Below are positions 1 through 64,000 of a stretch of DNA of 64,000 nucleotides, piece after piece (positions within the stretch are counted from its first letter, which is position 1; each line of letters opens with the position of its first letter). The notes under the pieces are model-generated. The model did no database searches and was not told the DNA's origin. It was given only the letters and a program-made list of their open reading frames with translations. Source of the stretch: Balneicella halophila (GTDB lineage: Bacteria; Bacteroidota; Bacteroidia; Bacteroidales; Balneicellaceae); NCBI RefSeq assembly GCF_003096835.1, contig NZ_QENZ01000004.1, forward strand, positions 124,001-188,000, in the 5' to 3' direction. A program made the position numbers and the translations under genes.

Positions 1-866
1 CCTAATGAAAGAGCTGCCTCTGATGTAGGTGCAATTTTGTATAAACTTTCTGCGATATCAGCATACAATTGTGAGTCAGTACACTCAAAACGGTTTAGGA
101 TACGAACGATTGATAATAACTCTTCTTTGTTATTTTTGTTCTCTTCATATTTTGATGCAAAGATGTTCTGTAATGTATTACAATCTGCAGCTTCTGAAAG
201 AATAAAATATTGCTGAACATTATTCAACGCTTTAGCTGTCCTCTTCAATACTTTAGGATTTTTTTCAACATCATAAATGTTGTTAATCAATGTATTGAAT
301 TTGATGAAGTTGTTAACTACTTCGTCTTTACCAATTTTCCCATTTTTATATAAATCTGTTGTCGCAGCCATAGCTCTGTCTATAACGGTAGCTTCAGACT
401 CAACACCAGCTTGCTCAATAGATTGCATCATATAATCGTATGCTTTCTTTACATCCTCAATGTCATTCTTTCTATAATTGTATAGATCATAACCTTTTCT
501 TCCTAATAAATAGGCTTCATTATAATGTTTGTAATGTGCCCAATATTTAGCACGTTGATCCCATAGTTGCATTAATTCATCAATGTACTTAGTATCTTTT
601 GTTGATTTGTACATTTCTTTTAGAATTTTATTTCCGTCACTGTAAGGGGTTAATTGAAACTTTGGTGCGTTTTCAATAACGTATTTCCAGTGTGGATATG
701 CATCCTTATAATTCTTGTTTTTAAACATTTCTTGATACATAGATGCTTCCATCAATGTTTTTACACTGTCTGTTCCAAACTTTGATTGTGTGTCTTTGCA
801 TTGTAATTGCCCCATAGCGAAGAAGGCTATAGTTAGCATAATTACTGTTGTTACTACTTTTTTCAT
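1..866 (-). CDS. Exported TPR-like protein, C-terminus cut by window edge
   Basis: An open frame on the minus strand starts at the ATG at 866 and runs off the left edge, giving at least 288 residues without a stop. The first ~20 residues form a signal peptide (MKKVVTTVIMLTIAFFAMGQ) and the rest is alpha-helical, with repeated aromatic-rich segments such as YPHWKYVIENAP and YNEAYLLGRKGYDLY that resemble degenerate tetratricopeptide repeats. It is probably a periplasmic or outer-membrane-associated scaffold protein of a kind common in Bacteroidota; no enzymatic motif is visible. It starts 34 bases after the stop of the upstream barrel gene, so the two are probably one transcript. The exact family is not recognised with certainty. 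Confidence 0.75.
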   Translation of the reverse strand, partial: MKKVVTTVIMLTIAFFAMGQLQCKDTQSKFGTDSVKTLMEASMYQEMFKNKNYKDAYPHWKYVIENAPKFQLTPYSDGNKILKEMYKSTKDTKYIDELMQLWDQRAKYWAHYKHYNEAYLLGRKGYDLYNYRKNDIEDVKKAYDYMMQSIEQAGVESEATVIDRAMAATTDLYKNGKIGKDEVVNNFIKFNTLINNIYDVEKNPKVLKRTAKALNNVQQYFILSEAADCNTLQNIFASKYEENKNNKEELLSIVRILNRFECTDSQLYADIAESLYKIAPTSEAALSL

Positions 867-900
867 CTTATTTTGCTGTTTTTAAAATTTTCATCTTTTT

Positions 901-2184
901 TTATTCGTAGAGAACTTTTTGGAACCAAGCTTCAAACAATGTGAAACTTACACTTATTCTTGCAAATTTTTCTTTTACTAAATTATTATCTGTTGTTCCT
1001 CTTGTTCCTAATTCTAAAGCAAGGTTCATGTAAGAACTTCTTACTGGTATTCCTAAACCTGCTGTTACTCCATAGTCTCTGAGTTGTGTTCCGTTTATCT
1101 CCAAGTTAGAGTTTTCATAATAGAGACCCGCTCTATAGCTTATTCTATCAAAGAACTTTCTTCCTGAGAATTTATTGGGTGTATATTCCATCCCTAATGC
1201 TAATCTATAGCTGTCATTCATCTTTGTTGACACCACTGTATTCTGTGTGTTGAGTGTTGCTACGTCTCCCCAAGCTTGGTAGTGCGCATCGGCAGCAACT
1301 GTCAATTTTGAAGTGTTAAGTGCAATCCCTATGCCAAACCTGTTGGGTAATTCAACAGTGTTTTTGTCAGTTTCCTTGTAAGATATTGTGTCAGAGGTGT
1401 ATGCATTATGTTGTCTGTATAAAAAAGCTTTGTAATCTCCTGTTAAATCCGTTTTATTTCCAAATGTTGCTCCTAAATTAAGAGTTTTATCTTCTTTGAT
1501 TTCTAGCTGATATTGAACTCCTATATCTACATTAATATTTGAAACGGTCAGTTCTTCTTCACTATTAAAGGGTAAACCTTGACTACCTCCTTCAAATCTC
1601 AAAGCTTTAGTTGTGGATATTTTTCCCCAGTTGTAATTCGTATTTATACCAATGGACAAATTACGAGATAGTTTGAAAGCATTAGTGATATACACCTTAT
1701 TAATACCTCCTGATCCGGTATATTTAGTATTGTAATTTCCTGTGTTTTCGTTTTCAAAGTCAAAATTAAGATCGTAACCTACATTCGTAACTTTTCTAAC
1801 GCCTGCAGAAACACCCCACCATTTTTTTAGTGAGAAACCAAGGGCAAAGTATTCAAGATTCAGCTGTTTTTCATTTTGCTTGGCTTCATTACTTTCTAAT
1901 TGAGTAAAACCACCAGTAGTACCTAAATCAAAAAGAAAAGTAGTACTGTCTAGAGTTGTATAGCTGGCAGGATTAAGTGTATTTAGAAAAAAACCATCTC
2001 TTAAAGCTATACCAGTGCCACCCATTGCTTTATTTCGGGCAGTACCCTGCGTAGCTAGTTCCCCGATACCAAAACGAGAATAAGGTGAAGTTGTAAATCT
2101 TTGTGCCAGAATAGTCTGGGTGCTGAGCAGCAATATTAGGATCAATAATGAAAATATGCTTACTTGTTTACGGTGATTTATCAT
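901..2184 (-). CDS. Outer-membrane beta-barrel protein
   Basis: A 427-residue protein with a signal peptide (hydrophobic segment ending in TILAQ) followed by SPYSRFGIGEL and AMGGTGIALRD, an opening typical of Bacteroidota FadL/PorV-like barrels. The rest alternates polar and hydrophobic residues in short strands (for example YFALGFSLKKWWGVSAGVRKV, then SYRLALGMEYTP), and the chain ends in hydrophobic strands. The substrate cannot be read from sequence. In related genomes a barrel of this look sits next to TPR and cell-envelope genes, which fits the downstream TPR-like gene here. It could be a transport barrel or a structural outer-membrane protein. Confidence 0.75.
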   Translation of the reverse strand: MINHRKQVSIFSLLILILLLSTQTILAQRFTTSPYSRFGIGELATQGTARNKAMGGTGIALRDGFFLNTLNPASYTTLDSTTFLFDLGTTGGFTQLESNEAKQNEKQLNLEYFALGFSLKKWWGVSAGVRKVTNVGYDLNFDFENENTGNYNTKYTGSGGINKVYITNAFKLSRNLSIGINTNYNWGKISTTKALRFEGGSQGLPFNSEEELTVSNINVDIGVQYQLEIKEDKTLNLGATFGNKTDLTGDYKAFLYRQHNAYTSDTISYKETDKNTVELPNRFGIGIALNTSKLTVAADAHYQAWGDVATLNTQNTVVSTKMNDSYRLALGMEYTPNKFSGRKFFDRISYRAGLYYENSNLEINGTQLRDYGVTAGLGIPVRSSYMNLALELGTRGTTDNNLVKEKFARISVSFTLFEAWFQKVLYE

Positions 2185-2295
2185 AAAACTGGTGCAATAA
2201 TTTTTGTTAAGCGAGCTACAAAGATGCTATTTTTTACTTTTATATCAAAAGTTAATGTTGAAAATGGACATTAAAAAATGTGAAATTATTGTGAC

Positions 2296-3807
2296 CTATG
2301 GTTTATCTACAAATGATGAAGCAGAATTATTTGTTAGAGTTTCACTCATATATAATTTATGAATCCCGAAATATTTTACAACCAGCCATAACAGAATAGC
2401 GTAGGCAATACTTCGTAATAGAATCGTAAGAATATAGTTAATAATATCATTATTTGAAGGTAAGATGTTTGGGATGGGAATAAAATATAAACCAACTAGT
2501 AATGCAATGCTTAAAACTATTTTTATGTCTTTTTTTCTTATTGGACTGATGTTTAGTTTCTTATACACAAATATGCTTTTAGCCACTGCATTTAAAAATA
2601 AAATAATTGCAGAGGTTATTGCTGCTCCTATAATTCCATAAGTAGGTATAAGAAGATAGTTTAAAAATATTAGTAGAAGGAGAGCAGTCATTTCAAATAA
2701 TAAAATTTTCTTATAAAACTTTGAATATTCGAGAACTGCATGGTTGCTTATAAATAGAGACTCAAGAACTCTACCTGTTCCCAAGATAAGGACTGAATAT
2801 TTGACTGAACTGCTTCCAAATTTATCTCCCAAAATCAACATCAACTCTTCGATATTAATCGTTATTCCCACAAAAAGGATAAGCGTGGAAATAGCAAACG
2901 CCACACTTATTTTGTGATATTTAGGAGTAAATTCTCCAATACTGAGGGTTTGAAAATCTCTCGAGATGATACTTCTAGAGGTTTGCATCAATGTATTTTT
3001 GGGGATAAGCAGAAAGCTCATAAAAAATATAGCATATGTATAATAAGCGACTTCAGCTTTTCCTAAGAAACTCCCAATCATTTGAATATCTATCTTAGTG
3101 ATAAGAACAGCTGCAGAGGTTGCGGGTAATGCGTATAATGAATAACGCAGGATTTCTTGGTAATTCTCAGGAATCTTGAATATAAAACGAAATTGATCCT
3201 TTTTTATTTTCCAAACGAATAATACCAAAAATACGAATGAAAAAATAAACTGCCCGAAGTATAGATAGGTAAAGGTGTTGAATGAAATCACATTATAATA
3301 GTAGAGTAGAATAGTAAAAAAGAACCAAAATCTTGTGAAGGTGTTATTTAAGAATGCGGGCATAGCAATTTTGAGCAATGCATGGCAGTAGGATTCAAAA
3401 AAAGCAAAGAGTGTCATACTAACGAGCAATGGGTAGAAAAACCATTTAATATCAGTTAGTTTACCGTCTATAAAAACTTCAACAGGGCGTTCTTTCGTGT
3501 AAATATAAAAACAGATAAAACTGATAGCTATCCCTAGCGTATTCATCCAAAATAGGAAAGATAGCAATTGCTCTCTCATGGGTTTTGGATACAGAGGATA
3601 AAATTTAATAATAGATTGAGGTGTTGCTAAAGAGGCAAGTATCAGAAATAAGCCAGCATAATTTAAGACAAATTGTAATGCACCCCAATTCTCTGGATGA
3701 TCATGAAACAACTTAGGGATGATGAATATTGTGTAAAAAGTAGCCAGAAAAATACCCAAGTATGAAAATACCGTGCTCAAGAGTGTTTCTTTGGTCGCTT
3801 TATTCAT
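2296..3807 (-). CDS. Polysaccharide flippase, Wzx/MATE-like
   Basis: A 503-residue polytopic membrane protein with about 12-14 hydrophobic helices and the loop pattern of the polysaccharide transporter (Wzx, MOP superfamily) family. The N-terminal helix-loop MNKATKETLLSTVFSYLG and the central KIDIQMIGSFLGKAEVAYYT segment (an inward loop followed by a helix) are characteristic. It probably flips lipid-linked oligosaccharide across the inner membrane. The divergently transcribed neighbour is an O-antigen-ligase-like gene, supporting a role in surface glycan assembly. A -7-like box lies 25 bases upstream of the start. Substrate unknown. Confidence 0.85.
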   Translation of the reverse strand: MNKATKETLLSTVFSYLGIFLATFYTIFIIPKLFHDHPENWGALQFVLNYAGLFLILASLATPQSIIKFYPLYPKPMREQLLSFLFWMNTLGIAISFICFYIYTKERPVEVFIDGKLTDIKWFFYPLLVSMTLFAFFESYCHALLKIAMPAFLNNTFTRFWFFFTILLYYYNVISFNTFTYLYFGQFIFSFVFLVLFVWKIKKDQFRFIFKIPENYQEILRYSLYALPATSAAVLITKIDIQMIGSFLGKAEVAYYTYAIFFMSFLLIPKNTLMQTSRSIISRDFQTLSIGEFTPKYHKISVAFAISTLILFVGITINIEELMLILGDKFGSSSVKYSVLILGTGRVLESLFISNHAVLEYSKFYKKILLFEMTALLLLIFLNYLLIPTYGIIGAAITSAIILFLNAVAKSIFVYKKLNISPIRKKDIKIVLSIALLVGLYFIPIPNILPSNNDIINYILTILLRSIAYAILLWLVVKYFGIHKLYMSETLTNNSASSFVDKP

Positions 3808-3831
3808 CGATTAATGTCTATATATTCACAA

Positions 3832-3839
3832 CAAATGTA
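3832..3839 (-). promoter_or_regulatory. -7 promoter box for the flippase gene
   Basis: Read on the minus strand this is TACATTTG, matching the Bacteroidota -7 consensus TAnnTTTG, 25 bases before the flippase ATG. No TTTG element is seen at the usual distance upstream. Confidence 0.4.
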
Positions 3840-3902
3840 GTACATTTTAAACATTTGCTTTTAGTTACAATAGACTAACTTATTTATATAGTGAAATTAA
3901 AG

Positions 3903-3933
3903 TTGCATATTTTGTTAATTCAAAATAACTTTA
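3903..3933 (+). promoter_or_regulatory. Probable promoter of the O-antigen ligase-like gene
   Basis: A TTG at 3903-3905 is followed after 20 bases by TAACTTTA at 3926-3933, which differs from TAnnTTTG only at the last base. The ATG at 3959 is 25 bases further on. The one-base deviation lowers confidence. Confidence 0.4.
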
Positions 3934-3958
3934 CGCCCAACTAAATCATTATATAATT

Positions 3959-6349
3959 ATGAATAAAAAGGGTAAAGCAGTTACGCAAAGTGCTAATCCA
4001 AACCTATTGAGCAGTTTTTTACTTCTCGCTTATGGTTTTGTTACTTGGCTAACACCTAATATGGATACGTTTGATTCAAATGGACCAAAATTCTTAACAT
4101 TTTCGATATTAAATCTTCTAGTGTTTGCCATTTTAATATGGTATGTACGAAAGAAAAATGGTTTTAATTATCTATTTAGATTTTTTGATACTAAAGTAGG
4201 TTTAGCTTATGGGATTTTGATGCTATTCACATTGCTTTCATTTGTAAAAGCCATCAACATAAATGAGTCTATCTTACACTTTTCTAAAGTTTTCACAACA
4301 TTTGCTGGTGCATGGTTTATAGGCATATTGGTTAGTAAAGATAAAAAATCACTCGTACCCGTTGCAGTTGGTTTGTCCATTTTGTTAATACTAGATAGTT
4401 TTCAGACATTTAATGGTATATCAAAATTTATAAATGGAGAATTGAAAAGTATAGGTTTGATAAAAGCATCTTATTCAAATAGAAATATTCTAGTTTCTGC
4501 AATGTTTGTCAAATTGCCATTTGCCTTATGGTTGTTTTATTTCCAAAAATCTTGGTTAAAATATTTAGGAGGACTAAGTTTATTCTTAGGTATTCTTGCT
4601 ACCTTACTAATGGGAGCACGTGCCTTCTATTTGGGTTTAATCGCTCTAACTATACTTCTTTTAATCTATGCCTTTTTAAAGTCTAAAAAAGTCAAAAACC
4701 GAAAACCGCTTAAGCAATTTTTATTATACGTTCTCATTTTAGCTTTCTCATTCGGAATATATAGTTTTGTAGAAAGCAAAATGTATCCTAATCGAGGAAC
4801 TGCTTTTGTTAACAGAATTGAGTCGATTACATCCACAACAAATAACAGTAACAAGCTCCGACTTACTTCTTGGGAAACTACTGCAACTCAAATGATACCT
4901 AAAGATCCTTTTTTAGGTGTTGGCGTCGGGAACTGGAAATTACGATATCTTGAGTATGAGAACAGCTGGAGTCCAACTTATACTTATATGTATAAAAATC
5001 ACAATGACTTTCTAGAGATTACTGCAGAGTCTGGAATATTTGCTGGGATTGCCTTTGTTTGTATTTTCATATTTATATTTTGGTATTTTGCAGTTGCATT
5101 AATAAAACGTCCCGAGAGTGAAGAAGAAAAGTACTTCTTTTTACCAGCATTTGGAATCGTTGCTTACTTTTTTGATGCATTCTTCAATTTCCCACAAGAC
5201 AGACCAGAAATACAGTCTTGGTTTGCTTTATACGTAGGTATGGCAGCGGGTATAGCACTTTTATTTTATAATGAAGATAGTCCATTGTTCAAGTATAAAT
5301 TTAAGGGTAGAAGAATATTGAATCTCTTTTTGGCAATAATTACGGCTTTCTTACTCGTTTCTAGTGTATATATACTAACGTTAAATAAAAAGTCTTTAGT
5401 TTATCAACGGGATATTAAAGAAGATATTAATACAGGAAAATTGAAGCGCACCTATAATGACTTCAAAGATGTTTTTCCGAGTATTCCTGATATCACTATT
5501 TTGGCGGAACCCATAGCGATTCAAAAAGCGAGATACTTGCTCAATGAAAAAAAATATGACGAAGCTAGAAGAATTTTATATCATGATAATAGCAATCCCT
5601 TTGATGCAAGGAAAGAGTATTTCATAGCTATGACATTTTATAATGAGAAGCAGTTTGACAGTGCAATATATTACGCAAAAAAAGCATTAGATTTAAAACC
5701 ATTCTTTTACAATACAAATACAATATTAGCTTCTAGCTATGAGAAAAAGGGACAACCTGATAAATCTATTGAAGTGTGGCGTAATTTTTTAAAAGGTGTA
5801 AAAAATAAAGAGCAAGCTTGGACAGTTCCAGTTTCGCTATTAAGGAAAAAAGGTAATTTAAAGGAAGCAGAGATGCTGATTGACTCAGCCTATCATTACT
5901 TGCCCAATAATAAAAACATACTCTCTCTTAGGAATAAAATCAAACAACAAACTGTAGCTACTCCATATCTGTCACTTTATAAGGAGGCTAGTAAGTTCTT
6001 TGTTTCTGGACAATACAAAAAAGCGTTGCCTTTATTTAATGAATTTATTGACAAAGTCCCAGAATCAGCTGAAGCCTATGGGTTTAGAGCTATTTGTTAT
6101 TTTAAGTTGGGTAATTTTAAAAAAGCTATTGAAGATATTAATACAGAAGAAAAATTACTAGGTAATTTACCACCTAGCATGATTAATATCAGAGGGGCAA
6201 GTTATCTCAATGTTGGAAATAAAGAAATGGCTAAGGCAGACTTTAAGAAAGCCATGGATATGGGTGATAAAGATGGAAAAACAAACTATAATAAATTTTT
6301 TAAAGAAGAAAAGAAAAAAATATCTTTCCAGATTCCTGTGAAAAAATAG
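3959..6349 (+). CDS. O-antigen ligase-like membrane protein with C-terminal TPRs
   Basis: A 796-residue protein in two parts. Residues ~15-475 are polytopic (about 12 helices) and contain a large periplasmic loop with GVGVGNWKLRYLEYEN and, after it, KNHNDFLEITAESGIFAGI; the N-H-N-D-F-L-E followed by G-I-F-G is the Wzy_C/O-antigen ligase (WaaL, PilO-type) signature. Residues ~500-790 are soluble and contain tetratricopeptide units (FDSAIYYAKKALDLKPF; YGFRAICYFKLGNFKKAI). It would transfer or polymerise a lipid-linked glycan at the periplasmic face, and the TPR part may hold a partner or the acceptor. The divergent flippase gene supports a glycan role. The start is the first ATG after the probable promoter. 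Confidence 0.85.
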   Translation: MNKKGKAVTQSANPNLLSSFLLLAYGFVTWLTPNMDTFDSNGPKFLTFSILNLLVFAILIWYVRKKNGFNYLFRFFDTKVGLAYGILMLFTLLSFVKAININESILHFSKVFTTFAGAWFIGILVSKDKKSLVPVAVGLSILLILDSFQTFNGISKFINGELKSIGLIKASYSNRNILVSAMFVKLPFALWLFYFQKSWLKYLGGLSLFLGILATLLMGARAFYLGLIALTILLLIYAFLKSKKVKNRKPLKQFLLYVLILAFSFGIYSFVESKMYPNRGTAFVNRIESITSTTNNSNKLRLTSWETTATQMIPKDPFLGVGVGNWKLRYLEYENSWSPTYTYMYKNHNDFLEITAESGIFAGIAFVCIFIFIFWYFAVALIKRPESEEEKYFFLPAFGIVAYFFDAFFNFPQDRPEIQSWFALYVGMAAGIALLFYNEDSPLFKYKFKGRRILNLFLAIITAFLLVSSVYILTLNKKSLVYQRDIKEDINTGKLKRTYNDFKDVFPSIPDITILAEPIAIQKARYLLNEKKYDEARRILYHDNSNPFDARKEYFIAMTFYNEKQFDSAIYYAKKALDLKPFFYNTNTILASSYEKKGQPDKSIEVWRNFLKGVKNKEQAWTVPVSLLRKKGNLKEAEMLIDSAYHYLPNNKNILSLRNKIKQQTVATPYLSLYKEASKFFVSGQYKKALPLFNEFIDKVPESAEAYGFRAICYFKLGNFKKAIEDINTEEKLLGNLPPSMINIRGASYLNVGNKEMAKADFKKAMDMGDKDGKTNYNKFFKEEKKKISFQIPVKK

Positions 6350-6377
6350 CTTTTTTGCAGGAAAATGGATAAAAATA

Positions 6378-6408
6378 TTTGCAGTAAAAAAGAAAAGTAT
6401 TATATTTG
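6378..6408 (+). promoter_or_regulatory. Promoter of tRNA-Asn (TTTG-N19-TATATTTG)
   Basis: TTTG at 6378-6381 and TATATTTG at 6401-6408 are exactly 19 bases apart, a full match to the Bacteroidota housekeeping promoter. The tRNA begins 29 bases after the -7 box. Confidence 0.8.
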
Positions 6409-6437
6409 CATCGCTTTTGAAAGGAAGTAATACAAAT

Positions 6438-6511
6438 TCCTCCTTAGCTCAGTTGGTTAGAGCATCTGACTGTTAATCAGAGGGTCCTTGGTTCAAGTCC
6501 AAGAGGGGGAG
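6438..6511 (+). tRNA. tRNA-Asn (anticodon GTT)
   Basis: A 74-base cloverleaf: acceptor TCCTCCT at 6438-6444 pairs with AGGGGGA at 6504-6510 (one T-G wobble), the D arm is GCTC/GAGC, the anticodon stem is TCTGA/TCAGA with the GTT anticodon at 6472-6474, and the T arm is CTTGG/CCAAG around TTCAAGT. The discriminator base is G and the 3' CCA is not encoded. A strong promoter precedes it and a terminator hairpin follows it. Confidence 0.97.
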
Positions 6512-6522
6512 CACGAAATATC

Positions 6523-6548
6523 AGCCACTTACAGAATTGTAGGTGGCT
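6523..6548 (+). terminator. Rho-independent terminator after tRNA-Asn
   Basis: An 11-base-pair stem (AGCCACTTACA with TGTAGGTGGCT, one wobble pair) and a GAAT loop, followed by a T-run interrupted by one G. Confidence 0.85.
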
Positions 6549-6660
6549 TTTTTGTTTTATTGCTGAAAAAAGTTTTGACTTGTTTCGCACGAACAATCCA
6601 GCCTATGGTATTACAAAAGAAAACAACTATTTTAGTACTTTAAAAACTACTCAGCCAACT

Positions 6661-9543
6661 ATGCAAAATAGCAGACACTATATAGGTCTTACAGATAAAC
6701 AGGTCCTCCAAAATCGAGAAAGATATGGAGAAAATGTTTTGACTCCCCAAAAACGCGAACCTTTGTGGAAGCTTTTTTTGGAGAAGTTCGAAGACCCAAT
6801 TATCAAGATTCTATTAATCGCTGCATTTCTTTCTTTAGGGATTTCATTTGTGCACATGGAATTTGCTGAAACTATCGGTATTTTCTTTGCTATTCTTTTG
6901 GCTACTGGTGTTGCATTCTGGTTTGAAAGAGACGCCAATAAAAAGTTTGACGTGCTTAACAAAGTGAAAGATGATACACTTTATAAGATCGTCAGAAATG
7001 AGAATATTTCGGAGATAGCAAAAAAAAATATTGTTGTTGGTGATGTATTGATTTTAGAAACAGGAGAAGAAGTCCCTGCAGACGGTAAATTACTGGAAGC
7101 AGTATCATTACAGATAGACGAATCTTGTTTGACCGGAGAACCCATTATTGATAAAACTACCAATCCAGATAGCTTCAATAAGGATGCTACGTATCCATCA
7201 AACTGGGTGATGAGAGGCACAAAAATAATGGATGGACATTGTATTGTTGAAGTTCTAAAGGTAGGGGACGAAACTGAGTTTGGTAAAGTTGCTGAAAAAT
7301 CTACTGAAATGAGTGGTGAAGAAACGCCACTGAACAAACAACTTGACAAGCTAGCTAAGTTGATAGGTTTTGTAGGCTTACTGCTCGCTGTATTAACTTT
7401 TATCGTTCTTTTAGTTAAGGATTTATTTCTAGGTGAAATTCATTATCCTATGAATGCCATCGGTTTATTAGCTGTAGTAATCATAGCAGTAACTGTAGCC
7501 AGTGCGAAAGTGTGGGTACCTATTATTTATGATTATTTCGAGATTATGGGTAGAGATAAAAAACTTCCGAATAGTATAAAAAAAGGAAGCTGGTTCACTT
7601 GGTTATTGTATGGTGCAGGATCATTTATATCACTTTCTGTAATAGCTTATATTTTTGGAGTTAACCCCTTAGAAAGAGCTTCTTGGATAAGTATGGAAAC
7701 TGCAGCTCATCTATTGCAGTATTTTATGGTATCTGTCACATTGATAGTTGTGGCTGTACCTGAAGGTTTACCTATGAGTGTAACGCTAAGTTTAGCTTTG
7801 AGTATGCGTCGGATGTTACAAAAAAACAACCTGGTACGTAAGATGCATGCTTGCGAAACAATGGGTGCGGCAACAGTCATATGTACTGACAAAACAGGAA
7901 CACTTACCAAAAATCAAATGCAAGTGCACAAAGCCAATTTTTGGTGTATCAAAGATGAACAATTAGATGAGGATGTAAATAGTGATATCATTAGGGAAAG
8001 TATTTCTGTAAACTCTACGGCTTATCTTGATTTTTCTAATCCAAATAAAATAAAAACACTCGGGAACCCCACAGAAGCGGCACTTCTGTTATGGTTGCAT
8101 AAACAAGGTGATAATTATTTAAAAATTAGGGAACAGTCTGATATTATTGAACAATTAACCTTTTCGCCTGAGAGAAAATTTATGGCATCTTTAGTGGAAA
8201 GCTCATTACTTCGGAGAAAAGTCCTTTATGTAAAAGGAGCACCTGAAATTATTCTATCAAAATGTGGTTCTATATTAACCACAGACGGATTGAAACCCAT
8301 AGAAGGTTATCTTCCTGTGATTGAGGAATCTTTATTAGGCTTTCAAAAACAGGCAATGAGAACTTTGGGGTTTGCTTATGAGATTGTAGATGATACTAAA
8401 GATAGATTCGAGAATGGGAAAATCGTAAACTCAAATCTTATTTTCGTTGGATTCACTGCTATAGCAGATCCATTACGCGAAGATGTATCATTGGCCGTGC
8501 AAAAATGTTTAGATGCTGGAATTGAAGTAAAAATAGTAACGGGCGACACGCCGGGTACAGCGAAAGAAATAGGAAAGCAAATTGGTATTTGGAAAATCAC
8601 GGATAAGCCTGAAAGTATAATTACAGGTAGCGATTTTGCCGAGCTTTCAGACCAGGAAGCTGTACAGCGAGTTCAACAATTAAAATTAATGTGTCGAGCT
8701 AGACCTACCGACAAACAAAGACTGGTACAGCTACTGCAAAGGAATGGGGAGATTGTTGCCGTAACTGGAGATGGCACCAATGACGCCCCAGCTTTAAATC
8801 ATGCTCACGTAGGACTGTCTATGGGATCAGGGACCTCGGTAGCTAAAGAAGCCAGTGATATCACTTTACTTGATGATTCGTTTAACAGCATTACTACTGC
8901 AGTGATGTGGGGACGCTCATTATATCAAAATATACAGCGTTTTATTTTGTTTCAATTAACCATTAATGTGGTTGCCTTAGTTATCGTGTTTCTTGGTTCT
9001 ATTTTTGGTTATGAATTACCACTTACTGTGACACAAATGCTTTGGGTGAATTTGATTATGGATACATTTGCTGCGGTTGCATTAGCGTCATTGCCACCAA
9101 ACCCAGACGTGATGGAAAATAAGCCTAGAAAGAATGAAGACTTCATTATCACACCTAAAATGAGCTCTAATATATTATTTGTTAGTTTTTCTTTTATTAT
9201 AATATTATTGAGCTTACTCTTTATTTTTGATAGGAATGGAGTCATTACGGCTTATGACTTAACACGTTTCTTTACCATATTTGTATTGTTACAATTTTGG
9301 AATATGTTCAATGCAAAAGCTTTTGGAACTGGTAAGTCGGCATTCTATGGATTACATAAGACCGTAGGGTTTCTAATTGCGTTGGTTACTATATTATTAG
9401 GGCAATTTTTAATTGTTCAGTTTGGTGGAGAAGTTTTTAGGACGGTGCCACTTACTTTGAGAGATTGGACAATTATTTTTGTTTCTACTTCATTAGTCTT
9501 ATGGATAGGAGAGCTGGTTAGATTAATCAAGCGGATATATTAG
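6661..9543 (+). CDS. Calcium-transporting P-type ATPase (PMCA-type) with extra membrane insert
   Basis: A 960-residue P2-type ATPase. The ATG at 6661 is preferred to an in-frame TTG at 6580, because only from 6661 does the family's usual start (RHYIGLTDKQVLQNRERYG) follow closely. Visible motifs: LTGEP in the actuator domain, PEGLP at about residue 367 in M4 (typical of Ca2+ pumps), the phosphorylation motif DKTGTLT with Asp410, a KGAPE nucleotide-binding motif, and GDGTNDAPAL in the hinge. It would export Ca2+ from the cytoplasm using ATP. Odd: M3 and M4 are separated by ~115 residues containing two additional hydrophobic segments (about residues 264-345). It is a single gene between a tRNA and a bidirectional terminator. 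Mn2+ specificity cannot be excluded. Confidence 0.92.
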   Translation: MQNSRHYIGLTDKQVLQNRERYGENVLTPQKREPLWKLFLEKFEDPIIKILLIAAFLSLGISFVHMEFAETIGIFFAILLATGVAFWFERDANKKFDVLNKVKDDTLYKIVRNENISEIAKKNIVVGDVLILETGEEVPADGKLLEAVSLQIDESCLTGEPIIDKTTNPDSFNKDATYPSNWVMRGTKIMDGHCIVEVLKVGDETEFGKVAEKSTEMSGEETPLNKQLDKLAKLIGFVGLLLAVLTFIVLLVKDLFLGEIHYPMNAIGLLAVVIIAVTVASAKVWVPIIYDYFEIMGRDKKLPNSIKKGSWFTWLLYGAGSFISLSVIAYIFGVNPLERASWISMETAAHLLQYFMVSVTLIVVAVPEGLPMSVTLSLALSMRRMLQKNNLVRKMHACETMGAATVICTDKTGTLTKNQMQVHKANFWCIKDEQLDEDVNSDIIRESISVNSTAYLDFSNPNKIKTLGNPTEAALLLWLHKQGDNYLKIREQSDIIEQLTFSPERKFMASLVESSLLRRKVLYVKGAPEIILSKCGSILTTDGLKPIEGYLPVIEESLLGFQKQAMRTLGFAYEIVDDTKDRFENGKIVNSNLIFVGFTAIADPLREDVSLAVQKCLDAGIEVKIVTGDTPGTAKEIGKQIGIWKITDKPESIITGSDFAELSDQEAVQRVQQLKLMCRARPTDKQRLVQLLQRNGEIVAVTGDGTNDAPALNHAHVGLSMGSGTSVAKEASDITLLDDSFNSITTAVMWGRSLYQNIQRFILFQLTINVVALVIVFLGSIFGYELPLTVTQMLWVNLIMDTFAAVALASLPPNPDVMENKPRKNEDFIITPKMSSNILFVSFSFIIILLSLLFIFDRNGVITAYDLTRFFTIFVLLQFWNMFNAKAFGTGKSAFYGLHKTVGFLIALVTILLGQFLIVQFGGEVFRTVPLTLRDWTIIFVSTSLVLWIGELVRLIKRIY

Positions 9544-9561
9544 TTCTCATCATAAAATGAC

Positions 9562-9586
9562 AAAGAGCACTTACAAAGCGCTCTTT
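9562..9586. terminator. Bidirectional terminator between ATPase and L-serine dehydratase
   Basis: AAAGAGC at 9562-9568 pairs with GCTCTTT at 9580-9586 around an 11-base loop. It lies between converging genes; the T-run is short, so it is a moderate terminator. Confidence 0.6.
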
Positions 9587-9610
9587 ATCTTGTAATTAGA
9601 ATGTATTTTC

Positions 9611-10804
9611 TTATTTTCCATAAATAGCTAGTCCACCTAATGAGGTTTCCTTATACAAATCTGGCAAATCGAGTCCGGTTTCTTTCATAGTGCGTACGAC
9701 TTTATCGAAAGAAATAACGTGACGACCATCAGAGAGAAGTGCATAGGATGCATGACTCAATGCTCGTGATGAGGCGAAAGCATTTCGTTCAATACAAGGA
9801 ACTTGCACCAAGCCATAAAGCGGGTCACAAGTTAATCCTAGATGATGTTCCAAACCCATTTCTGCAGCATATTCTATTTGGTAGTTAGTGCCGCCAAGTA
9901 GTTGTGTTGCAGCCGCAGAGGCCATAGCGCAACCAGTTCCAACTTCTGCCTGGCATCCAGCTTCAGCGCCAGATATAGAAGCATTCCATTTTACTAAGTT
10001 TCCAATAAGTCCGGCAGTTGCCAATGCTTTCAGTATTTGACTGTCTTTTAGCTTGTAAAGTCTTTTCTGATAATAAAGAACGGCAGGTAATGTACCTGAT
10101 GCACCACATGTAGGAGCAGTGGAAATAATACCTCCGCTAGCATTTTCTTCATTGACTGCTAATGCATAAGCAAACAATAGAGTTCTATGCTGGTTAGGTC
10201 CAGAAAAATTGTGTGATTGACTTTGGAAGGTCGGTGCTTTTCTAGTCAGCTTGAGTTGCCCCGGTAATATCCCTTCTTTCTCCATTCCTCTTTTGATGGA
10301 ATTAACCATCGTCTCCCACACCAATTTTAGATAATCCCAAATTTCGTCACCTTCGCACTCTTCCACATATTCCCAAAGGCGCATATTATTGGTTTGGCAG
10401 TAAGCTAGGATATCATCCATTGTCGTCATGCCATAAATGCTTTCAGTTTCTAATTCAGAGTTGTCATCTACGATAGAGCCACCACCCACACTATAGGCAG
10501 TCCAGCTTTCTATGAGATTATCATCGTTATCGAAAGATTCAAAAGTTAGGGCATTTGGGTGCTTAGCTAAAAACTTAGTAGGTTCCCAAACTAACTCCAT
10601 GTTTTTATCAGCAAACGCTTCCTCTATAGCTTCACCTGTCAAGTGACCTTTACCGGTAGCAGCTAAACTGCCAAAAAGTGTAATTCTATATTTTGGATCA
10701 TTAGGATGCCGAGCTAAAAATTGTTCAGCAGCTTTGCGAGGTCCCATAGTATGACTACTAGATGGGCCTTGTCCTATTTTATATATTTCTTTAATCGTTT
10801 CCAT
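9611..10804 (-). CDS. sdaA: L-serine ammonia-lyase (L-serine dehydratase), iron-sulfur type
   Basis: A 397-residue protein that converts L-serine to pyruvate and ammonia. The N-terminal part carries GPSSSHTMGP, the conserved opening of the beta-chain domain. The C-terminal alpha domain has the cysteines expected to hold the [4Fe-4S] cluster and active site in APTCGASGTLP, GAEAGCQAEVGTGC and GLTCDPLYGLVQVPC. The length is that of the short single-chain type, without a full ACT domain. The gene stands alone between divergent and convergent neighbours, with a -7 box 27 bases upstream of the ATG. Confidence 0.93.
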   Translation of the reverse strand: METIKEIYKIGQGPSSSHTMGPRKAAEQFLARHPNDPKYRITLFGSLAATGKGHLTGEAIEEAFADKNMELVWEPTKFLAKHPNALTFESFDNDDNLIESWTAYSVGGGSIVDDNSELETESIYGMTTMDDILAYCQTNNMRLWEYVEECEGDEIWDYLKLVWETMVNSIKRGMEKEGILPGQLKLTRKAPTFQSQSHNFSGPNQHRTLLFAYALAVNEENASGGIISTAPTCGASGTLPAVLYYQKRLYKLKDSQILKALATAGLIGNLVKWNASISGAEAGCQAEVGTGCAMASAAATQLLGGTNYQIEYAAEMGLEHHLGLTCDPLYGLVQVPCIERNAFASSRALSHASYALLSDGRHVISFDKVVRTMKETGLDLPDLYKETSLGGLAIYGK

Positions 10805-10830
10805 ATCATTTCATCACTACAAAAGAAGTG

Positions 10831-10838
10831 CAAAAATA
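10831..10838 (-). promoter_or_regulatory. -7 promoter box for sdaA
   Basis: TATTTTTG on the minus strand matches TAnnTTTG and would give a short leader of about 20 bases before the sdaA ATG at 10804. No clear -33 element. Confidence 0.45.
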
Positions 10839-11134
10839 AGCATTTCATTATGTATTCATAGAATTTTGTAAAAGAATAACTGTTTTATAGCATTTTTTTA
10901 ATATGTTCAACATTTATGCAGTTTCCAAAATGACTAAATCATTTGTAGTTGATTGATTATCATAGTATTCATTTAATGGGCTTGCTAATTCTAATAATGC
11001 AAGAAAAGAGGTGATTTTACTGCTAAAACTAATATTCTTGAAACATAACATTCATTTCATTTATTAGTAACTTGTTATTAACCTTAATCAGTCAGTCAAT
11101 TTATTTCTTTTGTTGGAAATCAATATCAATACCG
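10839..11134. other. Intergenic region between sdaA and PAP2 genes
   Basis: About 300 AT-rich bases between divergent genes. I see no coding frame, RNA structure or strong hairpin. Only an imperfect box TATTCTTG near 11032 could act as a promoter for the plus-strand PAP2 gene. Confidence 0.6.
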
Positions 11135-11734
11135 ATGGAAACAATAGAATCAATCAACACTGAGCTATTCCTTTTACTCAACGGTAGTCACTATAAATAC
11201 TTAGATACTATCATGTTTTATGCTAGTGATAAGTTATTTTGGATTCCTTTTTATTTAATTCTGTTTTTATTAATAATCAGACTATTTAAGATTAAGTGTT
11301 TTAAAGTTTTTATTGCGATAGCGAGTTTGATTACACTTTGTGATCAAACATCTGGTTTTTTCAAACATGCAATGAAACAATTGCGACCTTCTCATGAGCC
11401 GACATTAGAAAATCTAATATATTTGAGTCAAGCGGGACCAGGAGGTCAGTATGGTTTTGTCTCCGCCCATGCTGCTAATTCCTTTGGTTTAGCAACTTTT
11501 TTATTTCTACTATTACCTAAGAAATATAATTGGCTGAAAGGAATGATGTTGCTTTGGGCAGTACTAGTAAGCTACAGCAGGGTTTATAATGGAGTTCATT
11601 ACCCTTCTGATGTTATATTTGGAATTATTACAGGTGTTTTTTATGGAACTCTGATTTACTTCTTTTTATCTAAAATAAAATTAACATCAAGGTATCGAGT
11701 CAAATACCCAAGAACTGAAATGGCTTTTGAATAA
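11135..11734 (+). CDS. PAP2-family membrane phosphatase
   Basis: A 199-residue membrane protein with about five helices and all three acid-phosphatase motifs: KHAMKQLRP (K-x6-RP), a variant second motif SAHAANSF in place of PSGH, and SRVYNGVHYPSD (SR-x5-H-x3-D). It probably removes phosphate from a lipid phosphate such as undecaprenyl pyrophosphate, phosphatidylglycerol phosphate or phosphatidate at the outer face of the inner membrane. The ATG at 11135 is chosen over an upstream in-frame TTG at 11072 because METIESINTELFLLLN is the usual start of this family. Specificity is not determinable. Confidence 0.88.
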   Translation: METIESINTELFLLLNGSHYKYLDTIMFYASDKLFWIPFYLILFLLIIRLFKIKCFKVFIAIASLITLCDQTSGFFKHAMKQLRPSHEPTLENLIYLSQAGPGGQYGFVSAHAANSFGLATFLFLLLPKKYNWLKGMMLLWAVLVSYSRVYNGVHYPSDVIFGIITGVFYGTLIYFFLSKIKLTSRYRVKYPRTEMAFE

Positions 11735-11769
11735 AATTTATGTATGTTATTTTTGTCTTTGAATAATGT

Positions 11770-12606
11770 TTATTTTAATTGAACTAAATTCGCCAAGGAG
11801 CTTTGTGAAATTTTAGCTTTTGGGGCATATTGCTTTCTTAAAGATTCTACTATAACTTCTTGTCCGGTTGTAACAGATGGACTTAAAGTTATCTCCAAGG
11901 TGTCAAAAGCTTCATCTTTTAAATGCATATCGTAAAAATCAAATCCTAAATCTTCTTGATTTCTAATTTTTTCGTCTGAAGGAAAGGTTAAGTAAGGATT
12001 ATTTTCTCCTTCTATTTTTTTATTTAATCTAAAATGAATTATGAATCTTGATTCGTTCTGAAATTCCCAACGCTTATTTTTATATGAGGCATATAAAGAT
12101 GGATCTATATCACTTAATATTTGATTTTTTTCCAATCTTTTCTGTTTGTTTTTTTTATGAACCTCTTGTATTGTTGAAATTACATTATCTACATAAACTA
12201 TCTTTTTGTAAAATACATCGTTATTGTAATTTATGTAAAAGGGAAATGGTGTCAAATAAGGATTTATAAAAATCTTAGGCGGGAAAAATGTTTTATGAGC
12301 ACCCGATAGGTGTAAGCCTGTGAATTTTATATTATTTGCTGAAATAATATATTCTTTGAACATCTCTTTGTGTAAAGAGATTCTTACAGCTCCATAATCT
12401 CCTCCATACATCTTCCATAACGGAACGTTTTCTTTTGATTCTTCAGTCCAGCATGAAACAAAGACATATTTTCCAAATTTCACACCACCAGTTTCTAAAT
12501 TCCCCTCTTCTAAATCATCGACTTTATCCAATCGATTAAACCGAATTGTTCTATTTTTTAAAATTAAGGCTAAAGCTTCTAAACTTGTATAGTGATATAT
12601 TCTCAT
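11770..12606 (-). CDS. DUF2971 family protein
   Basis: A 278-residue soluble protein beginning MRIYHYTSLEALALILKN with the DUF2971 pattern: an early HYTS, NRLDKVDDLEE, then FVSCWTEESKENVPLWKMYG. The biochemical function of the family is unknown; members are scattered accessory genes, some near defence loci. Here it starts five bases after the mnmE stop and shares its direction, so it is probably co-transcribed. An upstream in-frame start (12627) would overlap mnmE and is less likely. Base composition is slightly more AT-rich than the neighbours, which would fit acquisition, but this is weak. Confidence 0.8.
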   Translation of the reverse strand: MRIYHYTSLEALALILKNRTIRFNRLDKVDDLEEGNLETGGVKFGKYVFVSCWTEESKENVPLWKMYGGDYGAVRISLHKEMFKEYIISANNIKFTGLHLSGAHKTFFPPKIFINPYLTPFPFYINYNNDVFYKKIVYVDNVISTIQEVHKKNKQKRLEKNQILSDIDPSLYASYKNKRWEFQNESRFIIHFRLNKKIEGENNPYLTFPSDEKIRNQEDLGFDFYDMHLKDEAFDTLEITLSPSVTTGQEVIVESLRKQYAPKAKISQSSLANLVQLK

Positions 12607-12611
12607 AATTT

Positions 12612-14000
12612 TTACTTCCCGATACAAAAATTTTGGAAAATTGAGCCTAATATATCGTCTGTTGATATCTCACCAGTGATGCTACCAAGATGGTGTAATG
12701 CTTCTCGTATATCTTGTGAAATGAAATCCGTCGGGATACCTTGATACAAACCCTCTAAAATTCTTTGTGTGGCTTCTTCGGCTTTTTTTAGTAGTTCGTA
12801 ATGCCGTAAATTACTCACGATAATGTTTCCACTGTTTTCTTTCATACCCAGATAATGAGTATGTAGTTTTTCGATGAGTATATCAGTATTTTTGTGGTAT
12901 TTCGCAGAGATGCTTAAGATATTCTCCTTAGAGATATACTGTGAATAAGGCTCCGTCTCTACGGGTTTTAGGTCAGTTTTATTGATGATTAAGAGTAAAG
13001 TTTTACCCATGCCTTCTAGATAGTCTTGAAGCTTTTTTATTGCATTGAGATTAGCAATTAAAGAGTCCGTTGCATCTGCTAAAAAGAGTACAATTTCTGC
13101 CATATCTATTTTTTGCCAAGTACGCTCTATCCCTAAGCTTTCAATGGTATCCTGTGTTTCTCGAATACCAGCCGTATCTATAAATCGATATTCTACACCT
13201 TTTATAATAATAGTGTCCTCGACCACGTCGCGTGTGGTTCCTGCAATTTCAGAAACGATAGCACGTTCTTCACCTAAAAGTGCATTGAGCAACGTTGATT
13301 TGCCTACATTCGGTTTTCCAACGATAGCAACTGGAATCCCCTTTTTTATAGCATTACCTAAATGAAATGATTGGGCAAGATGATTGATTGTTGAATGCAA
13401 CTGCTCGGCTAAAGCAACCAATTGGGTGCGGTCGGCAAACTCCACATCTTCTTCGCTGAAATCTAATTCGAGTTCTATGAGCGATACAAAATGCAGTAAT
13501 TGCTTGCGAAGTTCTTTTAACTCTTCGGAATAGCCACCACGCATTTGTTGCATAGCCATTTTGTGAGAAGCTTCGGTTTGCGAACTGATAATATCAGCAA
13601 CCGCTTCGGCTTGGGAAAGGTCGAACTTCCCGTTTAAGTAAGCACGTTGTGTAAATTCACCGGGTTGGGCTAATATCGCACCATTTTCTAAGAGCAAAGA
13701 AATGATTTTTTGCTGAATAAAAGAGGAGGCATGGCATGACATCTCAATCATATTCTCACCGGTATAGGAGTTTGGAGCACGGAAAAGACTTACTAAAACT
13801 TCGTCAATTAATTCATTTTCATCTCTTATTTCTCCAAAAGAAAGTCTGTGAGAGATCTTTTCTTCCAATGGTTTCTTGCCATAGAAGATTTTTGAAGCTA
13901 TAGTAATGGCATCTGTTCCAGAAAGCCGTATCAATGCAATCGCTCCGTTTCCGGGAGGTGTTGCAATAGCGCATATAGTGGTGTCCGTAAGCATTCGCAT
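12612..14000 (-). CDS. mnmE: tRNA uridine-5-carboxymethylaminomethyl(34) synthesis GTPase MnmE
   Basis: A 462-residue GTPase that, with MnmG, modifies U34 of certain tRNAs. The N-terminal folate-binding domain starts DTTICAIATPPGNGAIALIR, the G domain has GKPNVGKS (G1), DTAG (G3) and NKTD (G4), and the protein ends in the invariant CIGK carrying the catalytic Cys. The frame is open further upstream to 14156, but the ATG at 14000 matches the family start, and a -7 promoter box lies at 14015-14022, inside that extension. The DUF2971 gene follows closely. Confidence 0.96.
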   Translation of the reverse strand: MRMLTDTTICAIATPPGNGAIALIRLSGTDAITIASKIFYGKKPLEEKISHRLSFGEIRDENELIDEVLVSLFRAPNSYTGENMIEMSCHASSFIQQKIISLLLENGAILAQPGEFTQRAYLNGKFDLSQAEAVADIISSQTEASHKMAMQQMRGGYSEELKELRKQLLHFVSLIELELDFSEEDVEFADRTQLVALAEQLHSTINHLAQSFHLGNAIKKGIPVAIVGKPNVGKSTLLNALLGEERAIVSEIAGTTRDVVEDTIIIKGVEYRFIDTAGIRETQDTIESLGIERTWQKIDMAEIVLFLADATDSLIANLNAIKKLQDYLEGMGKTLLLIINKTDLKPVETEPYSQYISKENILSISAKYHKNTDILIEKLHTHYLGMKENSGNIIVSNLRHYELLKKAEEATQRILEGLYQGIPTDFISQDIREALHHLGSITGEISTDDILGSIFQNFCIGK

Positions 14001-14014
14001 ATATTTATTAAATA

Positions 14015-14022
14015 CAAAGATA
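14015..14022 (-). promoter_or_regulatory. -7 promoter box for mnmE
   Basis: TATCTTTG on the minus strand, 14 bases before the mnmE ATG at 14000. It would place the transcript start close to the ATG, giving a very short leader, and excludes the longer open frame as the translated start. Confidence 0.5.
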
Positions 14023-14039
14023 GCAATTCGGGTGCGGTT

Positions 14040-14072
14040 TTTGTAAATGTCTTTCAGAAATCCATATCTTTG
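14040..14072 (+). promoter_or_regulatory. Promoter of the LysM/binding-protein gene
   Basis: TTTG at 14040-14043, 21 bases, then TATCTTTG at 14065-14072; the ATG at 14097 follows 24 bases later. It lies back to back with the mnmE promoter. Confidence 0.65.
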
Positions 14073-14096
14073 TGTTTGGTTAAAATAGAAATTATT

Positions 14097-15893
14097 ATGC
14101 GAAAAATGATACTTATGCTGGCTTTGTTGGTCAGTATTTCCTTTGCCTTTTCTCAAGTAAAACGTTCAGAAAATCTAGTTGCTCTATCCGGCAAAAAATA
14201 TTATGTCCATAAAGTTGAGCCAAAACAAACGATGTATGCTATTAGTAAGACGTATGCCGTTAGTATAAGTAAAATTCTAGAAGTAAATGATAAAGAAACG
14301 ACAGACTTAAAAGAGGGGGAATTGCTCAAAATTCCTTATACAGAGCCTACTACAGTTATTCAAAGTTTGAAGTACAAACACTACATCGTAAAAAAAGGAG
14401 ATACACTTTATTCGTTAGCCAAAAAGTTCGGAACTACAGAGGAGGAACTTATCAATCTAAATGCAGGGGTAGAAGTCGCTTTAGTAGAAGGTCGTCGATT
14501 AATTGTTCCTTTAATAGAAGAGCATCAGCCTCGCTATGATAATGATTACTATTATCATATAGTAAAGCCTAAAGAAACACTTTCGTCTATTGGCAGGCGT
14601 TATAATATCAGTCTGAGAAAATTGAAGCAGCTAAATGAAGATATCGATCCCCAAAAACTAAAGCCAGAGGATGAAGTGCGTATTCCTATCGGAAAAGCTC
14701 GTGCTGAAGTGATTAAAATTGGAATGGTAAATAAGAAGACTAAAGGACTAAAAGAGGTGCTTATTGTCAAAGATGGCTCAAAGTATAAAGGACCACTTAC
14801 ACAAATTCCAAAAGGCTGGGTACCACAAAAACCCGCAGATTCTGATTTGGATGATGAAGAGTATAACTCAATCTATGATGTGGAAGAGCCAACCGATTAT
14901 GAAGCTGAATTTAAACGCAATTATGAAATGGTGGTTTTGCTACCGTTAAAGAATTCATTTTCAGGTATGACCAACTATTATAAGGGGATGCTTTTAGCAA
15001 TTCAAGAAAATGAAAATGTTCCGGTTACTATAAATGTATATGACAGTGGTAGAAGTAAAACTAGGGTGAGGTCAAAACTGAAAGTACATAGAGATGCTGA
15101 TTTTATTGTAGGGCCTTATAGCCAAGATGTATTTCCTGCTTCATTGTCTTTTGCGAATGATGAAACCACTGTTGTATCTCTACTGTCAAAAAATAATGCC
15201 GTTTATACAGATGAGAATGTATTACAATTCAACACAACTGAGAACAGTATAAATCATAGGATTGCAGCATATATAGTGAATGAACATATCACTGATAATG
15301 TTATTTGTTTTAATGGCAGATCGTTCCAGAGATATACTGATGCGAAAGGATCGTCTTCGGAGAAGATAAAAAGATTGGCAACATTAATCAACAGCATCCA
15401 AGACAAAGGAGTCGCTAATGAAACAAACTTTAAGACAAGTTTTGAGAAAGTTTTCGACAAATCAAAAAAGAATATTGTTATAGTACCAGAGTCAAATCAT
15501 AAGGTTGTCAATTCAGTATTGAATGTCTTGAACGTATTTAGTATGCATGATGTCGAAGTAGTGGGATATTATAAATGGAAAGTACACCCAAATATAGATC
15601 CGGAAATGCTTTTCAATTTGAATTTTACGTATTTCACACCATTCCATTACCTATCTACAGAAAATCAAGATTTTACAACTACTTATAAGGAACGTTTCCT
15701 TTCTTTTCCTGATGATTTCAGTTATATGGGCTACATAACGATGAGCAAATTATTAAAAGGCATCAACTCTGGAGGAAAATATTTTTATAAAAAACCATTA
15801 CAAAAAATTATGAAGCACAAAAATGGAGGCTATGAAAGTATAGATTTACATAAAGTCCAATTCAATAAGAATTTTAGTATCAAAGTGGACTAG
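14097..15893 (+). CDS. Exported LysM protein with C-terminal periplasmic-binding-like domain
   Basis: A 598-residue protein with a signal peptide (MRKMILMLALLVSISFAFSQ). Three LysM modules follow at about residues 35-80 (HKVEPKQTMYAISKTY), 94-140 (YIVKKGDTLYSLAKKF) and 153-200 (HIVKPKETLSSIGRRY), which bind peptidoglycan. From ~280 to the end there is an alpha/beta region (YEMVVLLPLKNSFSGM; DFIVGPYSQDVFPA) resembling type 1 periplasmic binding proteins and the LpoA/LppC fold. It probably sits on the cell wall and regulates or senses wall synthesis, but the ligand is unknown. The start at 14097 is supported by the signal peptide and the upstream promoter; an earlier in-frame start at 14070 overlaps that promoter. 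Confidence 0.85.
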   Translation: MRKMILMLALLVSISFAFSQVKRSENLVALSGKKYYVHKVEPKQTMYAISKTYAVSISKILEVNDKETTDLKEGELLKIPYTEPTTVIQSLKYKHYIVKKGDTLYSLAKKFGTTEEELINLNAGVEVALVEGRRLIVPLIEEHQPRYDNDYYYHIVKPKETLSSIGRRYNISLRKLKQLNEDIDPQKLKPEDEVRIPIGKARAEVIKIGMVNKKTKGLKEVLIVKDGSKYKGPLTQIPKGWVPQKPADSDLDDEEYNSIYDVEEPTDYEAEFKRNYEMVVLLPLKNSFSGMTNYYKGMLLAIQENENVPVTINVYDSGRSKTRVRSKLKVHRDADFIVGPYSQDVFPASLSFANDETTVVSLLSKNNAVYTDENVLQFNTTENSINHRIAAYIVNEHITDNVICFNGRSFQRYTDAKGSSSEKIKRLATLINSIQDKGVANETNFKTSFEKVFDKSKKNIVIVPESNHKVVNSVLNVLNVFSMHDVEVVGYYKWKVHPNIDPEMLFNLNFTYFTPFHYLSTENQDFTTTYKERFLSFPDDFSYMGYITMSKLLKGINSGGKYFYKKPLQKIMKHKNGGYESIDLHKVQFNKNFSIKVD

Positions 15894-15939
15894 ACTTTTC
15901 TTTTTTATTTAAAATATAAGCGTAGGTTATTATGTTTTG

Positions 15940-15947
15940 TATCTTTG
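15940..15947 (+). promoter_or_regulatory. -7 promoter box for the tatA operon
   Basis: TATCTTTG, a full match to TAnnTTTG, 32 bases before the tatA ATG. No clear -33 element. Confidence 0.5.
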
Positions 15948-15979
15948 TATAAAGAGTCACTTTATAAAAACAAATACTT

Positions 15980-16165
15980 ATGTTACTAAATACCATATTC
16001 CTAGGCATGTTTGGTCATTGGGAGATTCTTATCATTATTCTAGTGGTAGTTATCATTTTTGGAGGCAAAAAAATTCCTGAGCTTTTCAAAGGAGTGGGTG
16101 AAGGAATGAGAGAATTTAAAAAAGCAACTAAAGAAGAAGAGGAAGATTCTCATGAAAAGAAATAA
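15980..16165 (+). CDS. tatA: Sec-independent protein translocase subunit TatA
   Basis: A 61-residue protein: a single membrane helix ([15 protein letters not shown]), then [20 protein letters not shown], the hinge and amphipathic helix typical of TatA/E, and an acidic tail. It forms the pore part of the twin-arginine translocon in the inner membrane. TatC is not in the window. Its end overlaps the next gene by 14 bases, so the two are probably translated from one message. Confidence 0.95.
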
Positions 16166-17162
16166 TATTTACGTAGTATTTACACTACTATTAGCAGTTC
16201 TATTTGCAACATCTTGTAAAAAAGATAAAGCATCTGATTTTAAAATGGAATCACAAGGTCCTGTAGGCGAGTTGATGGTGGTTATTGAAAAAAACTATTT
16301 GAACTCAAGCTTAGGAGATTCTATTAAAGAAATGTTAGATATTCCTTATCCTGGTATTCCTCCCATGTTTGGTGAAGGATATTTCAAGTTACAAACGATG
16401 CCTCCGAGTATGTTTAAAGGTTATGCAAAAAGACACCGAAGTGTGTTGGAAATCAATATTGTCGATGCAACAAAAAACATATTGATAAAAAAAGATGACC
16501 CATTTGCATTCAATCAAAATTATATGCTACTAGAGGCTCAAAATGAGGAAGAAGCCCTAAAATTATTGGCTGAACATAAGATGCAAATCTTAGATTATTT
16601 CGATAAAGGAGAAGTAAATCATTTTGCAAAACTTTATGGAGGGCAGAAATCTAAATTTTCGGCACAGTTGAGTGATGCATTTAATGCCTGGATAGCTGCC
16701 CCTGAATACAGTATAAAAAGGAATGAAGATGATTTTATCTGGGCTTCTAGAGAGACTAAGCGTACAACCCAAGCAATCATGGTTTATGAATTCCCTTATA
16801 CCTCAGAGGAGCAACTCAATAAAGAAAATTTGATTGAGAAAAGAGATGAAGTGTTAAAAAAATATGTGAAAGGACCTAAAGAAGGTAGCTATGTGCGTAC
16901 CGAAACTGAGGAGGCTGAGGTCGTTCATAAAGTAATTGATATTAATGGCTATTATGGTGTGGAGTTAAGAGGTTACTGGACACTTGAAAATGATTTTATG
17001 GGAGGACCGTTTCTTCTTTTTGCATTAGTTGATGAACCCAACACTCGGATCTTGATTTTGGACAGTTATGTTTTTGCTCCTGAAAGCAAGTTCAGCAAAG
17101 TAAAATTTATACGAGAAATAGAAGGGATTTTTAGAACACTTAGAATTACACCTAAGGAGTAA
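16152..17162 (+). CDS. DUF4837 family lipoprotein
   Basis: A 336-residue protein with a lipoprotein signal ([10 protein letters not shown], Cys at about residue 22) followed by [24 protein letters not shown] and [15 protein letters not shown], the conserved start of DUF4837. The family is confined largely to Bacteroidota and has no known activity. The gene overlaps tatA by 14 bases and is followed 14 bases later by galE. It is probably anchored in the outer or inner membrane facing the periplasm. Confidence 0.88.
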
Positions 17163-17176
17163 ATAATCAACAAGCT

Positions 17177-18205
17177 ATGAAAACAGTTTTAGTAACAGGA
17201 GGTATGGGCTATATCGGCTCACATACTTCGGTAGAACTTATTAACTCGAATTATAAAATTATTATAGTTGATAACTTATCTAACTCCAACAAAGAAGTAC
17301 TCAAAGGAATCAGAGAGATTACCGGCAAAGAGCCTGCTTTTATAAAAGCCGATTGTACTAATGAGAACGAAATGAATAAGGTGTTTTCTGAACACAAAAT
17401 AGATGCAATTATTCATTTTGCTGCATCTAAAGCTGTTGGTGAATCTGTAGAAAAGCCGTTGCTTTATTATAAAAATAACATAAACTCTCTAGTTGTAATT
17501 CTGGAGATGATGAGGAAACATCACGTAGAAAACATCGTATTTTCATCGTCTTGTACGGTTTATGGTCAGCCTGATAATTTACCAGTTACTGAAAATACTC
17601 CCCGAAAAGAAGCTGAATCACCTTATGGAAATACTAAAAGCATTTGTGAAGATATTCTAAATGATAGCTGTAAAGCTTATGATGCGATTAATACCATTGC
17701 GTTACGCTACTTCAATCCAATAGGAGCACATCCGTCTGCTTTGATTGGTGAATTGCCGATTGGTGTTCCTGCTAATTTAGTTCCTTACATTACACAAACA
17801 GCTATAGGTATTCGTAAAGAACTGAGTGTTTTTGGTAATGACTACAATACACCTGATGGTTCTTGTATCCGAGATTTTATACACGTAGTAGATTTAGCAA
17901 AATCGCATGTTGTAGCGGTACGTCGTTTGTTGAATAATAAGAATAAAAAATCTTTTAAAATATTTAATATTGGAACAGGTAAAGGAGCTTCGGTTTTGGA
18001 GTTGATAAATACTTTTGAAGAAGTAAATCATTTAAAATTATCGTATAAGATAGTAGGTCGTAGGGAAGGAGACATTGAACAGATTTATGCTGATGTTACC
18101 CTTGCTAATGAAGAATTAGGCTGGAAAGCAGAAAGTTCATTAGCGGAAACGCTACAGTCTGCTTGGAAGTGGGAGCAAAATTATCGTTCAAAAAACAAAA
18201 ATTAG
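17177..18205 (+). CDS. galE: UDP-glucose 4-epimerase
   Basis: A 342-residue extended short-chain dehydrogenase that interconverts UDP-glucose and UDP-galactose. Visible: the NAD-binding GGMGYIGSH at the N-terminus, SSSCTVYGQP with the catalytic Ser region, YGNTK as the YxxxK motif, and ALRYFNPIGAHPS plus a long GalE-type C-terminal sugar-binding region. It would supply UDP-galactose for surface glycans; galM at 49.1 kb belongs to the same sugar route but is not linked. The next gene's ATG follows its stop directly. Confidence 0.95.
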   Translation: MKTVLVTGGMGYIGSHTSVELINSNYKIIIVDNLSNSNKEVLKGIREITGKEPAFIKADCTNENEMNKVFSEHKIDAIIHFAASKAVGESVEKPLLYYKNNINSLVVILEMMRKHHVENIVFSSSCTVYGQPDNLPVTENTPRKEAESPYGNTKSICEDILNDSCKAYDAINTIALRYFNPIGAHPSALIGELPIGVPANLVPYITQTAIGIRKELSVFGNDYNTPDGSCIRDFIHVVDLAKSHVVAVRRLLNNKNKKSFKIFNIGTGKGASVLELINTFEEVNHLKLSYKIVGRREGDIEQIYADVTLANEELGWKAESSLAETLQSAWKWEQNYRSKNKN

Positions 18206-19081
18206 ATGAAACAAATCATTTCTATTGCTATTTGTGTTTTGACAATGTGCAGTAGCGTTACGGCTCAATATATAGATGATGATAAGGATGTTTCCATAGA
18301 ACCTCGAGAAGTGGTAAAACGCTTTGAGACAGAAACATGGAAAACAGCCTATGCAATTCCTCAGAGACAGCTACATCTTAGTTTGTTGGCTCCCATTCGC
18401 TATGGATTACTTCCCAAAGTAGAATTACAAACCTTTTTAGGACTTTGGGCATACAGAACTCCTAATATTTATGTTAAAAAGAATTGGTATGAAGCCCGAT
18501 GGATATTTTCTTCAAAACATGGAGTTGTTTATCCAACAAAAGGACTGGAAGTTTTAAGAGATGACGATAGAGACCATACCATAAATAAAGGAGCTGTAAT
18601 TCCTCGTATTTTTACATTTCAGAATGAAATCATAGCAAGTTATGTTCTCAATCCTACGTGTAATGTAGAAGAACATTACTGGATTGCAACAGGGCGTATC
18701 GGTTTGGATGTTTCATCAACAGAAGATTTGGACGAATCATTTAAAAGGATGACTTTTTTCTCCCTGTATCATAGGACAGCATCTTTTTATGGAGATAAAG
18801 TTTGGTATGCAGGTTTACAGCTTGATGGAGGATTGTTGAAGAATGTGTATTTCAATATAGGAGCAGACGGATATATCGGGAATGATTTCCATGGGATTGA
18901 AACACAATTGAACCTTGTGTATCATTATAATCAAAAATTATCATTTACTATAGGTGCGAAGTACATTATTACCAGCAATCCGATAGAAGATGAGTCTAAT
19001 TATACACCAATGATTGATGTTTGTTATCGATTTGGGAAGAAATCAAGTTGGGAGAAGGGACTGTTTGGAAAGAAAAAATAA
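18206..19081 (+). CDS. Exported protein, possible outer-membrane barrel
   Basis: A 291-residue protein with a signal peptide (ISIAICVLTMCSSVTAQ). The C-terminal half has alternating short strands with aromatic ends (VWYAGLQLDGGLLKNVYFNIGADGYIG; LNLVYHYNQKLSFTIGAKYII), suggesting a small outer-membrane barrel. I do not recognise the family. It starts immediately after the galE stop and ends one base before the next gene, so it is part of the tatA-to-phosphodiesterase operon. Confidence 0.75.
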   Translation: MKQIISIAICVLTMCSSVTAQYIDDDKDVSIEPREVVKRFETETWKTAYAIPQRQLHLSLLAPIRYGLLPKVELQTFLGLWAYRTPNIYVKKNWYEARWIFSSKHGVVYPTKGLEVLRDDDRDHTINKGAVIPRIFTFQNEIIASYVLNPTCNVEEHYWIATGRIGLDVSSTEDLDESFKRMTFFSLYHRTASFYGDKVWYAGLQLDGGLLKNVYFNIGADGYIGNDFHGIETQLNLVYHYNQKLSFTIGAKYIITSNPIEDESNYTPMIDVCYRFGKKSSWEKGLFGKKK

Positions 19082-19082
19082 T

Positions 19083-20294
19083 ATGAGAACTATAATTACC
19101 TTGCTCTTCATTTGTTGTAGTTTGTCCCTGTGGGCTCAACAGCCAGCAGGACAATATGTTGTGATGGTTTCTTTAGATGGATTTCGTGCAGATTATCCTG
19201 AGAAATTTCAAGCGAAAAACCTGCTGAAAATTGCCAAGGAGGGCGTTCGAGTTCAACGCATGATACCTTCGAACCCGACTAAAACGTTTCCTAATCATTA
19301 CAGTATAGTCACGGGTTTGTATCCAGACCATCATGGACTGATTGGAAATGCTTTTTACGCTCCAGATTTGGGTAAATCTTATCAAGTGAGAGATAGAAAA
19401 AGTGTGGAGAATGGAGACTTTTATGGTGGAGAACCTATTTGGAATACAGCACGTAAAGCAGGATTGCAAACTGCATCTTATTTTTGGGTAGGCTCTGAGG
19501 CTCAGATAAATAAGATGCAGCCTCAAAAGTGGAAAAAGTATAACGAAAAAGCGAATTTCGAAGTTCGTATAGATTCTGTGATATCTTGGCTTAAACTGCC
19601 ACATAAAGAGCGACCTAGGTTAATTACTTTGTATTATCACGAGCCGGACAAGTCAGGACATCACTTTGGCCCGGACAGTCCGGAAGTTGCCGAGCAGGTA
19701 AAATATGTTGATGAGCAGATAGGTAATTTATATAAAAAGCTAATGCAACTTCCTATCGCTGATTCTATTAACTTAATCGTACTTTCTGATCATGGAATGA
19801 GAGCCATTTCTGAAGAAAAGCAAATTATTCTTGAAGATTATATTAAAGAAGAATGGGTGCAAGGAATTTACGGAAGTAATCCTGTTTACACAATCAATGC
19901 TGTTGAAGATAAGAAAGATAGTATTTATAAATCCTTGAGAGAAGTTCTGCATCTTAAAGTATATAAGCGGGGAAAAGCAAGTTGTCGATGGAAAGTGGGT
20001 AAGCATATCAGAACAGGAGATTTTTTTATTGTTGGAGAGCCGGGATGGAGTGTTTTTCCTAGTCATAAAGAGAATCGGAAGTTTGGTGGTACACATGGCT
20101 ACTTAAATAACGACAAACAAATGCATGCTTTATTTGTTGCGAAAGGACCAGCTTTTAAAAACGGTTATACGAAGAGAACAATTAGAAATATTGATGTTTA
20201 TAATCTGGTTGCTAAAATCCTTGAGATACAACCTGCTCTAAATGACGGAAAATATAGGAGAGTACGGAAAATGCTTAAAAAGAATGCTAGATAA
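19083..20294 (+). CDS. Exported nucleotide pyrophosphatase/phosphodiesterase (NPP, alkaline phosphatase superfamily)
   Basis: A 403-residue protein with a signal peptide (LLFICCSLSLWAQ). Key residues of the NPP family are visible: VVMVSLDGFRADY (metal-binding Asp), NPTKTFPNHYSIVTGLYP (nucleophile Thr), YHEPDKSGHHFGPDS, LSDHGM (metal-binding Asp-His), and GGTHGY near the end (metal-binding His). It hydrolyses phosphodiester or pyrophosphate bonds of nucleotides or lipids in the periplasm. The ATG at 19083 is chosen because it begins the signal peptide; the open frame extends upstream inside the preceding gene. Substrate unknown. Confidence 0.9.
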   Translation: MRTIITLLFICCSLSLWAQQPAGQYVVMVSLDGFRADYPEKFQAKNLLKIAKEGVRVQRMIPSNPTKTFPNHYSIVTGLYPDHHGLIGNAFYAPDLGKSYQVRDRKSVENGDFYGGEPIWNTARKAGLQTASYFWVGSEAQINKMQPQKWKKYNEKANFEVRIDSVISWLKLPHKERPRLITLYYHEPDKSGHHFGPDSPEVAEQVKYVDEQIGNLYKKLMQLPIADSINLIVLSDHGMRAISEEKQIILEDYIKEEWVQGIYGSNPVYTINAVEDKKDSIYKSLREVLHLKVYKRGKASCRWKVGKHIRTGDFFIVGEPGWSVFPSHKENRKFGGTHGYLNNDKQMHALFVAKGPAFKNGYTKRTIRNIDVYNLVAKILEIQPALNDGKYRRVRKMLKKNAR

Positions 20295-20380
20295 GAATTT
20301 CTGTAAGCTTTTGATTTAATTATTCTCTAAATAATGTAAAAAAATGCAATTAAGAATAATCATGTACAGAATTTTTACTT

Positions 20381-20388
20381 TACCTTTG
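20381..20388 (+). promoter_or_regulatory. -7 promoter box for glnA
   Basis: TACCTTTG matches TAnnTTTG, 38 bases before the glnA ATG. No clear -33 element. Confidence 0.5.
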
Positions 20389-20426
20389 GGGCAATCATAA
20401 ACAAAATCAAACATAAACATAAACAT

Positions 20427-21926
20427 ATGAATCAAAATACATTAACAGCGAATTCTTTAGAACAATACTTAGGCAAACCTTCTTCAGAATTCAAAAGAGA
20501 CGACATCATTAAATTTATGGAAGACAATGGTATTGGTCTTTTGAATTTTCGTTATGTAGGAGAAGACGGTAAACTGAAAACCTTAAATTTTGCTCCAACG
20601 AATAAACAGCATCTGGAAGATATTCTTACTTTTGGGGAGCGTGTAGATGGATCTAGTTTATTCTCTTATATAGACCACGCATCTAGTGATTTATATGTGA
20701 TACCAAAATACCGTACTGCATTTGTGAATCCATTTTCAGAGTTGCCAACCTTGGATATTTTATGTTCATTTTTCACACCTGATGGCAAACCTTTAGAAAG
20801 CTCTCCGGAATATGTTTTACAAAAAACGTATGAATATTTTAAGAAAGAAACAGGCTATGTATTTAAGACATTGGGCGAGTTAGAATATTATATAAAAGGT
20901 TCTGTAGAGGATTTATACCCTGATAATGATCAAAAAGGCTATCATAGCTCTTCTCCATTTACTAAATACGAATACATCCGACAAGAAGCGATGGATTTGT
21001 TGGTGTTATGTGGAGGTAAGGTCAAATATGGACATTCTGAAGTGGGAACTTTTACTACTGATGATTATTTGTATGAACAACATGAAATTGAATTCTTAGC
21101 AGAAGAACCAGAACAAGCTATTGAGCATTTGATTCTGACAAAATGGATTTTAAGAAAAATCTGTGATAGAGAAGGTTTAATGATCAGTTGGGCACCTAAA
21201 ATTACAGAAGGAAAGGCAGGCAGTGGATTGCATTTTCATATGCAATTAGAAGATGAGGGTAAAAATATCATGCTTAAAGATGGTGAATTATCAACCGAAG
21301 CCAAGAAAATGATAGCAGGTATTTTAGATGCGGCAGGAGCATTAACAGCATTTGGAAATACTGTACCAACAGCCTATTTACGCCTTGTTCCGGGACAGGA
21401 GGCACCAACCTATGTTTGCTGGGGGTATAGAAATAGATCTGCATTAGTGCGCGTGCCACTGGGCTGGAGTGCAAATGTTGATATGGCAAAAATTGCTAAT
21501 CCGAATGAAACAGCTGATGCTCCACAAGGCGTGGTTCGTCAAACAGTTGAATTTCGTGTGCCTGACGGATCAGCTGATGTTTATTTATTAATGGCTGGAC
21601 TTATTACAGCAACACTGCATGGTTTGAAAATGGATAATGCCTTAGAACTAGCTGATCAAACTTTTGCATCTATGAATATTTTCAGTGAAGATTTTAAAGA
21701 GAATTTAAAGAAATTAGAAGAATTACCCGGTAATTGCTATGAATCCGGCGAGGTATTGTTAGCAAAACGTAATATTTTCGAACAATTTGGATTTTTCCCA
21801 GCAGGATTGATAGAAAGTACCGCTCAAAAATTAAAAGCTTATAACGATCAGCAATTAAGTGAGCGCTTACAAGGAGATGAAGAAGGAATTAAGATTATCG
21901 TAGAGAAATTTATGCATTGCATGTAA
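20427..21926 (+). CDS. glnA: Glutamine synthetase
   Basis: A 499-residue enzyme making glutamine from glutamate, ammonia and ATP. The beta-grasp N-terminal part ends near TFGERVDGSS, followed by catalytic motifs: LGELEYYI, GHSEVGTF, EQHEIEF, GSGLHFHM, YLRLVPGQEAPTYVCW with NRSALVRVP, and VEFRVPDGSADVY. These correspond to the metal, ammonia and nucleotide sites of GSI enzymes, but the spacing between the EV and EIEF motifs is longer than in E. coli GlnA, as in the Bacteroidota form. The usual adenylylation-site sequence NLYDLP is not visible, so control by adenylylation is unlikely. Single-gene unit with its own -7 box and terminator. Confidence 0.93.
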   Translation: MNQNTLTANSLEQYLGKPSSEFKRDDIIKFMEDNGIGLLNFRYVGEDGKLKTLNFAPTNKQHLEDILTFGERVDGSSLFSYIDHASSDLYVIPKYRTAFVNPFSELPTLDILCSFFTPDGKPLESSPEYVLQKTYEYFKKETGYVFKTLGELEYYIKGSVEDLYPDNDQKGYHSSSPFTKYEYIRQEAMDLLVLCGGKVKYGHSEVGTFTTDDYLYEQHEIEFLAEEPEQAIEHLILTKWILRKICDREGLMISWAPKITEGKAGSGLHFHMQLEDEGKNIMLKDGELSTEAKKMIAGILDAAGALTAFGNTVPTAYLRLVPGQEAPTYVCWGYRNRSALVRVPLGWSANVDMAKIANPNETADAPQGVVRQTVEFRVPDGSADVYLLMAGLITATLHGLKMDNALELADQTFASMNIFSEDFKENLKKLEELPGNCYESGEVLLAKRNIFEQFGFFPAGLIESTAQKLKAYNDQQLSERLQGDEEGIKIIVEKFMHCM

Positions 21927-21954
21927 TTTATCTCATTAGAATATACGATTATAG

Positions 21955-21984
21955 AAGGTTGCAAAATAAAACTTTTGCGACCTT
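21955..21984 (+). terminator. Rho-independent terminator after glnA
   Basis: A 12-base-pair stem (AAGGTTGCAAAA with TTTTGCGACCTT, one wobble) with a six-base loop, followed by TTT. Confidence 0.8.
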
Positions 21985-22034
21985 TTTCCATTTCTTTCCT
22001 AAATTTATTTTAGTTAAAGTATAGATTTTTTTTG

Positions 22035-22042
22035 TACTTTTG
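22035..22042 (+). promoter_or_regulatory. -7 promoter box for the PpiD-like gene
   Basis: TACTTTTG matches TAnnTTTG. Because it overlaps an earlier in-frame start at 22040, it supports the ATG at 22076 as the true start. Confidence 0.5.
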
Positions 22043-22075
22043 GCAAGTTTTAAGAATACAAATAAGAAGAACCTA

Positions 22076-24151
22076 ATGGCTACATTACAGAAAATTAGAA
22101 ACAGAGGAACATTATTGATGCTTATTGTCGGCATAGCTTTATTTGCTTTTATAGTTGGAGATGCTATCCAAAATAGTTCAAGCTATTTTGCACAATCAGC
22201 AAATATGGTGGGAGAAATAGACGGAGAACCTATATCATATGAAGATTATAGAAAACAGGTAGGAATTAATATTCAGGAAGCTGAGAGTCAGAGAGGCGGA
22301 TTGTCTTCAAGTGATAGAAATGCATTAGAGCTTCAGACGTGGAACCAAATGGTAGAGCGTAAGATTGTTGGGAAAGAGATGGAGGAATTAGGTGTTAAAG
22401 TTACTCCAGATGAACTTTCTCATATTTTCACAAATAAAACTGACAATACGATACAGCAAGCTTTTGGCTCCGCCTCAGCTAGTGAGATTGCGGCTTTAGT
22501 AGCAGAGACAGAGGCATCCAATGACCCTGCCAGTAAGGCGCAGTTAGATCGTTTTAAAGAATATATCAAAGAAAAACGGGCCAATGAAAAATACTTTACT
22601 TTATTATCTCAAGGCTTGAAAGCGACTAAAAATCTTATTAGCGAATCAAATGTAGAGGGTAAAGTGAGTTTTAAGTACATTATGCGTAGCTACACAACCA
22701 TTGCTGATAGTACCGTTAATGTAAGTGATTCAGAAATTAAAGATTACTATAACACGCATAAGGAACTCTTTAAGCAAGTACCCTCACGAGAGATTGCTTA
22801 CGTAAAAATAGATGTAGAACCTTCTGATGAAGATAAAGCATATGCTACGAAGGTCATCGAGGATATGAAAGATAAATTTGCCAATGCAAAACAACCCTTA
22901 CGCTTTGCATCTGTAAATTCTGAAATTCAACCCAACGGGCGCTATTTAAAAGAAGATGAAATTCAGGATGCTGAGTTGGCCGCATTTGCTTTCTCAGGAA
23001 ATGAAGGTGTTTATGGGCCTTATGGTGATGGGTTGACTTTACAATTAACTCGAGTAGCAGATACCAAAATGTTGCCTGATTCTGTAAGAGCAAGTCACAT
23101 TTTAGTAGCTCCAGCAGAAAATACCCAGCAAACAGTTGACAGCTTGATGAATCTTTTAGAAAAAGGTGCTGATTTTGAGACTCTTGCTAAAGCTAATTCT
23201 ATTGACAAGAATTCTGCTGTAAATGGCGGTGACTTAGGTTGGTTCAAAAAAGGAATGATGGTTCCAACATTTGAACAAGCTGCTTTTGAAACTGAGGCTG
23301 GAAAGTTAACAACTGTAAATACACAATTCGGCACACATATTATAAAAGTAGCAAAAAGAAGTGCTTTGAATAAGAATGTGCAACTAGCTACCATCACCAA
23401 AGAAACTTCTGCAAGCAATAAAACCTTCCAGTTGGCATTAACAGAAGCACGCCACATAGCTGAGAGTGCAAATTCTATAGATGAATTAAGAGCTGTAGCT
23501 AAAGAAAAGAATATTATTGTAAACGAATCGACTTTTACCGCTGCTTCAATGGGACTGCCTGATGTGGACAATTCAAAAGAACTAGTAAGAGCAGCTTTCA
23601 AAGCTGAGGATGAAGATAAGTTAATAGTGAATAACAATAATTCTACCGTTTTTGAAATGGAAGATAGCTATATTATAGCAGGACTTAAGAAGATACGTGA
23701 AGGAGAATATGCATCAATAGATGATGAGAAAGTTGCTGATTATATTAAAAATCAATTACGAAAAGATAAAAAAGCTCAGGTTTTAAAAGAAGAGTTAGCA
23801 AACTCAATAGCCTCTGCAAATACTTTAGATGCACTAGCAACTAAGGAAGGACTCGAAATACAAGAAGCTACCAATGCTACCTTTAATAACAGTTTCGTTT
23901 CAGGTTTAGGACAAGAGCCCGCTGTAGTAGCCAGTGCAATATTTACTGACAATTCAACGAATCTTTCACAACCGATAAAAGGTAATCAAGGTGTATTCGT
24001 GCTTTCAGATGTTACTGTTGATAAAACAGCGTCATCTAATTCAGAGCAAGCAACATTACTATATAATAATATGTTGAGGCAAAGAGTACAAATGGCTTAT
24101 CAAGCATTGTATGAAAATGCAGAGATCACGGATCAACGTTATAAATTTTAA
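22076..24151 (+). CDS. PpiD/SurA-like peptidyl-prolyl isomerase
   Basis: A 691-residue protein with an N-terminal membrane anchor (LLMLIVGIALFAFIVGDAI), a SurA_N-like helical region (IDGEPISYEDYRKQVG, then LQTWNQMVERKIVGKEMEELG), and a parvulin/PpiC rotamase domain at about residues 330-430 (VRASHILVAP, GGDLGWF, FGTHIIKV). A second, more degenerate parvulin-like part follows. It would act as an anchored periplasmic foldase for exported and outer-membrane proteins. Domain order matches PpiD. The gene stands alone between glnA and rpsO. Confidence 0.9.
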   Translation: MATLQKIRNRGTLLMLIVGIALFAFIVGDAIQNSSSYFAQSANMVGEIDGEPISYEDYRKQVGINIQEAESQRGGLSSSDRNALELQTWNQMVERKIVGKEMEELGVKVTPDELSHIFTNKTDNTIQQAFGSASASEIAALVAETEASNDPASKAQLDRFKEYIKEKRANEKYFTLLSQGLKATKNLISESNVEGKVSFKYIMRSYTTIADSTVNVSDSEIKDYYNTHKELFKQVPSREIAYVKIDVEPSDEDKAYATKVIEDMKDKFANAKQPLRFASVNSEIQPNGRYLKEDEIQDAELAAFAFSGNEGVYGPYGDGLTLQLTRVADTKMLPDSVRASHILVAPAENTQQTVDSLMNLLEKGADFETLAKANSIDKNSAVNGGDLGWFKKGMMVPTFEQAAFETEAGKLTTVNTQFGTHIIKVAKRSALNKNVQLATITKETSASNKTFQLALTEARHIAESANSIDELRAVAKEKNIIVNESTFTAASMGLPDVDNSKELVRAAFKAEDEDKLIVNNNNSTVFEMEDSYIIAGLKKIREGEYASIDDEKVADYIKNQLRKDKKAQVLKEELANSIASANTLDALATKEGLEIQEATNATFNNSFVSGLGQEPAVVASAIFTDNSTNLSQPIKGNQGVFVLSDVTVDKTASSNSEQATLLYNNMLRQRVQMAYQALYENAEITDQRYKF

Positions 24152-24179
24152 AGAATTAGGCATTTAGGTAAATAGTTAT

Positions 24180-24187
24180 TACCTTTG
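24180..24187 (+). promoter_or_regulatory. -7 promoter box for rpsO
   Basis: TACCTTTG matches TAnnTTTG, 48 bases before the rpsO ATG. Confidence 0.5.
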
Positions 24188-24235
24188 TCGTTCAATTAAT
24201 AAATAATTAGTTAACAAATTTAAAATTAGAATTTT

Positions 24236-24505
24236 ATGTATTTATCAGCTGAAAAAAAACAAGAACTTTTTCAGCAGTACGGGAAGTCTAATAAAGATAC
24301 AGGTTCTGCTGAAGGGCAAATCGCTTTATTTTCCTACCGTATTGCTCACTTAACAGAACACTTAAAGAAAAACAGAAAAGATTACAGTACGCAGAAGGCC
24401 CTACAATCATTAGTAGGTAAGCGTAGAAATCTTTTAGATTATTTGAAGAAAAAAGATATCGAAAGATACCGTGCTATTATTAAGGCGCTGGAATTACGTC
24501 GATAA
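24236..24505 (+). CDS. rpsO: 30S ribosomal protein S15
   Basis: An 89-residue protein of the universal S15 length with the hallmark DTGSAEGQIALFSYRIAHLTEHLK and QSLVGKRRNLLDYLKKKD. It binds 16S rRNA in the platform of the small subunit. It is followed by pnp, the arrangement also seen in many other bacteria. Confidence 0.98.
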   Translation: MYLSAEKKQELFQQYGKSNKDTGSAEGQIALFSYRIAHLTEHLKKNRKDYSTQKALQSLVGKRRNLLDYLKKKDIERYRAIIKALELRR

Positions 24506-24524
24506 TCAAGAATAAGAATTACAG

Positions 24525-24546
24525 AGCCATAATGTATATTATGGCT
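24525..24546 (+). terminator. Hairpin between rpsO and pnp
   Basis: A perfect nine-base-pair stem (AGCCATAAT with ATTATGGCT) and GTAT loop, followed by a weak TTGTTG run. It may be an attenuating or processing hairpin rather than a full terminator. Confidence 0.5.
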
Positions 24547-24612
24547 TTGTTGCTTTATATAGGGCTTGGGCACAGCATTGTAGGTCCGTTACACGCTTAA
24601 AATAAAATATAT

Positions 24613-26757
24613 ATGTTAAATGTCGTAAACAAAACAATCGACTTAGGTGATGGGAGGTCCATCACATTGGAAACCGGGAAATTAGCTAAACAAGCTGATG
24701 GTTCCGTAATGTTAAAAATGGGTGACACAATGTTGTTGGCAACCATTGTTTCCGCAAAAGAAGCTAGACCAGATGTGGATTTCATGCCATTATCTGTTGA
24801 CTACAAAGAAAAATTTGCTGCCTTAGGACGTTTCCCGGGGGGATTTTTGAAAAGAGAAGGACGACCTTCTGATTATGAAATCTTGATTGCTCGCTTAATT
24901 GATAGAGCCTTAAGACCTTTGTTTCCAGAAGATTACCATGCAGAAACTTTCGTTAATGTAACATTGTTTTCAGCTGATGAGGATACACAGCCTGATGCTT
25001 TGGCTGGTTTGGCCGCATCTGCAGCCATTGCTGTGTCTGATGTGCCGTTTGCAGCTCCAATGTCAGAGGTTCGCGTGGCACGAATTGACGGTAAATTGGT
25101 ATTAAATCCTCCATTTTCTGCGATGGAAAAAGCAGATATGGATATTATCGTAGCCGCAACGGAAGACAATATCATGATGGTAGAGGGAGAAATGCAAGAA
25201 GTTTCTGAACAAGAAATGCTAGAAGCTATCAAATTTGCTCACGAAGCGATAAAAAAACAGTGCCGTGCTCAGATAGAATTAGCGGAGGCTGTTGGTAAAA
25301 CTCAAAAAAGAGAATATAACCACGAAAATAATGATGAAGAGTTAAAGGCTAAAGTACAAGCTGAGACTTATGATAAAGCCTATGAAGTAGCACGTCAAGC
25401 GAACGCCGATAAGCATTTGCGTAGCGAATTATTTCACCAAGTAGAAGAAGACTTTAAAGCACAATTTGAAGAAGAGGACGAGCAACGAGATGCTTTGATT
25501 AAAAAATACTTTCATGATGTGATGAAAGATGCTGTTCGTAATATGATGCTTGCAGAAGAGATACGTTTAGATGGTCGTAAGATGGATGAGATTCGTCCGA
25601 TATGGTCAGAAGTTGATTATCTTCCTGGGACACATGGATCAGCAATCTTTACACGAGGCGAGACGCAATCATTGACAACAGTTACTTTAGGTACAAGTAT
25701 GGACGAGAAACGTCGTGATGATGTATTGATTCAAGATAATGAAAAATTTGTATTGCATTATAACTTCCCTGCATTTTCTACCGGTGATGCTCGTCCAAAT
25801 AGAGGAGTTAGTCGTAGAGAAGTTGGGCATGGTAATCTTGCCTTCCGTGCATTGAAAACAATGATTCCAGAGGAAATTCCTTATGCAGTTCGGGTTGTTT
25901 CTGAAATTTTAGAATCCAATGGTTCTTCTTCAATGGCAACAGTATGTGCTGGGACATTGGCATTAATGGATGCTGGGGTACAGATGAAAAAACCTGTTTC
26001 CGGTATTGCTATGGGATTGGTTACTGATTCAAAATCTGGAAAGTATGTTGTTCTTTCAGACATTCTAGGTGATGAAGACCACTTAGGAGATATGGACTTT
26101 AAAGTAACGGGTACTCGTGATGGTATCACTGCTACGCAGATGGATATCAAAGTAGATGGTTTGTCTTATGAAGTGCTAGAGAAAGCATTATTACAAGCAA
26201 AAGAAGGTCGTCTGCACATTTTAGATAAATTGGCTGAAACTTTGGCTGAACCTCGTGATGATTACAAACCAAATGCGCCACGTATTGTAGCTATAGAAAT
26301 CCCTAAAGATGCTATCGGTGCAGTAATCGGTCCGGGAGGGAAAGTAGTTCAAGAAATACAAGCAGAAACAGGTGCCGTTGTGGTTATTCGTGAAGAAGAT
26401 GACCATGGTGTGGTAGAAATAGCTGCTACAGACAAAGCTACCATTGAGGCTGCTACAAAACGTGTCCGTGATGCTGCAGGTATCTTAGAGGTTGGTAAAG
26501 TTTACAATGGGAAAGTACGTTCTATTATGAAGTACGGAGCATTTGTAGAAATCATGCCACGTAAAGATGGTTTGTTGCACATTTCTGAGATTGCTCATGA
26601 GAGAGTGACGAATGTAGAAGATTATCTGAAAGAAGGACAAATGATTGATGTGAAATTAATCGGAATTGAGGAAAATACTGGAAAATTGAAGCTCTCTAGA
26701 AAGGTGCTTTTAGACAAACCAGATAATAAGAATAAAGAGAAAAGCGAAGAAAAATAA
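24613..26757 (+). CDS. pnp: Polynucleotide phosphorylase
   Basis: A 714-residue 3'-5' exoribonuclease using phosphate. Two RNase PH-like domains are visible (residues ~10-230 with [22 protein letters not shown]; ~310-540 with [16 protein letters not shown] and [21 protein letters not shown], then [13 protein letters not shown]), joined by a helical linker, then a KH domain ([20 protein letters not shown]) and an S1 domain ([20 protein letters not shown]) near the C-terminus. Full length. The rpsO-pnp order is conserved. It takes part in mRNA decay, as does RNase Y encoded at 53.6 kb. Confidence 0.98.
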
Positions 26758-26788
26758 AGTTAAGTTTTTCACTTACAGAAAAATTACC

Positions 26789-26796
26789 TACTTTTG
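26789..26796 (+). promoter_or_regulatory. -7 promoter box for rpmH
   Basis: TACTTTTG matches TAnnTTTG, 40 bases before the rpmH ATG. Confidence 0.5.
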
Positions 26797-26836
26797 CACA
26801 CGCTTTAGGAAAGAAAAATCGTAAAATTAAGATAAG

Positions 26837-26995
26837 ATGAAAAGAACATTTCAACCATCGAATAGAAAGAGAAAAAATAAGCATGGCTTTAGAGCTAGAA
26901 TGGAATCTGTAGGAGGACGCTCTGTTTTAGCTGCTAGACGTGCGAAAGGACGTAAGAAATTAACTGTATCTGACGAGCCAAGACATAAGAAATAG
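26837..26995 (+). CDS. rpmH: 50S ribosomal protein L34
   Basis: A 52-residue basic protein beginning [20 protein letters not shown] and containing [24 protein letters not shown], the invariant L34 sequence, with a short Bacteroidota-type C-terminal tail. The frame from the ATG at 26837 to the TAG at 26993-26995 is open. It has its own promoter box and a terminator just downstream, so it is a single-gene unit. dnaA and rnpA are not adjacent, unlike the gammaproteobacterial order. Confidence 0.97.
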
Positions 26996-27031
26996 TTAGT
27001 TATAGCTTAATTTATTCAACAATCCATAAAG

Positions 27032-27056
27032 GGACATCAGTTCAATGCTGCTGTCC
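27032..27056 (+). terminator. Rho-independent terminator after rpmH
   Basis: GGACATCAG pairs with CTGCTGTCC (one mismatch) around TTCAATG, followed by a six-base T-run. Confidence 0.8.
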
Positions 27057-27078
27057 TTTTTTGTTCCTATAATTTTTG

Positions 27079-27086
27079 TAACTTTG
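27079..27086 (+). promoter_or_regulatory. -7 promoter box for the peroxiredoxin gene
   Basis: TAACTTTG matches TAnnTTTG, 25 bases before the ATG at 27112. A TTTG lies 15 bases further upstream, closer than usual. Confidence 0.45.
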
Positions 27087-27111
27087 GGTGTAAACTGTAA
27101 AACATGAACTA

Positions 27112-27576
27112 ATGACACAACTAAAAGAAGGCTACAAAGCACCTTATTTTGAAGGGAAAAATCAAGATGATAAGCTAATAAAATTATCGGATTACGAAGG
27201 CAAGAAGTTGATATTGTATTTCTACCCAAAAGATAATACTGCTGGTTGCACTGCTGAAGCATGTAATCTAAATGATAACTATGCTGAACTTACTTCAAAA
27301 GGATTTGAAGTCTTAGGTGTGAGTCCAGATTCTATTGAGTCTCACCTGAAATTTATTGCAAAGCATAATCTATCTTTTAATCTGATTGCTGATACTGATA
27401 AAGAAATATTGGAGAAATATGGCGTTTGGGGTGAAAAAAATATGTACGGTAGAAAATATATGGGAGTGAAGCGTACGACTTTTATCATTGATGAAGATGG
27501 GACAATCATCAAAATATTTAAGAGAGTAAAAACGAAAGAGCATACACAGCAGATATTAGAAGCTCTTGAAAAGTAA
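27112..27576 (+). CDS. bcp: Thioredoxin-dependent thiol peroxidase (Bcp/PrxQ peroxiredoxin)
   Basis: A 154-residue peroxiredoxin. The active-site segment YFYPKDNTAGCTAEAC holds the peroxidatic Cys46 and the probable resolving Cys51, the C-x4-C spacing typical of Bcp/PrxQ. It reduces hydrogen peroxide and organic hydroperoxides in the cytoplasm with thioredoxin. Length is that of the family. Separate transcription unit between two terminators. Confidence 0.95.
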   Translation: MTQLKEGYKAPYFEGKNQDDKLIKLSDYEGKKLILYFYPKDNTAGCTAEACNLNDNYAELTSKGFEVLGVSPDSIESHLKFIAKHNLSFNLIADTDKEILEKYGVWGEKNMYGRKYMGVKRTTFIIDEDGTIIKIFKRVKTKEHTQQILEALEK

Positions 27577-27598
27577 AATCTTATTTTTCTATAACAAT

Positions 27599-27627
27599 AG
27601 CAGTGTTATCTTTTAGAGAACACTGCT
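27599..27627. terminator. Bidirectional terminator between bcp and the alginate-export porin
   Basis: AGCAGTGTT at 27599-27607 pairs perfectly with AACACTGCT at 27619-27627, followed by a T-run on the plus strand. The genes converge here. Confidence 0.8.
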
Positions 27628-27663
27628 TTTTTTGCTTCTGATAAATGAGCTGGAATTGTTTTA

Positions 27664-29010
27664 TTAAAATTGGAATCCCAGAGTGAATACAAAATGGGAT
27701 AAAGTTTTGTTATGACCACTTTCTTTCAAAAAGCTACCGGGAAATATAAGGTTTGACTCCAATTCCATATTTAGATAGTTATTGAATTGATAGCTAAAAG
27801 ACGCACCAACTTGATTTGCAATAAACTTCTCGCTATTATCAGATGGGAAACTTAAGATTAAAGGAGGATCATAGACTCCGTCTTTAGTAGAATAACGCCA
27901 AAAAGCAACATAGTCCATATTTACAGTTACTCTACCAATTTTACTTGATATTGAAGGATGGATAGCGATTAGATTCGAAGGACCGAAGTAAGCAACTTTA
28001 CCAAAATAAACTCCTCTGGGATACAGCCCATCAAATGTATTTAATGAGTTATCATCAGCTCTGTCATCTCCACTGATAACGTCTGCTTTTACCCCAAAAG
28101 TGAATGGATGAAGCGTTTTAAATTCTTTTTCTAAATTTAATGATATCGCGAAAGCATTGATAGTAGCTTCTCCGAATTTTCCTGTTTGGTAAATAAACTC
28201 ATTGTTATAATCTATTCCATGCCATTGCCCAAACATTCTCAACCCAAAAGAAGCTCTTTTATCATTTGCTGTATCAGAATCCCATTCTTTATTAAGCTCA
28301 TTTTTGTATAAAATATAGATATCAGTAGTATTGTTTTTATTCCATAACTGTGTCCAGTAAAGCGCTAAGAGTGTTTCATCTGTATTTAAAGCATCGTTGT
28401 CGAAAACACCCTGCTTTTGTTGCACCGGGATAGCGTAAAAACCCGTAACAGTAGTATTCTCACTATGGTATTGCCACTCTGCCATATCAAACGACAAACG
28501 CACATTAGGACCTTCACGAACATCTACTAACCGAGCACTGCCCAATCTCATGTTTTGCCTGCCCAAAAGTATGTGCCAATCTTTATTAAAATCATATTTG
28601 ATAAATAATTGATTAACATATAACTCATCTTCATCAACAGGAGAAATATGTTGCTTATTTGAAGTAAGGCTTGAATTAAGTTCTGCAAATAATTGAAATT
28701 TTGAATGAAACTTCAAATCGGCATGTAACATACCTCTATGCAATAGCCAGCTTTGTGTAGGAGCTATATCTTTTACGAAATTCTCATTTATGAAATGTTC
28801 TGACTGGAAACGGTAACTACCTCCAAAACTTAATTTAGTATTATTCCCTAATGGAATGGATTTCATTCTATGATAAAAATTTTCCTTAGAGATAATATGT
28901 ATGCTATCGTTTTGGCGTAAGAGTTCGAAAGATAATGTATTCCTTTCTTTTTGAGCGTAAAGAAAATAGGCGCTAAGAAGTAGTCCAAAAAGAGAGATAA
29001 GCTTTTTCAT
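27664..29010 (-). CDS. Alginate-export-type outer-membrane porin
   Basis: A 448-residue protein with a signal peptide (LISLFGLLLSAYFLYAQ) and the Alginate_exp pattern: SFGGSYRFQSEHF, HADLKFHSKFQLFAELNSS, LGRQNMRLGSARLVDVREGP and NTFDGLYPRGVYFGKVAYFG. Members are 18-stranded anionic porins; many act in uptake or export of unknown small molecules rather than alginate. No alginate synthesis genes are present. It is the last gene of a minus-strand group after an amidohydrolase and an isochorismatase-like hydrolase, so it may let their substrate through the outer membrane. A hairpin at 29094-29124 may reduce read-through into it. Confidence 0.88.
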   Translation of the reverse strand: MKKLISLFGLLLSAYFLYAQKERNTLSFELLRQNDSIHIISKENFYHRMKSIPLGNNTKLSFGGSYRFQSEHFINENFVKDIAPTQSWLLHRGMLHADLKFHSKFQLFAELNSSLTSNKQHISPVDEDELYVNQLFIKYDFNKDWHILLGRQNMRLGSARLVDVREGPNVRLSFDMAEWQYHSENTTVTGFYAIPVQQKQGVFDNDALNTDETLLALYWTQLWNKNNTTDIYILYKNELNKEWDSDTANDKRASFGLRMFGQWHGIDYNNEFIYQTGKFGEATINAFAISLNLEKEFKTLHPFTFGVKADVISGDDRADDNSLNTFDGLYPRGVYFGKVAYFGPSNLIAIHPSISSKIGRVTVNMDYVAFWRYSTKDGVYDPPLILSFPSDNSEKFIANQVGASFSYQFNNYLNMELESNLIFPGSFLKESGHNKTLSHFVFTLGFQF

Positions 29011-29093
29011 GTTTACAATATTGAGATATGATTAAAAATAAAATAAAAATCTGATTCTAAACAAGATTAGATGTTATTTTTTTGCAATATGAA

Positions 29094-29124
29094 AATGGGA
29101 TAGGTTTGTAATCCCTATCCCATT
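29094..29124 (-). terminator. Hairpin between amidohydrolase and porin genes
   Basis: A perfect 11-base-pair inverted repeat (AATGGGATAGG and CCTATCCCATT, nine-base loop), followed on the minus strand by TTTTC. It would act as a terminator or attenuator after the amidohydrolase gene. Confidence 0.65.
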
Positions 29125-29161
29125 CAAATTAGTATTCTATTAAAACAATCTTTAAAAACTA

Positions 29162-30964
29162 TTATTTAGTTTGATAGCCTCCGTAATACTTAACTGGAGA
29201 CCAATCAGGAATAATCGCTGGAAGTGATGGATTCATATTGGAATATTCTTCCGCACCATAAACTACTTTGCCATCTACTACAGTTAAGACTGATTGTAAA
29301 TCTTTAATTTGTTCTTCTGGAACTGAGAAGTAATCATCAGAAAGAATTGCAAAATCAGCATACATTCCATCTTCTAAAGTTCCTTTTACATCTTCTTCTT
29401 TAGACATCCATGCACTGCCGTGAGTATAAAGTGAAAGCGCCTCTTCGCGTGTTAGTTTATTATCTTCAGCAGCTAATTGCAAACCGCCAACTGTTTTTCC
29501 TGTTACCAACCAATACAATGCTGGCCAAGGATTGTAACTTGCTACACGAGTACCATCGGTACCAGCACCAACAGGGATACCCATATCTATCATTTTCTTG
29601 ATTGGAGGTGCATGTTGCGCTTTCGTTTCTCCATATCGTTCTACGAAAAATTCTCCGGCAAATACCATTCTAGATTGTACTGCTATACCACCATTAAGGG
29701 CTTTTATACGTGACAATTCACTATCTTTAATAGTTTCTGCATGGTCTATTAACCAACGATTGGCAACAAGTTCGCCATTGGTTTCTTCATTTACTTCTTC
29801 AATAACGTCTAGGATATCTGCAATAGTTTCTCCATAGGTTGCATGAATTCTAAATGGCCATCCTTTTTCAGCATGTAATCTCAATATTTTAGTCAAATCT
29901 TCTCTCCAAGTTGGTCTATCTTCCAAAAATGGTTGAGGAGCTAAAAAGTTTTCAAAATCACCGACACTCCAAGCTAAAAATTCACCACCACCTTCTAACT
30001 CATAACCATGATCTAAGTGTAAAGCTTCATTTTTACCTACAGTGTTATTTGCCATCCATTCTTGAAATTCTTCATATTCAGCTCCTTAGTTTTGAGGAAA
30101 TAAATAATAAGAGATTCTCATTGACATATCGCCATCTTCAGCTAAAGCTTTAGTTCCTACATAATCTTTTGGAAATTTATGACCACCACCACCTGCATCA
30201 ACTCCGCTTGTTAGTCCAAACTTGTTCAACTCTTTGTAGAAATGTTTTGTACTATTCACCATTTCATCTTGGCTCAATGGAGGTAGCCCGCCAATTCTAG
30301 GATATAAAATGCCCGGATTTGGTTCTGCTAAAAGTACACCAGTTAATTTACCGTCTGGGCCTTTTTCAAATCTGCTTCCTTCTGGAGCTTTAGTGTTTTC
30401 ATCAATGTTCATCGCTTCTAAACCGGCTTTGTTTAACCAGCCTCTACTGTAAAGGGATAATACGAATGTAGGTACATCTCCTGTGGCTTCGTTAATTTCT
30501 TCTACTGTTGGGAAACGATTTTCCTCAAACTGATATGGACTCCAGCCACCAATTACACGTACCCATTGTCCTTTAGGAGTACGTGCTGCTTGTTCTTTTA
30601 GCATTTCAAGAGCACGTTTCAATGATTTTACACCATCCCAGCGTAATTCAGCATTGAAAAAACGCCCGCCTCTAGTAAGGTGTAAGTGTGAATCATTAAG
30701 ACCAGGAATAAGGGTTCTCCCATTGGCATCAATTGTTTCTGTATTATCACCTTTAAGTTTTAGTACTTCTTCAGATGTACCTGTTGATGAAACCTTACCG
30801 TCTTTTACAGCAATAGCCTCAGCAATAGTGCGGGCATTATCCATCACAACGACTTTGGCATTAGTTACAATTAAATCTGCAGAATCAGAACTTTCACTAG
30901 AATTGTTTTCTTTACAAGAAACAATTAGTAATGTCGTGATAATTAAATATAATAATTTCTTCAT
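29162..30964 (-). pseudogene. Lipoprotein amidohydrolase (YtcJ-like) with in-frame stop
   Basis: One 600-codon frame encoding an Amidohydro_3-type metal-dependent hydrolase, broken by TAA at 30086-30088. The N-terminal part (292 residues from the ATG at 30964) has a lipoprotein signal (LLIVSC), the small beta domain (ADLIVTNAKVVVMDNART) and the metal motif NDSHLHL. The part after the stop, in the same frame, continues the barrel with RIHATYG, IDHAET and GAGTDGTRVASYNPW and ends in the closing beta domain (VLTVVDGKVVYG). Neither half alone holds all metal ligands, so the product is probably inactive unless the stop is read through or is a sequencing error. Substrate unknown; relatives are often placed with isochorismatase-like hydrolases, as here. 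Confidence 0.85.
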
Positions 30965-30988
30965 ATTTTTTTAATTTGAATTACAAAA

Positions 30989-31018
30989 GCTCCTGTCCTT
31001 TATGTAAAGGACAAGAGC
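30989..31018 (-). terminator. Hairpin between isochorismatase-like and amidohydrolase genes
   Basis: GCTCCTGTCCTTT and AAAGGACAAGAGC form a 12-pair stem with one mismatch and a four-base loop; the minus strand continues TTTTG. It is a likely terminator or attenuator inside the operon. Confidence 0.65.
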
Positions 31019-31036
31019 CTCAAAATTTGAATATTA

Positions 31037-31727
31037 TTAATGTTTTAGCATTTCTCTTGAGTATGGTACGCCAATACCATAAGCACCACCAAATCTCATG
31101 ATTAATAGGTTTACTGGCTCATAAGTTTCAGCTCTAGCCCAGTCACGTTGTAACTCTAATAAATATTGTAGAGATGTAATCGGTTTTGCTCCTGCTTGTA
31201 CCATTCTCTGTACAGCCATATCATGCGCCTCTTTTGATACGTCACCTGATGCATCTGTTATCACATATACATCATATCCATCATTCAAAGCTGACATAAC
31301 AGGACCTACTATACATACACTTGTCCATAAGCCTGCCATTACAAGTTTTTTCTTATTAAGACCAGTAATTGCTTTATGCGCATTTACATCTTCCCATGTA
31401 TTCATCGTAGTTCTATCAATATACTTGCTATGGTCTGGGTAGAACTCCTGAATTTCAGGGAATACTGGACCACTGAAGCTTTTCTCAGCAATAGTTGTTA
31501 CCACGGTAGGGATTTTAAAAATCTTAGTTGCACCAGCAACTATTCCCACGTTGTTGCGTAAAACTACTGGATCGATGACATTAACGGCAAATGCCATTTG
31601 TCCTTCATGATCAATCATCACTAGTGCATGATTGTCTGGTGATAATAGTTCCGGACTTGGTTTTTTGTGCGAACACACCAGTTAGTGTTGCAACAACTAA
31701 TAAAAGTGTTAATTTAATTGTTTTCAT
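31037..31727 (-). pseudogene. Exported YcaC-like isochorismatase-family hydrolase, frameshifted after signal peptide
   Basis: The main frame (31037-31678) encodes a cysteine hydrolase of the isochorismatase superfamily: HALVMIDHEGQMAFAV with the catalytic Asp, DRTTMNTWED, and LWTSVCIVGPVMSAL with the nucleophilic Cys, most like the YcaC branch. It has only a GTG to start from. Directly upstream, in another frame, the ATG at 31727 encodes a classic signal peptide (MKTIKLTLLLVVATLTGVFA then Q). Removing one base from the six-A run (six T on the plus strand, 31661-31666) joins the two as VFAQKPSPELL. I therefore read this as an exported hydrolase gene with a one-base insertion. The alternative is a cytoplasmic protein from the GTG. 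Catalytic residues are intact. Confidence 0.75.
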
Positions 31728-31788
31728 TGCTCTCATGTTTAAAAGGTTTAACTCTAAATTTGTTATGAATTAATTTCATTACTGACTA

Positions 31789-31805
31789 AATTCTGATACA
31801 GAATT
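31789..31805. promoter_or_regulatory. Inverted repeat AATTCTG-ATA-CAGAATT, possible operator
   Basis: A perfect 7-3-7 inverted repeat ending about 53 bases upstream of the ATG at 31736 of the isochorismatase-like gene. The position and symmetry suggest a dimeric regulator site; the regulator is not in the window. Confidence 0.4.
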
Positions 31806-31849
31806 AGAGATAATGTTTGCTAATTTTCAAAAAAATGATTAAGCAAATA

Positions 31850-31865
31850 TCTATATCGATATAGA
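31850..31865. promoter_or_regulatory. 16-base perfect palindrome, possible operator
   Basis: TCTATATCGATATAGA is fully palindromic and lies 114 bases upstream of the ATG at 31736. With the second inverted repeat nearer the gene, it could bind a dimeric regulator of the operon. AT-rich palindromes can also arise by chance. Confidence 0.4.
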
Positions 31866-32220
31866 AAAAAACTAAATTTTTTTGGGTGATTTTAGGTGTT
31901 ACGCATCGTCTGGCTAAAGACTGCCAAAAAGAGCTATAACCTATGATTTTATCTCTCAACAACTTATGTGATTTTTACTATAATAATGTATTTTATGATT
32001 TTGTATGATAAGTGCTTTTGAAATAAAATTAGCATAAAATGATAACATTACCTTCACATTTATTAGCCATTAGTTCTGGTTCTATTTATATCATTTTGAA
32101 ATTTCTCTATATATAAGAAAGAGAATTGACATTATTTAAATCTAAAAATTGTTAAAGAATGAGGTATTGGCATAATTTTAGCGGTAAATTATCTTGATAT
32201 ATTTATCAATTAATTTGAAC

Positions 32221-32865
32221 ATGATGGCAAAAACGGCAATACTTCTTGGTGGTACAGGTCTAACAGGGAGGCATTTATTAGAGCTATTGTTAAATAGTGC
32301 CGAATATGATAAAATAAAAGTCTATACACGCAGACCAACTGGTGTAAAACACAGCAAACTGCAGGAGACTATCTGTGACTTGTTAGAACTAGAAGAGCAA
32401 GAATCCTCTTTTTATGGTGATGTAGTGTTTTGTTGTATCGGAACTACTAAAAAGAAGACTCCTGATAAGAAAAAATACAAAGCGATAGATTATGGTATTC
32501 CTTCAACTGCATCTAGGTTAGCTTCGAAAAATAAAATCGGAACATTTGTTGTTATTTCAGCCTTAGGCGCTGATAAGGGTAGTTATATTTTCTATAATAA
32601 AACAAAAGGACAAATGGAAGAGGCGGTTTTGGCATCAGCGATAAAAAATACACTTATCTACAGACCCTCTTTTATATATGGAGAACGAGAAGAAAATCGG
32701 ATAGGAGAGAAAATAGGTATTCGGATTGCGAAAGTATTCAATCCTCTATTAATTGGAAAATTAAAGAAATATAAAGCTATTTCTGCTACAAATCTGGCTA
32801 AAGCAATGTATGATGGTGCATTATTTAAGTCTGGGCATCATATTATTTTCCGCGATGAAATGTAG
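32221..32865 (+). CDS. NAD(P)-binding SDR-like protein (TIP30/HTATIP2 type)
   Basis: A 214-residue atypical short-chain dehydrogenase. The N-terminus has the Rossmann motif LLGGTGLTGRHLLELLL; the middle has VVFCCIGTTKKK and VVISALGADKGS followed by YNKTKGQMEEAV, the YxxxK position, then YRPSFIYGER. This pattern fits the family of human HTATIP2 and bacterial oxidoreductases of unknown substrate. The ATG at 32221 is chosen over 32194, which adds residues unlike the family. The next gene, ohr, begins 50 bases later. Confidence 0.85.
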   Translation: MMAKTAILLGGTGLTGRHLLELLLNSAEYDKIKVYTRRPTGVKHSKLQETICDLLELEEQESSFYGDVVFCCIGTTKKKTPDKKKYKAIDYGIPSTASRLASKNKIGTFVVISALGADKGSYIFYNKTKGQMEEAVLASAIKNTLIYRPSFIYGEREENRIGEKIGIRIAKVFNPLLIGKLKKYKAISATNLAKAMYDGALFKSGHHIIFRDEM

Positions 32866-32915
32866 AAATAGTAATTAGATAAAACAGTTTATTAACATAT
32901 TAAAAAAAACGAATC

Positions 32916-33338
32916 ATGAAAAAGTTATACTCTACAAAAGCAACCGCAACAGGCGGTAGAGAAGGAAGAGTAAAATCAGAAGACGGAGTATTAGATTTTA
33001 AAGTTGAGGTGCCAAAAGAAATGGGAGGCAAAGGTGGTGAATACACCAACCCTGAGCAATTATTTGCAGCAGGTTATGCAGCCTGCTTTGGCAGTGCTCT
33101 AAATTTAGTGGCTAAAAAGTCAAGAACTAAATTGGAGAGCTCAGCAATCACCACGGCAGTGAGCATTGGTGATAATGGCAATGGAGGTTTTGAATTGGCT
33201 GTAGATATAGAAGCAGATATAAAAGGTGTTTCTCGAGAGGAAGCCCAGGAGTTGCTTGAGAAAGCGCATCAAGTTTGTCCTTATTCTAATGCAACTCGAG
33301 GTAATATTGAGGTAAATCTTTCATTAAAAGAAGAATAA
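32916..33338 (+). CDS. ohr: Organic hydroperoxide resistance protein (OsmC/Ohr)
   Basis: A 140-residue Ohr-type thiol peroxidase that reduces organic hydroperoxides using lipoyl-protein thiols. The two redox cysteines are Cys57 in GYAACFGSAL and Cys121 in HQVCPYSNATRGN, and TGGREGRVKSEDG near the start contains the conserved Arg. Its stop overlaps the next start by one base (TAATG), so the two are translationally coupled. Confidence 0.93.
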   Translation: MKKLYSTKATATGGREGRVKSEDGVLDFKVEVPKEMGGKGGEYTNPEQLFAAGYAACFGSALNLVAKKSRTKLESSAITTAVSIGDNGNGGFELAVDIEADIKGVSREEAQELLEKAHQVCPYSNATRGNIEVNLSLKEE

Positions 33339-34498
33339 TGAAAAACTTTATCTATAAAAACCCTACGAAGATAATTTTTGGCGAAGGGCAGATTGCTAAG
33401 TTATCTGATGAAATACCAACTGATGCTAAAATTCTAATGCTTTACGGTGGTGGTAGCATCAAGAAAAACGGCATTTATGATCAAGTTATGGAAGCGTTAG
33501 GCAGTCGAACGTTAGTGGAGTTTGGCGGAGTGCCTGCGAATCCGGAGTATGAAGTGTTGATGGAAGCTGTCGAACTTATCAGTAAAGAAAAGTTAGATTA
33601 TATTCTGGCTGTAGGAGGAGGTTCGGTAATTGATGGAGCAAAATTTATTGCTGCTGCGGTCAACTATAAAGGAGAAGAACCATGGGATATTTTGGCTAAG
33701 GGCGAAGAAATTCATGAAGCTGTTCCTTTTTCAACAGTTTTAACTTTACCTGCAACGGGTTCTGAGATGAATTCAGGAGCAGTGATTTCTCGTCGCTCAA
33801 CAAAGGATAAGCACTCTTTTGGCTCGCCATTGTTATATCCACAATGTTCTATTCTAGATCCTACGGTGATTCATTCATTACCAAAACGTCAATTAGCCAA
33901 CGGTGTGGTAGATTCATTCAATCACGTATTAGAACAGTATTTAACCTATCCGACTGATGCAATTCTTCAAGATCATTTTGCAGAAAGTATCTTACAGACA
34001 TTAGTTGAAGTAGGAGAAAAAGTCATTGAAAACCCTAAGGATTATAAAATGGCTTCAAACTTTATGTGGTCTTGCACAATGGCTTTGAATGGTTTGATTG
34101 CCCAAGGAGTACCTACAGATTGGGGAGTGCATGGTATTGGTCATGAGTTGACAGCTCTTTATGGAATCGATCACGCTCGTACCCTGGCTATAGTAGGGCC
34201 ACGCTATTATGAACATACGTTTGAGAGCAAGAAAGTAAAGTTAGCTCAATATGCTGAAAGAGTATGGAACATAGGCGAAGGAAGCCTTGAAGACAAGGCA
34301 AAACAAGCGATTAATAAGACGGAGTCATTCTATCACTCTTTGGGAGTAGATACTAGATTATCTGATTATACAGATGATTATGAAGGAACGGCTGAGACTA
34401 TTGAAAAACGATTCAGTGAGCGAGGTTGGGAAGGTATTGGTGAGAACAAAAGTGTTACCCCAAATGATGTTAAAGAGATTATCAAAGCTACGTATTAA
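33338..34498 (+). CDS. yqhD: Iron-containing alcohol dehydrogenase, YqhD-like
   Basis: A 386-residue group III alcohol dehydrogenase. The cofactor motif GGGSVIDGAKFIA and the metal ligands in VVDSFNHVLEQY and GVHGIGHELTALYGIDHARTLA are present; GGGSIKKNGIYDQV near the N-terminus is typical of the NADPH-dependent YqhD/BdhA branch, which reduces short aldehydes formed under peroxidation. One-base overlap with ohr supports a detoxification unit. The symbol is by similarity only. Confidence 0.9.
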   Translation: MKNFIYKNPTKIIFGEGQIAKLSDEIPTDAKILMLYGGGSIKKNGIYDQVMEALGSRTLVEFGGVPANPEYEVLMEAVELISKEKLDYILAVGGGSVIDGAKFIAAAVNYKGEEPWDILAKGEEIHEAVPFSTVLTLPATGSEMNSGAVISRRSTKDKHSFGSPLLYPQCSILDPTVIHSLPKRQLANGVVDSFNHVLEQYLTYPTDAILQDHFAESILQTLVEVGEKVIENPKDYKMASNFMWSCTMALNGLIAQGVPTDWGVHGIGHELTALYGIDHARTLAIVGPRYYEHTFESKKVKLAQYAERVWNIGEGSLEDKAKQAINKTESFYHSLGVDTRLSDYTDDYEGTAETIEKRFSERGWEGIGENKSVTPNDVKEIIKATY

Positions 34499-34518
34499 TG
34501 CTTAGAATGAGGTTTCCT

Positions 34519-34546
34519 AAAGGAGTTTCTGTATAGAGACTCCTTT
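34519..34546. terminator. Terminator after the YqhD-like gene
   Basis: AAAGGAGTTTCT pairs with AGAGACTCCTTT (wobble pair inside), followed by more T on the plus strand. It separates converging genes. Confidence 0.8.
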
Positions 34547-34547
34547 T

Positions 34548-35471
34548 TTAATAATAAATACCTTGATAAGTATTACGTTTCTTTAAAGCATTTTGTAATT
34601 TATGTGCAAATTGGTAGTTTTTCACCCTGTTCCACTTGGGTGCGACAAGTAGATTCGGAGGCACTTGACTTAGAAAACGTTCCAGATAAACATGAGGATT
34701 CATATTTTCAATAATATCAATACACAAAGATAAATAGGAGGACTCATCAAAAAGATTAAAAAGTTCTGGATTCTTCTCATACTGCTTAGCCATTACCGTC
34801 CCTTTTAATATTTGCAGTTGATGGAATTTCAAGGTTGTAATCGGTAGCTCTGCCAATTTTAAAGCATTCTCTTTGCACTGTTCTAAATCATCATAAGGCA
34901 ATCCCATGATGAGGTGTGCTCCTAAGTGAATTTTATCGGCTTCAGCAATACGATGAATCGCTTTCTCAGCCTCAGCATAATCATGTGCCCTATTGATAAA
35001 CTCCAGCGCTTTATCATTGCAACTTTCCACACCTAATTCGATAGTTATAAAATATTTTTGTGATAATTCATTTAAATACTCTAGAACGTCATCTTCAATA
35101 CAATCAGGTCGGGTAGAAATTGCTAAACCTTTTATCTGTGGCACAGCAAGTGCTTCTTCGTATAAACTTTTCAATAAGTCAATATCTCCGTAGGTATTTG
35201 TATGGGATTGGAAGTAGGCAATGTAGTCTTGCTCATCACTCTTGTGGGCAAAGAATTTTTTCCCCTCTTCTAATTGTTCTCTAATGCTTTTTTTAGGCTT
35301 ACAATAACTAGGTTTAAAGCTATGATTTAGACAATAAGTACAGCCACCACGTGCTTTTGTACCATCAATATTTGGACACGTAAAACCTGCATCAACGGAC
35401 AGTTTCTGTAACCGTCTTTGAAAAATCGATTTCAAATGTGATCCGTAATCGTTATAGGGTTGCTTTGGCAT
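34548..35471 (-). CDS. Radical SAM protein, TIGR01212 (YhcC) family
   Basis: A 307-residue radical SAM protein. The N-terminal GFTCPNIDGTKARGGCTYC holds the three cluster cysteines in the spaced pattern typical of TIGR01212 (C-x11-C-x2-C). Later motifs include IELGVESCNDKALEFINR and HLIMGLPYDD. The reaction is unknown for the family. A -7 box lies 21 bases upstream of the ATG. Confidence 0.93.
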   Translation of the reverse strand: MPKQPYNDYGSHLKSIFQRRLQKLSVDAGFTCPNIDGTKARGGCTYCLNHSFKPSYCKPKKSIREQLEEGKKFFAHKSDEQDYIAYFQSHTNTYGDIDLLKSLYEEALAVPQIKGLAISTRPDCIEDDVLEYLNELSQKYFITIELGVESCNDKALEFINRAHDYAEAEKAIHRIAEADKIHLGAHLIMGLPYDDLEQCKENALKLAELPITTLKFHQLQILKGTVMAKQYEKNPELFNLFDESSYLSLCIDIIENMNPHVYLERFLSQVPPNLLVAPKWNRVKNYQFAHKLQNALKKRNTYQGIYY

Positions 35472-35491
35472 AGCTTAGATAATTATGACAG

Positions 35492-35499
35492 CAAAAGTA
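35492..35499 (-). promoter_or_regulatory. -7 promoter box for the TIGR01212 gene
   Basis: TACTTTTG on the minus strand matches TAnnTTTG, 21 bases before the start codon at 35471. Confidence 0.5.
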
Positions 35500-35580
35500 A
35501 GCTTTTACAAGTATTTTTATGGGTAAATTAGAATAATTATGTAACTTGGTAGTTCAACAAACTTCAAAAACATTGTATTT

Positions 35581-37113
35581 ATGAATCTGTCGGAAAAAGA
35601 TCTTTCCTTACTTAAATCAAAAGGAATTTCAGAAAAAACCTTTGAGAAACAAATCGAAAAATTTGAGAACGGTTTCCCAGCATTAAATATTGTAGGAGCA
35701 GCTACTACAGCTAATGGTATTAAAAAATATTCAGACGAGGAAGAAGATGATTTTGTTGCAATTTTCAAAAAAGAAGCAAAAAAATATGATATGATGAAAT
35801 TTGTTCCTGCATCAGGAGCAGCAACTCGAATGTTTAAGAAACTGTTTGAATTTAAAGATTCTTATAAAGGCAAGTCTGAAGAATATGAAAAATTTATTGC
35901 TGACACAAAAACGGACAGTGTTTTCACATTTTTTGAGACTTTGGAAGAATATCCATTTTATGAAGATTTAAAACAAGCTTGTTTTGCCCAAGAAAATGAA
36001 TCTTTGGAGCGTTTATTGGAAAAACATGAATACATCAAAGTATTGGATGTACTATTGACTAATAAAGGTTTAGGACTAGGTTTTCTTCCGAAAGCTTTAA
36101 TACAGTTTCATCGTTATGAAGAAAAAACCCGTACACCAGTTGGTGAGCATTTAGTATCCTCACTTTATTTGTTTGAGGATATGAAAAAATACAAAGTACA
36201 TTTCACTATCTCTGAGGAGTTTTTAAATGAATTTGAAAAAATTGCAGATTATTATGTTAAGAGAATTAAAGATCGTCATGATATTGATATAGAGGTGACT
36301 TTCTCATACCAGAAACCCTCAACGGATACCGTTGCTGTTACCCGAAGTAATGAACCCTTGCGTGATGATGATGACAATATGATTTTCCGACCAGGTGGTC
36401 ATGGGGCACTTATCCACAATCTCAATGATGTGGATTCCGCTATTTTGTTCATAAAAAATATTGACAATGTTGTTCCAAATAGTATGAAAGAAAAGAATGC
36501 ATATTATGAACAACTACTTGGTGGAGTTTTATTAAAATATCAAAATAAAATATTTAAATATCTGGAGGATCTAGATGCAGAACCTTCTGACAGAAAGCTG
36601 AAGTCAATTGCAAAGTTTATACGCGAAGAATTATGCTATGAGTTTGAGGAGCAAAAGAACGTAAAACAACAACTTAAACAAATATTGAATAGACCATTAC
36701 GTGTGTGTGGTATGGTCATCAATGAAGGAGAACCGGGCGGTGGTCCTTTCTTAGTAGAAGATACCAAAGGTAACGTCAGCCTACAAATCGTGGAAAGTTC
36801 ACAAATCAATCTAAAAGATGATAAGCAACGTGAGGTTTTTGAACAATCAACTCATTTTAACCCTGTAGATCTTGTTTGTGGAGTGAAAGATTACAAAGGC
36901 AATGACTTTGATTTAATGCAGTTTGTAGATGAGCAAGCAGGCTTTATCACAGAAAAATCTTTAAAAGGACGAAACTTAAAAGCATTAGAGCTTCCTGGAC
37001 TTTGGAATGGTGCTATGGCACACTGGAATACAATCTTTGTTGAGGTTCCAGACTTTACTTTCAATCCTGTAAAAACAGTGTTTGATTTGTTGAGACCACA
37101 GCACAGAAATTAA
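35581..37113 (+). CDS. DUF4301 family protein
   Basis: A 510-residue soluble protein beginning with LSEKDLSLLKSKGISEKTFEKQIEKF and continuing KFVPASGAATRMFKKLFEF, the signature of DUF4301. The segment PASGAATRM resembles a nucleotidyltransferase-type phosphate-binding loop and KNIDNVVPNSMKEKN is also conserved; the family is thought to be related to sugar nucleotidyltransferases, but no reaction is known to me. It is found mainly in Bacteroidota. It stands alone before pckA. Confidence 0.88.
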   Translation: MNLSEKDLSLLKSKGISEKTFEKQIEKFENGFPALNIVGAATTANGIKKYSDEEEDDFVAIFKKEAKKYDMMKFVPASGAATRMFKKLFEFKDSYKGKSEEYEKFIADTKTDSVFTFFETLEEYPFYEDLKQACFAQENESLERLLEKHEYIKVLDVLLTNKGLGLGFLPKALIQFHRYEEKTRTPVGEHLVSSLYLFEDMKKYKVHFTISEEFLNEFEKIADYYVKRIKDRHDIDIEVTFSYQKPSTDTVAVTRSNEPLRDDDDNMIFRPGGHGALIHNLNDVDSAILFIKNIDNVVPNSMKEKNAYYEQLLGGVLLKYQNKIFKYLEDLDAEPSDRKLKSIAKFIREELCYEFEEQKNVKQQLKQILNRPLRVCGMVINEGEPGGGPFLVEDTKGNVSLQIVESSQINLKDDKQREVFEQSTHFNPVDLVCGVKDYKGNDFDLMQFVDEQAGFITEKSLKGRNLKALELPGLWNGAMAHWNTIFVEVPDFTFNPVKTVFDLLRPQHRN

Positions 37114-37186
37114 TATATTTTTAACCTAAAAGATTTTATTTTCTGAAAAAAATATGTTGTAGAGCATTATTTTTAAATAAATGTCT

Positions 37187-37194
37187 TATTTTTG
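37187..37194 (+). promoter_or_regulatory. -7 promoter box for pckA
   Basis: TATTTTTG matches TAnnTTTG, 37 bases before the pckA ATG. Confidence 0.5.
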
Positions 37195-37231
37195 TAGTCC
37201 GCAAACGTTGTAGTTTTAAGAATTAAATTGA

Positions 37232-38875
37232 ATGGAGTACAAAACAAAAAGTTTATTAGAGGAGCTTAACCATGTCCTCGATAATAGTGAAAAGGTCATA
37301 ATAAACCCTAGAAGAGAATATACCATCACCAAGTCTATTGACAGAGGGGAAGCTATTAAGACCGAGCATGGTTGTGTAGCAACTTGGAGCCCTGATAACT
37401 CAACTGGGCGTAGTCCTGCTGATACTTATATCGTTGACAGCCTTGAAGTTCATAATACCATAGATTGGAAAAGTAAAAGTAACAAACCATTAAGTTCAGA
37501 CACTTTTTGTAGACTTTATGATAATGCACTAGAAATTCTATCAACAAAGAAAGAGATTTATGTAACTAATAGAGCTATTGGAGCAGATGAAGGATATGCT
37601 CTGCAAGTTGATACCATCAGCAGTAGTCCGCTAGTAAGTTTATTTACATACAATATGTTTCGAGATATTCCAGATGGAATAGAAGACTCTGTATTCAATG
37701 GGGAATTTAAGATTATAGTGTTGCCTTATGATAAAATTGATAGTAATAAGTATCCCGGGCTGTTGAATAATAATTCCTCTATGGTAATTGCGACAGACTT
37801 TACCAAACGGGTGGGGATTGTCATAGGTTCATCTTATCTGGGGACAGTAAAGAAATTGGCATTTACAGCTATGAACTTTTATTTGCCTCATCATAATATC
37901 TTGCCCCTGCATTGCTCAGCAAATGTAGATGACAAAGGAAATGTTTCCATTTTTCTAGGATTATCTGGCACGGGGAAAACGACACTATCTACTGAGCCTA
38001 CGCGTAAGCTCCTGGGCGATGATGAACATGGTTGGAGTGACAATGGAGTGTATAATTTTGAAAATGGATGTTATGTAAAAACTCTAAACTTAACTGAGGA
38101 GAGAGAGCCTGAAATCTATCGTGCTCTATTTGAAGAAAAAAATCACCTGAAAAATGGAGCAATACTGGAAAATACGATGGTCTATCCTAATGGCAGAGTA
38201 GATCTATCTGATGAAAGATTATCGGTGAATGGTCGTGCTTCTTATCCACTCAATGTATTAGAAAATGCTCAAAGTGCATCAAAAGCAGGTCATCCCAGAA
38301 CAATCCTATTCCTCACAGCCGATGCCTGCGGAGTATTACCTCCAATCTCAAAACTGGAAATAGACCAAGCTAAATTGTGGTTTTTAATGGGGTACACTTC
38401 CAAAATTCCAGGTACTGAAAGTGGTATTACAGAACCAATAGCAACATTTTCACGCTTTTTCGGAGAACCATTTATGCCTTCAAGACCTTCAATATATATG
38501 AAGTTGCTGGGAGATAAGATGGAAAAATACAATACGAATGTTTATTTGCTGAACACAGGATGGATAGGTGGTGTCTATGGCAAAGGTGGTGAGCGCATCA
38601 GCTTAAAATATACACGTGCCATGGTTCGGGCAGCCAACGAAGGATTATTGGAAAATGTTGAATTCGAAAGAGAAAACTATTTTGATCTATCAATTCCAAA
38701 AAATTGCCCCGGTGTGCCTTCACAAATTTTAAATCCGGTAAAAAGTTGGGAAGATAAAGGTGCTTATGAAAAAGAAGCCAGGAAATTAGCTGATAAATTT
38801 GCTTCGCATTTTAAGAATGATTTTGGGACTCATCCAATAGATAAAAAAATTATTGCTTTTTGTCCAGGGCTATAA
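37232..38875 (+). CDS. pckA: Phosphoenolpyruvate carboxykinase (ATP)
   Basis: A 547-residue enzyme interconverting oxaloacetate and PEP with ATP. The P-loop GLSGTGKTTLSTEPTR, the metal-binding LLGDDEHGWSDNGVYNFENG and the upstream FYLPHHNILPLHCSAN (metal-binding His region) identify the ATP-dependent type. It gives gluconeogenesis or, in fermenting Bacteroidota, PEP carboxylation, and connects to the methylmalonyl-CoA genes at 43 kb through C4 acids. Confidence 0.96.
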   Translation: MEYKTKSLLEELNHVLDNSEKVIINPRREYTITKSIDRGEAIKTEHGCVATWSPDNSTGRSPADTYIVDSLEVHNTIDWKSKSNKPLSSDTFCRLYDNALEILSTKKEIYVTNRAIGADEGYALQVDTISSSPLVSLFTYNMFRDIPDGIEDSVFNGEFKIIVLPYDKIDSNKYPGLLNNNSSMVIATDFTKRVGIVIGSSYLGTVKKLAFTAMNFYLPHHNILPLHCSANVDDKGNVSIFLGLSGTGKTTLSTEPTRKLLGDDEHGWSDNGVYNFENGCYVKTLNLTEEREPEIYRALFEEKNHLKNGAILENTMVYPNGRVDLSDERLSVNGRASYPLNVLENAQSASKAGHPRTILFLTADACGVLPPISKLEIDQAKLWFLMGYTSKIPGTESGITEPIATFSRFFGEPFMPSRPSIYMKLLGDKMEKYNTNVYLLNTGWIGGVYGKGGERISLKYTRAMVRAANEGLLENVEFERENYFDLSIPKNCPGVPSQILNPVKSWEDKGAYEKEARKLADKFASHFKNDFGTHPIDKKIIAFCPGL

Positions 38876-38921
38876 ATGTGGTATAGAATTTGCTTTTATT
38901 TAGGCAAAACATTATTTATTC

Positions 38922-38953
38922 ATTAAAAAATTAAAAAATTAAAAAATTAAAAA
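38922..38953 (+). repeat. Four tandem ATTAAAAA octamers before the Kbp-like gene
   Basis: Four perfect copies of ATTAAAAA in tandem, ending four bases before the ATG at 38957. Changes in copy number would alter the distance between the upstream promoter region and the start codon, or the A-rich leader that helps initiation in Bacteroidota. Confidence 0.9.
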
Positions 38954-38956
38954 ACT

Positions 38957-39400
38957 ATGGGATTATTTTCATTCATAAAGTCAGCTGGAGACAAATTATT
39001 TGGAAAAGAAAATGCTGAAGAGAAAGCGCAAAAAGTAGAACAACATTTAAAGAATTATGGTTTCAAAGGTCTTGACGTAAAAGTTGATGATGAAACTGTG
39101 ATTGTTAGTGGTGAAGTAGATACATTACAAACTAAAAATAGAGTTCTTGTAGCTGCTGGAAATATTGAAGGTGTTTCTAATGTAGAAGATAAAATGACCG
39201 TTAAGGAAAAAGAACCTGCAAATGTGGAAGTTGAAAAAATGTTCTATGAAGTGAAGAAAGGTGATAGTTTATCAAAAATATCTAAAGAAGTTTATGGTGA
39301 TGCTATGAAATACAATGTTATTTTTGAAGCCAATAAACCAATGCTAAAAGATCCAAACCTGATTTATCCAGGACAAAAATTGGTAATACCAGAACTTTAA
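38957..39400 (+). CDS. kbp: BON and LysM domain protein, Kbp (YgaU)-like
   Basis: A 147-residue protein without signal peptide. Residues ~22-85 form a BON domain (EEKAQKVEQHLKNYGFKG, then VIVSGEVDTL and AAGNIEGVSNVEDK) and residues ~98-147 a LysM domain (FYEVKKGDSLSKISKEVYGD, ending IYPGQKLVIPEL). This order and length match E. coli Kbp, a cytoplasmic K+ sensor needed under potassium stress. Single gene between an octamer repeat and a terminator. K+ binding is inferred from the family only. Confidence 0.92.
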   Translation: MGLFSFIKSAGDKLFGKENAEEKAQKVEQHLKNYGFKGLDVKVDDETVIVSGEVDTLQTKNRVLVAAGNIEGVSNVEDKMTVKEKEPANVEVEKMFYEVKKGDSLSKISKEVYGDAMKYNVIFEANKPMLKDPNLIYPGQKLVIPEL

Positions 39401-39431
39401 GGTATAAATACTACAAAAATAAAACAGAAAA

Positions 39432-39452
39432 AGAAGGGCAAACTGCTCTTCT
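39432..39452 (+). terminator. Rho-independent terminator after the Kbp-like gene
   Basis: AGAAGGGCA pairs with TGCTCTTCT (one wobble), three-base loop, then a seven-base T-run. Confidence 0.8.
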
Positions 39453-39571
39453 TTTTTTATTTTTATGCCTTGAAAACAAAAGTTTTTCCGTAGAGGCAAT
39501 GAGCAGATTGAACAATCTTCTTTCGATTTAGATTTAATTTCCTCTATTATAGCTAATTATAAGGAGTAAAT

Positions 39572-41095
39572 ATGAATACTATAGAGAGTTTTAAGGCACA
39601 TATAGATAAAGGAAATACCTTCAAAGGAGAAAGTCTTATTCTTGGAACTGCTATGCTAGAAGGTAAACCTGTACAATCTACTCATGTAAAAGTGCCGTTA
39701 AAAACACTCAATCGTCACGGATTGATTTCTGGAGCTACTGGTACAGGGAAAACTAAATCGCTACAAGTTCTCGCTGAACAAATGTCATTGCACGGAATTC
39801 CCACTTTACTGATGGATATGAAAGGGGATCTTAGTGGAATGGCTGCTGAAGGTAGCAACAATAAACATATAGAGTGGAGACATGGAGAGATTGGAATCCC
39901 CTATCAGCCAGAGAGGCTTCCAGTAGAATTGTTTACGCTAACTGATCATAAAGGCGTGCGTTTACGCTCTACAATTACTGAGTTTGGACCAACTTTACTC
40001 TCAAAAATTTTAGGATTAAACGCTACACAACAAGGAATAGTCGCAGTAGTTTTCAAATATTGCGATGATCAAAAACTGCCACTGATTGATCTTAATGACT
40101 TGAAAAAGGTGTTGAGTTTTATGATAGAAGAGGGCAAGAAAGAAATCAAGGCTGAATACGGTAGCATTTCTAAAGCTTCTGTATCTACAATTTTACGGAA
40201 AGTCATAGAGTTAGAACAACAAAAAGCTGATGTTTTCTTTGGAGAGCGTTCTTTTGATCCACAAGACTTATTAACGACAACCTATGATGGTAAAGGCACT
40301 GTTTCAATTATCAGATTGGCAGATATCCAGGATAAACCCAAGCTTTTTTCTACATTTATGTTGAGTTTATTGGCAGAGGTTTATGAGACATTTCCAGAAG
40401 AAGGTGATTTAGATAAACCCAAATTAGCTATTTTCATAGATGAGGCACATTTAGTTTTTAAAAATGCAAGTAAAGAGTTACAAGAACAGATTGAAAGTAT
40501 TATCAAGCTCATTCGCTCAAAAGGTGTTGGAATATTTTTTTGCACTCAAAATCCTACAGATATTCCAGATGCAGTATTAAGTCAATTAGGATTAAAAATA
40601 CAACATGCTTTACGTGCATTTACAGCAAAAGATCGAGAGAATATTCGTAAGGTTGCAAAAAATTATCCAATTACTGAATATTACGATATAGAAGACGTGT
40701 TAACGTCTTTGGGAATAGGTGAAGCATTTGTCACTGCGCTGAATGAGAAAGGTATTCCTACGCCACTGGTAGCAACATTGATGAGAGCTCCCGTAACCCG
40801 TATGGATATTTTGACTGAAAAAGAGGTGAACGATGTCGTGAAACAATCGCGATTGGTTGATAAGTATGCAGAGAATATAAATAGAGAGAGTGCGGAGGAA
40901 TTATTGATGAAGAAAATTGCTAAAGCTGAAGAGCAAGCAGTAACAAAAGAGAATAAGAAAGTGAGCAGGTCTCGAACAAAGAAAGAAGAAAGCTTCTTTG
41001 AAACAATGAGTAAAAATACTATGGTAAGACAATTGGGAAGAACGTTAACGAGAGAAATAACTCGAGGACTGTTAGGAGTATTAGGGGTAAAATAA
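39572..41095 (+). CDS. DUF853 (YjgR-like) HerA-type ATPase
   Basis: A 507-residue P-loop ATPase of the FtsK-HerA superfamily. Walker A is GATGTGKTKSLQ near residue 55, preceded by HVKVPLKTLNRHGLISG, and Walker B is LAIFIDEAHLVF; KGVGIFFCTQNPTDIP is the sensor region. The opening FKGESLILGTAMLEG matches DUF853. The family has no established role; E. coli YjgR is uncharacterised. A Lys/Arg-rich tail follows residue ~455. The stop overlaps the next start by one base, tying it to an EEP-family phosphohydrolase. Confidence 0.9.
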   Translation: MNTIESFKAHIDKGNTFKGESLILGTAMLEGKPVQSTHVKVPLKTLNRHGLISGATGTGKTKSLQVLAEQMSLHGIPTLLMDMKGDLSGMAAEGSNNKHIEWRHGEIGIPYQPERLPVELFTLTDHKGVRLRSTITEFGPTLLSKILGLNATQQGIVAVVFKYCDDQKLPLIDLNDLKKVLSFMIEEGKKEIKAEYGSISKASVSTILRKVIELEQQKADVFFGERSFDPQDLLTTTYDGKGTVSIIRLADIQDKPKLFSTFMLSLLAEVYETFPEEGDLDKPKLAIFIDEAHLVFKNASKELQEQIESIIKLIRSKGVGIFFCTQNPTDIPDAVLSQLGLKIQHALRAFTAKDRENIRKVAKNYPITEYYDIEDVLTSLGIGEAFVTALNEKGIPTPLVATLMRAPVTRMDILTEKEVNDVVKQSRLVDKYAENINRESAEELLMKKIAKAEEQAVTKENKKVSRSRTKKEESFFETMSKNTMVRQLGRTLTREITRGLLGVLGVK

Positions 41096-42066
41096 TGAAA
41101 GGAAGATTAGACGGAAAGTATTTGATAGATGCACACAACAGTGTCATCGCATTTTATAACACAGAAAATTTTTTTGATTCTCATGATAATCCGAATCGAA
41201 ATGATGATAGTTTTCTACCCTCTTTTTTTAGAGGGTGGACACAACAGCGTTATTATCGAAAGGTAGATAACATCAGCAAGGTCATAAAAAATATGTATGG
41301 CGAATGCCCTATTTTAGTAGGTATGGCTGAGATTGAGAATAAATGGATATTAAAGGATTTGATAAATACCACCCATTTACGAGATGCCAATTATGACTTT
41401 GTGCATTATGAAAGTGATGATGAACGCGGAATTGATGTTTGTTGTATATATAGGAAGGATTTTGTTCAAATATTGGAAGAAGAGCCTATAAAGATTCATT
41501 TTGATTTTGATGTGACGGATACCACCCGTGACATATTATATTTAAAGTGCAATTTAAAGGGTAACGATGTTTTTCATATCTTTATATCCCATTGGCCTTC
41601 AAGAGGAGAGGGACAGAAAGAAACTGAGCCTAAGCGCATTGTGGTAGCTAAAAAAATTCGTTCACGAATAGATCAAATTATGGCTCATGATAAGGATGCA
41701 AAAATATTGGTGATGGGTGATTTTAACGATTACCCTTTTGATGTTAGTGTAACTCAACATCTTGGAGCCACAGACGAACAGCAAACACCCCTTTACAATA
41801 TGGCTATTTCGTTAGAGAAAGAGGGGAAAGGATCTTATAATCACAGAGGAGATTGGGGGATGTTTGATCAAATGGTTATCAGTGAAGGATTACGTTATCA
41901 TAAAAGAGGCTATGGTGTAAAGGATAACGAAATGTATATCTTTCGTCCTGATTGGCTAATGTTTAAACACAGAAAATTTGGCGATTTGCCTAGCAAAACT
42001 TATACTGGCAGAAAATACATAGGTGGTTATTCAGACCACCTGCCTGTTTATTTAATACTTGACTAA
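41095..42066 (+). CDS. Endonuclease/exonuclease/phosphatase (EEP) family protein
   Basis: A 323-residue protein without a signal peptide. EEP catalytic motifs are visible: FYNTENFFDSHDNP (Asn), VGMAEIENKWIL (metal-binding Glu), HIFISHWPSR, VMGDFNDYPFD (Asp, Asn) and GYSDHLPVYL (catalytic Asp-His). It could hydrolyse DNA, RNA or phosphoesters; the substrate is not evident. It starts within the stop of the DUF853 gene and its own stop abuts the PPK2 start, so the three are translated together. Confidence 0.88.
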   Translation: MKGRLDGKYLIDAHNSVIAFYNTENFFDSHDNPNRNDDSFLPSFFRGWTQQRYYRKVDNISKVIKNMYGECPILVGMAEIENKWILKDLINTTHLRDANYDFVHYESDDERGIDVCCIYRKDFVQILEEEPIKIHFDFDVTDTTRDILYLKCNLKGNDVFHIFISHWPSRGEGQKETEPKRIVVAKKIRSRIDQIMAHDKDAKILVMGDFNDYPFDVSVTQHLGATDEQQTPLYNMAISLEKEGKGSYNHRGDWGMFDQMVISEGLRYHKRGYGVKDNEMYIFRPDWLMFKHRKFGDLPSKTYTGRKYIGGYSDHLPVYLILD

Positions 42067-42846
42067 ATGATAAAACTAAACCAAATTGCTACAAGAGCTC
42101 CAGAGGGCTACGATAAGCGAAAGATAAAAGCAAGAACAGAGCTTTTACTCAATGAAATTTCGGATTTGCAAATCAAGATGAATGCCGCCAAAGAGAGTGG
42201 CTTACTGATAATATTACAAGGATTGGATGCATCTGGTAAAGATGGAGTTATACGTAATATTTTTAGCAAAGTGTCCCCATTTGGTGTATCATTGAAAGCA
42301 TTTGGGCCCCCCACGGAGGAAGAGTATTCTTACGACTTTCTTTGGAGAGTACATAAGGAAGTTCCTGCTAAAGGGATGATTAAAATATTCAATCGCTCAC
42401 ATTACGAAGATATTTTAGTACCAGGTATCGAAGGTTATATTAATAAAGATGTTATTGAGAAGCGTTTTGAGCACATCAATGCTTTTGAGCGCTTATTAGA
42501 CGAAAGTAATACAAAAATTTTAAAATTTTATTTACATGTTTCTAAAGAGAAACAACGCACCAGATTATTAGAACGCTTGCAAATACGCAGGAAACACTAC
42601 AAGCACCATGATAGCGACTGGACAACGCGTGAGAAATTTGAACAATATCAGGCACTTTATGAACGAATCATTAATGAATGTAATGTAGTACCATGGCACG
42701 TAATACCTTCAGATCAGAATTGGATAAAAACCTACGAGGTTGCAAAAGTGATTTTGAGAGCCTTGAAAGACATGGACTTAGTTTGGCCAGAACTCAATAG
42801 TAATTTATTCACACCAGGCAAGATAGATTATGACAAACTAAAATAG
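42067..42846 (+). CDS. Polyphosphate kinase 2 family protein
   Basis: A 259-residue PPK2 enzyme. The Walker A segment is ILQGLDASGKDGVIRNIFS, followed by lid and substrate motifs FLWRVHKEVPAKGMIKIFNRSHYEDIL and the arginine-rich RLQIRRKHYKHHDSDW. It transfers phosphate between polyphosphate and nucleotides; whether it prefers AMP, ADP or GDP cannot be read reliably. The single-domain length fits class I or III. Last gene of the tight DUF853-EEP-PPK2 trio. Confidence 0.93.
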   Translation: MIKLNQIATRAPEGYDKRKIKARTELLLNEISDLQIKMNAAKESGLLIILQGLDASGKDGVIRNIFSKVSPFGVSLKAFGPPTEEEYSYDFLWRVHKEVPAKGMIKIFNRSHYEDILVPGIEGYINKDVIEKRFEHINAFERLLDESNTKILKFYLHVSKEKQRTRLLERLQIRRKHYKHHDSDWTTREKFEQYQALYERIINECNVVPWHVIPSDQNWIKTYEVAKVILRALKDMDLVWPELNSNLFTPGKIDYDKLK

Positions 42847-42936
42847 AGTTAGTATATAAAAGAATTAATTAAGAATAGTTCCAGAATTATGTTACATAGC
42901 TATATCATGTAAATATGATATGTGTATTGCAATAAG

Positions 42937-42944
42937 TAATTTTG
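42937..42944 (+). promoter_or_regulatory. -7 promoter box for the methylmalonyl-CoA operon
   Basis: TAATTTTG matches TAnnTTTG, 39 bases before the epimerase ATG. Confidence 0.5.
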
Positions 42945-42983
42945 TAGCATAAAATTTGGTAACAATCAAAAAATTATACAGAA

Positions 42984-43388
42984 ATGAAACCAACACACAT
43001 TGAACACATCGGAATTGCCGTTGCTAGTTTAGACGAAGCGATACCTTTCTACGAAAAAGTTTTAGGACTTGAGTGTTATGCTATTGAAGAAGTAGCTGAC
43101 CAAAAAGTTAAGACTGCATTTTTCAAAGTAGGACAAACAAAAATTGAATTGTTAGAATCAACAGACCCAGAAGGACCTATCGGTAAGTTTGTGGAAAAAA
43201 CAGGTGGAGGTATGCATCACATGGCTTTTGCAGTGGAGGATGTACAACAAGCATTAGATGATGCCGCTGCGGAAGGATGTAGATTGATTGACAAAGCACC
43301 ACGCCCTGGGGCAGAAGGTTTACAAATAGGATTCTTACATCCAAAGTCAACTCAAAGAGTATTGACAGAATTTTGTGGTAAAAAATAA
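42984..43388 (+). CDS. mce: Methylmalonyl-CoA epimerase
   Basis: A 134-residue vicinal oxygen chelate protein converting (2R)- and (2S)-methylmalonyl-CoA. Metal ligands are visible in HIEHIGIAV, GGGMHHMAFAVEDV and the terminal TEFCGKK. It is 14 bases upstream of the carboxyltransferase subunit gene, so it feeds the decarboxylase that follows. Confidence 0.95.
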   Translation: MKPTHIEHIGIAVASLDEAIPFYEKVLGLECYAIEEVADQKVKTAFFKVGQTKIELLESTDPEGPIGKFVEKTGGGMHHMAFAVEDVQQALDDAAAEGCRLIDKAPRPGAEGLQIGFLHPKSTQRVLTEFCGKK

Positions 43389-43402
43389 ATTAGATAAATA
43401 GC

Positions 43403-44962
43403 ATGAGTGCACAAGAAAAACTTAAAAAACTTATTGAGCTAAGAGAGGAAGCTCGATTAGGTGGGGGAGAGAAACGTATTGCTTCACAGCACAAAAAGCA
43501 AAAATACACAGCACGTGAGCGTATTGATATGCTTTTAGATGATGGTAGTTTCGAAGAATTTGATATGTTCGTTACCCATCGTTGCACCAATTTTGGGATG
43601 GAAAAAACAAAATTTTTGGGTGATGGTGTTGTTACTGGGCAAGGAACTATCGATGGAAGATTAGTCTTTGTTTATGCTCAGGATTTTACAGTCTTTGGAG
43701 GGTCATTGTCAGAAACTATGGCACAAAAGATTTGTAAAATCATGGATATGGCAATGAAAGTAGGTGCACCTGTTATCGGATTGAATGATTCTGGTGGTGC
43801 TCGTATCCAAGAAGGTGTGACGTCTCTTGCAGGTTATGCAGAAATCTTTGAAAGAAATATTTTAGCATCTGGAGTTATACCACAAATATCTGCTATTTTC
43901 GGACCTTGTGCTGGTGGTGCAGTATACTCGCCTGCTCTGACAGACTTTATTATGATGACGGAGAATACGTCTTATATGTTTGTTACCGGACCTAAAGTAG
44001 TGAAAACTGTAACGGGTGAAGTTATTACGACAGAAGAGCTTGGTGGCGCAACTGTACACGCTACTAAATCAGGTGTATCACATTTCAGACTAGATGATGA
44101 AGAGGAAGGAATTATGATTATCCGTAAATTGCTTTCTTACTTACCATCTAATAACCTAGAAGAACCACCTATTTTTAAGACAAAAGATCCAATTGATCGT
44201 TTAGAAGATGATTTAAATAATATTATTCCAGATAATCCTAATACTCCATATGACATTAAGGATGTTATCTATATGTTGGCTGATGACCAAGAATTTTTAG
44301 AAATTCACCGTCACTATGCTAAAAATATTGTTGTTGGTTTTATTCGCATGGGCGGTATGGCAATGGGTGTCATTGCAAACCAACCTGCTTTCTTAGCTGG
44401 TGTGTTGGATATAAATGCATCTAGAAAAGCAGCACGTTTTGTGAGAACTTGTGATTGCTTTAATGTGCCTATCCTTACTTTGGTTGATGTTCCTGGTTTC
44501 TTGCCGGGCAGTGGACAGGAGTACGGTGGTATTATTACACACGGAGCAAAACTCATGTTTGCATATGGTGAAGCTACTGTTCCTAAAATTACAATTACTT
44601 TGAGAAAATCATATGGTGGAGCTCATGATGTGATGTCTTGTAAGCAATTACGTGGAGACCTCAACTATGCATGGCCTACAGCTGAGATTGCAGTGATGGG
44701 TGCTAAAGGAGCTATTGAGGTATTATATGGTAGAGAACTTGCAGGTATCGAGAGTGATGAAGAGCGTTCAGAAGCTATCCAAAAGTACGAAGACGAGTAT
44801 GTTGAAGCTTTTGCTAATCCATACAAAGCTGCTTCTTATGGTTATATTGATGATGTTATAGAACCTCGAAATACTCGTTTTAGAATCATTAGAGGCCTTC
44901 AATCTCTCCAAACTAAGAAAGTTTTGAATCCGCCTAAAAAGCACTCAAACATTCCATTGTAG
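43403..44962 (+). CDS. mmdA: Methylmalonyl-CoA decarboxylase alpha subunit (carboxyltransferase)
   Basis: A 519-residue acyl-CoA carboxyltransferase with two crotonase-fold halves: [15 protein letters not shown] and [16 protein letters not shown] in the first, [20 protein letters not shown] and [11 protein letters not shown] in the second. It moves CO2 from methylmalonyl-CoA to biotin on the small carrier protein. The downstream membrane subunits favour the Na+-pumping decarboxylase over propionyl-CoA carboxylase; no biotin carboxylase gene is present. Confidence 0.94.
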
Positions 44963-44974
44963 CAAAAACTAAAA

Positions 44975-45328
44975 ATGATGAATATGATTTTATTAAATGT
45001 AAGCATAGGAACCATTGCTTTAGTTTGTATGGGGATGGTTTTCTTAGTACTTTTCTTCCTTTTACTGTTCTATACCTTAATACCTAAAATATTAGATTTA
45101 TATTTTAGATGGGAGATGAGACGTCAAGGGAAACATGAAACAGACGAAGATGAAAACCACATTCCTGTAGAAGGTAATGTGAATGCTGCGATAGCTATGG
45201 CACTTCATCAATATATGAATGAATTGCATGTTGAAGAGAGTGGTATTATCACAATAGAAGAAGTGAAAAAGACATACTCACCATGGCGTTCTAAGATATA
45301 TAGTGTAATGAACGATCCTAGAAGATAA
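44975..45328 (+). CDS. Na+-pump decarboxylase gamma/delta subunit (OadG-like)
   Basis: A 117-residue protein with one long N-terminal membrane helix (IGTIALVCMGMVFLVLFFLLLF) and a charged C-terminal part, the layout of OadG/MmdD. It anchors the carboxyltransferase to the membrane subunit. Sequence conservation in this family is low, and the assignment rests on the helix and on its place between the alpha and biotin subunits. Confidence 0.85.
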   Translation: MMNMILLNVSIGTIALVCMGMVFLVLFFLLLFYTLIPKILDLYFRWEMRRQGKHETDEDENHIPVEGNVNAAIAMALHQYMNELHVEESGIITIEEVKKTYSPWRSKIYSVMNDPRR

Positions 45329-45349
45329 CATTAAACAAGGAATATAATT

Positions 45350-45766
45350 ATGAAGAAATTCTTTTTCAAAATAAAAGGGAGAAAATACGATGTCGAAGTA
45401 AAACAATTCGAAGAAGGCATCGCAAAGGTTGACGTAAATGGTACCGAATACGATGTTGAAGTCGAAACGCCAGAAAAACCTGTCTCTAAAACTCCAAGAT
45501 TAGTAAGACGTGAGTTAGATGAAGATAAGCCTAAAAAAGCACCTGTAGCAACTGGTGCCGTCATAAAAGCTCCACTTCCAGGAAATATTTTTAAAGTGCT
45601 TGTTAACGTAGGTGATGAAGTAAAAGAGGGACAAACTGTTATGGTTATGGAGGCGATGAAGATGGAAAACAATATCCAGACAGAATCAGCGGGTACGATA
45701 AAGTCAATCAAAGTAAATGTTGGAGATGCAGTGATGCAGGACGATGTTTTAATAGAGTTAGGTTAA
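45350..45766 (+). CDS. mmdC: Biotin carrier subunit of methylmalonyl-CoA decarboxylase
   Basis: A 138-residue protein. The N-terminal half is a positively and negatively charged beta segment (YDVEVKQFEEGIAKVDVNG), then KKAPVATGAVIKAPLPGN as a Pro/Ala linker, and a C-terminal biotinyl domain with the biotin Lys in VMEAMKMENNI and an even repeat of the domain fold (VNVGDEVKEGQTV). It carries CO2 from MmdA to MmdB. Confidence 0.95.
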   Translation: MKKFFFKIKGRKYDVEVKQFEEGIAKVDVNGTEYDVEVETPEKPVSKTPRLVRRELDEDKPKKAPVATGAVIKAPLPGNIFKVLVNVGDEVKEGQTVMVMEAMKMENNIQTESAGTIKSIKVNVGDAVMQDDVLIELG

Positions 45767-45809
45767 GCACCTAAATCTTTTTTATAAAACTAAAAAACAT
45801 ACTTATAGA

Positions 45810-47435
45810 ATGAAAAAGTATATCGCAATACTATGCGTTTTCTTATGCTCACTTGCCATAGCAGGTACTGCTCAAGCAAATGATGTAAAAGAAAAACTAG
45901 TGAAAGGAAAGTGGGTTAACTATGCTGAGAAGTATATTGCAAACCCTACTGGAAAGGGTGAGGCAAATACGGGGAGATACAAAATCTATTCTTTCGAAAA
46001 TGATGGAACCTTTGGTATGGACTCTTTAAAACAAAAATTTGTCGGAACCTGGGAGGTTGAAGGAAATACTGTAATATTACATTTTAAAGATAAAGAACTA
46101 AAGCAATACGTGGGTAGCATTAATCCAGGCGCAGCACAGTATAATTTTGATCTGAAAACTGTGAAGCTTGGCAAACGTGTTGGTACTATAGATCTTGAAG
46201 ATGGAGTTATTAGCTTTGAAGACGGTTCTGGTGATGCAGAACACATGAGTGCAGCACTTGTTGGTGTCATGAATTTTTATGAATTTTCTGGTGTCAATAA
46301 TGCTTCTTGGGGAAATTTTATAATGATTATTGTTGGATTGTTTTTTATTTTCCTTGCTATTAAATATGAATTTGAGCCCTTACTATTAGTTCCAATTGGT
46401 ACAGGAATTATCGTTGGAAACATACCCTTCTTTCAGGCTGAAAACTTCAACTTGCAATTAGGCTTATATGAACCAGGTTCAGTTTTGAATATCTTATATT
46501 CGGGCGTTGCTAAAGGTTGGTATCCACCATTGATTTTCATGGGTATTGGAGCAATGACTGATTTCTCTTCATTGATATCTAAACCCAAACTGATGCTTTT
46601 AGGAGCAGCTGCCCAGTTTGGTATCTTCCTTACATTTATTTTAGCCGTTTATTTTGGCTTTAATCTGCAAGAAGCAGGTGCTATCGGTATCATTGGTGGT
46701 GCTGACGGACCTACAGCGATTTTTATGTCATCAAAATTAGCGAATGGTGTAAATGTTTTACCTAATGGAGAGGTTGTTAGGAACTTAATTGGTCCTATTG
46801 CAATCGCTGCATACTCTTATATGGCATTAGTTCCAGTGATACAGCCACCAGTTATCAAGCTGTTAACAACTAAGAAAGAACGTAAAATACGTATGAAAGC
46901 ACCAAGAGCAGTAACACGTGTTGAGAAAATTCTTTTCCCTATCATTGGTTTGTTATTGACAGGCTTCATCGCGCCTACAGCACTTCCATTATTGGGAATG
47001 TTGTTCTTAGGTAACTTATTGAAAGAATCTACTGTGACTAACAGGTTGGCAAATACAGCAAGTAATGCACTGATTGATGTAATTACAATTTTATTAGGTC
47101 TTACTGTGGGAGCTTCTACGCAAGCAGATATTTTTTTGACCTCAGATTCTATCATCATATTTATGTTAGGAGCACTTTCTTTCGTGATTGCAACAGCGTC
47201 AGGAATTATTTTTGCTAAGATTATGAACTGGTTATCACCAAAAGATAATCCTATCAATCCGATGATTGGAGCAGCCGGAGTATCAGCAGTGCCTGATAGT
47301 GCTCGGGTGGTGCAACACATGGGCTTGCAAGAAGACCCAACAAATCACTTGTTGATGCATGCTATGGCACCTAACGTTTCTGGTGTTATTGGCTCTGCAG
47401 TAGCGGCTGGTATTATGTTGAGTTTCTTACTATAA
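45810..47435 (+). CDS. mmdB: Na+-translocating decarboxylase beta subunit with exported N-terminal domain
   Basis: A 541-residue protein. From ~168 onward it is a normal beta subunit of roughly 375 residues with about 11 helices and the Na+/decarboxylation motif GIIGGADGPTAIF, plus the C-terminal NPMIGAAGVSAVPDSAR. Before it lies an unusual ~165-residue extension: a signal peptide (IAILCVFLCSLAIAGTAQA) and a beta-rich domain (VKGKWVNYAEKYI; FVGTWEVEGNTVILHF) like lipocalin-type domains. The extension probably sits in the periplasm. It decarboxylates carboxybiotin and pumps Na+ out. Only one frame is open, so it is a true fusion. Confidence 0.92.
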   Translation: MKKYIAILCVFLCSLAIAGTAQANDVKEKLVKGKWVNYAEKYIANPTGKGEANTGRYKIYSFENDGTFGMDSLKQKFVGTWEVEGNTVILHFKDKELKQYVGSINPGAAQYNFDLKTVKLGKRVGTIDLEDGVISFEDGSGDAEHMSAALVGVMNFYEFSGVNNASWGNFIMIIVGLFFIFLAIKYEFEPLLLVPIGTGIIVGNIPFFQAENFNLQLGLYEPGSVLNILYSGVAKGWYPPLIFMGIGAMTDFSSLISKPKLMLLGAAAQFGIFLTFILAVYFGFNLQEAGAIGIIGGADGPTAIFMSSKLANGVNVLPNGEVVRNLIGPIAIAAYSYMALVPVIQPPVIKLLTTKKERKIRMKAPRAVTRVEKILFPIIGLLLTGFIAPTALPLLGMLFLGNLLKESTVTNRLANTASNALIDVITILLGLTVGASTQADIFLTSDSIIIFMLGALSFVIATASGIIFAKIMNWLSPKDNPINPMIGAAGVSAVPDSARVVQHMGLQEDPTNHLLMHAMAPNVSGVIGSAVAAGIMLSFLL

Positions 47436-47458
47436 GAAATTGATTAATAAATACAGTT

Positions 47459-47491
47459 AAAGAAGCTATCTTTTCTTAAGATGGCTTCTTT
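47459..47491 (+). terminator. Rho-independent terminator after the methylmalonyl-CoA operon
   Basis: A 14-pair stem (AAAGAAGCTATCTT with AAGATGGCTTCTTT, one wobble) with a five-base loop, followed by T5. Confidence 0.85.
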
Positions 47492-47526
47492 TTTTATTGC
47501 GTATAACTCAAAATCAAAACTCTTAT

Positions 47527-47534
47527 TATCTTTG
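47527..47534 (+). promoter_or_regulatory. -7 promoter box abutting the AI-2E permease start
   Basis: TATCTTTG matches TAnnTTTG and ends six bases before the ATG at 47541, so transcription would start at or next to the start codon. Confidence 0.5.
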
Positions 47535-47540
47535 TAAGGT

Positions 47541-48668
47541 ATGGGGCGTGTCCAAAAATATATAGCAGCCTTTCTGGGTATAGGTTTATTAATATTTTGT
47601 GTTTGGTATTTTAGTGCTATAGTAGCCTATATATTAATTGCTTTGGTTTTATCTTTTATGGGCAGACCTTTGGTTGAAGTACTTGGGTCTCTGCGTATTG
47701 GGAAGTTTAAAATACCCCGGGCTGTAGCGGCTTTGATTACCCTTTTAGTTATATGGATTGTGTTTATCCTGTTCTTTTATTACCTAACACCATTAGTTAT
47801 AAACGAATTTAGTGCCCTGCGTGATGTAAACTATCAGGAAGTTTCTACCAAACTGCAAGAACCTATAGATCGTCTCAATTGGTTACTTTCTTCTTTTTAT
47901 GGTGAAGAGATTGATATAGTTACATTACTCACCCAGCAATTACGTTCTGTATTTACTTCTAAAAATACTATGGGGATTTTTAATTCATTAACAAGCTCGG
48001 TAGCAAGTTTATTTGTTGCCTTATTCAGTATTACGTTTATGACCTTCTTCTTTTTAAAGGATAGCGGACTGTTTATGAAAGGCGTACGAACATTTACCCC
48101 TCAAGAGTATGAAACACATGTAGATGATGCTTTTGGTTCAATAAAGAAACTATTAGTAAGATATTTTTCAGGAGTTTTCTTAGAATCTGTGATTATTTTT
48201 ATACTTCTCACTATAGGGTTTCACATTGTTGGAATTCCAACAAATACAGCATTAGTGATAGCGCTACTTGCAGGGTGTCTGAATATTATTCCCTATTTAG
48301 GACCATTAACAGGGGCAATACTTGGGATTCTAATCGTTTTGCTCAATAATGTGAATCTACCTGTTTATGAGAGTTTGTTGCCATTATTAGGATTTACGGC
48401 TATGACATTTGCTATTGTTCAGCTTATTGATAATATGATTTTACAACCACTAATCTATTCAAGCAGTGTCTATGCCCACCCTATGGAGATATTTTTACTG
48501 ATACTTATTGCAGGTTCTTTAGCCGGACCGGTAGGGATGATTCTTGCAGTACCTGCTTATACAATCTTACGTGTAGTTGGTTATGAATTCTTCGCACAAT
48601 ATAGTGTGGTGAAAAAGTTAACAAAAGGAATTTCATATAAACGAAATGAAGGAAAAGGCGCTCGATAA
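47541..48668 (+). CDS. AI-2E family transporter (PerM/TqsA-like)
   Basis: A 375-residue membrane protein with the AI-2E/PF01594 pattern: an N-terminal helix pair (GIGLLIFCVWYFSAIVAYILIALVLSF), a helical extracytoplasmic part, FFLKDSGLFMKG in the middle and the C-terminal PYLGPLTGAILGILIVL, then LQPLIYSSSVYAHPMEIFLLILIAG. Members export small molecules or act as Na+/H+ antiporters, and few have been tested. recX starts 23 bases before its stop. Confidence 0.93.
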   Translation: MGRVQKYIAAFLGIGLLIFCVWYFSAIVAYILIALVLSFMGRPLVEVLGSLRIGKFKIPRAVAALITLLVIWIVFILFFYYLTPLVINEFSALRDVNYQEVSTKLQEPIDRLNWLLSSFYGEEIDIVTLLTQQLRSVFTSKNTMGIFNSLTSSVASLFVALFSITFMTFFFLKDSGLFMKGVRTFTPQEYETHVDDAFGSIKKLLVRYFSGVFLESVIIFILLTIGFHIVGIPTNTALVIALLAGCLNIIPYLGPLTGAILGILIVLLNNVNLPVYESLLPLLGFTAMTFAIVQLIDNMILQPLIYSSSVYAHPMEIFLLILIAGSLAGPVGMILAVPAYTILRVVGYEFFAQYSVVKKLTKGISYKRNEGKGAR

Positions 48669-49095
48669 GGCGATGCGACTGTGTAGTCGTTCTGAAAAAT
48701 GTGCTAAGGATGTAAAAAATAAACTTCTACAATGGAAGGTTAGTGCAAACTTACATTCGGACATTATCACAGAACTCTATGACAAAAATTTTCTAAATGA
48801 TGCACGTTATGCTAAGAGCTATGTCAATGACAAGATTAATCTGAGTCGTTGGGGGAAACAAAAGATATTCTTTGCACTAAAACTTAAAGAAATTCCTGAA
48901 GACATTATTCAACAAGCTCTCGATGAGGTAGATACTGAACGTTATTTAAATGGATTGGTGACCTTGTTAGAAACAAAACAAAAGAACCTGAAAGCAGACT
49001 CAGATTATGAAAAAATGGGAAAACTAATACGTTATGGGCAAAGTAGAGGCTTTACGATGTCTGAAATTAATATTGCATTAAATAGAATATTATGA
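48646..49095 (+). CDS. recX: Regulatory protein RecX
   Basis: A 149-residue helical protein: ALDKAMRLCSRSEKCAKDVKNKLLQWKV, then ITELYDKNFLNDARYAKSYVNDK and WGKQKIFFALKLKEIPEDII, the three-helix repeats of RecX. It binds RecA filaments and limits their activity. The start lies within the preceding gene and its end overlaps galM by four bases (ATGA), so translation is coupled. recA is not in the window. Confidence 0.93.
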   Translation: MKEKALDKAMRLCSRSEKCAKDVKNKLLQWKVSANLHSDIITELYDKNFLNDARYAKSYVNDKINLSRWGKQKIFFALKLKEIPEDIIQQALDEVDTERYLNGLVTLLETKQKNLKADSDYEKMGKLIRYGQSRGFTMSEINIALNRIL

Positions 49096-50132
49096 TGAGA
49101 GAAAATTTCCAAACAAAGCATAAGGGTAAAGACATTGATTTATATGAAATAGAAAGTCCTGAAGGCTATCGATTACAGTTAGCTAATTATGGATGCAGAC
49201 TGGTGAGTTTGTGGTTACGAGACCAGCGTGATAGGAAAGTTGATGTACTTTTAGGTTATGACAATATAGGTCAATATTTGACAGATGACGCCAATTTGGG
49301 TGCTCTTGTTGGGCGTGTAGCCAATCGTATCGGAAATGCATCGTTCACTCTTGATGGGAAAAAATATCAACTCACTAAAAATATTAACGGCAAGCATCAT
49401 TTACATGGAGGTGTTGAAGGCTTTGCATCTGCGGTATGGGAGGTTGAAGATTATACCAAATCTTCGATAATACTGACACACAAAAGCCATGATGGAGACC
49501 AAGGCTATCCGGGAAATTTAATTGTGAAAGCAGTAATTCGCTGGACTGAGGAAGATGTTTTACAAACATATATTTATGCCACTACTGATAAGCCTACCGT
49601 AGCTAATTTGACTTTTCATCCTTATTTTAATTTAATGGGAGAAGGCACTCCTTCCTTAGATGAGCATAAGTTTTGGCTAGATGCAAATGAAATTCTCGAA
49701 TTTGGGGAAGACAGTATTGCAACTGGCAACAGTTTAGCTATTGGTACTACTCCATTTAATTTCCAAGAAATCACTTCTGTTAATTTCCAGGAAGTTATGA
49801 AAACGCAATGGGGGATGGATGGAGAAGGAATAGATCACTTTTTTGTCTTAAATAATTTTGATGAGAGTTTACAAGAAGTTGCCAAAGCCGAAGCTGAAAA
49901 TGGATTGAGCATGGAGATTTGGACAAACCAGCCCGGATTACAATTTTATACGGCAAACTTTTTAGATACAGAAGGAAAAGATGGGAAACATTATTCGAAA
50001 CACACAGCCTTTTGTTTAGAAGCTCAGGTACATCCTAATGCCCCAAATATCTCGCATTTCCCTTCCGTAAGATTGGCTCCGGGAACGACTTATACCCACC
50101 ATACAGAATATCGTTTTAGAGTCGCAGATTAA
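49092..50132 (+). CDS. galM: Aldose 1-epimerase (galactose mutarotase)
   Basis: A 346-residue beta-sandwich enzyme interconverting alpha and beta anomers of hexoses. Hallmarks: LANYGCRLVSLWLRDQ, ANRIGNASFTLDGK, NGKHHLHGG with a catalytic His, LTFHPYFNLMGEG with the second His, and LEAQVHPNAPN with the catalytic Glu region. No signal peptide, so cytoplasmic. Its stop overlaps the stop of the minus-strand lipoprotein gene. Confidence 0.95.
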   Translation: MMRENFQTKHKGKDIDLYEIESPEGYRLQLANYGCRLVSLWLRDQRDRKVDVLLGYDNIGQYLTDDANLGALVGRVANRIGNASFTLDGKKYQLTKNINGKHHLHGGVEGFASAVWEVEDYTKSSIILTHKSHDGDQGYPGNLIVKAVIRWTEEDVLQTYIYATTDKPTVANLTFHPYFNLMGEGTPSLDEHKFWLDANEILEFGEDSIATGNSLAIGTTPFNFQEITSVNFQEVMKTQWGMDGEGIDHFFVLNNFDESLQEVAKAEAENGLSMEIWTNQPGLQFYTANFLDTEGKDGKHYSKHTAFCLEAQVHPNAPNISHFPSVRLAPGTTYTHHTEYRFRVAD

Positions 50133-51049
50133 TGAATTGCTTCTAACTTCGTAATGTGTTGCGGTACATTTTTATAAGCTTCAGCACTATAGAAAATCAC
50201 TTTGGGTGATTCAATAGCTACACCTTCTACTTGGCCTAATCTTCCTGAACGCCCCAAGTGTGTTGTTTGTTTTGGAAAAGTGAGCAACTCGTCTTGGTTA
50301 TTCGATACTGTAGTTTGGATTAAATGAATTGTTCCTATTTTCGTATAGCCAATAAGTGCTAAAAGAGAAGTTTCATCATTTATTTTTAGAATGTCTGCAC
50401 CAGTGACTAAGAACTTAGTATCGTAACTGCTAATGAGTTTTGCCGGTTGAGGTTGCTCAGTCACCTCTAAGGTATAATGATGTGTTTGGTTGCTTTTCCA
50501 TTCTTTCGTAAACAAATGCAGTTTCCCGTTAAAGTAACAGATGGCTTCACAATCAAAATCATGTTTATGAGATTGTTTTTCAAAATTCGTTTGTTCGGGA
50601 TAATAAAAAGAGATTTTCTTTGCTTTCACTTCTTGCGTTACTTTATTGGGCTCTATATCATCTCTATCTATATAGTAAATACAAAGGTCTTTTCGGTTAC
50701 CCCTGTTATTTCCAGCATCAGCAATAAAGATATGTGAATCATTCATCGCCATAGATTCCCAATCGATATTTTTTGCATCTAAGAGCCGTATTGTCTGAAC
50801 AATTCTACCATCATTATTGATCTTATAAAGTTCGGGTTCACCACCACTATCGTTGAAGCCGTAAAAGCTGTCATCAACTAGTTGTAAGCCAGAAATTTCA
50901 TCTAGTTTTTTATCTATTGTAAAAGAGGTGCTGTTGAATGTGGTTTTAGGTACTTTATTTTCTTGTGAGTTGAACTGGGAAGTCGTGTCACAGGAGAAAA
51001 GTGCAATAAGTAAGAAAAATGCTAAAATAGGATTATTTCTGTATTTCAT
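50129..51049 (-). CDS. Lipoprotein of unknown function, beta-propeller-like
   Basis: A 306-residue protein with a lipoprotein signal (FFLLIALFSC, Cys near residue 20) and repeated beta strands: LDEISGLQLVDDSFYGFNDSGG, IDWESMAMNDSHIFIADAGNNRG and HDFDCEAICYFNGKLHLFTKE. The pattern resembles the SdiA-regulated/beta-propeller proteins common in Bacteroidota; the ligand is unknown. The stop lies in the same bases as the galM stop on the other strand. Confidence 0.75.
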   Translation of the reverse strand: MKYRNNPILAFFLLIALFSCDTTSQFNSQENKVPKTTFNSTSFTIDKKLDEISGLQLVDDSFYGFNDSGGEPELYKINNDGRIVQTIRLLDAKNIDWESMAMNDSHIFIADAGNNRGNRKDLCIYYIDRDDIEPNKVTQEVKAKKISFYYPEQTNFEKQSHKHDFDCEAICYFNGKLHLFTKEWKSNQTHHYTLEVTEQPQPAKLISSYDTKFLVTGADILKINDETSLLALIGYTKIGTIHLIQTTVSNNQDELLTFPKQTTHLGRSGRLGQVEGVAIESPKVIFYSAEAYKNVPQHITKLEAIH

Positions 51050-51135
51050 TTTTATAATATTTGGATACTAAGATAAAATAATTCCAGCTGAATATTGTAT
51101 TTTTAGTTATTATCGTAATATTAAAATAGAAATAG

Positions 51136-51333
51136 TTGCCAAGTAGAAGAAAAAAAGTTATCAGTCTTATTGTTGCAGGAGGAGTTCTTGTACAACTTTT
51201 TTTGGAGGCAAACAAGATTTATCATTGGATTCCTAATGATATAAAAACATTAGCGATAATAAGAATTGTGCTATTAGTTTGCTTGCTTTTCTGTTTAGTT
51301 TATCTAATGGTTGATAAAAAGAGGAAGCATTAA
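51136..51333 (+). CDS. Possible small two-helix membrane protein (TTG start)
   Basis: A 65-residue frame with two clear membrane helices (VISLIVAGGVLVQLFLEA and AIIRIVLLVCLLFCLVYLMV) and positively charged ends (RRKK, KKRKH), a sensible topology. It has only a TTG start, directly after an in-frame TAG, and no ATG. It ends one base before a convergent gene. It could be a real small protein or a chance frame in AT-rich DNA. Confidence 0.35.
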   Translation: MPSRRKKVISLIVAGGVLVQLFLEANKIYHWIPNDIKTLAIIRIVLLVCLLFCLVYLMVDKKRKH

Positions 51334-51334
51334 T

Positions 51335-52018
51335 TTAAAAAATTTCTAATAAACTTTTTAGCTCATGTATTTCTTTATCAGCTGGGTGCTCAGAAGTGTG
51401 TCTATTGGGGTTGAAGTACACAGTAAATAGTCCTGCATTATGAGCCCCTTGTATGTCAGTAATCAGGTCGTCCCCAATCATAGCTGCTTTTGGTGCAGTT
51501 GTATTTGCACATTGCAAAGCATATTCAAAAGCTCGAATGTCTGGTTTGTGATGGAACGCATTCTCTGAGGTAGATACAGTCTCGAAAAAATCATTAAGCT
51601 TAGAATTTTCTAACTTTTTGAATTGCACTTCATTGAAACCGTTGGTAATAATATGTAAAGTATAGCCTCTGTCTTTTAGTGCATGTAAAACACTATGGGT
51701 TTCAGGAAATACGGATGTTTGCAAAGGAGACAATTCAACATATTGTTTACTCATCTCTGCACACATTTTTTTGTCTTTACCTATGATATAATAGAATCGT
51801 GAACACCGAATATCGTCCTTGGTGATTTCTTTTTTATAGTATTTTTGCCAAAGCCCCTCGTTAATTTCTTTATATTTTTTATGGAAGAGTAAGAAGTTTG
51901 GGAAGAATTGTTGTAAGTTGTAGTCTTGATAAAGCATTTTGAGTACCGTCTCAGAATTTGTTTCGAAGTCCCAAAGTGTTCTATCTAAGTCAAAAAATAA
52001 ATGTCGGATATCTTTCAT
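51335..52018 (-). CDS. yjjG: HAD-family noncanonical nucleotidase, YjjG type
   Basis: A 227-residue HAD phosphatase with all four motifs: FFDLDRTLWDFETN (nucleophile Asp), HIITNGFNEVQFKKL, HHKPDIRAFEYAL (Lys), and MIGDDLITDIQGAHNAG. The cap sits after motif I, as in YjjG, which removes noncanonical pyrimidine nucleotides. The start is the ATG at 52018; the frame is open upstream to 52075, but that overlaps the end of rsmI. It lies 34 bases after rsmI in the same direction. Confidence 0.9.
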   Translation of the reverse strand: MKDIRHLFFDLDRTLWDFETNSETVLKMLYQDYNLQQFFPNFLLFHKKYKEINEGLWQKYYKKEITKDDIRCSRFYYIIGKDKKMCAEMSKQYVELSPLQTSVFPETHSVLHALKDRGYTLHIITNGFNEVQFKKLENSKLNDFFETVSTSENAFHHKPDIRAFEYALQCANTTAPKAAMIGDDLITDIQGAHNAGLFTVYFNPNRHTSEHPADKEIHELKSLLEIF

Positions 52019-52052
52019 ATTCTTATTTCGATATTGGGTAAAAGATGGTCTA

Positions 52053-52724
52053 TCATTCTTGATAACCTGCAACAACTATAACAATTTCTCCTTTTACTGT
52101 TTTTTGAGAAAAATGTTTCTCCAATTCAACTAATGTTCCTCTTGCATTTTCTTCATACATTTTAGTTAGTTCTCTTGACACTGACGCCTGTCTATTTCCC
52201 CAGAACTCATGAAGTTGCTTGAGTGTTTTCACTAACCGGTAAGGTGATTCGTAAAGTACGATAGTTCTCGGCTCTGTAGCAAGTTCCTTCAGTCGAGTTT
52301 GTCTTCCTTTTTTCTGTGGAAGAAAGCCTTCAAAAAGAAAACGGTCTGTTGGCAAGCCTGAATTTACTAATGCAGGAACAAATGCAGTAGCACCAGGCAA
52401 ACATTCTACTTCAACCTTATGCTCAATACAAGCTCGTATCAAGAGGAAACCAGGGTCAGAAATTCCCGGTGTCCCGGCATCGCTAATGAGAGCATAGGTT
52501 GCGTCTTGCTGAAGTTCCTCAATGATGCTGTCCACACGTTGGTGCTCATTGAATTTGTGAAAAGACTTTAGCGGAGAACTTATTTCAAAATGTTTTAGCA
52601 ATTTACCACTTGTGCGGGTATCTTCTGCCAAGATGCAATCTACCTCTTTTAAAACACGTAGAGCCCGAAGCGTAATATCTTCAAGGTTTCCGATTGGTGT
52701 TGGTACAATAATAAGTTTCCCCAT
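52053..52724 (-). CDS. rsmI: 16S rRNA (cytidine(1402)-2'-O)-methyltransferase
   Basis: A 223-residue tetrapyrrole-methylase-fold enzyme. Hallmarks: IVPTPIGNLEDITLRALRVL, LAEDTRTSGKLLKHF, ALISDAGTPGISDPG and CLPGATAFVPALVNSGLP. It methylates C1402 of 16S rRNA. It lacks the longer C-terminal part of some homologs. It lies between a TPR gene and the YjjG-type gene on the same strand. Confidence 0.96.
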   Translation of the reverse strand: MGKLIIVPTPIGNLEDITLRALRVLKEVDCILAEDTRTSGKLLKHFEISSPLKSFHKFNEHQRVDSIIEELQQDATYALISDAGTPGISDPGFLLIRACIEHKVEVECLPGATAFVPALVNSGLPTDRFLFEGFLPQKKGRQTRLKELATEPRTIVLYESPYRLVKTLKQLHEFWGNRQASVSRELTKMYEENARGTLVELEKHFSQKTVKGEIVIVVAGYQE

Positions 52725-52740
52725 AGACTAAAAACAAAAC

Positions 52741-52783
52741 AGCCTAAAAAATATCATTCAATAAGAAAAATACTTTCTAGGCT
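52741..52783 (-). terminator. Probable terminator after the TPR membrane protein gene
   Basis: On the minus strand AGCCTA and TAGGCT close an imperfect AT-rich hairpin, followed by TTTTG and further T. It would partly separate rsmI from the upstream gene. Confidence 0.45.
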
Positions 52784-52805
52784 ATTTCGGAATATTTTAT
52801 TGAGA

Positions 52806-53525
52806 CTATTTTCCTTGAGCTAATTTAGCACGAGTAATGTATTTATCCGCATCTCTTCCCTCAATAGAATTAGCATATTTTTCTTTTAATTCTGTATAAG
52901 CTTCAATAGCTTTATCGTATTTGCCTAATTTTTCATAAGCCAATCCAGCGCGTTGCAAATAAATAGGGGTAGAAAAATTATTAGGATTTATTGTTGAAGC
53001 CTCTTCATAAGTACTTGCAGCCTTATCGTAATTACCTAACTCAAAATGGCAATCAGCTTTTGCTGCTACAGCGATACTTTTTAAAAGATAATCATCAGAG
53101 CTAAAGTCATCTAAATAATCAATAGCTTTTTCGTATTCTCCTAAATTTTTATAAGAAATTCCAGCGTAATAATGAGCTAAATTTCCTGCTTTGGTAGAAC
53201 CATAATCATCAATTACCTCTAAGAAGCCAGGAGCTTGGTTTCCAACTTCACTCACACCATCTAATGCTTTTTGATACTCTTCGGCTTTGAAAAACTCTTC
53301 TGCTTGATACATATTAGATAATGCCTCATCTTCTTTAGGAGCTTTATAGAACTTATTGTAAGCAAAATAAGCTAAAACAATCGCCACAATAGCTAATACT
53401 ACAATGATAATAGTCTTTTGATTACTCTCAATAAATTGTTCCGTTTTGGTTAAAGATTCCTCAATATTCCCGAAGCTCTCTTCAATTTCAGAACTCTGTT
53501 TTTTCTGATGTTTCTTCTTTGACAT
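52806..53525 (-). CDS. TPR membrane protein (YfgM-like)
   Basis: A 239-residue protein with a cytoplasmic Lys-rich N-terminus, one membrane helix (TIIIVVLAIVAIVLAYFAY, about residues 37-56) and a TPR-rich outer part: AEEFFKAEEYQKALDGV, HYYAGISYKNLGEYEKAIDYL, KADCHFELGNYDKAASTYEEA and GLAYEKLGKYDKAIEAY. The layout matches E. coli YfgM, which works with PpiD at the Sec translocon; a PpiD-like protein is encoded at 22.1 kb. It has its own -7 box. Confidence 0.85.
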   Translation of the reverse strand: MSKKKHQKKQSSEIEESFGNIEESLTKTEQFIESNQKTIIIVVLAIVAIVLAYFAYNKFYKAPKEDEALSNMYQAEEFFKAEEYQKALDGVSEVGNQAPGFLEVIDDYGSTKAGNLAHYYAGISYKNLGEYEKAIDYLDDFSSDDYLLKSIAVAAKADCHFELGNYDKAASTYEEASTINPNNFSTPIYLQRAGLAYEKLGKYDKAIEAYTELKEKYANSIEGRDADKYITRAKLAQGK

Positions 53526-53554
53526 AATTTTTTTCTGTTTACCTAAATATTTTG

Positions 53555-53562
53555 CAAAAGTA
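53555..53562 (-). promoter_or_regulatory. -7 promoter box for the TPR membrane protein
   Basis: TACTTTTG on the minus strand matches TAnnTTTG, 30 bases before the ATG at 53525. Confidence 0.5.
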
Positions 53563-53616
53563 AAACCTTTTGCGCTATTTCTTAGTACCTTTTGTTAAAA
53601 AAATAATTTTTAATTT

Positions 53617-55149
53617 TTATTTTGCGTATTGTACTGCACGAACTTCACGTATCACTGTGATTTTTACTTGACCTGGATACGTCATTTCATCTTGTATTTG
53701 TTTCGCAATATCATAAGAAAGAGCTTCAATATGATTGTCTGCAACTTTATCGCTACTTACAATTACCCGCAGTTCACGTCCAGCTTGTACGGCATAGGTT
53801 TTGAGTACGCCAGGATGAGATAAAGCAATAGATTCAAGTTCTTTGAGTCGTTTTATGTAAGATTCAGCAATTTCCCTGCGTGCTCCTGGTCTTGCCCCGG
53901 ATATGGCATCACACACTTGAATAATAGGTGCATACATAGAAGTCATCTCTATTTCATCATGGTGTGCACCAATTGCATTACAAACGATAGGTTTCTCTTT
54001 GCATCGTTCGGCAATCTTCATACCTAGTATAGCATGTGGCAAGTCTGTTTCGTCCTCAGGCACCTTACCAATATCATGTAGTAAACCAGCACGTTTAGCA
54101 ATATTTGCTTTCAATCCTAATTCAGATGCCATCACTGCACAGAGGTTAGCTACCTCGCGTGAGTGTTGCAATAGATTTTGACCGTAAGAGGAGCGATACT
54201 TCATTCGCCCTACCATTCTAATAAGATCCGGATGAAGACCATGGATACCTAAATCGATAGCTGTACGCTTACCAGTTTCCATAATTTCTTCTTCCAATTG
54301 CTTCTTAACTTTCTCTACAACTTCCTCAATTCTAGCAGGATGGATGCGTCCATCAGTCACCAGTTGGTGAAGTGCTAATCTTGCAATCTCGCGACGTACA
54401 GGGTCAAATCCAGAGAGAATAATTGCCTCAGGCGTATCATCTACGATAATTTCGATTCCTGTAGCTGCTTCTAAAGCTCTAATATTACGCCCTTCACGAC
54501 CAATGATTCGTCCTTTAATCTCGTCAGAGTCAATATTAAAGACAGTAACAGAATTTTCAATAGCAGTTTCTGCACCGATGCGCTGTATCGTATTGATTAT
54601 TAATTTTTTAGCTTCTAAATTAGCAGACATTTTAGCCTCTTCCATCGTGCTGTTGATGTAAGCCATAGCATCCGTTTTGGCTTCGTCTTTTACAGCCTCT
54701 GTCAGTTTTTTCTTCGCTTCTTCAGCCGATAAACCAGAAATTTCTTCTAATTGTAAACGTTGCTTTTCTTGAGCATTTGCAAGTTCCTCTTTTTTACTTT
54801 CTAAAATGTTGAGTTGCTTTTCAAGACTCTTTTTTATTATGTCGTTTTCCTTAATGTTTTTGTTCGCGTCTTGGAGTTTTTGATTTAATGTATTCTCCTT
54901 TTGTTTTAACCTGTTTTCAGCAACAGACATTTTGTTGTTTCTCTCGTTGATTGTTTTTTCATGCTCTTCCTTAAGTTGCAAGAATTTCTCTTTTGCCTGT
55001 AGTATCTTCTCCTTCTTTACTACCTCAGCTTCAGCTTTTGCTTCTTCAAGGAAGTTGAATGCTCTCTTTTTCATCAGCTTAGTGATAATAAGAAATGCAA
55101 TTCCAGCCCCAGCTAAAAAAGCAATTAGACTTATTATAAATATCTCCAT
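53617..55149 (-). CDS. rny: Ribonuclease Y
   Basis: A 510-residue membrane-anchored endoribonuclease. Starting from the ATG at 55149 it has an N-terminal membrane helix ([20 protein letters not shown]), a long charged coiled coil (~30-180), a KH domain ([20 protein letters not shown]) and an HD domain ([20 protein letters not shown], then [13 protein letters not shown]) with the metal-binding His-Asp. The open frame extends upstream to 55194 but the added residues do not match the family. It cuts mRNA at the membrane. It lies downstream of zapA and the 6S candidate. Confidence 0.96.
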
Positions 55150-55181
55150 AGTATTTGTTATATCATTAATTTTAAATAAAT

Positions 55182-55372
55182 AAAAAACCCGCACCTTCCT
55201 AAATGTCTAAAAAACCCTGTAAAAACATGGGTAGAGTTGCCTTCCGGGTCAAACGTCCACTGGTTTCCGAAGAAACTATGCCGAAGCATATGAGGCCTGT
55301 TTTTGCCGAAAATGAGCTTATCTCTAATGTGATAATTGTTGAGTTTCAGCCATTATAGGAAACATGCGGGTT
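55182..55372 (-). ncRNA. ssrS: 6S RNA candidate (SsrS)
   Basis: A 191-base stretch between zapA and rny whose two ends pair strongly: AACCCGCA at the 5' end with TGCGGGTT near the 3' end, then TTTCCTA with TAGGAA further in, leaving a long irregular hairpin with a central bubble (about 55205-55355). The 3' end runs into T6, so the closing stem doubles as a terminator. The shape, length and place next to zapA fit 6S RNA, which binds RNA polymerase. Not confirmed by a covariance model; another structured RNA is possible. Confidence 0.65.
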
Positions 55373-55408
55373 AATGTTTACCTTTATGTATGTTAAAGAA
55401 CGTTTTTA

Positions 55409-55705
55409 TTAATTATTTATGATGCTGTCCTCCAGCATTATTCTTATTTCTTCCAAATCATTTTCTATGCTATCCTTATCTTGTATCTTGTTTTCTTTAA
55501 TAAGACTGCCTACCACTTCCAAAGCTACCCCAGCCATAATTTTCTCCTGACTTAGAGTGCTGTGTTTTGTCTCATTTTGCCAAGTTCTAATCTTGTCATT
55601 TAATAACTTAGCTGCTTTCCTTAAGACTTCCTCCTCCTCTGTGGTCACTGTCAACGGAAAATGGTGTTCCGCTATATACAAGTTTATGGATATCTTTTTT
55701 TCCAT
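55409..55705 (-). CDS. zapA: Cell division protein ZapA
   Basis: A 98-residue protein with the ZapA pattern: KKISINLYIAEHHFPLTVTTEEEEVLRKAAKLLNDKI followed by a helical C-terminal dimerisation part. It bundles FtsZ filaments at the division site. The ATG at 55705 shares one base with the stop of the upstream coiled-coil gene. The structured RNA follows it on the same strand. Confidence 0.92.
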   Translation of the reverse strand: MEKKISINLYIAEHHFPLTVTTEEEEVLRKAAKLLNDKIRTWQNETKHSTLSQEKIMAGVALEVVGSLIKENKIQDKDSIENDLEEIRIMLEDSIINN

Positions 55706-56007
55706 CACAAGTTTTGAATTAATACCATGCACTGATCAATCTCCCGCATCAGCTTTGAAATTTGCATCTTAGCCTCGCTTGATTCTCCATCTCCCTGCAC
55801 CGCTTTAGCCAATTTCAATATGTTATAATCCTCTTGTAGTTGTTGCAATTGGTTTTGCATCTCCTCTTTCTCTACATCCCAAGACTTTTTCTCCAATTCC
55901 AACTCTGAAACACGTTCTTTTAATCTTTCGTTTAATGTAACTAAGACTAAAACCATTCGCTTAATCTCGACAATGGTATCTGTCAAATAGCTTTCATCAT
56001 GTTCCAT
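55705..56007 (-). CDS. Small coiled-coil protein coupled to ZapA
   Basis: A 100-residue protein that is almost wholly helical, with a leucine/glutamate heptad pattern (LNERLKERVSELELEKKSWDVEKEEMQNQLQQLQ) predicting a coiled coil, and ending LMREIDQCMVLIQNL. The ATG at 56007 is used because the promoter lies just upstream. It overlaps zapA by one base. By position it could play the ZapB role of linking ZapA to the divisome; there is no direct sequence evidence for that. Confidence 0.8.
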   Translation of the reverse strand: MEHDESYLTDTIVEIKRMVLVLVTLNERLKERVSELELEKKSWDVEKEEMQNQLQQLQEDYNILKLAKAVQGDGESSEAKMQISKLMREIDQCMVLIQNL

Positions 56008-56015
56008 ATTAATTA

Positions 56016-56047
56016 CAAATATAAGGTTTTTGTGCCAAATAGACAAA
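56016..56047 (-). promoter_or_regulatory. Promoter of the coiled-coil/zapA genes (TTTG-N20-TATATTTG)
   Basis: On the minus strand TTTG (56047-56044) and TATATTTG (56023-56016) are separated by 20 bases. The ATG at 56007 is only eight bases beyond, so the leader is very short or absent. Confidence 0.65.
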
Positions 56048-56075
56048 ATTTGATGAATTGTCTATAGGAACAAGA

Positions 56076-56723
56076 TTATAGTTTTCTGCAACGAAGCATA
56101 TCCCTTTTCCCTGGAGGTCCTGGTAGTCTTTTCACTTCTAAACCTAATTCTCTGAACGCCCGCTTTACAGTGCCTTTTGTGGAATAGGTCGTTACGAAAC
56201 CTCCTTTTGTGAGAGTCGATGATACTTTTTTAATAATGTTGGGTGCCCACATCTCTGGCTGTTTGTCGGGTGCAAATGCATCGTAATAAATCAAGTCATA
56301 CTGTTCTGTAAATTCATAATCCAATAAGTCAGCTTGAATTTTCTTTAGACAAAAATATGGTGTGATATCGACTGTTTTATCACATGGGATAGCATGTAAT
56401 TGTTCCAGTAATTTTGCCCTTCCTTTCCCAAAGTCTAACTGCTTAGTTATTTCTTTACTTAGGAAATTTTTTTCAATAGAATGATAGATAATTTTCTTCT
56501 TTTGTCTTGATGTTTCTTCGCAAGTAAGTAGTGCATTGAGCCCGGTTCCAAACCCTATCTCTAAGATGCGACTTTGCTCATTTGTTAGTTGCTGAAATCC
56601 CGCCTGTATATAAACATGATTTGATTCTTGTATGGCTCCATGGATAGAATGATAATGTTCTTGTAAATCCTCACGAAATAGGGTGGTAGACCCATCTTCC
56701 GTTACTTTTATTTTAGGTGTCAT
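56076..56723 (-). CDS. mnmD: tRNA 5-methylaminomethyl-2-thiouridine methyltransferase MnmD
   Basis: A 215-residue methyltransferase completing the mnm5 group on U34 of tRNA. SAM motif I is ILEIGFGTGLNALLTCE; the later YDLIYYDAFAPDKQPEMW and FVTTYSTKGTVKRAF, then PGPPGKRDMLRC, are typical of MnmC(o)/MnmD. It lacks the FAD-dependent domain of the E. coli MnmC fusion, as is usual for stand-alone MnmD. It acts on the same position as MnmE at 12.6 kb. ATGA overlap with the upstream MATE gene. Confidence 0.95.
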   Translation of the reverse strand: MTPKIKVTEDGSTTLFREDLQEHYHSIHGAIQESNHVYIQAGFQQLTNEQSRILEIGFGTGLNALLTCEETSRQKKKIIYHSIEKNFLSKEITKQLDFGKGRAKLLEQLHAIPCDKTVDITPYFCLKKIQADLLDYEFTEQYDLIYYDAFAPDKQPEMWAPNIIKKVSSTLTKGGFVTTYSTKGTVKRAFRELGLEVKRLPGPPGKRDMLRCRKL

Positions 56724-58135
56724 TTAGGACGTTTTTTTAGAATGAGAAGAAATCCAATGAAAAGAATTACACCTTTCAAGATACTTGTAATATTGTATGA
56801 CCACCAAACGCCGGTGATAGGAACTAGCTCTTGGGGAATATATGAGGAAAATTCTGGTAGTGCCCAAGCTAAACTGCCCGTAAAAAGTAGTGCCAGAGGT
56901 ATACGTGCCACATTAATTGAGACACTGGTTATAGCAACGGGAACAGACCTCCCTATTCCATTGAACGCCCCACTGGAGATGATTTCCAGACACATAAATG
57001 CTTGCGATATTGAGAGTATTAATAAATAAACAACACCCAAATTGTATATTTCAGATTCTTCTGGAGATATAAATAAGCCAAAAATGAAGTCACCATGGAA
57101 AATGAAGAGATATGTTGCTACAATTCCAAACCCAATACCCAATTTAAGTGCCGTAAAGAAACCTTTACGTATTCGTTCCCAATTTTCTGCTCCATAATTT
57201 TGCCCGGTAAATGTACCTAGAGCTGTTGCAAAACCACTGGCTGTCATCCATGACAGTGCCTCAATTTGTGCCCCAATAGATTGCACCGAGATGGGGCGAC
57301 CGTCCCCATGTGCTGCATTGATGACAATCTTTGCCATAACCATTGTTACGAAAGCAAGAAACAAGGATTGCAATGAGAGTGGTCCTCCAATTTTAAAAAT
57401 TCTGTTGAGGTATTGTAAATCAAAATGAAATTTGTGCAAAGGAAGAAAATAAAGTCTTGTTTTAAACGGTTGTTTAAAGTATAGGATTAGCAAGAAAGTC
57501 ACAAATACAATCATCTGAGAAATTACGGTAGCGTAAGCTGCACCTGCTACACCCCATTTAGGGAAAGGTCCCCAACCTAAAATAAGACAGGGGTCTAAAA
57601 CAAGATTAATACCCAGACCAATACTGGTAACTAATAAGGGGATTTTCGTATTACCAATTCCATTGTATGTTCCTGTGAAGGAGAGGTTCGTGTAGCTAAA
57701 AGGCATGCCTATGGCTACAATGGATAAGTATTTTACAGAGGCTTCATTAATTTTAGGATTTTCAATACCAAAGAGTCCAATAATATCTGGAGCCATAAGA
57801 TAAATAAAAAAAGCATAAACACTGGACAGGAGCAAAGCCGTGGTGGTAGCATTTCGGATATATTTTAACGCATCAGGTAGGTTGTCCCTGCCAATAGACT
57901 GGGCAATATTAACTTCACCTCCTAATTTTGTAAAAAAGATAATAGAGCGACCTACCCAAACGATATAGAATGCTGTTCCCACACCACTAACAATTTCACT
58001 GCCTAGCGAGCCAAGTATGGCCATATCAACCAAATTGTACGACATTTGCACAAAAGAGGTCAATATCACAGGAATTGCTAATTTTACCAATTGTGAAGAT
58101 ATGTTGCCTTTTGTAAGTTGATTGATTTGCGCCAT
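56720..58135 (-). CDS. MATE family efflux transporter
   Basis: A 471-residue membrane protein with 12 helices and MATE hallmarks in both halves: LAIPVILTSFVQMSYNLVDMAILG at the N-terminus and FKIGGPLSLQSLFLAFVTMVMAKI at the centre. It exports organic cations or drugs with Na+ or H+. It overlaps mnmD by four bases, and is divergent from dinB with start regions facing each other. Confidence 0.93.
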   Translation of the reverse strand: MAQINQLTKGNISSQLVKLAIPVILTSFVQMSYNLVDMAILGSLGSEIVSGVGTAFYIVWVGRSIIFFTKLGGEVNIAQSIGRDNLPDALKYIRNATTTALLLSSVYAFFIYLMAPDIIGLFGIENPKINEASVKYLSIVAIGMPFSYTNLSFTGTYNGIGNTKIPLLVTSIGLGINLVLDPCLILGWGPFPKWGVAGAAYATVISQMIVFVTFLLILYFKQPFKTRLYFLPLHKFHFDLQYLNRIFKIGGPLSLQSLFLAFVTMVMAKIVINAAHGDGRPISVQSIGAQIEALSWMTASGFATALGTFTGQNYGAENWERIRKGFFTALKLGIGFGIVATYLFIFHGDFIFGLFISPEESEIYNLGVVYLLILSISQAFMCLEIISSGAFNGIGRSVPVAITSVSINVARIPLALLFTGSLAWALPEFSSYIPQELVPITGVWWSYNITSILKGVILFIGFLLILKKRPK

Positions 58136-58158
58136 ATATTTTTTGCTTTTTACGAGGA

Positions 58159-58166
58159 CAAAAGTA
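58159..58166 (-). promoter_or_regulatory. -7 promoter box for the MATE gene
   Basis: TACTTTTG on the minus strand matches TAnnTTTG, 24 bases before the MATE ATG at 58135 and only ten bases upstream of the proposed dinB start on the other strand. Confidence 0.45.
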
Positions 58167-58175
58167 TTACTTAAG

Positions 58176-59273
58176 TTGAAACGAGAAAAGAAAATAAGAA
58201 AGATAATTCATATGGATATGGATGCATTTTACGCATCCGTAGAGCAGTTGGATTTCCCGGAGCTACGCGGTAAGCCCATAGCGGTTGGCGGGGGCACTCA
58301 GCGGGGAGTCGTTGCTGCCGCTAGCTATGAAGCAAGAAAATATGGGGTGCGTTCAGCTATGTCTAATGCAGAAGCACTACGAAGGTGCCCTCATATCATT
58401 TTTGTGAAGTCAAGATCCCGTCGTTATAAAGAAATCTCTCAGAAATTGATGGCAATGTTCCATGAATATACTGACCTCGTAGAACCCTTGTCGATAGATG
58501 AAGCTTTTTTGGATGTTACGGAAAACAAGAAAGAAGAACCCTATGCTATGTCTATTGCAGAAGAAATTCGCAGTCGTGTGAAAAAAGAATTCGGGCTTAC
58601 CGTCTCTGCAGGAGTTTCATACAATAAGTTCTTAGCTAAAACGGCATCTGATGTGAATAAACCTGATGGCATGTTCGTTATTACACCTAAGAGAACGCAG
58701 CAGTTTTTAGATATTCTTCCGATTCGCAGATTTCATGGTGTGGGTAAGGTCACTGCCAAGAAAATGACGCGTTTGGGAATAGAGAATGGCAAAGACTTGA
58801 AAGAATTCTTAGAAAATGATTTGGTAAGGCATTTTGGGAAAGTTGGGCATTTCTATTACAATATTGTAAGAGGTATTGACAACAGACCTGTACAGGCTGA
58901 TAGGGTGCGCAAATCAATAGGTACTGAAGAAACATTCTTGACAGATATTACTGATAGAGAACAGGTGGTGGAAGCTTTGGAGGAAATCGCCAAAGAGTTG
59001 AATCGTAGAGCTATGCAAAAGAACGTAGGTGGCTATACTATTACTTTAAAGGTGAAATACAGTGATTTTAAGAAAATATCACGGAGCAGAACCTATGGCA
59101 AACCGATATACAGAACAAAAGCGATTGAAAACGCCTCTTTATTTTTATGGGATAAAATACCTATGGAACAAGGAATTCGTTTGCTTGGCATTACTTTGTC
59201 AAAATTAGTTGCCCTTTCCTCGTTGTCTGCCGAGAAGCAAATCCAAAAGGATTTATTTTCAGAAATTGGATAG
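58176..59273 (+). CDS. dinB: DNA polymerase IV
   Basis: A 365-residue Y-family translesion polymerase. Palm motifs are KIIHMDMDAFYASVEQ and SIDEAFLDVT (catalytic Asp and Glu), with YEARKYGVRSAM in the fingers and a C-terminal little-finger domain. The first ATG (58212) would cut into the first beta strand ending at KIIH, which carries the catalytic Asp, so I place the start at the TTG at 58176, giving MKREKKIRKIIHMDMD. Longer starts run into the MATE promoter. It bypasses damaged template with low fidelity. Confidence 0.9.
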   Translation: MKREKKIRKIIHMDMDAFYASVEQLDFPELRGKPIAVGGGTQRGVVAAASYEARKYGVRSAMSNAEALRRCPHIIFVKSRSRRYKEISQKLMAMFHEYTDLVEPLSIDEAFLDVTENKKEEPYAMSIAEEIRSRVKKEFGLTVSAGVSYNKFLAKTASDVNKPDGMFVITPKRTQQFLDILPIRRFHGVGKVTAKKMTRLGIENGKDLKEFLENDLVRHFGKVGHFYYNIVRGIDNRPVQADRVRKSIGTEETFLTDITDREQVVEALEEIAKELNRRAMQKNVGGYTITLKVKYSDFKKISRSRTYGKPIYRTKAIENASLFLWDKIPMEQGIRLLGITLSKLVALSSLSAEKQIQKDLFSEIG

Positions 59274-59368
59274 AAAGTTGCGCTGTGATAAATAAGCTTA
59301 TTGATTATTTAAATAAGATAAAAAGGTATTTTTCCTTTTCTCAATTATATTAATTCTAAATTATTGGT

Positions 59369-59376
59369 TATTTTTG
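59369..59376 (+). promoter_or_regulatory. -7 promoter box for the E2-E1 operon
   Basis: TATTTTTG matches TAnnTTTG, 40 bases before the E2 ATG at 59417. Confidence 0.5.
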
Positions 59377-59416
59377 TGTAGAATTGAATTTTTGGAATCA
59401 AAAAAAGATAAATAAT

Positions 59417-60751
59417 ATGTCCACATTTAACATTGTAGCTCCTAAACTGGGAGAAAGCGTTCAAGAGGTAACCATTACCAAATGGTTTATGAAAGTTGGT
59501 GATATGGTTCAGGAAGATGACCTGCTTATGGAAGTCGGTTCTGACAAGGTCGATTCGGAAATTCCCTCACCTGTAGAAGGAAAAATTATTGAAATAAAAC
59601 ATGAAGAAGGCGATGTTGTTCCTGTGGGTGATGTAATCGCTGTTATTTCATTAGATGGAGAAGGCGAAGTAGTAGAAAGCAAGAAGGATGCTGTTGATAA
59701 AACGGCAGAGGCAAAAGAAAACGGACCTGCTGATGGTGAAGAAAACGAAGAGACTGCCGTTGCTAATGATGATGAGCAAGCTGACGACACACCAAAGAGT
59801 GATGATAAACGTTTTTATTCTCCATTGGTTAAAAATATTGCTAAAAAAGAAGGCATTTCTGCTGACGAATTGGCAAGCATCGAGGGAAATGGAGCGAATG
59901 GGCGTGTTCAAAAAGCGGATATTTTAAAATATTTAGAAAATAGAAAATCAGATCGAGGAGCTACTGAGCAAAAAGAGGCTCCAAAAGAGGATGCGAAAAA
60001 AGAGGTGAAACCTGAGCCTAAAGCATCTACATCAGCATCAGGAGATGATACGATTATAGAAATGAACAGAATGCGCAAGATTATTGCTGATAAAATGTCA
60101 GAATCTAAGCATACTGCTCCGCATGTAACGTCTATGGTAGAGGCTGATGTTACTAATGTAGTTAAGTGGCGCAATGCTCATAAGAAAGCATTCCAAGAGC
60201 GTGAAGGTAGAAAGCTTACCTATATGCCTATTATTATTGAAGCAGTGGTAAAGGCCTTACGTGATTTCCCAAGAGTAAATGCACACCTAAATGGATATAC
60301 GATTACAGAAAAGAAAGATATCAACATGGGTATTGCAGTATCTACAAATAGCGGAGACCTTATGGTACCTGTTATTAAGAATGCCGACCATATGAATCTA
60401 GTAGGCATAACAGCAGAATTGGATCGATTAGCAGAAGGTGCACGTACCGGTGATATCAATGTTGATGATTTACAAGGTGGGACTTTTACTATTTCGAACT
60501 TCGGTTCTTTCCGAAATGTAATGGGAACACCAATTATCAATATTCCTGAAGTAGCAATTCTTGCAGTAGGAACCATAGAAAAGAAACCAGCTGTAATAGA
60601 AACTCCTGAGGGAGATTTGATTGTGCCACGCAGCAAAATGTTCCTTTCCTTATCATATGATCATCGAGTAATTGACGGTATGCTAGGAGGCTCATTCTTA
60701 CGTAAAGTAGCCGATTATCTAGAGGAATTTGATACAAACAGAACACTATAA
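59417..60751 (+). CDS. 2-oxoacid dehydrogenase E2 (lipoyl acyltransferase)
   Basis: A 444-residue protein with the three E2 parts: an N-terminal lipoyl domain (VGSDKVDSEIPSP with the lipoyl Lys), an acidic linker (~85-140), a peripheral subunit-binding domain (FYSPLVKNIAKKEGISADEL, then GANGRVQKADILKYL), a second linker, and the catalytic domain ending SYDHRVIDGMLGGSF with the active His and Asp. The single lipoyl domain and the fused E1 downstream favour a branched-chain 2-oxoacid complex, though pyruvate is not excluded. E3 is not in the window. ATG chosen at 59417 by family alignment. Confidence 0.93.
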   Translation: MSTFNIVAPKLGESVQEVTITKWFMKVGDMVQEDDLLMEVGSDKVDSEIPSPVEGKIIEIKHEEGDVVPVGDVIAVISLDGEGEVVESKKDAVDKTAEAKENGPADGEENEETAVANDDEQADDTPKSDDKRFYSPLVKNIAKKEGISADELASIEGNGANGRVQKADILKYLENRKSDRGATEQKEAPKEDAKKEVKPEPKASTSASGDDTIIEMNRMRKIIADKMSESKHTAPHVTSMVEADVTNVVKWRNAHKKAFQEREGRKLTYMPIIIEAVVKALRDFPRVNAHLNGYTITEKKDINMGIAVSTNSGDLMVPVIKNADHMNLVGITAELDRLAEGARTGDINVDDLQGGTFTISNFGSFRNVMGTPIINIPEVAILAVGTIEKKPAVIETPEGDLIVPRSKMFLSLSYDHRVIDGMLGGSFLRKVADYLEEFDTNRTL

Positions 60752-60767
60752 TAACCCTATAACTGAA

Positions 60768-62819
60768 ATGAAAAAGAAGTACGAAAAGATATACGGAGTG
60801 AAAAAAACTCCTAAAGAGACCTTAGAGCAGTGGTATTATTTGATGCAATTAGGGCGCATCATTGATGAGAAAGCTCCTAATTATTTGAAACAAGCGATTG
60901 GCTGGTCATATCATGCACCTTATGCAGGACATGATGGTATTCAGCTGGCTATTGGTCAGGTATTTGACAAAGAAACAGATCACTTATTCCCTTATTATAG
61001 AGATATGCTTACGGCAATATCAGCAGGACAAACAGCAGAGGAAACCATTTTAAATGGTATCTCCAAAGCTGATGACCCAGCAAGTGGAGGACGTCACATG
61101 TCCAATCACTTTGCGAAGCCGGAGTGGAATATGCATAATGTCTCTTCATGTACTGGTAACCATACCTTGCATGCAGTCGGTGTGGCACGTGCCATGAAAA
61201 AGTATGATCATAAAGGTGTGGCGATAAGTTCACAAGGCGACTCTTCAGTTTCAGAGGGCTATGTTTATGAAGCGTTTAATGGAGCATCTCGTGAGAAATT
61301 GCCTGTTGTTTTCGTTATTCAGGACAATGGATACGGTATTTCTGTACCTAAGGAAGTACAGACAGCCAATAGAAAAGTGGCTGACAACTTTGCAGGAATG
61401 AAAAACCTGCGAGTGATTCATTGTAATGGTAAAGATGTGTTTGATTCTATGAATGCGATGACCGAAGCGAAAAAACATGCCTTGGAACACAGCGAGCCTG
61501 TGATTTTACAAGCTAACTGTGTGCGTATCGGTTCACATTCGAACTCAGACCGTCATGACTTGTATCGTGATGAGGGAGAATTGACGTATGTAAAAGCCTA
61601 TGATCCGCTTAGTAAGTTTCGTAGAATGTTGATGAGATATGAACGTTTTACAGAAGAAGAACTAGATGCTATTGAAGAACGAGCTATTGAGGAGGTAAAA
61701 AAAGCACATAAAAAAGCGATTGTAGCTAAAGATCCAGACCCAGAAAGTATTCACGACTTTGTGATTGGTGAAGCCTATGTTTCTGAAAAATACCCTGAAG
61801 GATTGCCTAATGGGGACGAAGGAGAGACCATGAAGCTCATCGGGGCCTTGAATAGTACGCTGAAAGCAGAGTTTCGTCATAATCCTGACACCTACTTATG
61901 GGGACAGGATGTTTCCAATAAAGATAAAGGTGGAATATTCAACGTAACAAAAGGTATGGAAGATGAGTTCGGTAGTGAGCGTATCTTCAATGCACCAATT
62001 GCAGAGGATTTCATCATGGGAACTGCAAACGGAATGAGTCGTTTTGACCAAAAAATTCGCGTAGTCGTAGAGGGAGCCGAGTTTGCTGACTATTTCTGGC
62101 CAGCAATGGAACAGTTTGTAGATACCAGTCATGATTATTGGCGTTCTAATGGTGCATTCTCACCAAATATCACTGTGCGTTTAGCTTCAGGAGGTTACAT
62201 TGGTGGTGGATTGTACCATTCACAAAATATAGAAGCGACCCTTACCACTTTCCCTGGTTGTAGAGTTGTGTATCCTTCCTATGCTGATGATGCTGCCGGG
62301 CTACTTCGTACGTGTATGCGTTCCAAAGGTTTAAACGTATTTATGGAGCCTAAAGCATTGTATAATGCACCTATAGCTGAGGCAGCAGTCCCAGAGGATT
62401 TTGAAGTGCCGTTTGGCAAATGCCGTGTACGCAGAGAGGGAACTGATATGACCATTATAACTTATGGAAATACGACACATATGTGTGTGAGTGTTGCAGA
62501 AGAAGTTGCCAAAGAAGAGGGTAAAGAAATTGAAGTGATTGATTTACGTTCGTTATTGCCATTGGACAAAGAAGGCATATTAAAGTCTGTGAAAAAAACC
62601 AATAAGGTCTTAGTTGTACATGAAGACAAAGTGTTCAGTGGATTTGGTGCTGAGGTAGCTTCAATGATTGCTTCAGAAGCATTTGAACACTTAGATGCCC
62701 CGGTAGAGCGTGTAGGATCAACCTTTACACCTGTAGGCTTTAATAGAATTTTAGAAAAAGCTATTTTGCCGAATGAGGAGAAAATTAAGGAAGCTGCAAC
62801 CAAATTGCTCAAATTTTAA
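60768..62819 (+). CDS. 2-oxoacid dehydrogenase E1, fused alpha and beta subunits
   Basis: A 683-residue thiamine-diphosphate enzyme in which E1-alpha (~1-330) and E1-beta (~360-683) are one chain, as is common in Bacteroidota. The alpha part has YYRDMLTAI, ASGGRHMSNHF and the TPP motif GDSSVSEGYVYEAFNGA with QDNGYGIS; the beta part has NAPIAEDFIMGTANGM and VVVEGAEFADYFWPAMEQF. It decarboxylates a 2-oxoacid, probably branched-chain, and passes the acyl group to E2. The ATG at 60768 lies 16 bases after the E2 stop; an earlier start would overlap E2. Confidence 0.93.
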   Translation: MKKKYEKIYGVKKTPKETLEQWYYLMQLGRIIDEKAPNYLKQAIGWSYHAPYAGHDGIQLAIGQVFDKETDHLFPYYRDMLTAISAGQTAEETILNGISKADDPASGGRHMSNHFAKPEWNMHNVSSCTGNHTLHAVGVARAMKKYDHKGVAISSQGDSSVSEGYVYEAFNGASREKLPVVFVIQDNGYGISVPKEVQTANRKVADNFAGMKNLRVIHCNGKDVFDSMNAMTEAKKHALEHSEPVILQANCVRIGSHSNSDRHDLYRDEGELTYVKAYDPLSKFRRMLMRYERFTEEELDAIEERAIEEVKKAHKKAIVAKDPDPESIHDFVIGEAYVSEKYPEGLPNGDEGETMKLIGALNSTLKAEFRHNPDTYLWGQDVSNKDKGGIFNVTKGMEDEFGSERIFNAPIAEDFIMGTANGMSRFDQKIRVVVEGAEFADYFWPAMEQFVDTSHDYWRSNGAFSPNITVRLASGGYIGGGLYHSQNIEATLTTFPGCRVVYPSYADDAAGLLRTCMRSKGLNVFMEPKALYNAPIAEAAVPEDFEVPFGKCRVRREGTDMTIITYGNTTHMCVSVAEEVAKEEGKEIEVIDLRSLLPLDKEGILKSVKKTNKVLVVHEDKVFSGFGAEVASMIASEAFEHLDAPVERVGSTFTPVGFNRILEKAILPNEEKIKEAATKLLKF

Positions 62820-62833
62820 AAACATAGTAGAAA

Positions 62834-63352
62834 ATGAAGAAGATAGGTTTATATTATAATTTTGATACAGTAAAGACCAAGCGAGTTGCTAATAAAATAA
62901 AGGAAGCTTTTGAAAATTCCGGGGAGTATGAAATCGTGGCTGTCGATGTAGATGAAAAATTGACAGAAGAGCAATTTATGGAATATGATTATATGCTTTT
63001 AGGAGCTGCTACATGGATGGATGGCGAATTGCCGTATTATTGGGATGAATTCGTTCCCGCTATGGAAGATTTAGACATGAACGGAAAACATATAGCTATT
63101 TTTGGTTTAGGAGACCAAAAAAACGGTACCGAAAATTTCCAAGATGCTATTGGCCTTTTAGGATATTTGTTGGAAGATAGAGGAGCTAAACTCTATGGAT
63201 TTACAAATACCGAAGGCTATGAATTTGAAGAATCATATGGCGTTAGAGACGACAAATTCATGGGACTTTCTATTGATATTGAAAACCAAGCTGCCTTGAC
63301 AGACGAGCGCATAGAAGCTTGGGTAAAACAATTGCAAGAAGAAGGATTTTAA
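62834..63352 (+). CDS. Flavodoxin-domain protein with altered phosphate loop
   Basis: A 172-residue protein of flavodoxin size and fold: KKIGLYYNFDTVKTKRVANKI, LLGAATWMDGELPYYWDEF (60s loop) and IFGLGDQKNGTENFQDAIGLL (90s loop). The usual phosphate loop with GxDTGNT is replaced by NFDTVKT, losing the Gly and the Asn, so FMN binding may be weaker or altered. It follows E1 by 14 bases. It may carry electrons for an unknown partner; a direct link to the dehydrogenase is only positional. Confidence 0.85.
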   Translation: MKKIGLYYNFDTVKTKRVANKIKEAFENSGEYEIVAVDVDEKLTEEQFMEYDYMLLGAATWMDGELPYYWDEFVPAMEDLDMNGKHIAIFGLGDQKNGTENFQDAIGLLGYLLEDRGAKLYGFTNTEGYEFEESYGVRDDKFMGLSIDIENQAALTDERIEAWVKQLQEEGF

Positions 63353-63380
63353 GAAGAATAACTTTTTACTTTTATGAAGG

Positions 63381-63401
63381 AGGAGACCGTCGCGGTCTCC
63401 T
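63381..63401 (+). terminator. Strong terminator after the flavodoxin gene
   Basis: A perfect nine-pair stem (AGGAGACCG with CGGTCTCCT), TCG loop, then T5. Confidence 0.9.
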
Positions 63402-63403
63402 TT

Positions 63404-63437
63404 TTTGTGGAAATTTCGAAGAAATAACTTATCTTTG
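63404..63437 (+). promoter_or_regulatory. Promoter of tRNA-Leu
   Basis: TTTG at 63404-63407 and TATCTTTG at 63430-63437 are 22 bases apart; the tRNA begins 18 bases after the -7 box. The TTTG lies within the T-run of the preceding terminator. Confidence 0.65.
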
Positions 63438-63455
63438 CGCCACCAAAAAACACTT

Positions 63456-63540
63456 ACCCAGGTGGTGGAATTGGTAGACACGCTAGGTTGAGGGCCTAGT
63501 GCCTATTGTTGGCGTGCGGGTTCAAGTCCCGCTCTGGGTA
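63456..63540 (+). tRNA. tRNA-Leu (anticodon GAG)
   Basis: An 85-base tRNA with acceptor ACCCAGG (63456-63462) pairing with TCTGGGT, anticodon stem CTAGG/CCTAG with GAG at 63490-63492, a long variable arm (TGCCTATTGTTGGCG) as expected for Leu, and T arm GCGGG/CCCGC. Discriminator A; CCA not encoded. Confidence 0.96.
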
Positions 63541-63554
63541 CATCGGCAAAGATA

Positions 63555-63587
63555 AAAGACGTTAACTGTTAGTTAGTTAGCGTCTTT
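63555..63587. terminator. Bidirectional terminator between tRNA-Leu and the GreA-family gene
   Basis: AAAGACG at 63555-63561 pairs with CGTCTTT at 63581-63587 and the stem continues inward (TTAACT with AGTTAG, imperfect), followed by T on the plus strand. Confidence 0.75.
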
Positions 63588-63596
63588 TTTTCATTA

Positions 63597-64000
63597 CTAC
63601 TCAATCGCTTTTACCTTCATTGCTCTATCGCTTTTGGGAGTTTTTAGGTTAAATTGGTCCCCTACTTTTTTGTTCATCAAAACTCTGGCGATAGGGGAAA
63701 GAAAGGAAACTTTATTTTTAGAGATGTCAGCTTCATCTACACCTACGATTTGGTAATGTTGTTCGTCACTATCATCTTCCATGCAAATGGTTACTGTAGC
63801 TCCAAAATGAACCGTATCTTTCGGTTGATTCTCTAAGTCAATAACTATTGCCGAGTTGATACGCTTTACCAGCAAATCCAAATTGGCTCGTATATGATTT
63901 ATCTGCACACGATTTTTTTCAGCATTCTCTGTTTTCAGTTTTTCACGCTTAGCAATCAATTGCTTTTGTTCTTCCTCTAATTCCTCTAGTCCATTCGGTG
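63597..64000 (-). CDS. GreA/GreB-family transcription elongation factor, N-terminus cut by window edge
   Basis: The minus-strand frame ends at TAG (63597-63599) and stays open to the right edge, 134 codons. The N-terminal part seen is a charged coiled coil (EELEEEQKQLIAKREKL); the rest is the FKBP-like GreA C-terminal domain with FGATVTICM, QIVGVDEADISKNKVSF and SPIARVLMNKKVGDQF, the family hallmark. It would stimulate transcript cleavage by stalled RNA polymerase or act as a Gre-like regulator. Confidence 0.85.
   Translation of the reverse strand, partial: PNGLEELEEEQKQLIAKREKLKTENAEKNRVQINHIRANLDLLVKRINSAIVIDLENQPKDTVHFGATVTICMEDDSDEQHYQIVGVDEADISKNKVSFLSPIARVLMNKKVGDQFNLKTPKSDRAMKVKAIE

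Follow-up and report, generated by a model that had tools for sequence, protein, structure and literature searches.

The operon headed by an exported YcaC-type hydrolase in Balneicella halophila is probably dispensable and in an early stage of pseudogenization, its hydrolase gene apparently having been inactivated recently. It lies in the 64,000-nucleotide stretch of contig NZ_QENZ01000004.1 analysed here (the window). The first gene of the operon is divided between two reading frames at a short run of adenines, with the following features:

31611 to 31736, minus strand: orphaned signal-peptide reading frame (MRAMKTIKLTLLLVVATLTGVFAQKTKSG...), with a stop after 41 codons
31661 to 31666, minus strand: six-A run at the frame break (T on the plus strand), exactly six in length
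31037 to 31663, minus strand: frame of a YcaC-type isochorismatase-like cysteine hydrolase, otherwise intact

Read from the ATG at 31736, the signal-peptide frame translates as MRAMKTIKLTLLLVVATLTGVFAQKTKSGTIITRQSCTSDD, and terminates at a stop codon at 31613–31611. A second in-frame ATG is located at 31727. The signal peptide comprises 23 residues and leads into the A run, after which the hydrolase resumes in the +1 frame, the two frames being offset by one base at 31666–31661. The sequence-only reading had placed a frame break between signal peptide and hydrolase at this run, and recomputation of the coordinates and frames showed that it was exact. Across 400 kb of this contig A6/T6 runs occur 809 times (the longest run being nine), so the six-A run is not a special tract, and it lacks the character of the hypermutable tract, unusual for its genome, of a phase-variable gene.

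The hydrolase is called as an open reading frame of 213 amino acids, from a GTG at 31678 to the stop at 31037. It matches the isochorismatase family (Pfam PF00857, E = 3.5e-22) and carries the domain over residues 9–177. The nearest solved structures are E. coli YcaC (PDB 1yac, E = 6.9e-34) and P. aeruginosa YcaC (PDB 4wgf/4wh0). The active site of YcaC is formed by Asp19, Arg84 and Cys118 (PMC4519933), and the window protein retains Asp19, Cys118 and an arginine aligned with Arg84 (Arg85 in P0001 numbering). Against the NCBIfam YcaC model NF041461 it scores 138 bits (E = 2.7e-40), below the curated cut-off of 310 bits, and so falls outside that equivalog. The Bacteroidota subfamily differs further from YcaC in possessing a signal peptide and in being encoded beside an amidohydrolase and a porin. 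The family residue is present at 77 of 78 near-invariant columns. Differences from the Gelidibacter sequence are ∼0.5 at third codon positions and ∼0.1 at second positions; the coding constraint still visible here says no more than that the lesions are recent.

A scan of contigs from one genome per species gave 80 relatives, and the frame layout was read in the 70 closest (L004–L072 and L074). These are nearly all Bacteroidota, with L004 and L006 labelled as gammaproteobacterial MAGs. In all 70 an open frame runs from a hydrophobic leader through the enzyme, typically reading FA/QKPSPELL at the junction, in agreement with the good signal-peptidase site that had been proposed for an in-frame gene. 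The Gln-Lys codons of the junction are CAAAAA in 34, CAGAAA in 10 and CAAAAG in 8 of the 80 relatives, while QKP is absent at this point in 28. The two-frame layout expected of a conserved programmed frameshift or slippage gene occurs in none of the 70 closest relatives, and neither a longer A run nor an out-of-frame copy was seen in any relative. The sequence-only reading had suggested comparing orthologues and had named a conserved cytoplasmic orthologue beginning at the GTG as one observation that would tell against it; all 70 encode a single-frame exported protein and none starts at that GTG. The break is not a chance juxtaposition, since the two parts share one frame in every one of the closest relatives. 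For the same reason, together with the absence of the GTG start, the exported single-frame protein is ancestral and the copy in the window is a frameshifted derivative.

Intact orthologues are found in Gelidibacter, Olivibacter, Algoriphagus and others (L005, L015, L071, L008 and L010), with hydrolases ∼78–81% identical to that of the window, amidohydrolases 71–80% identical, the same gene order and a porin downstream. Both enzyme genes are unbroken in these genomes, whereas in the window the first is frameshifted and the second carries a nonsense codon. Gelidibacter pelagius additionally has a leaderless isochorismatase paralogue (L005:4121-4762) directly upstream of the exported copy; the cytoplasmic form, where present there, is thus a separate gene. 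At E ≤ 1e-20 the hydrolase family is missing from 59 further genomes in the order, and so is dispensable. A search for a sister copy in 60 genomes (its own and these 59) and at the family level, where this genome is the only representative, gave none.

The remainder of the cluster lies downstream of the hydrolase:

29162 to 30964, minus strand: second gene of the operon, an Amidohydro_3 (YtcJ-like) lipoprotein gene (PF07969), interrupted
30086 to 30088, minus strand: premature in-frame TAA in the amidohydrolase gene, from comparison with 71 relatives
27664 to 29010, minus strand: third gene of the cluster, an Alginate_exp-type outer-membrane porin (PF13372, E = 1.7e-53), intact

The list of open reading frames splits the amidohydrolase into 30964–30086 and 30055–29162. 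These form one frame with a TAA in between, and the halves match positions 1–206 and 231–472 of PF07969. The codon aligned to the TAA encodes lysine in 49 of the 71 relatives (43 AAA and 6 AAG) and is a stop in none; among the ten nearest it is lysine nine times and glutamine once. The family residue is present at all 134 near-invariant columns of the amidohydrolase. Both enzyme genes of the operon are therefore disrupted where their homologues are intact, as in a pseudogene, and their lesions are young because near-invariant residues are nearly all retained. The sequence-only reading had covered the break in the hydrolase correctly, and the second broken gene of the operon had gone unnoticed.

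The order hydrolase, amidohydrolase lipoprotein, porin is conserved in many relatives, including Gelidibacter, Algoriphagus and Olivibacter, and a full-length homologue of the porin (58% identical) lies downstream in L005. The intact cluster occurs widely among Bacteroidota, and from its enzyme families it looks like an uncharacterised pathway for the uptake or breakdown of an amide-like compound. A literature search found no study of the hydrolase–amidohydrolase–porin cluster. In L006 (6751), L038 (6121-7233) and L012 (6913-6925) the amidohydrolase of this cluster also seems to carry a frameshift or to be shortened, reflecting either recurrent loss or sequencing error.

Other genes on the contig are also broken. 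An ab initio scan for interrupted frames over C4:1-400000, followed by Pfam analysis, identified at least four genes disrupted by nonsense or frameshift besides the window pair; the scan is incomplete, its strict form having missed the window's own pair.

L099:7771-9785 (G000:C4:307771-309785), plus strand: glutamine synthetase III in three pieces, with one nonsense codon and one frameshift
G000:C4:198902-200468 (L093/L094), minus strand: acyl-ACP thioesterase (TAG) and neighbouring ABC ATPase (frameshift), supported by Pfam
L084:13543-16827, minus strand: purple-acid-phosphatase-like gene with a TAA, supported by Pfam
G000:C4:368089-369387 (L102), minus strand: specificity subunit (HsdS) of a type I restriction system, interrupted in frame by a TAA close to the end, a weaker case

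A TonB-type gene with a TAG is a further weaker case. The thioesterase and ABC ATPase, both broken within 1.6 kb, make a second pair of this kind, and another glutamine synthetase, which is intact, is present in the window at 20427–21926. Besides that of the window, the scan gave only two clear frameshifts in the 400 kb. The mixture of TAA, TAG and non-homopolymer frameshifts is that produced by mutation and not by homopolymer miscalling. Reassignment of a stop codon was considered and dropped; long open reading frames end in TAA, TAG and TGA, and the lesions include both TAA and TAG. Base composition gave no clear signal of a foreign island.

An error of base calling or assembly, such that the true genome encodes an intact exported hydrolase, is unlikely. 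A single-base indel in a homopolymer is the commonest type of error, the draft assembly comprises 11 contigs and the hydrolase is otherwise well conserved. However, the adjoining lesion in the amidohydrolase is a nonsense substitution involving no indel, and the other broken genes of the contig have TAA and TAG nonsense codons and frameshifts that lack a long run. With 809 six-base runs in 400 kb set against two other clear frameshifts, a general homopolymer error is improbable. Sequencing error, one of three options offered by the sequence-only reading, could still account for the single base, but the adjoining nonsense codon and the other genes broken along the contig make it less likely. 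A second option, a phase-variable switch in which slippage at the A run alternates export of the enzyme with a silent or cytoplasmic state, is very improbable. The window does resemble the homopolymer phase-variable genes of Campylobacter and Neisseria in that its frame breaks at a run inside a coding region, here beside the signal-peptidase site, with a good junction in the +1 frame. It differs in that the run is short and of a kind ubiquitous in the genome, there is no length variation or out-of-frame copy among the relatives, and the partner gene is irreversibly broken. Slippage cannot reverse a nonsense codon, so the second gene would stay broken whatever a switch did to the first. A version in which this lineage turns export on and off reversibly, and in which the stop in the amidohydrolase arose as a separate strain-level event, is just as doubtful.

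It is scarcely credible that recoding at the run, by +1 ribosomal frameshifting or transcriptional slippage, still provides some exported enzyme. The A-rich run sits exactly on the frame junction and bacterial slippage at runs of A has been described (PMC1088944), but the run has six bases, and in many genomes selection against slippage is evident from a length of nine, transcriptional slippage being in general a concern from about that length (PMC1088944). The two-frame layout is shared with no relative. Recoding would also need a +1 shift, unlike the −1 shift of the usual slippery heptamers. A functional cytoplasmic enzyme, made from the GTG at 31678 or by reinitiation at the ATG at 31618 where the signal-peptide frame ends, is equally hard to credit. 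The hydrolase frame is open from the GTG, the ATG at 31618 shortly precedes the TGA at 31613–31611 in a layout that could permit coupling, and Gelidibacter has its leaderless paralogue beside the exported gene. Against this, the GTG start is used by none of the 70 closest relatives, the first codons read from it (MCSH) are the end of the signal peptide read out of frame, initiation at 31618 would leave out the N-terminal strand as far as the active-site Asp, and the operon partner of the putative cytoplasmic enzyme is likewise broken.

Fresh mutation is the best supported of the three options, given the ancestral exported form and the independent nonsense codon in the amidohydrolase gene that follows. 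On this pseudogenization, the ancestor would have had a constitutively exported YcaC-type cysteine hydrolase encoded by the first gene of the hydrolase–amidohydrolase lipoprotein–porin cluster. The signal peptide would have lost its frame through the gain of one base in the short A run, for which replication slippage is the simplest mechanism, and translation from the normal ATG would now give a 41-residue peptide ending at 31611. A separate nonsense substitution would have cut the amidohydrolase. With both genes cut, the pathway is probably non-functional, presumably under relaxed selection, and may be part of ongoing gene decay in the 2.09-Mb genome. The operon resembles recent bacterial pseudogenes, with few lesions (two hits) in an otherwise conserved sequence, shows no difference from them beyond the usual, and would represent an ordinary kind of event.

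The gene should be annotated as a frameshifted exported hydrolase and not as a GTG-started cytoplasmic protein, and the two amidohydrolase reading frames as a single interrupted gene; the lesions point to active gene decay in a small genome. An Rfam search of 26800–33000 revealed no RNA elements. The single result of a repeat scan upstream was a weak A/T-rich palindrome at 31832–31883 of the window, lying ∼100 bases ahead of the ATG of the signal peptide and perhaps due to chance.
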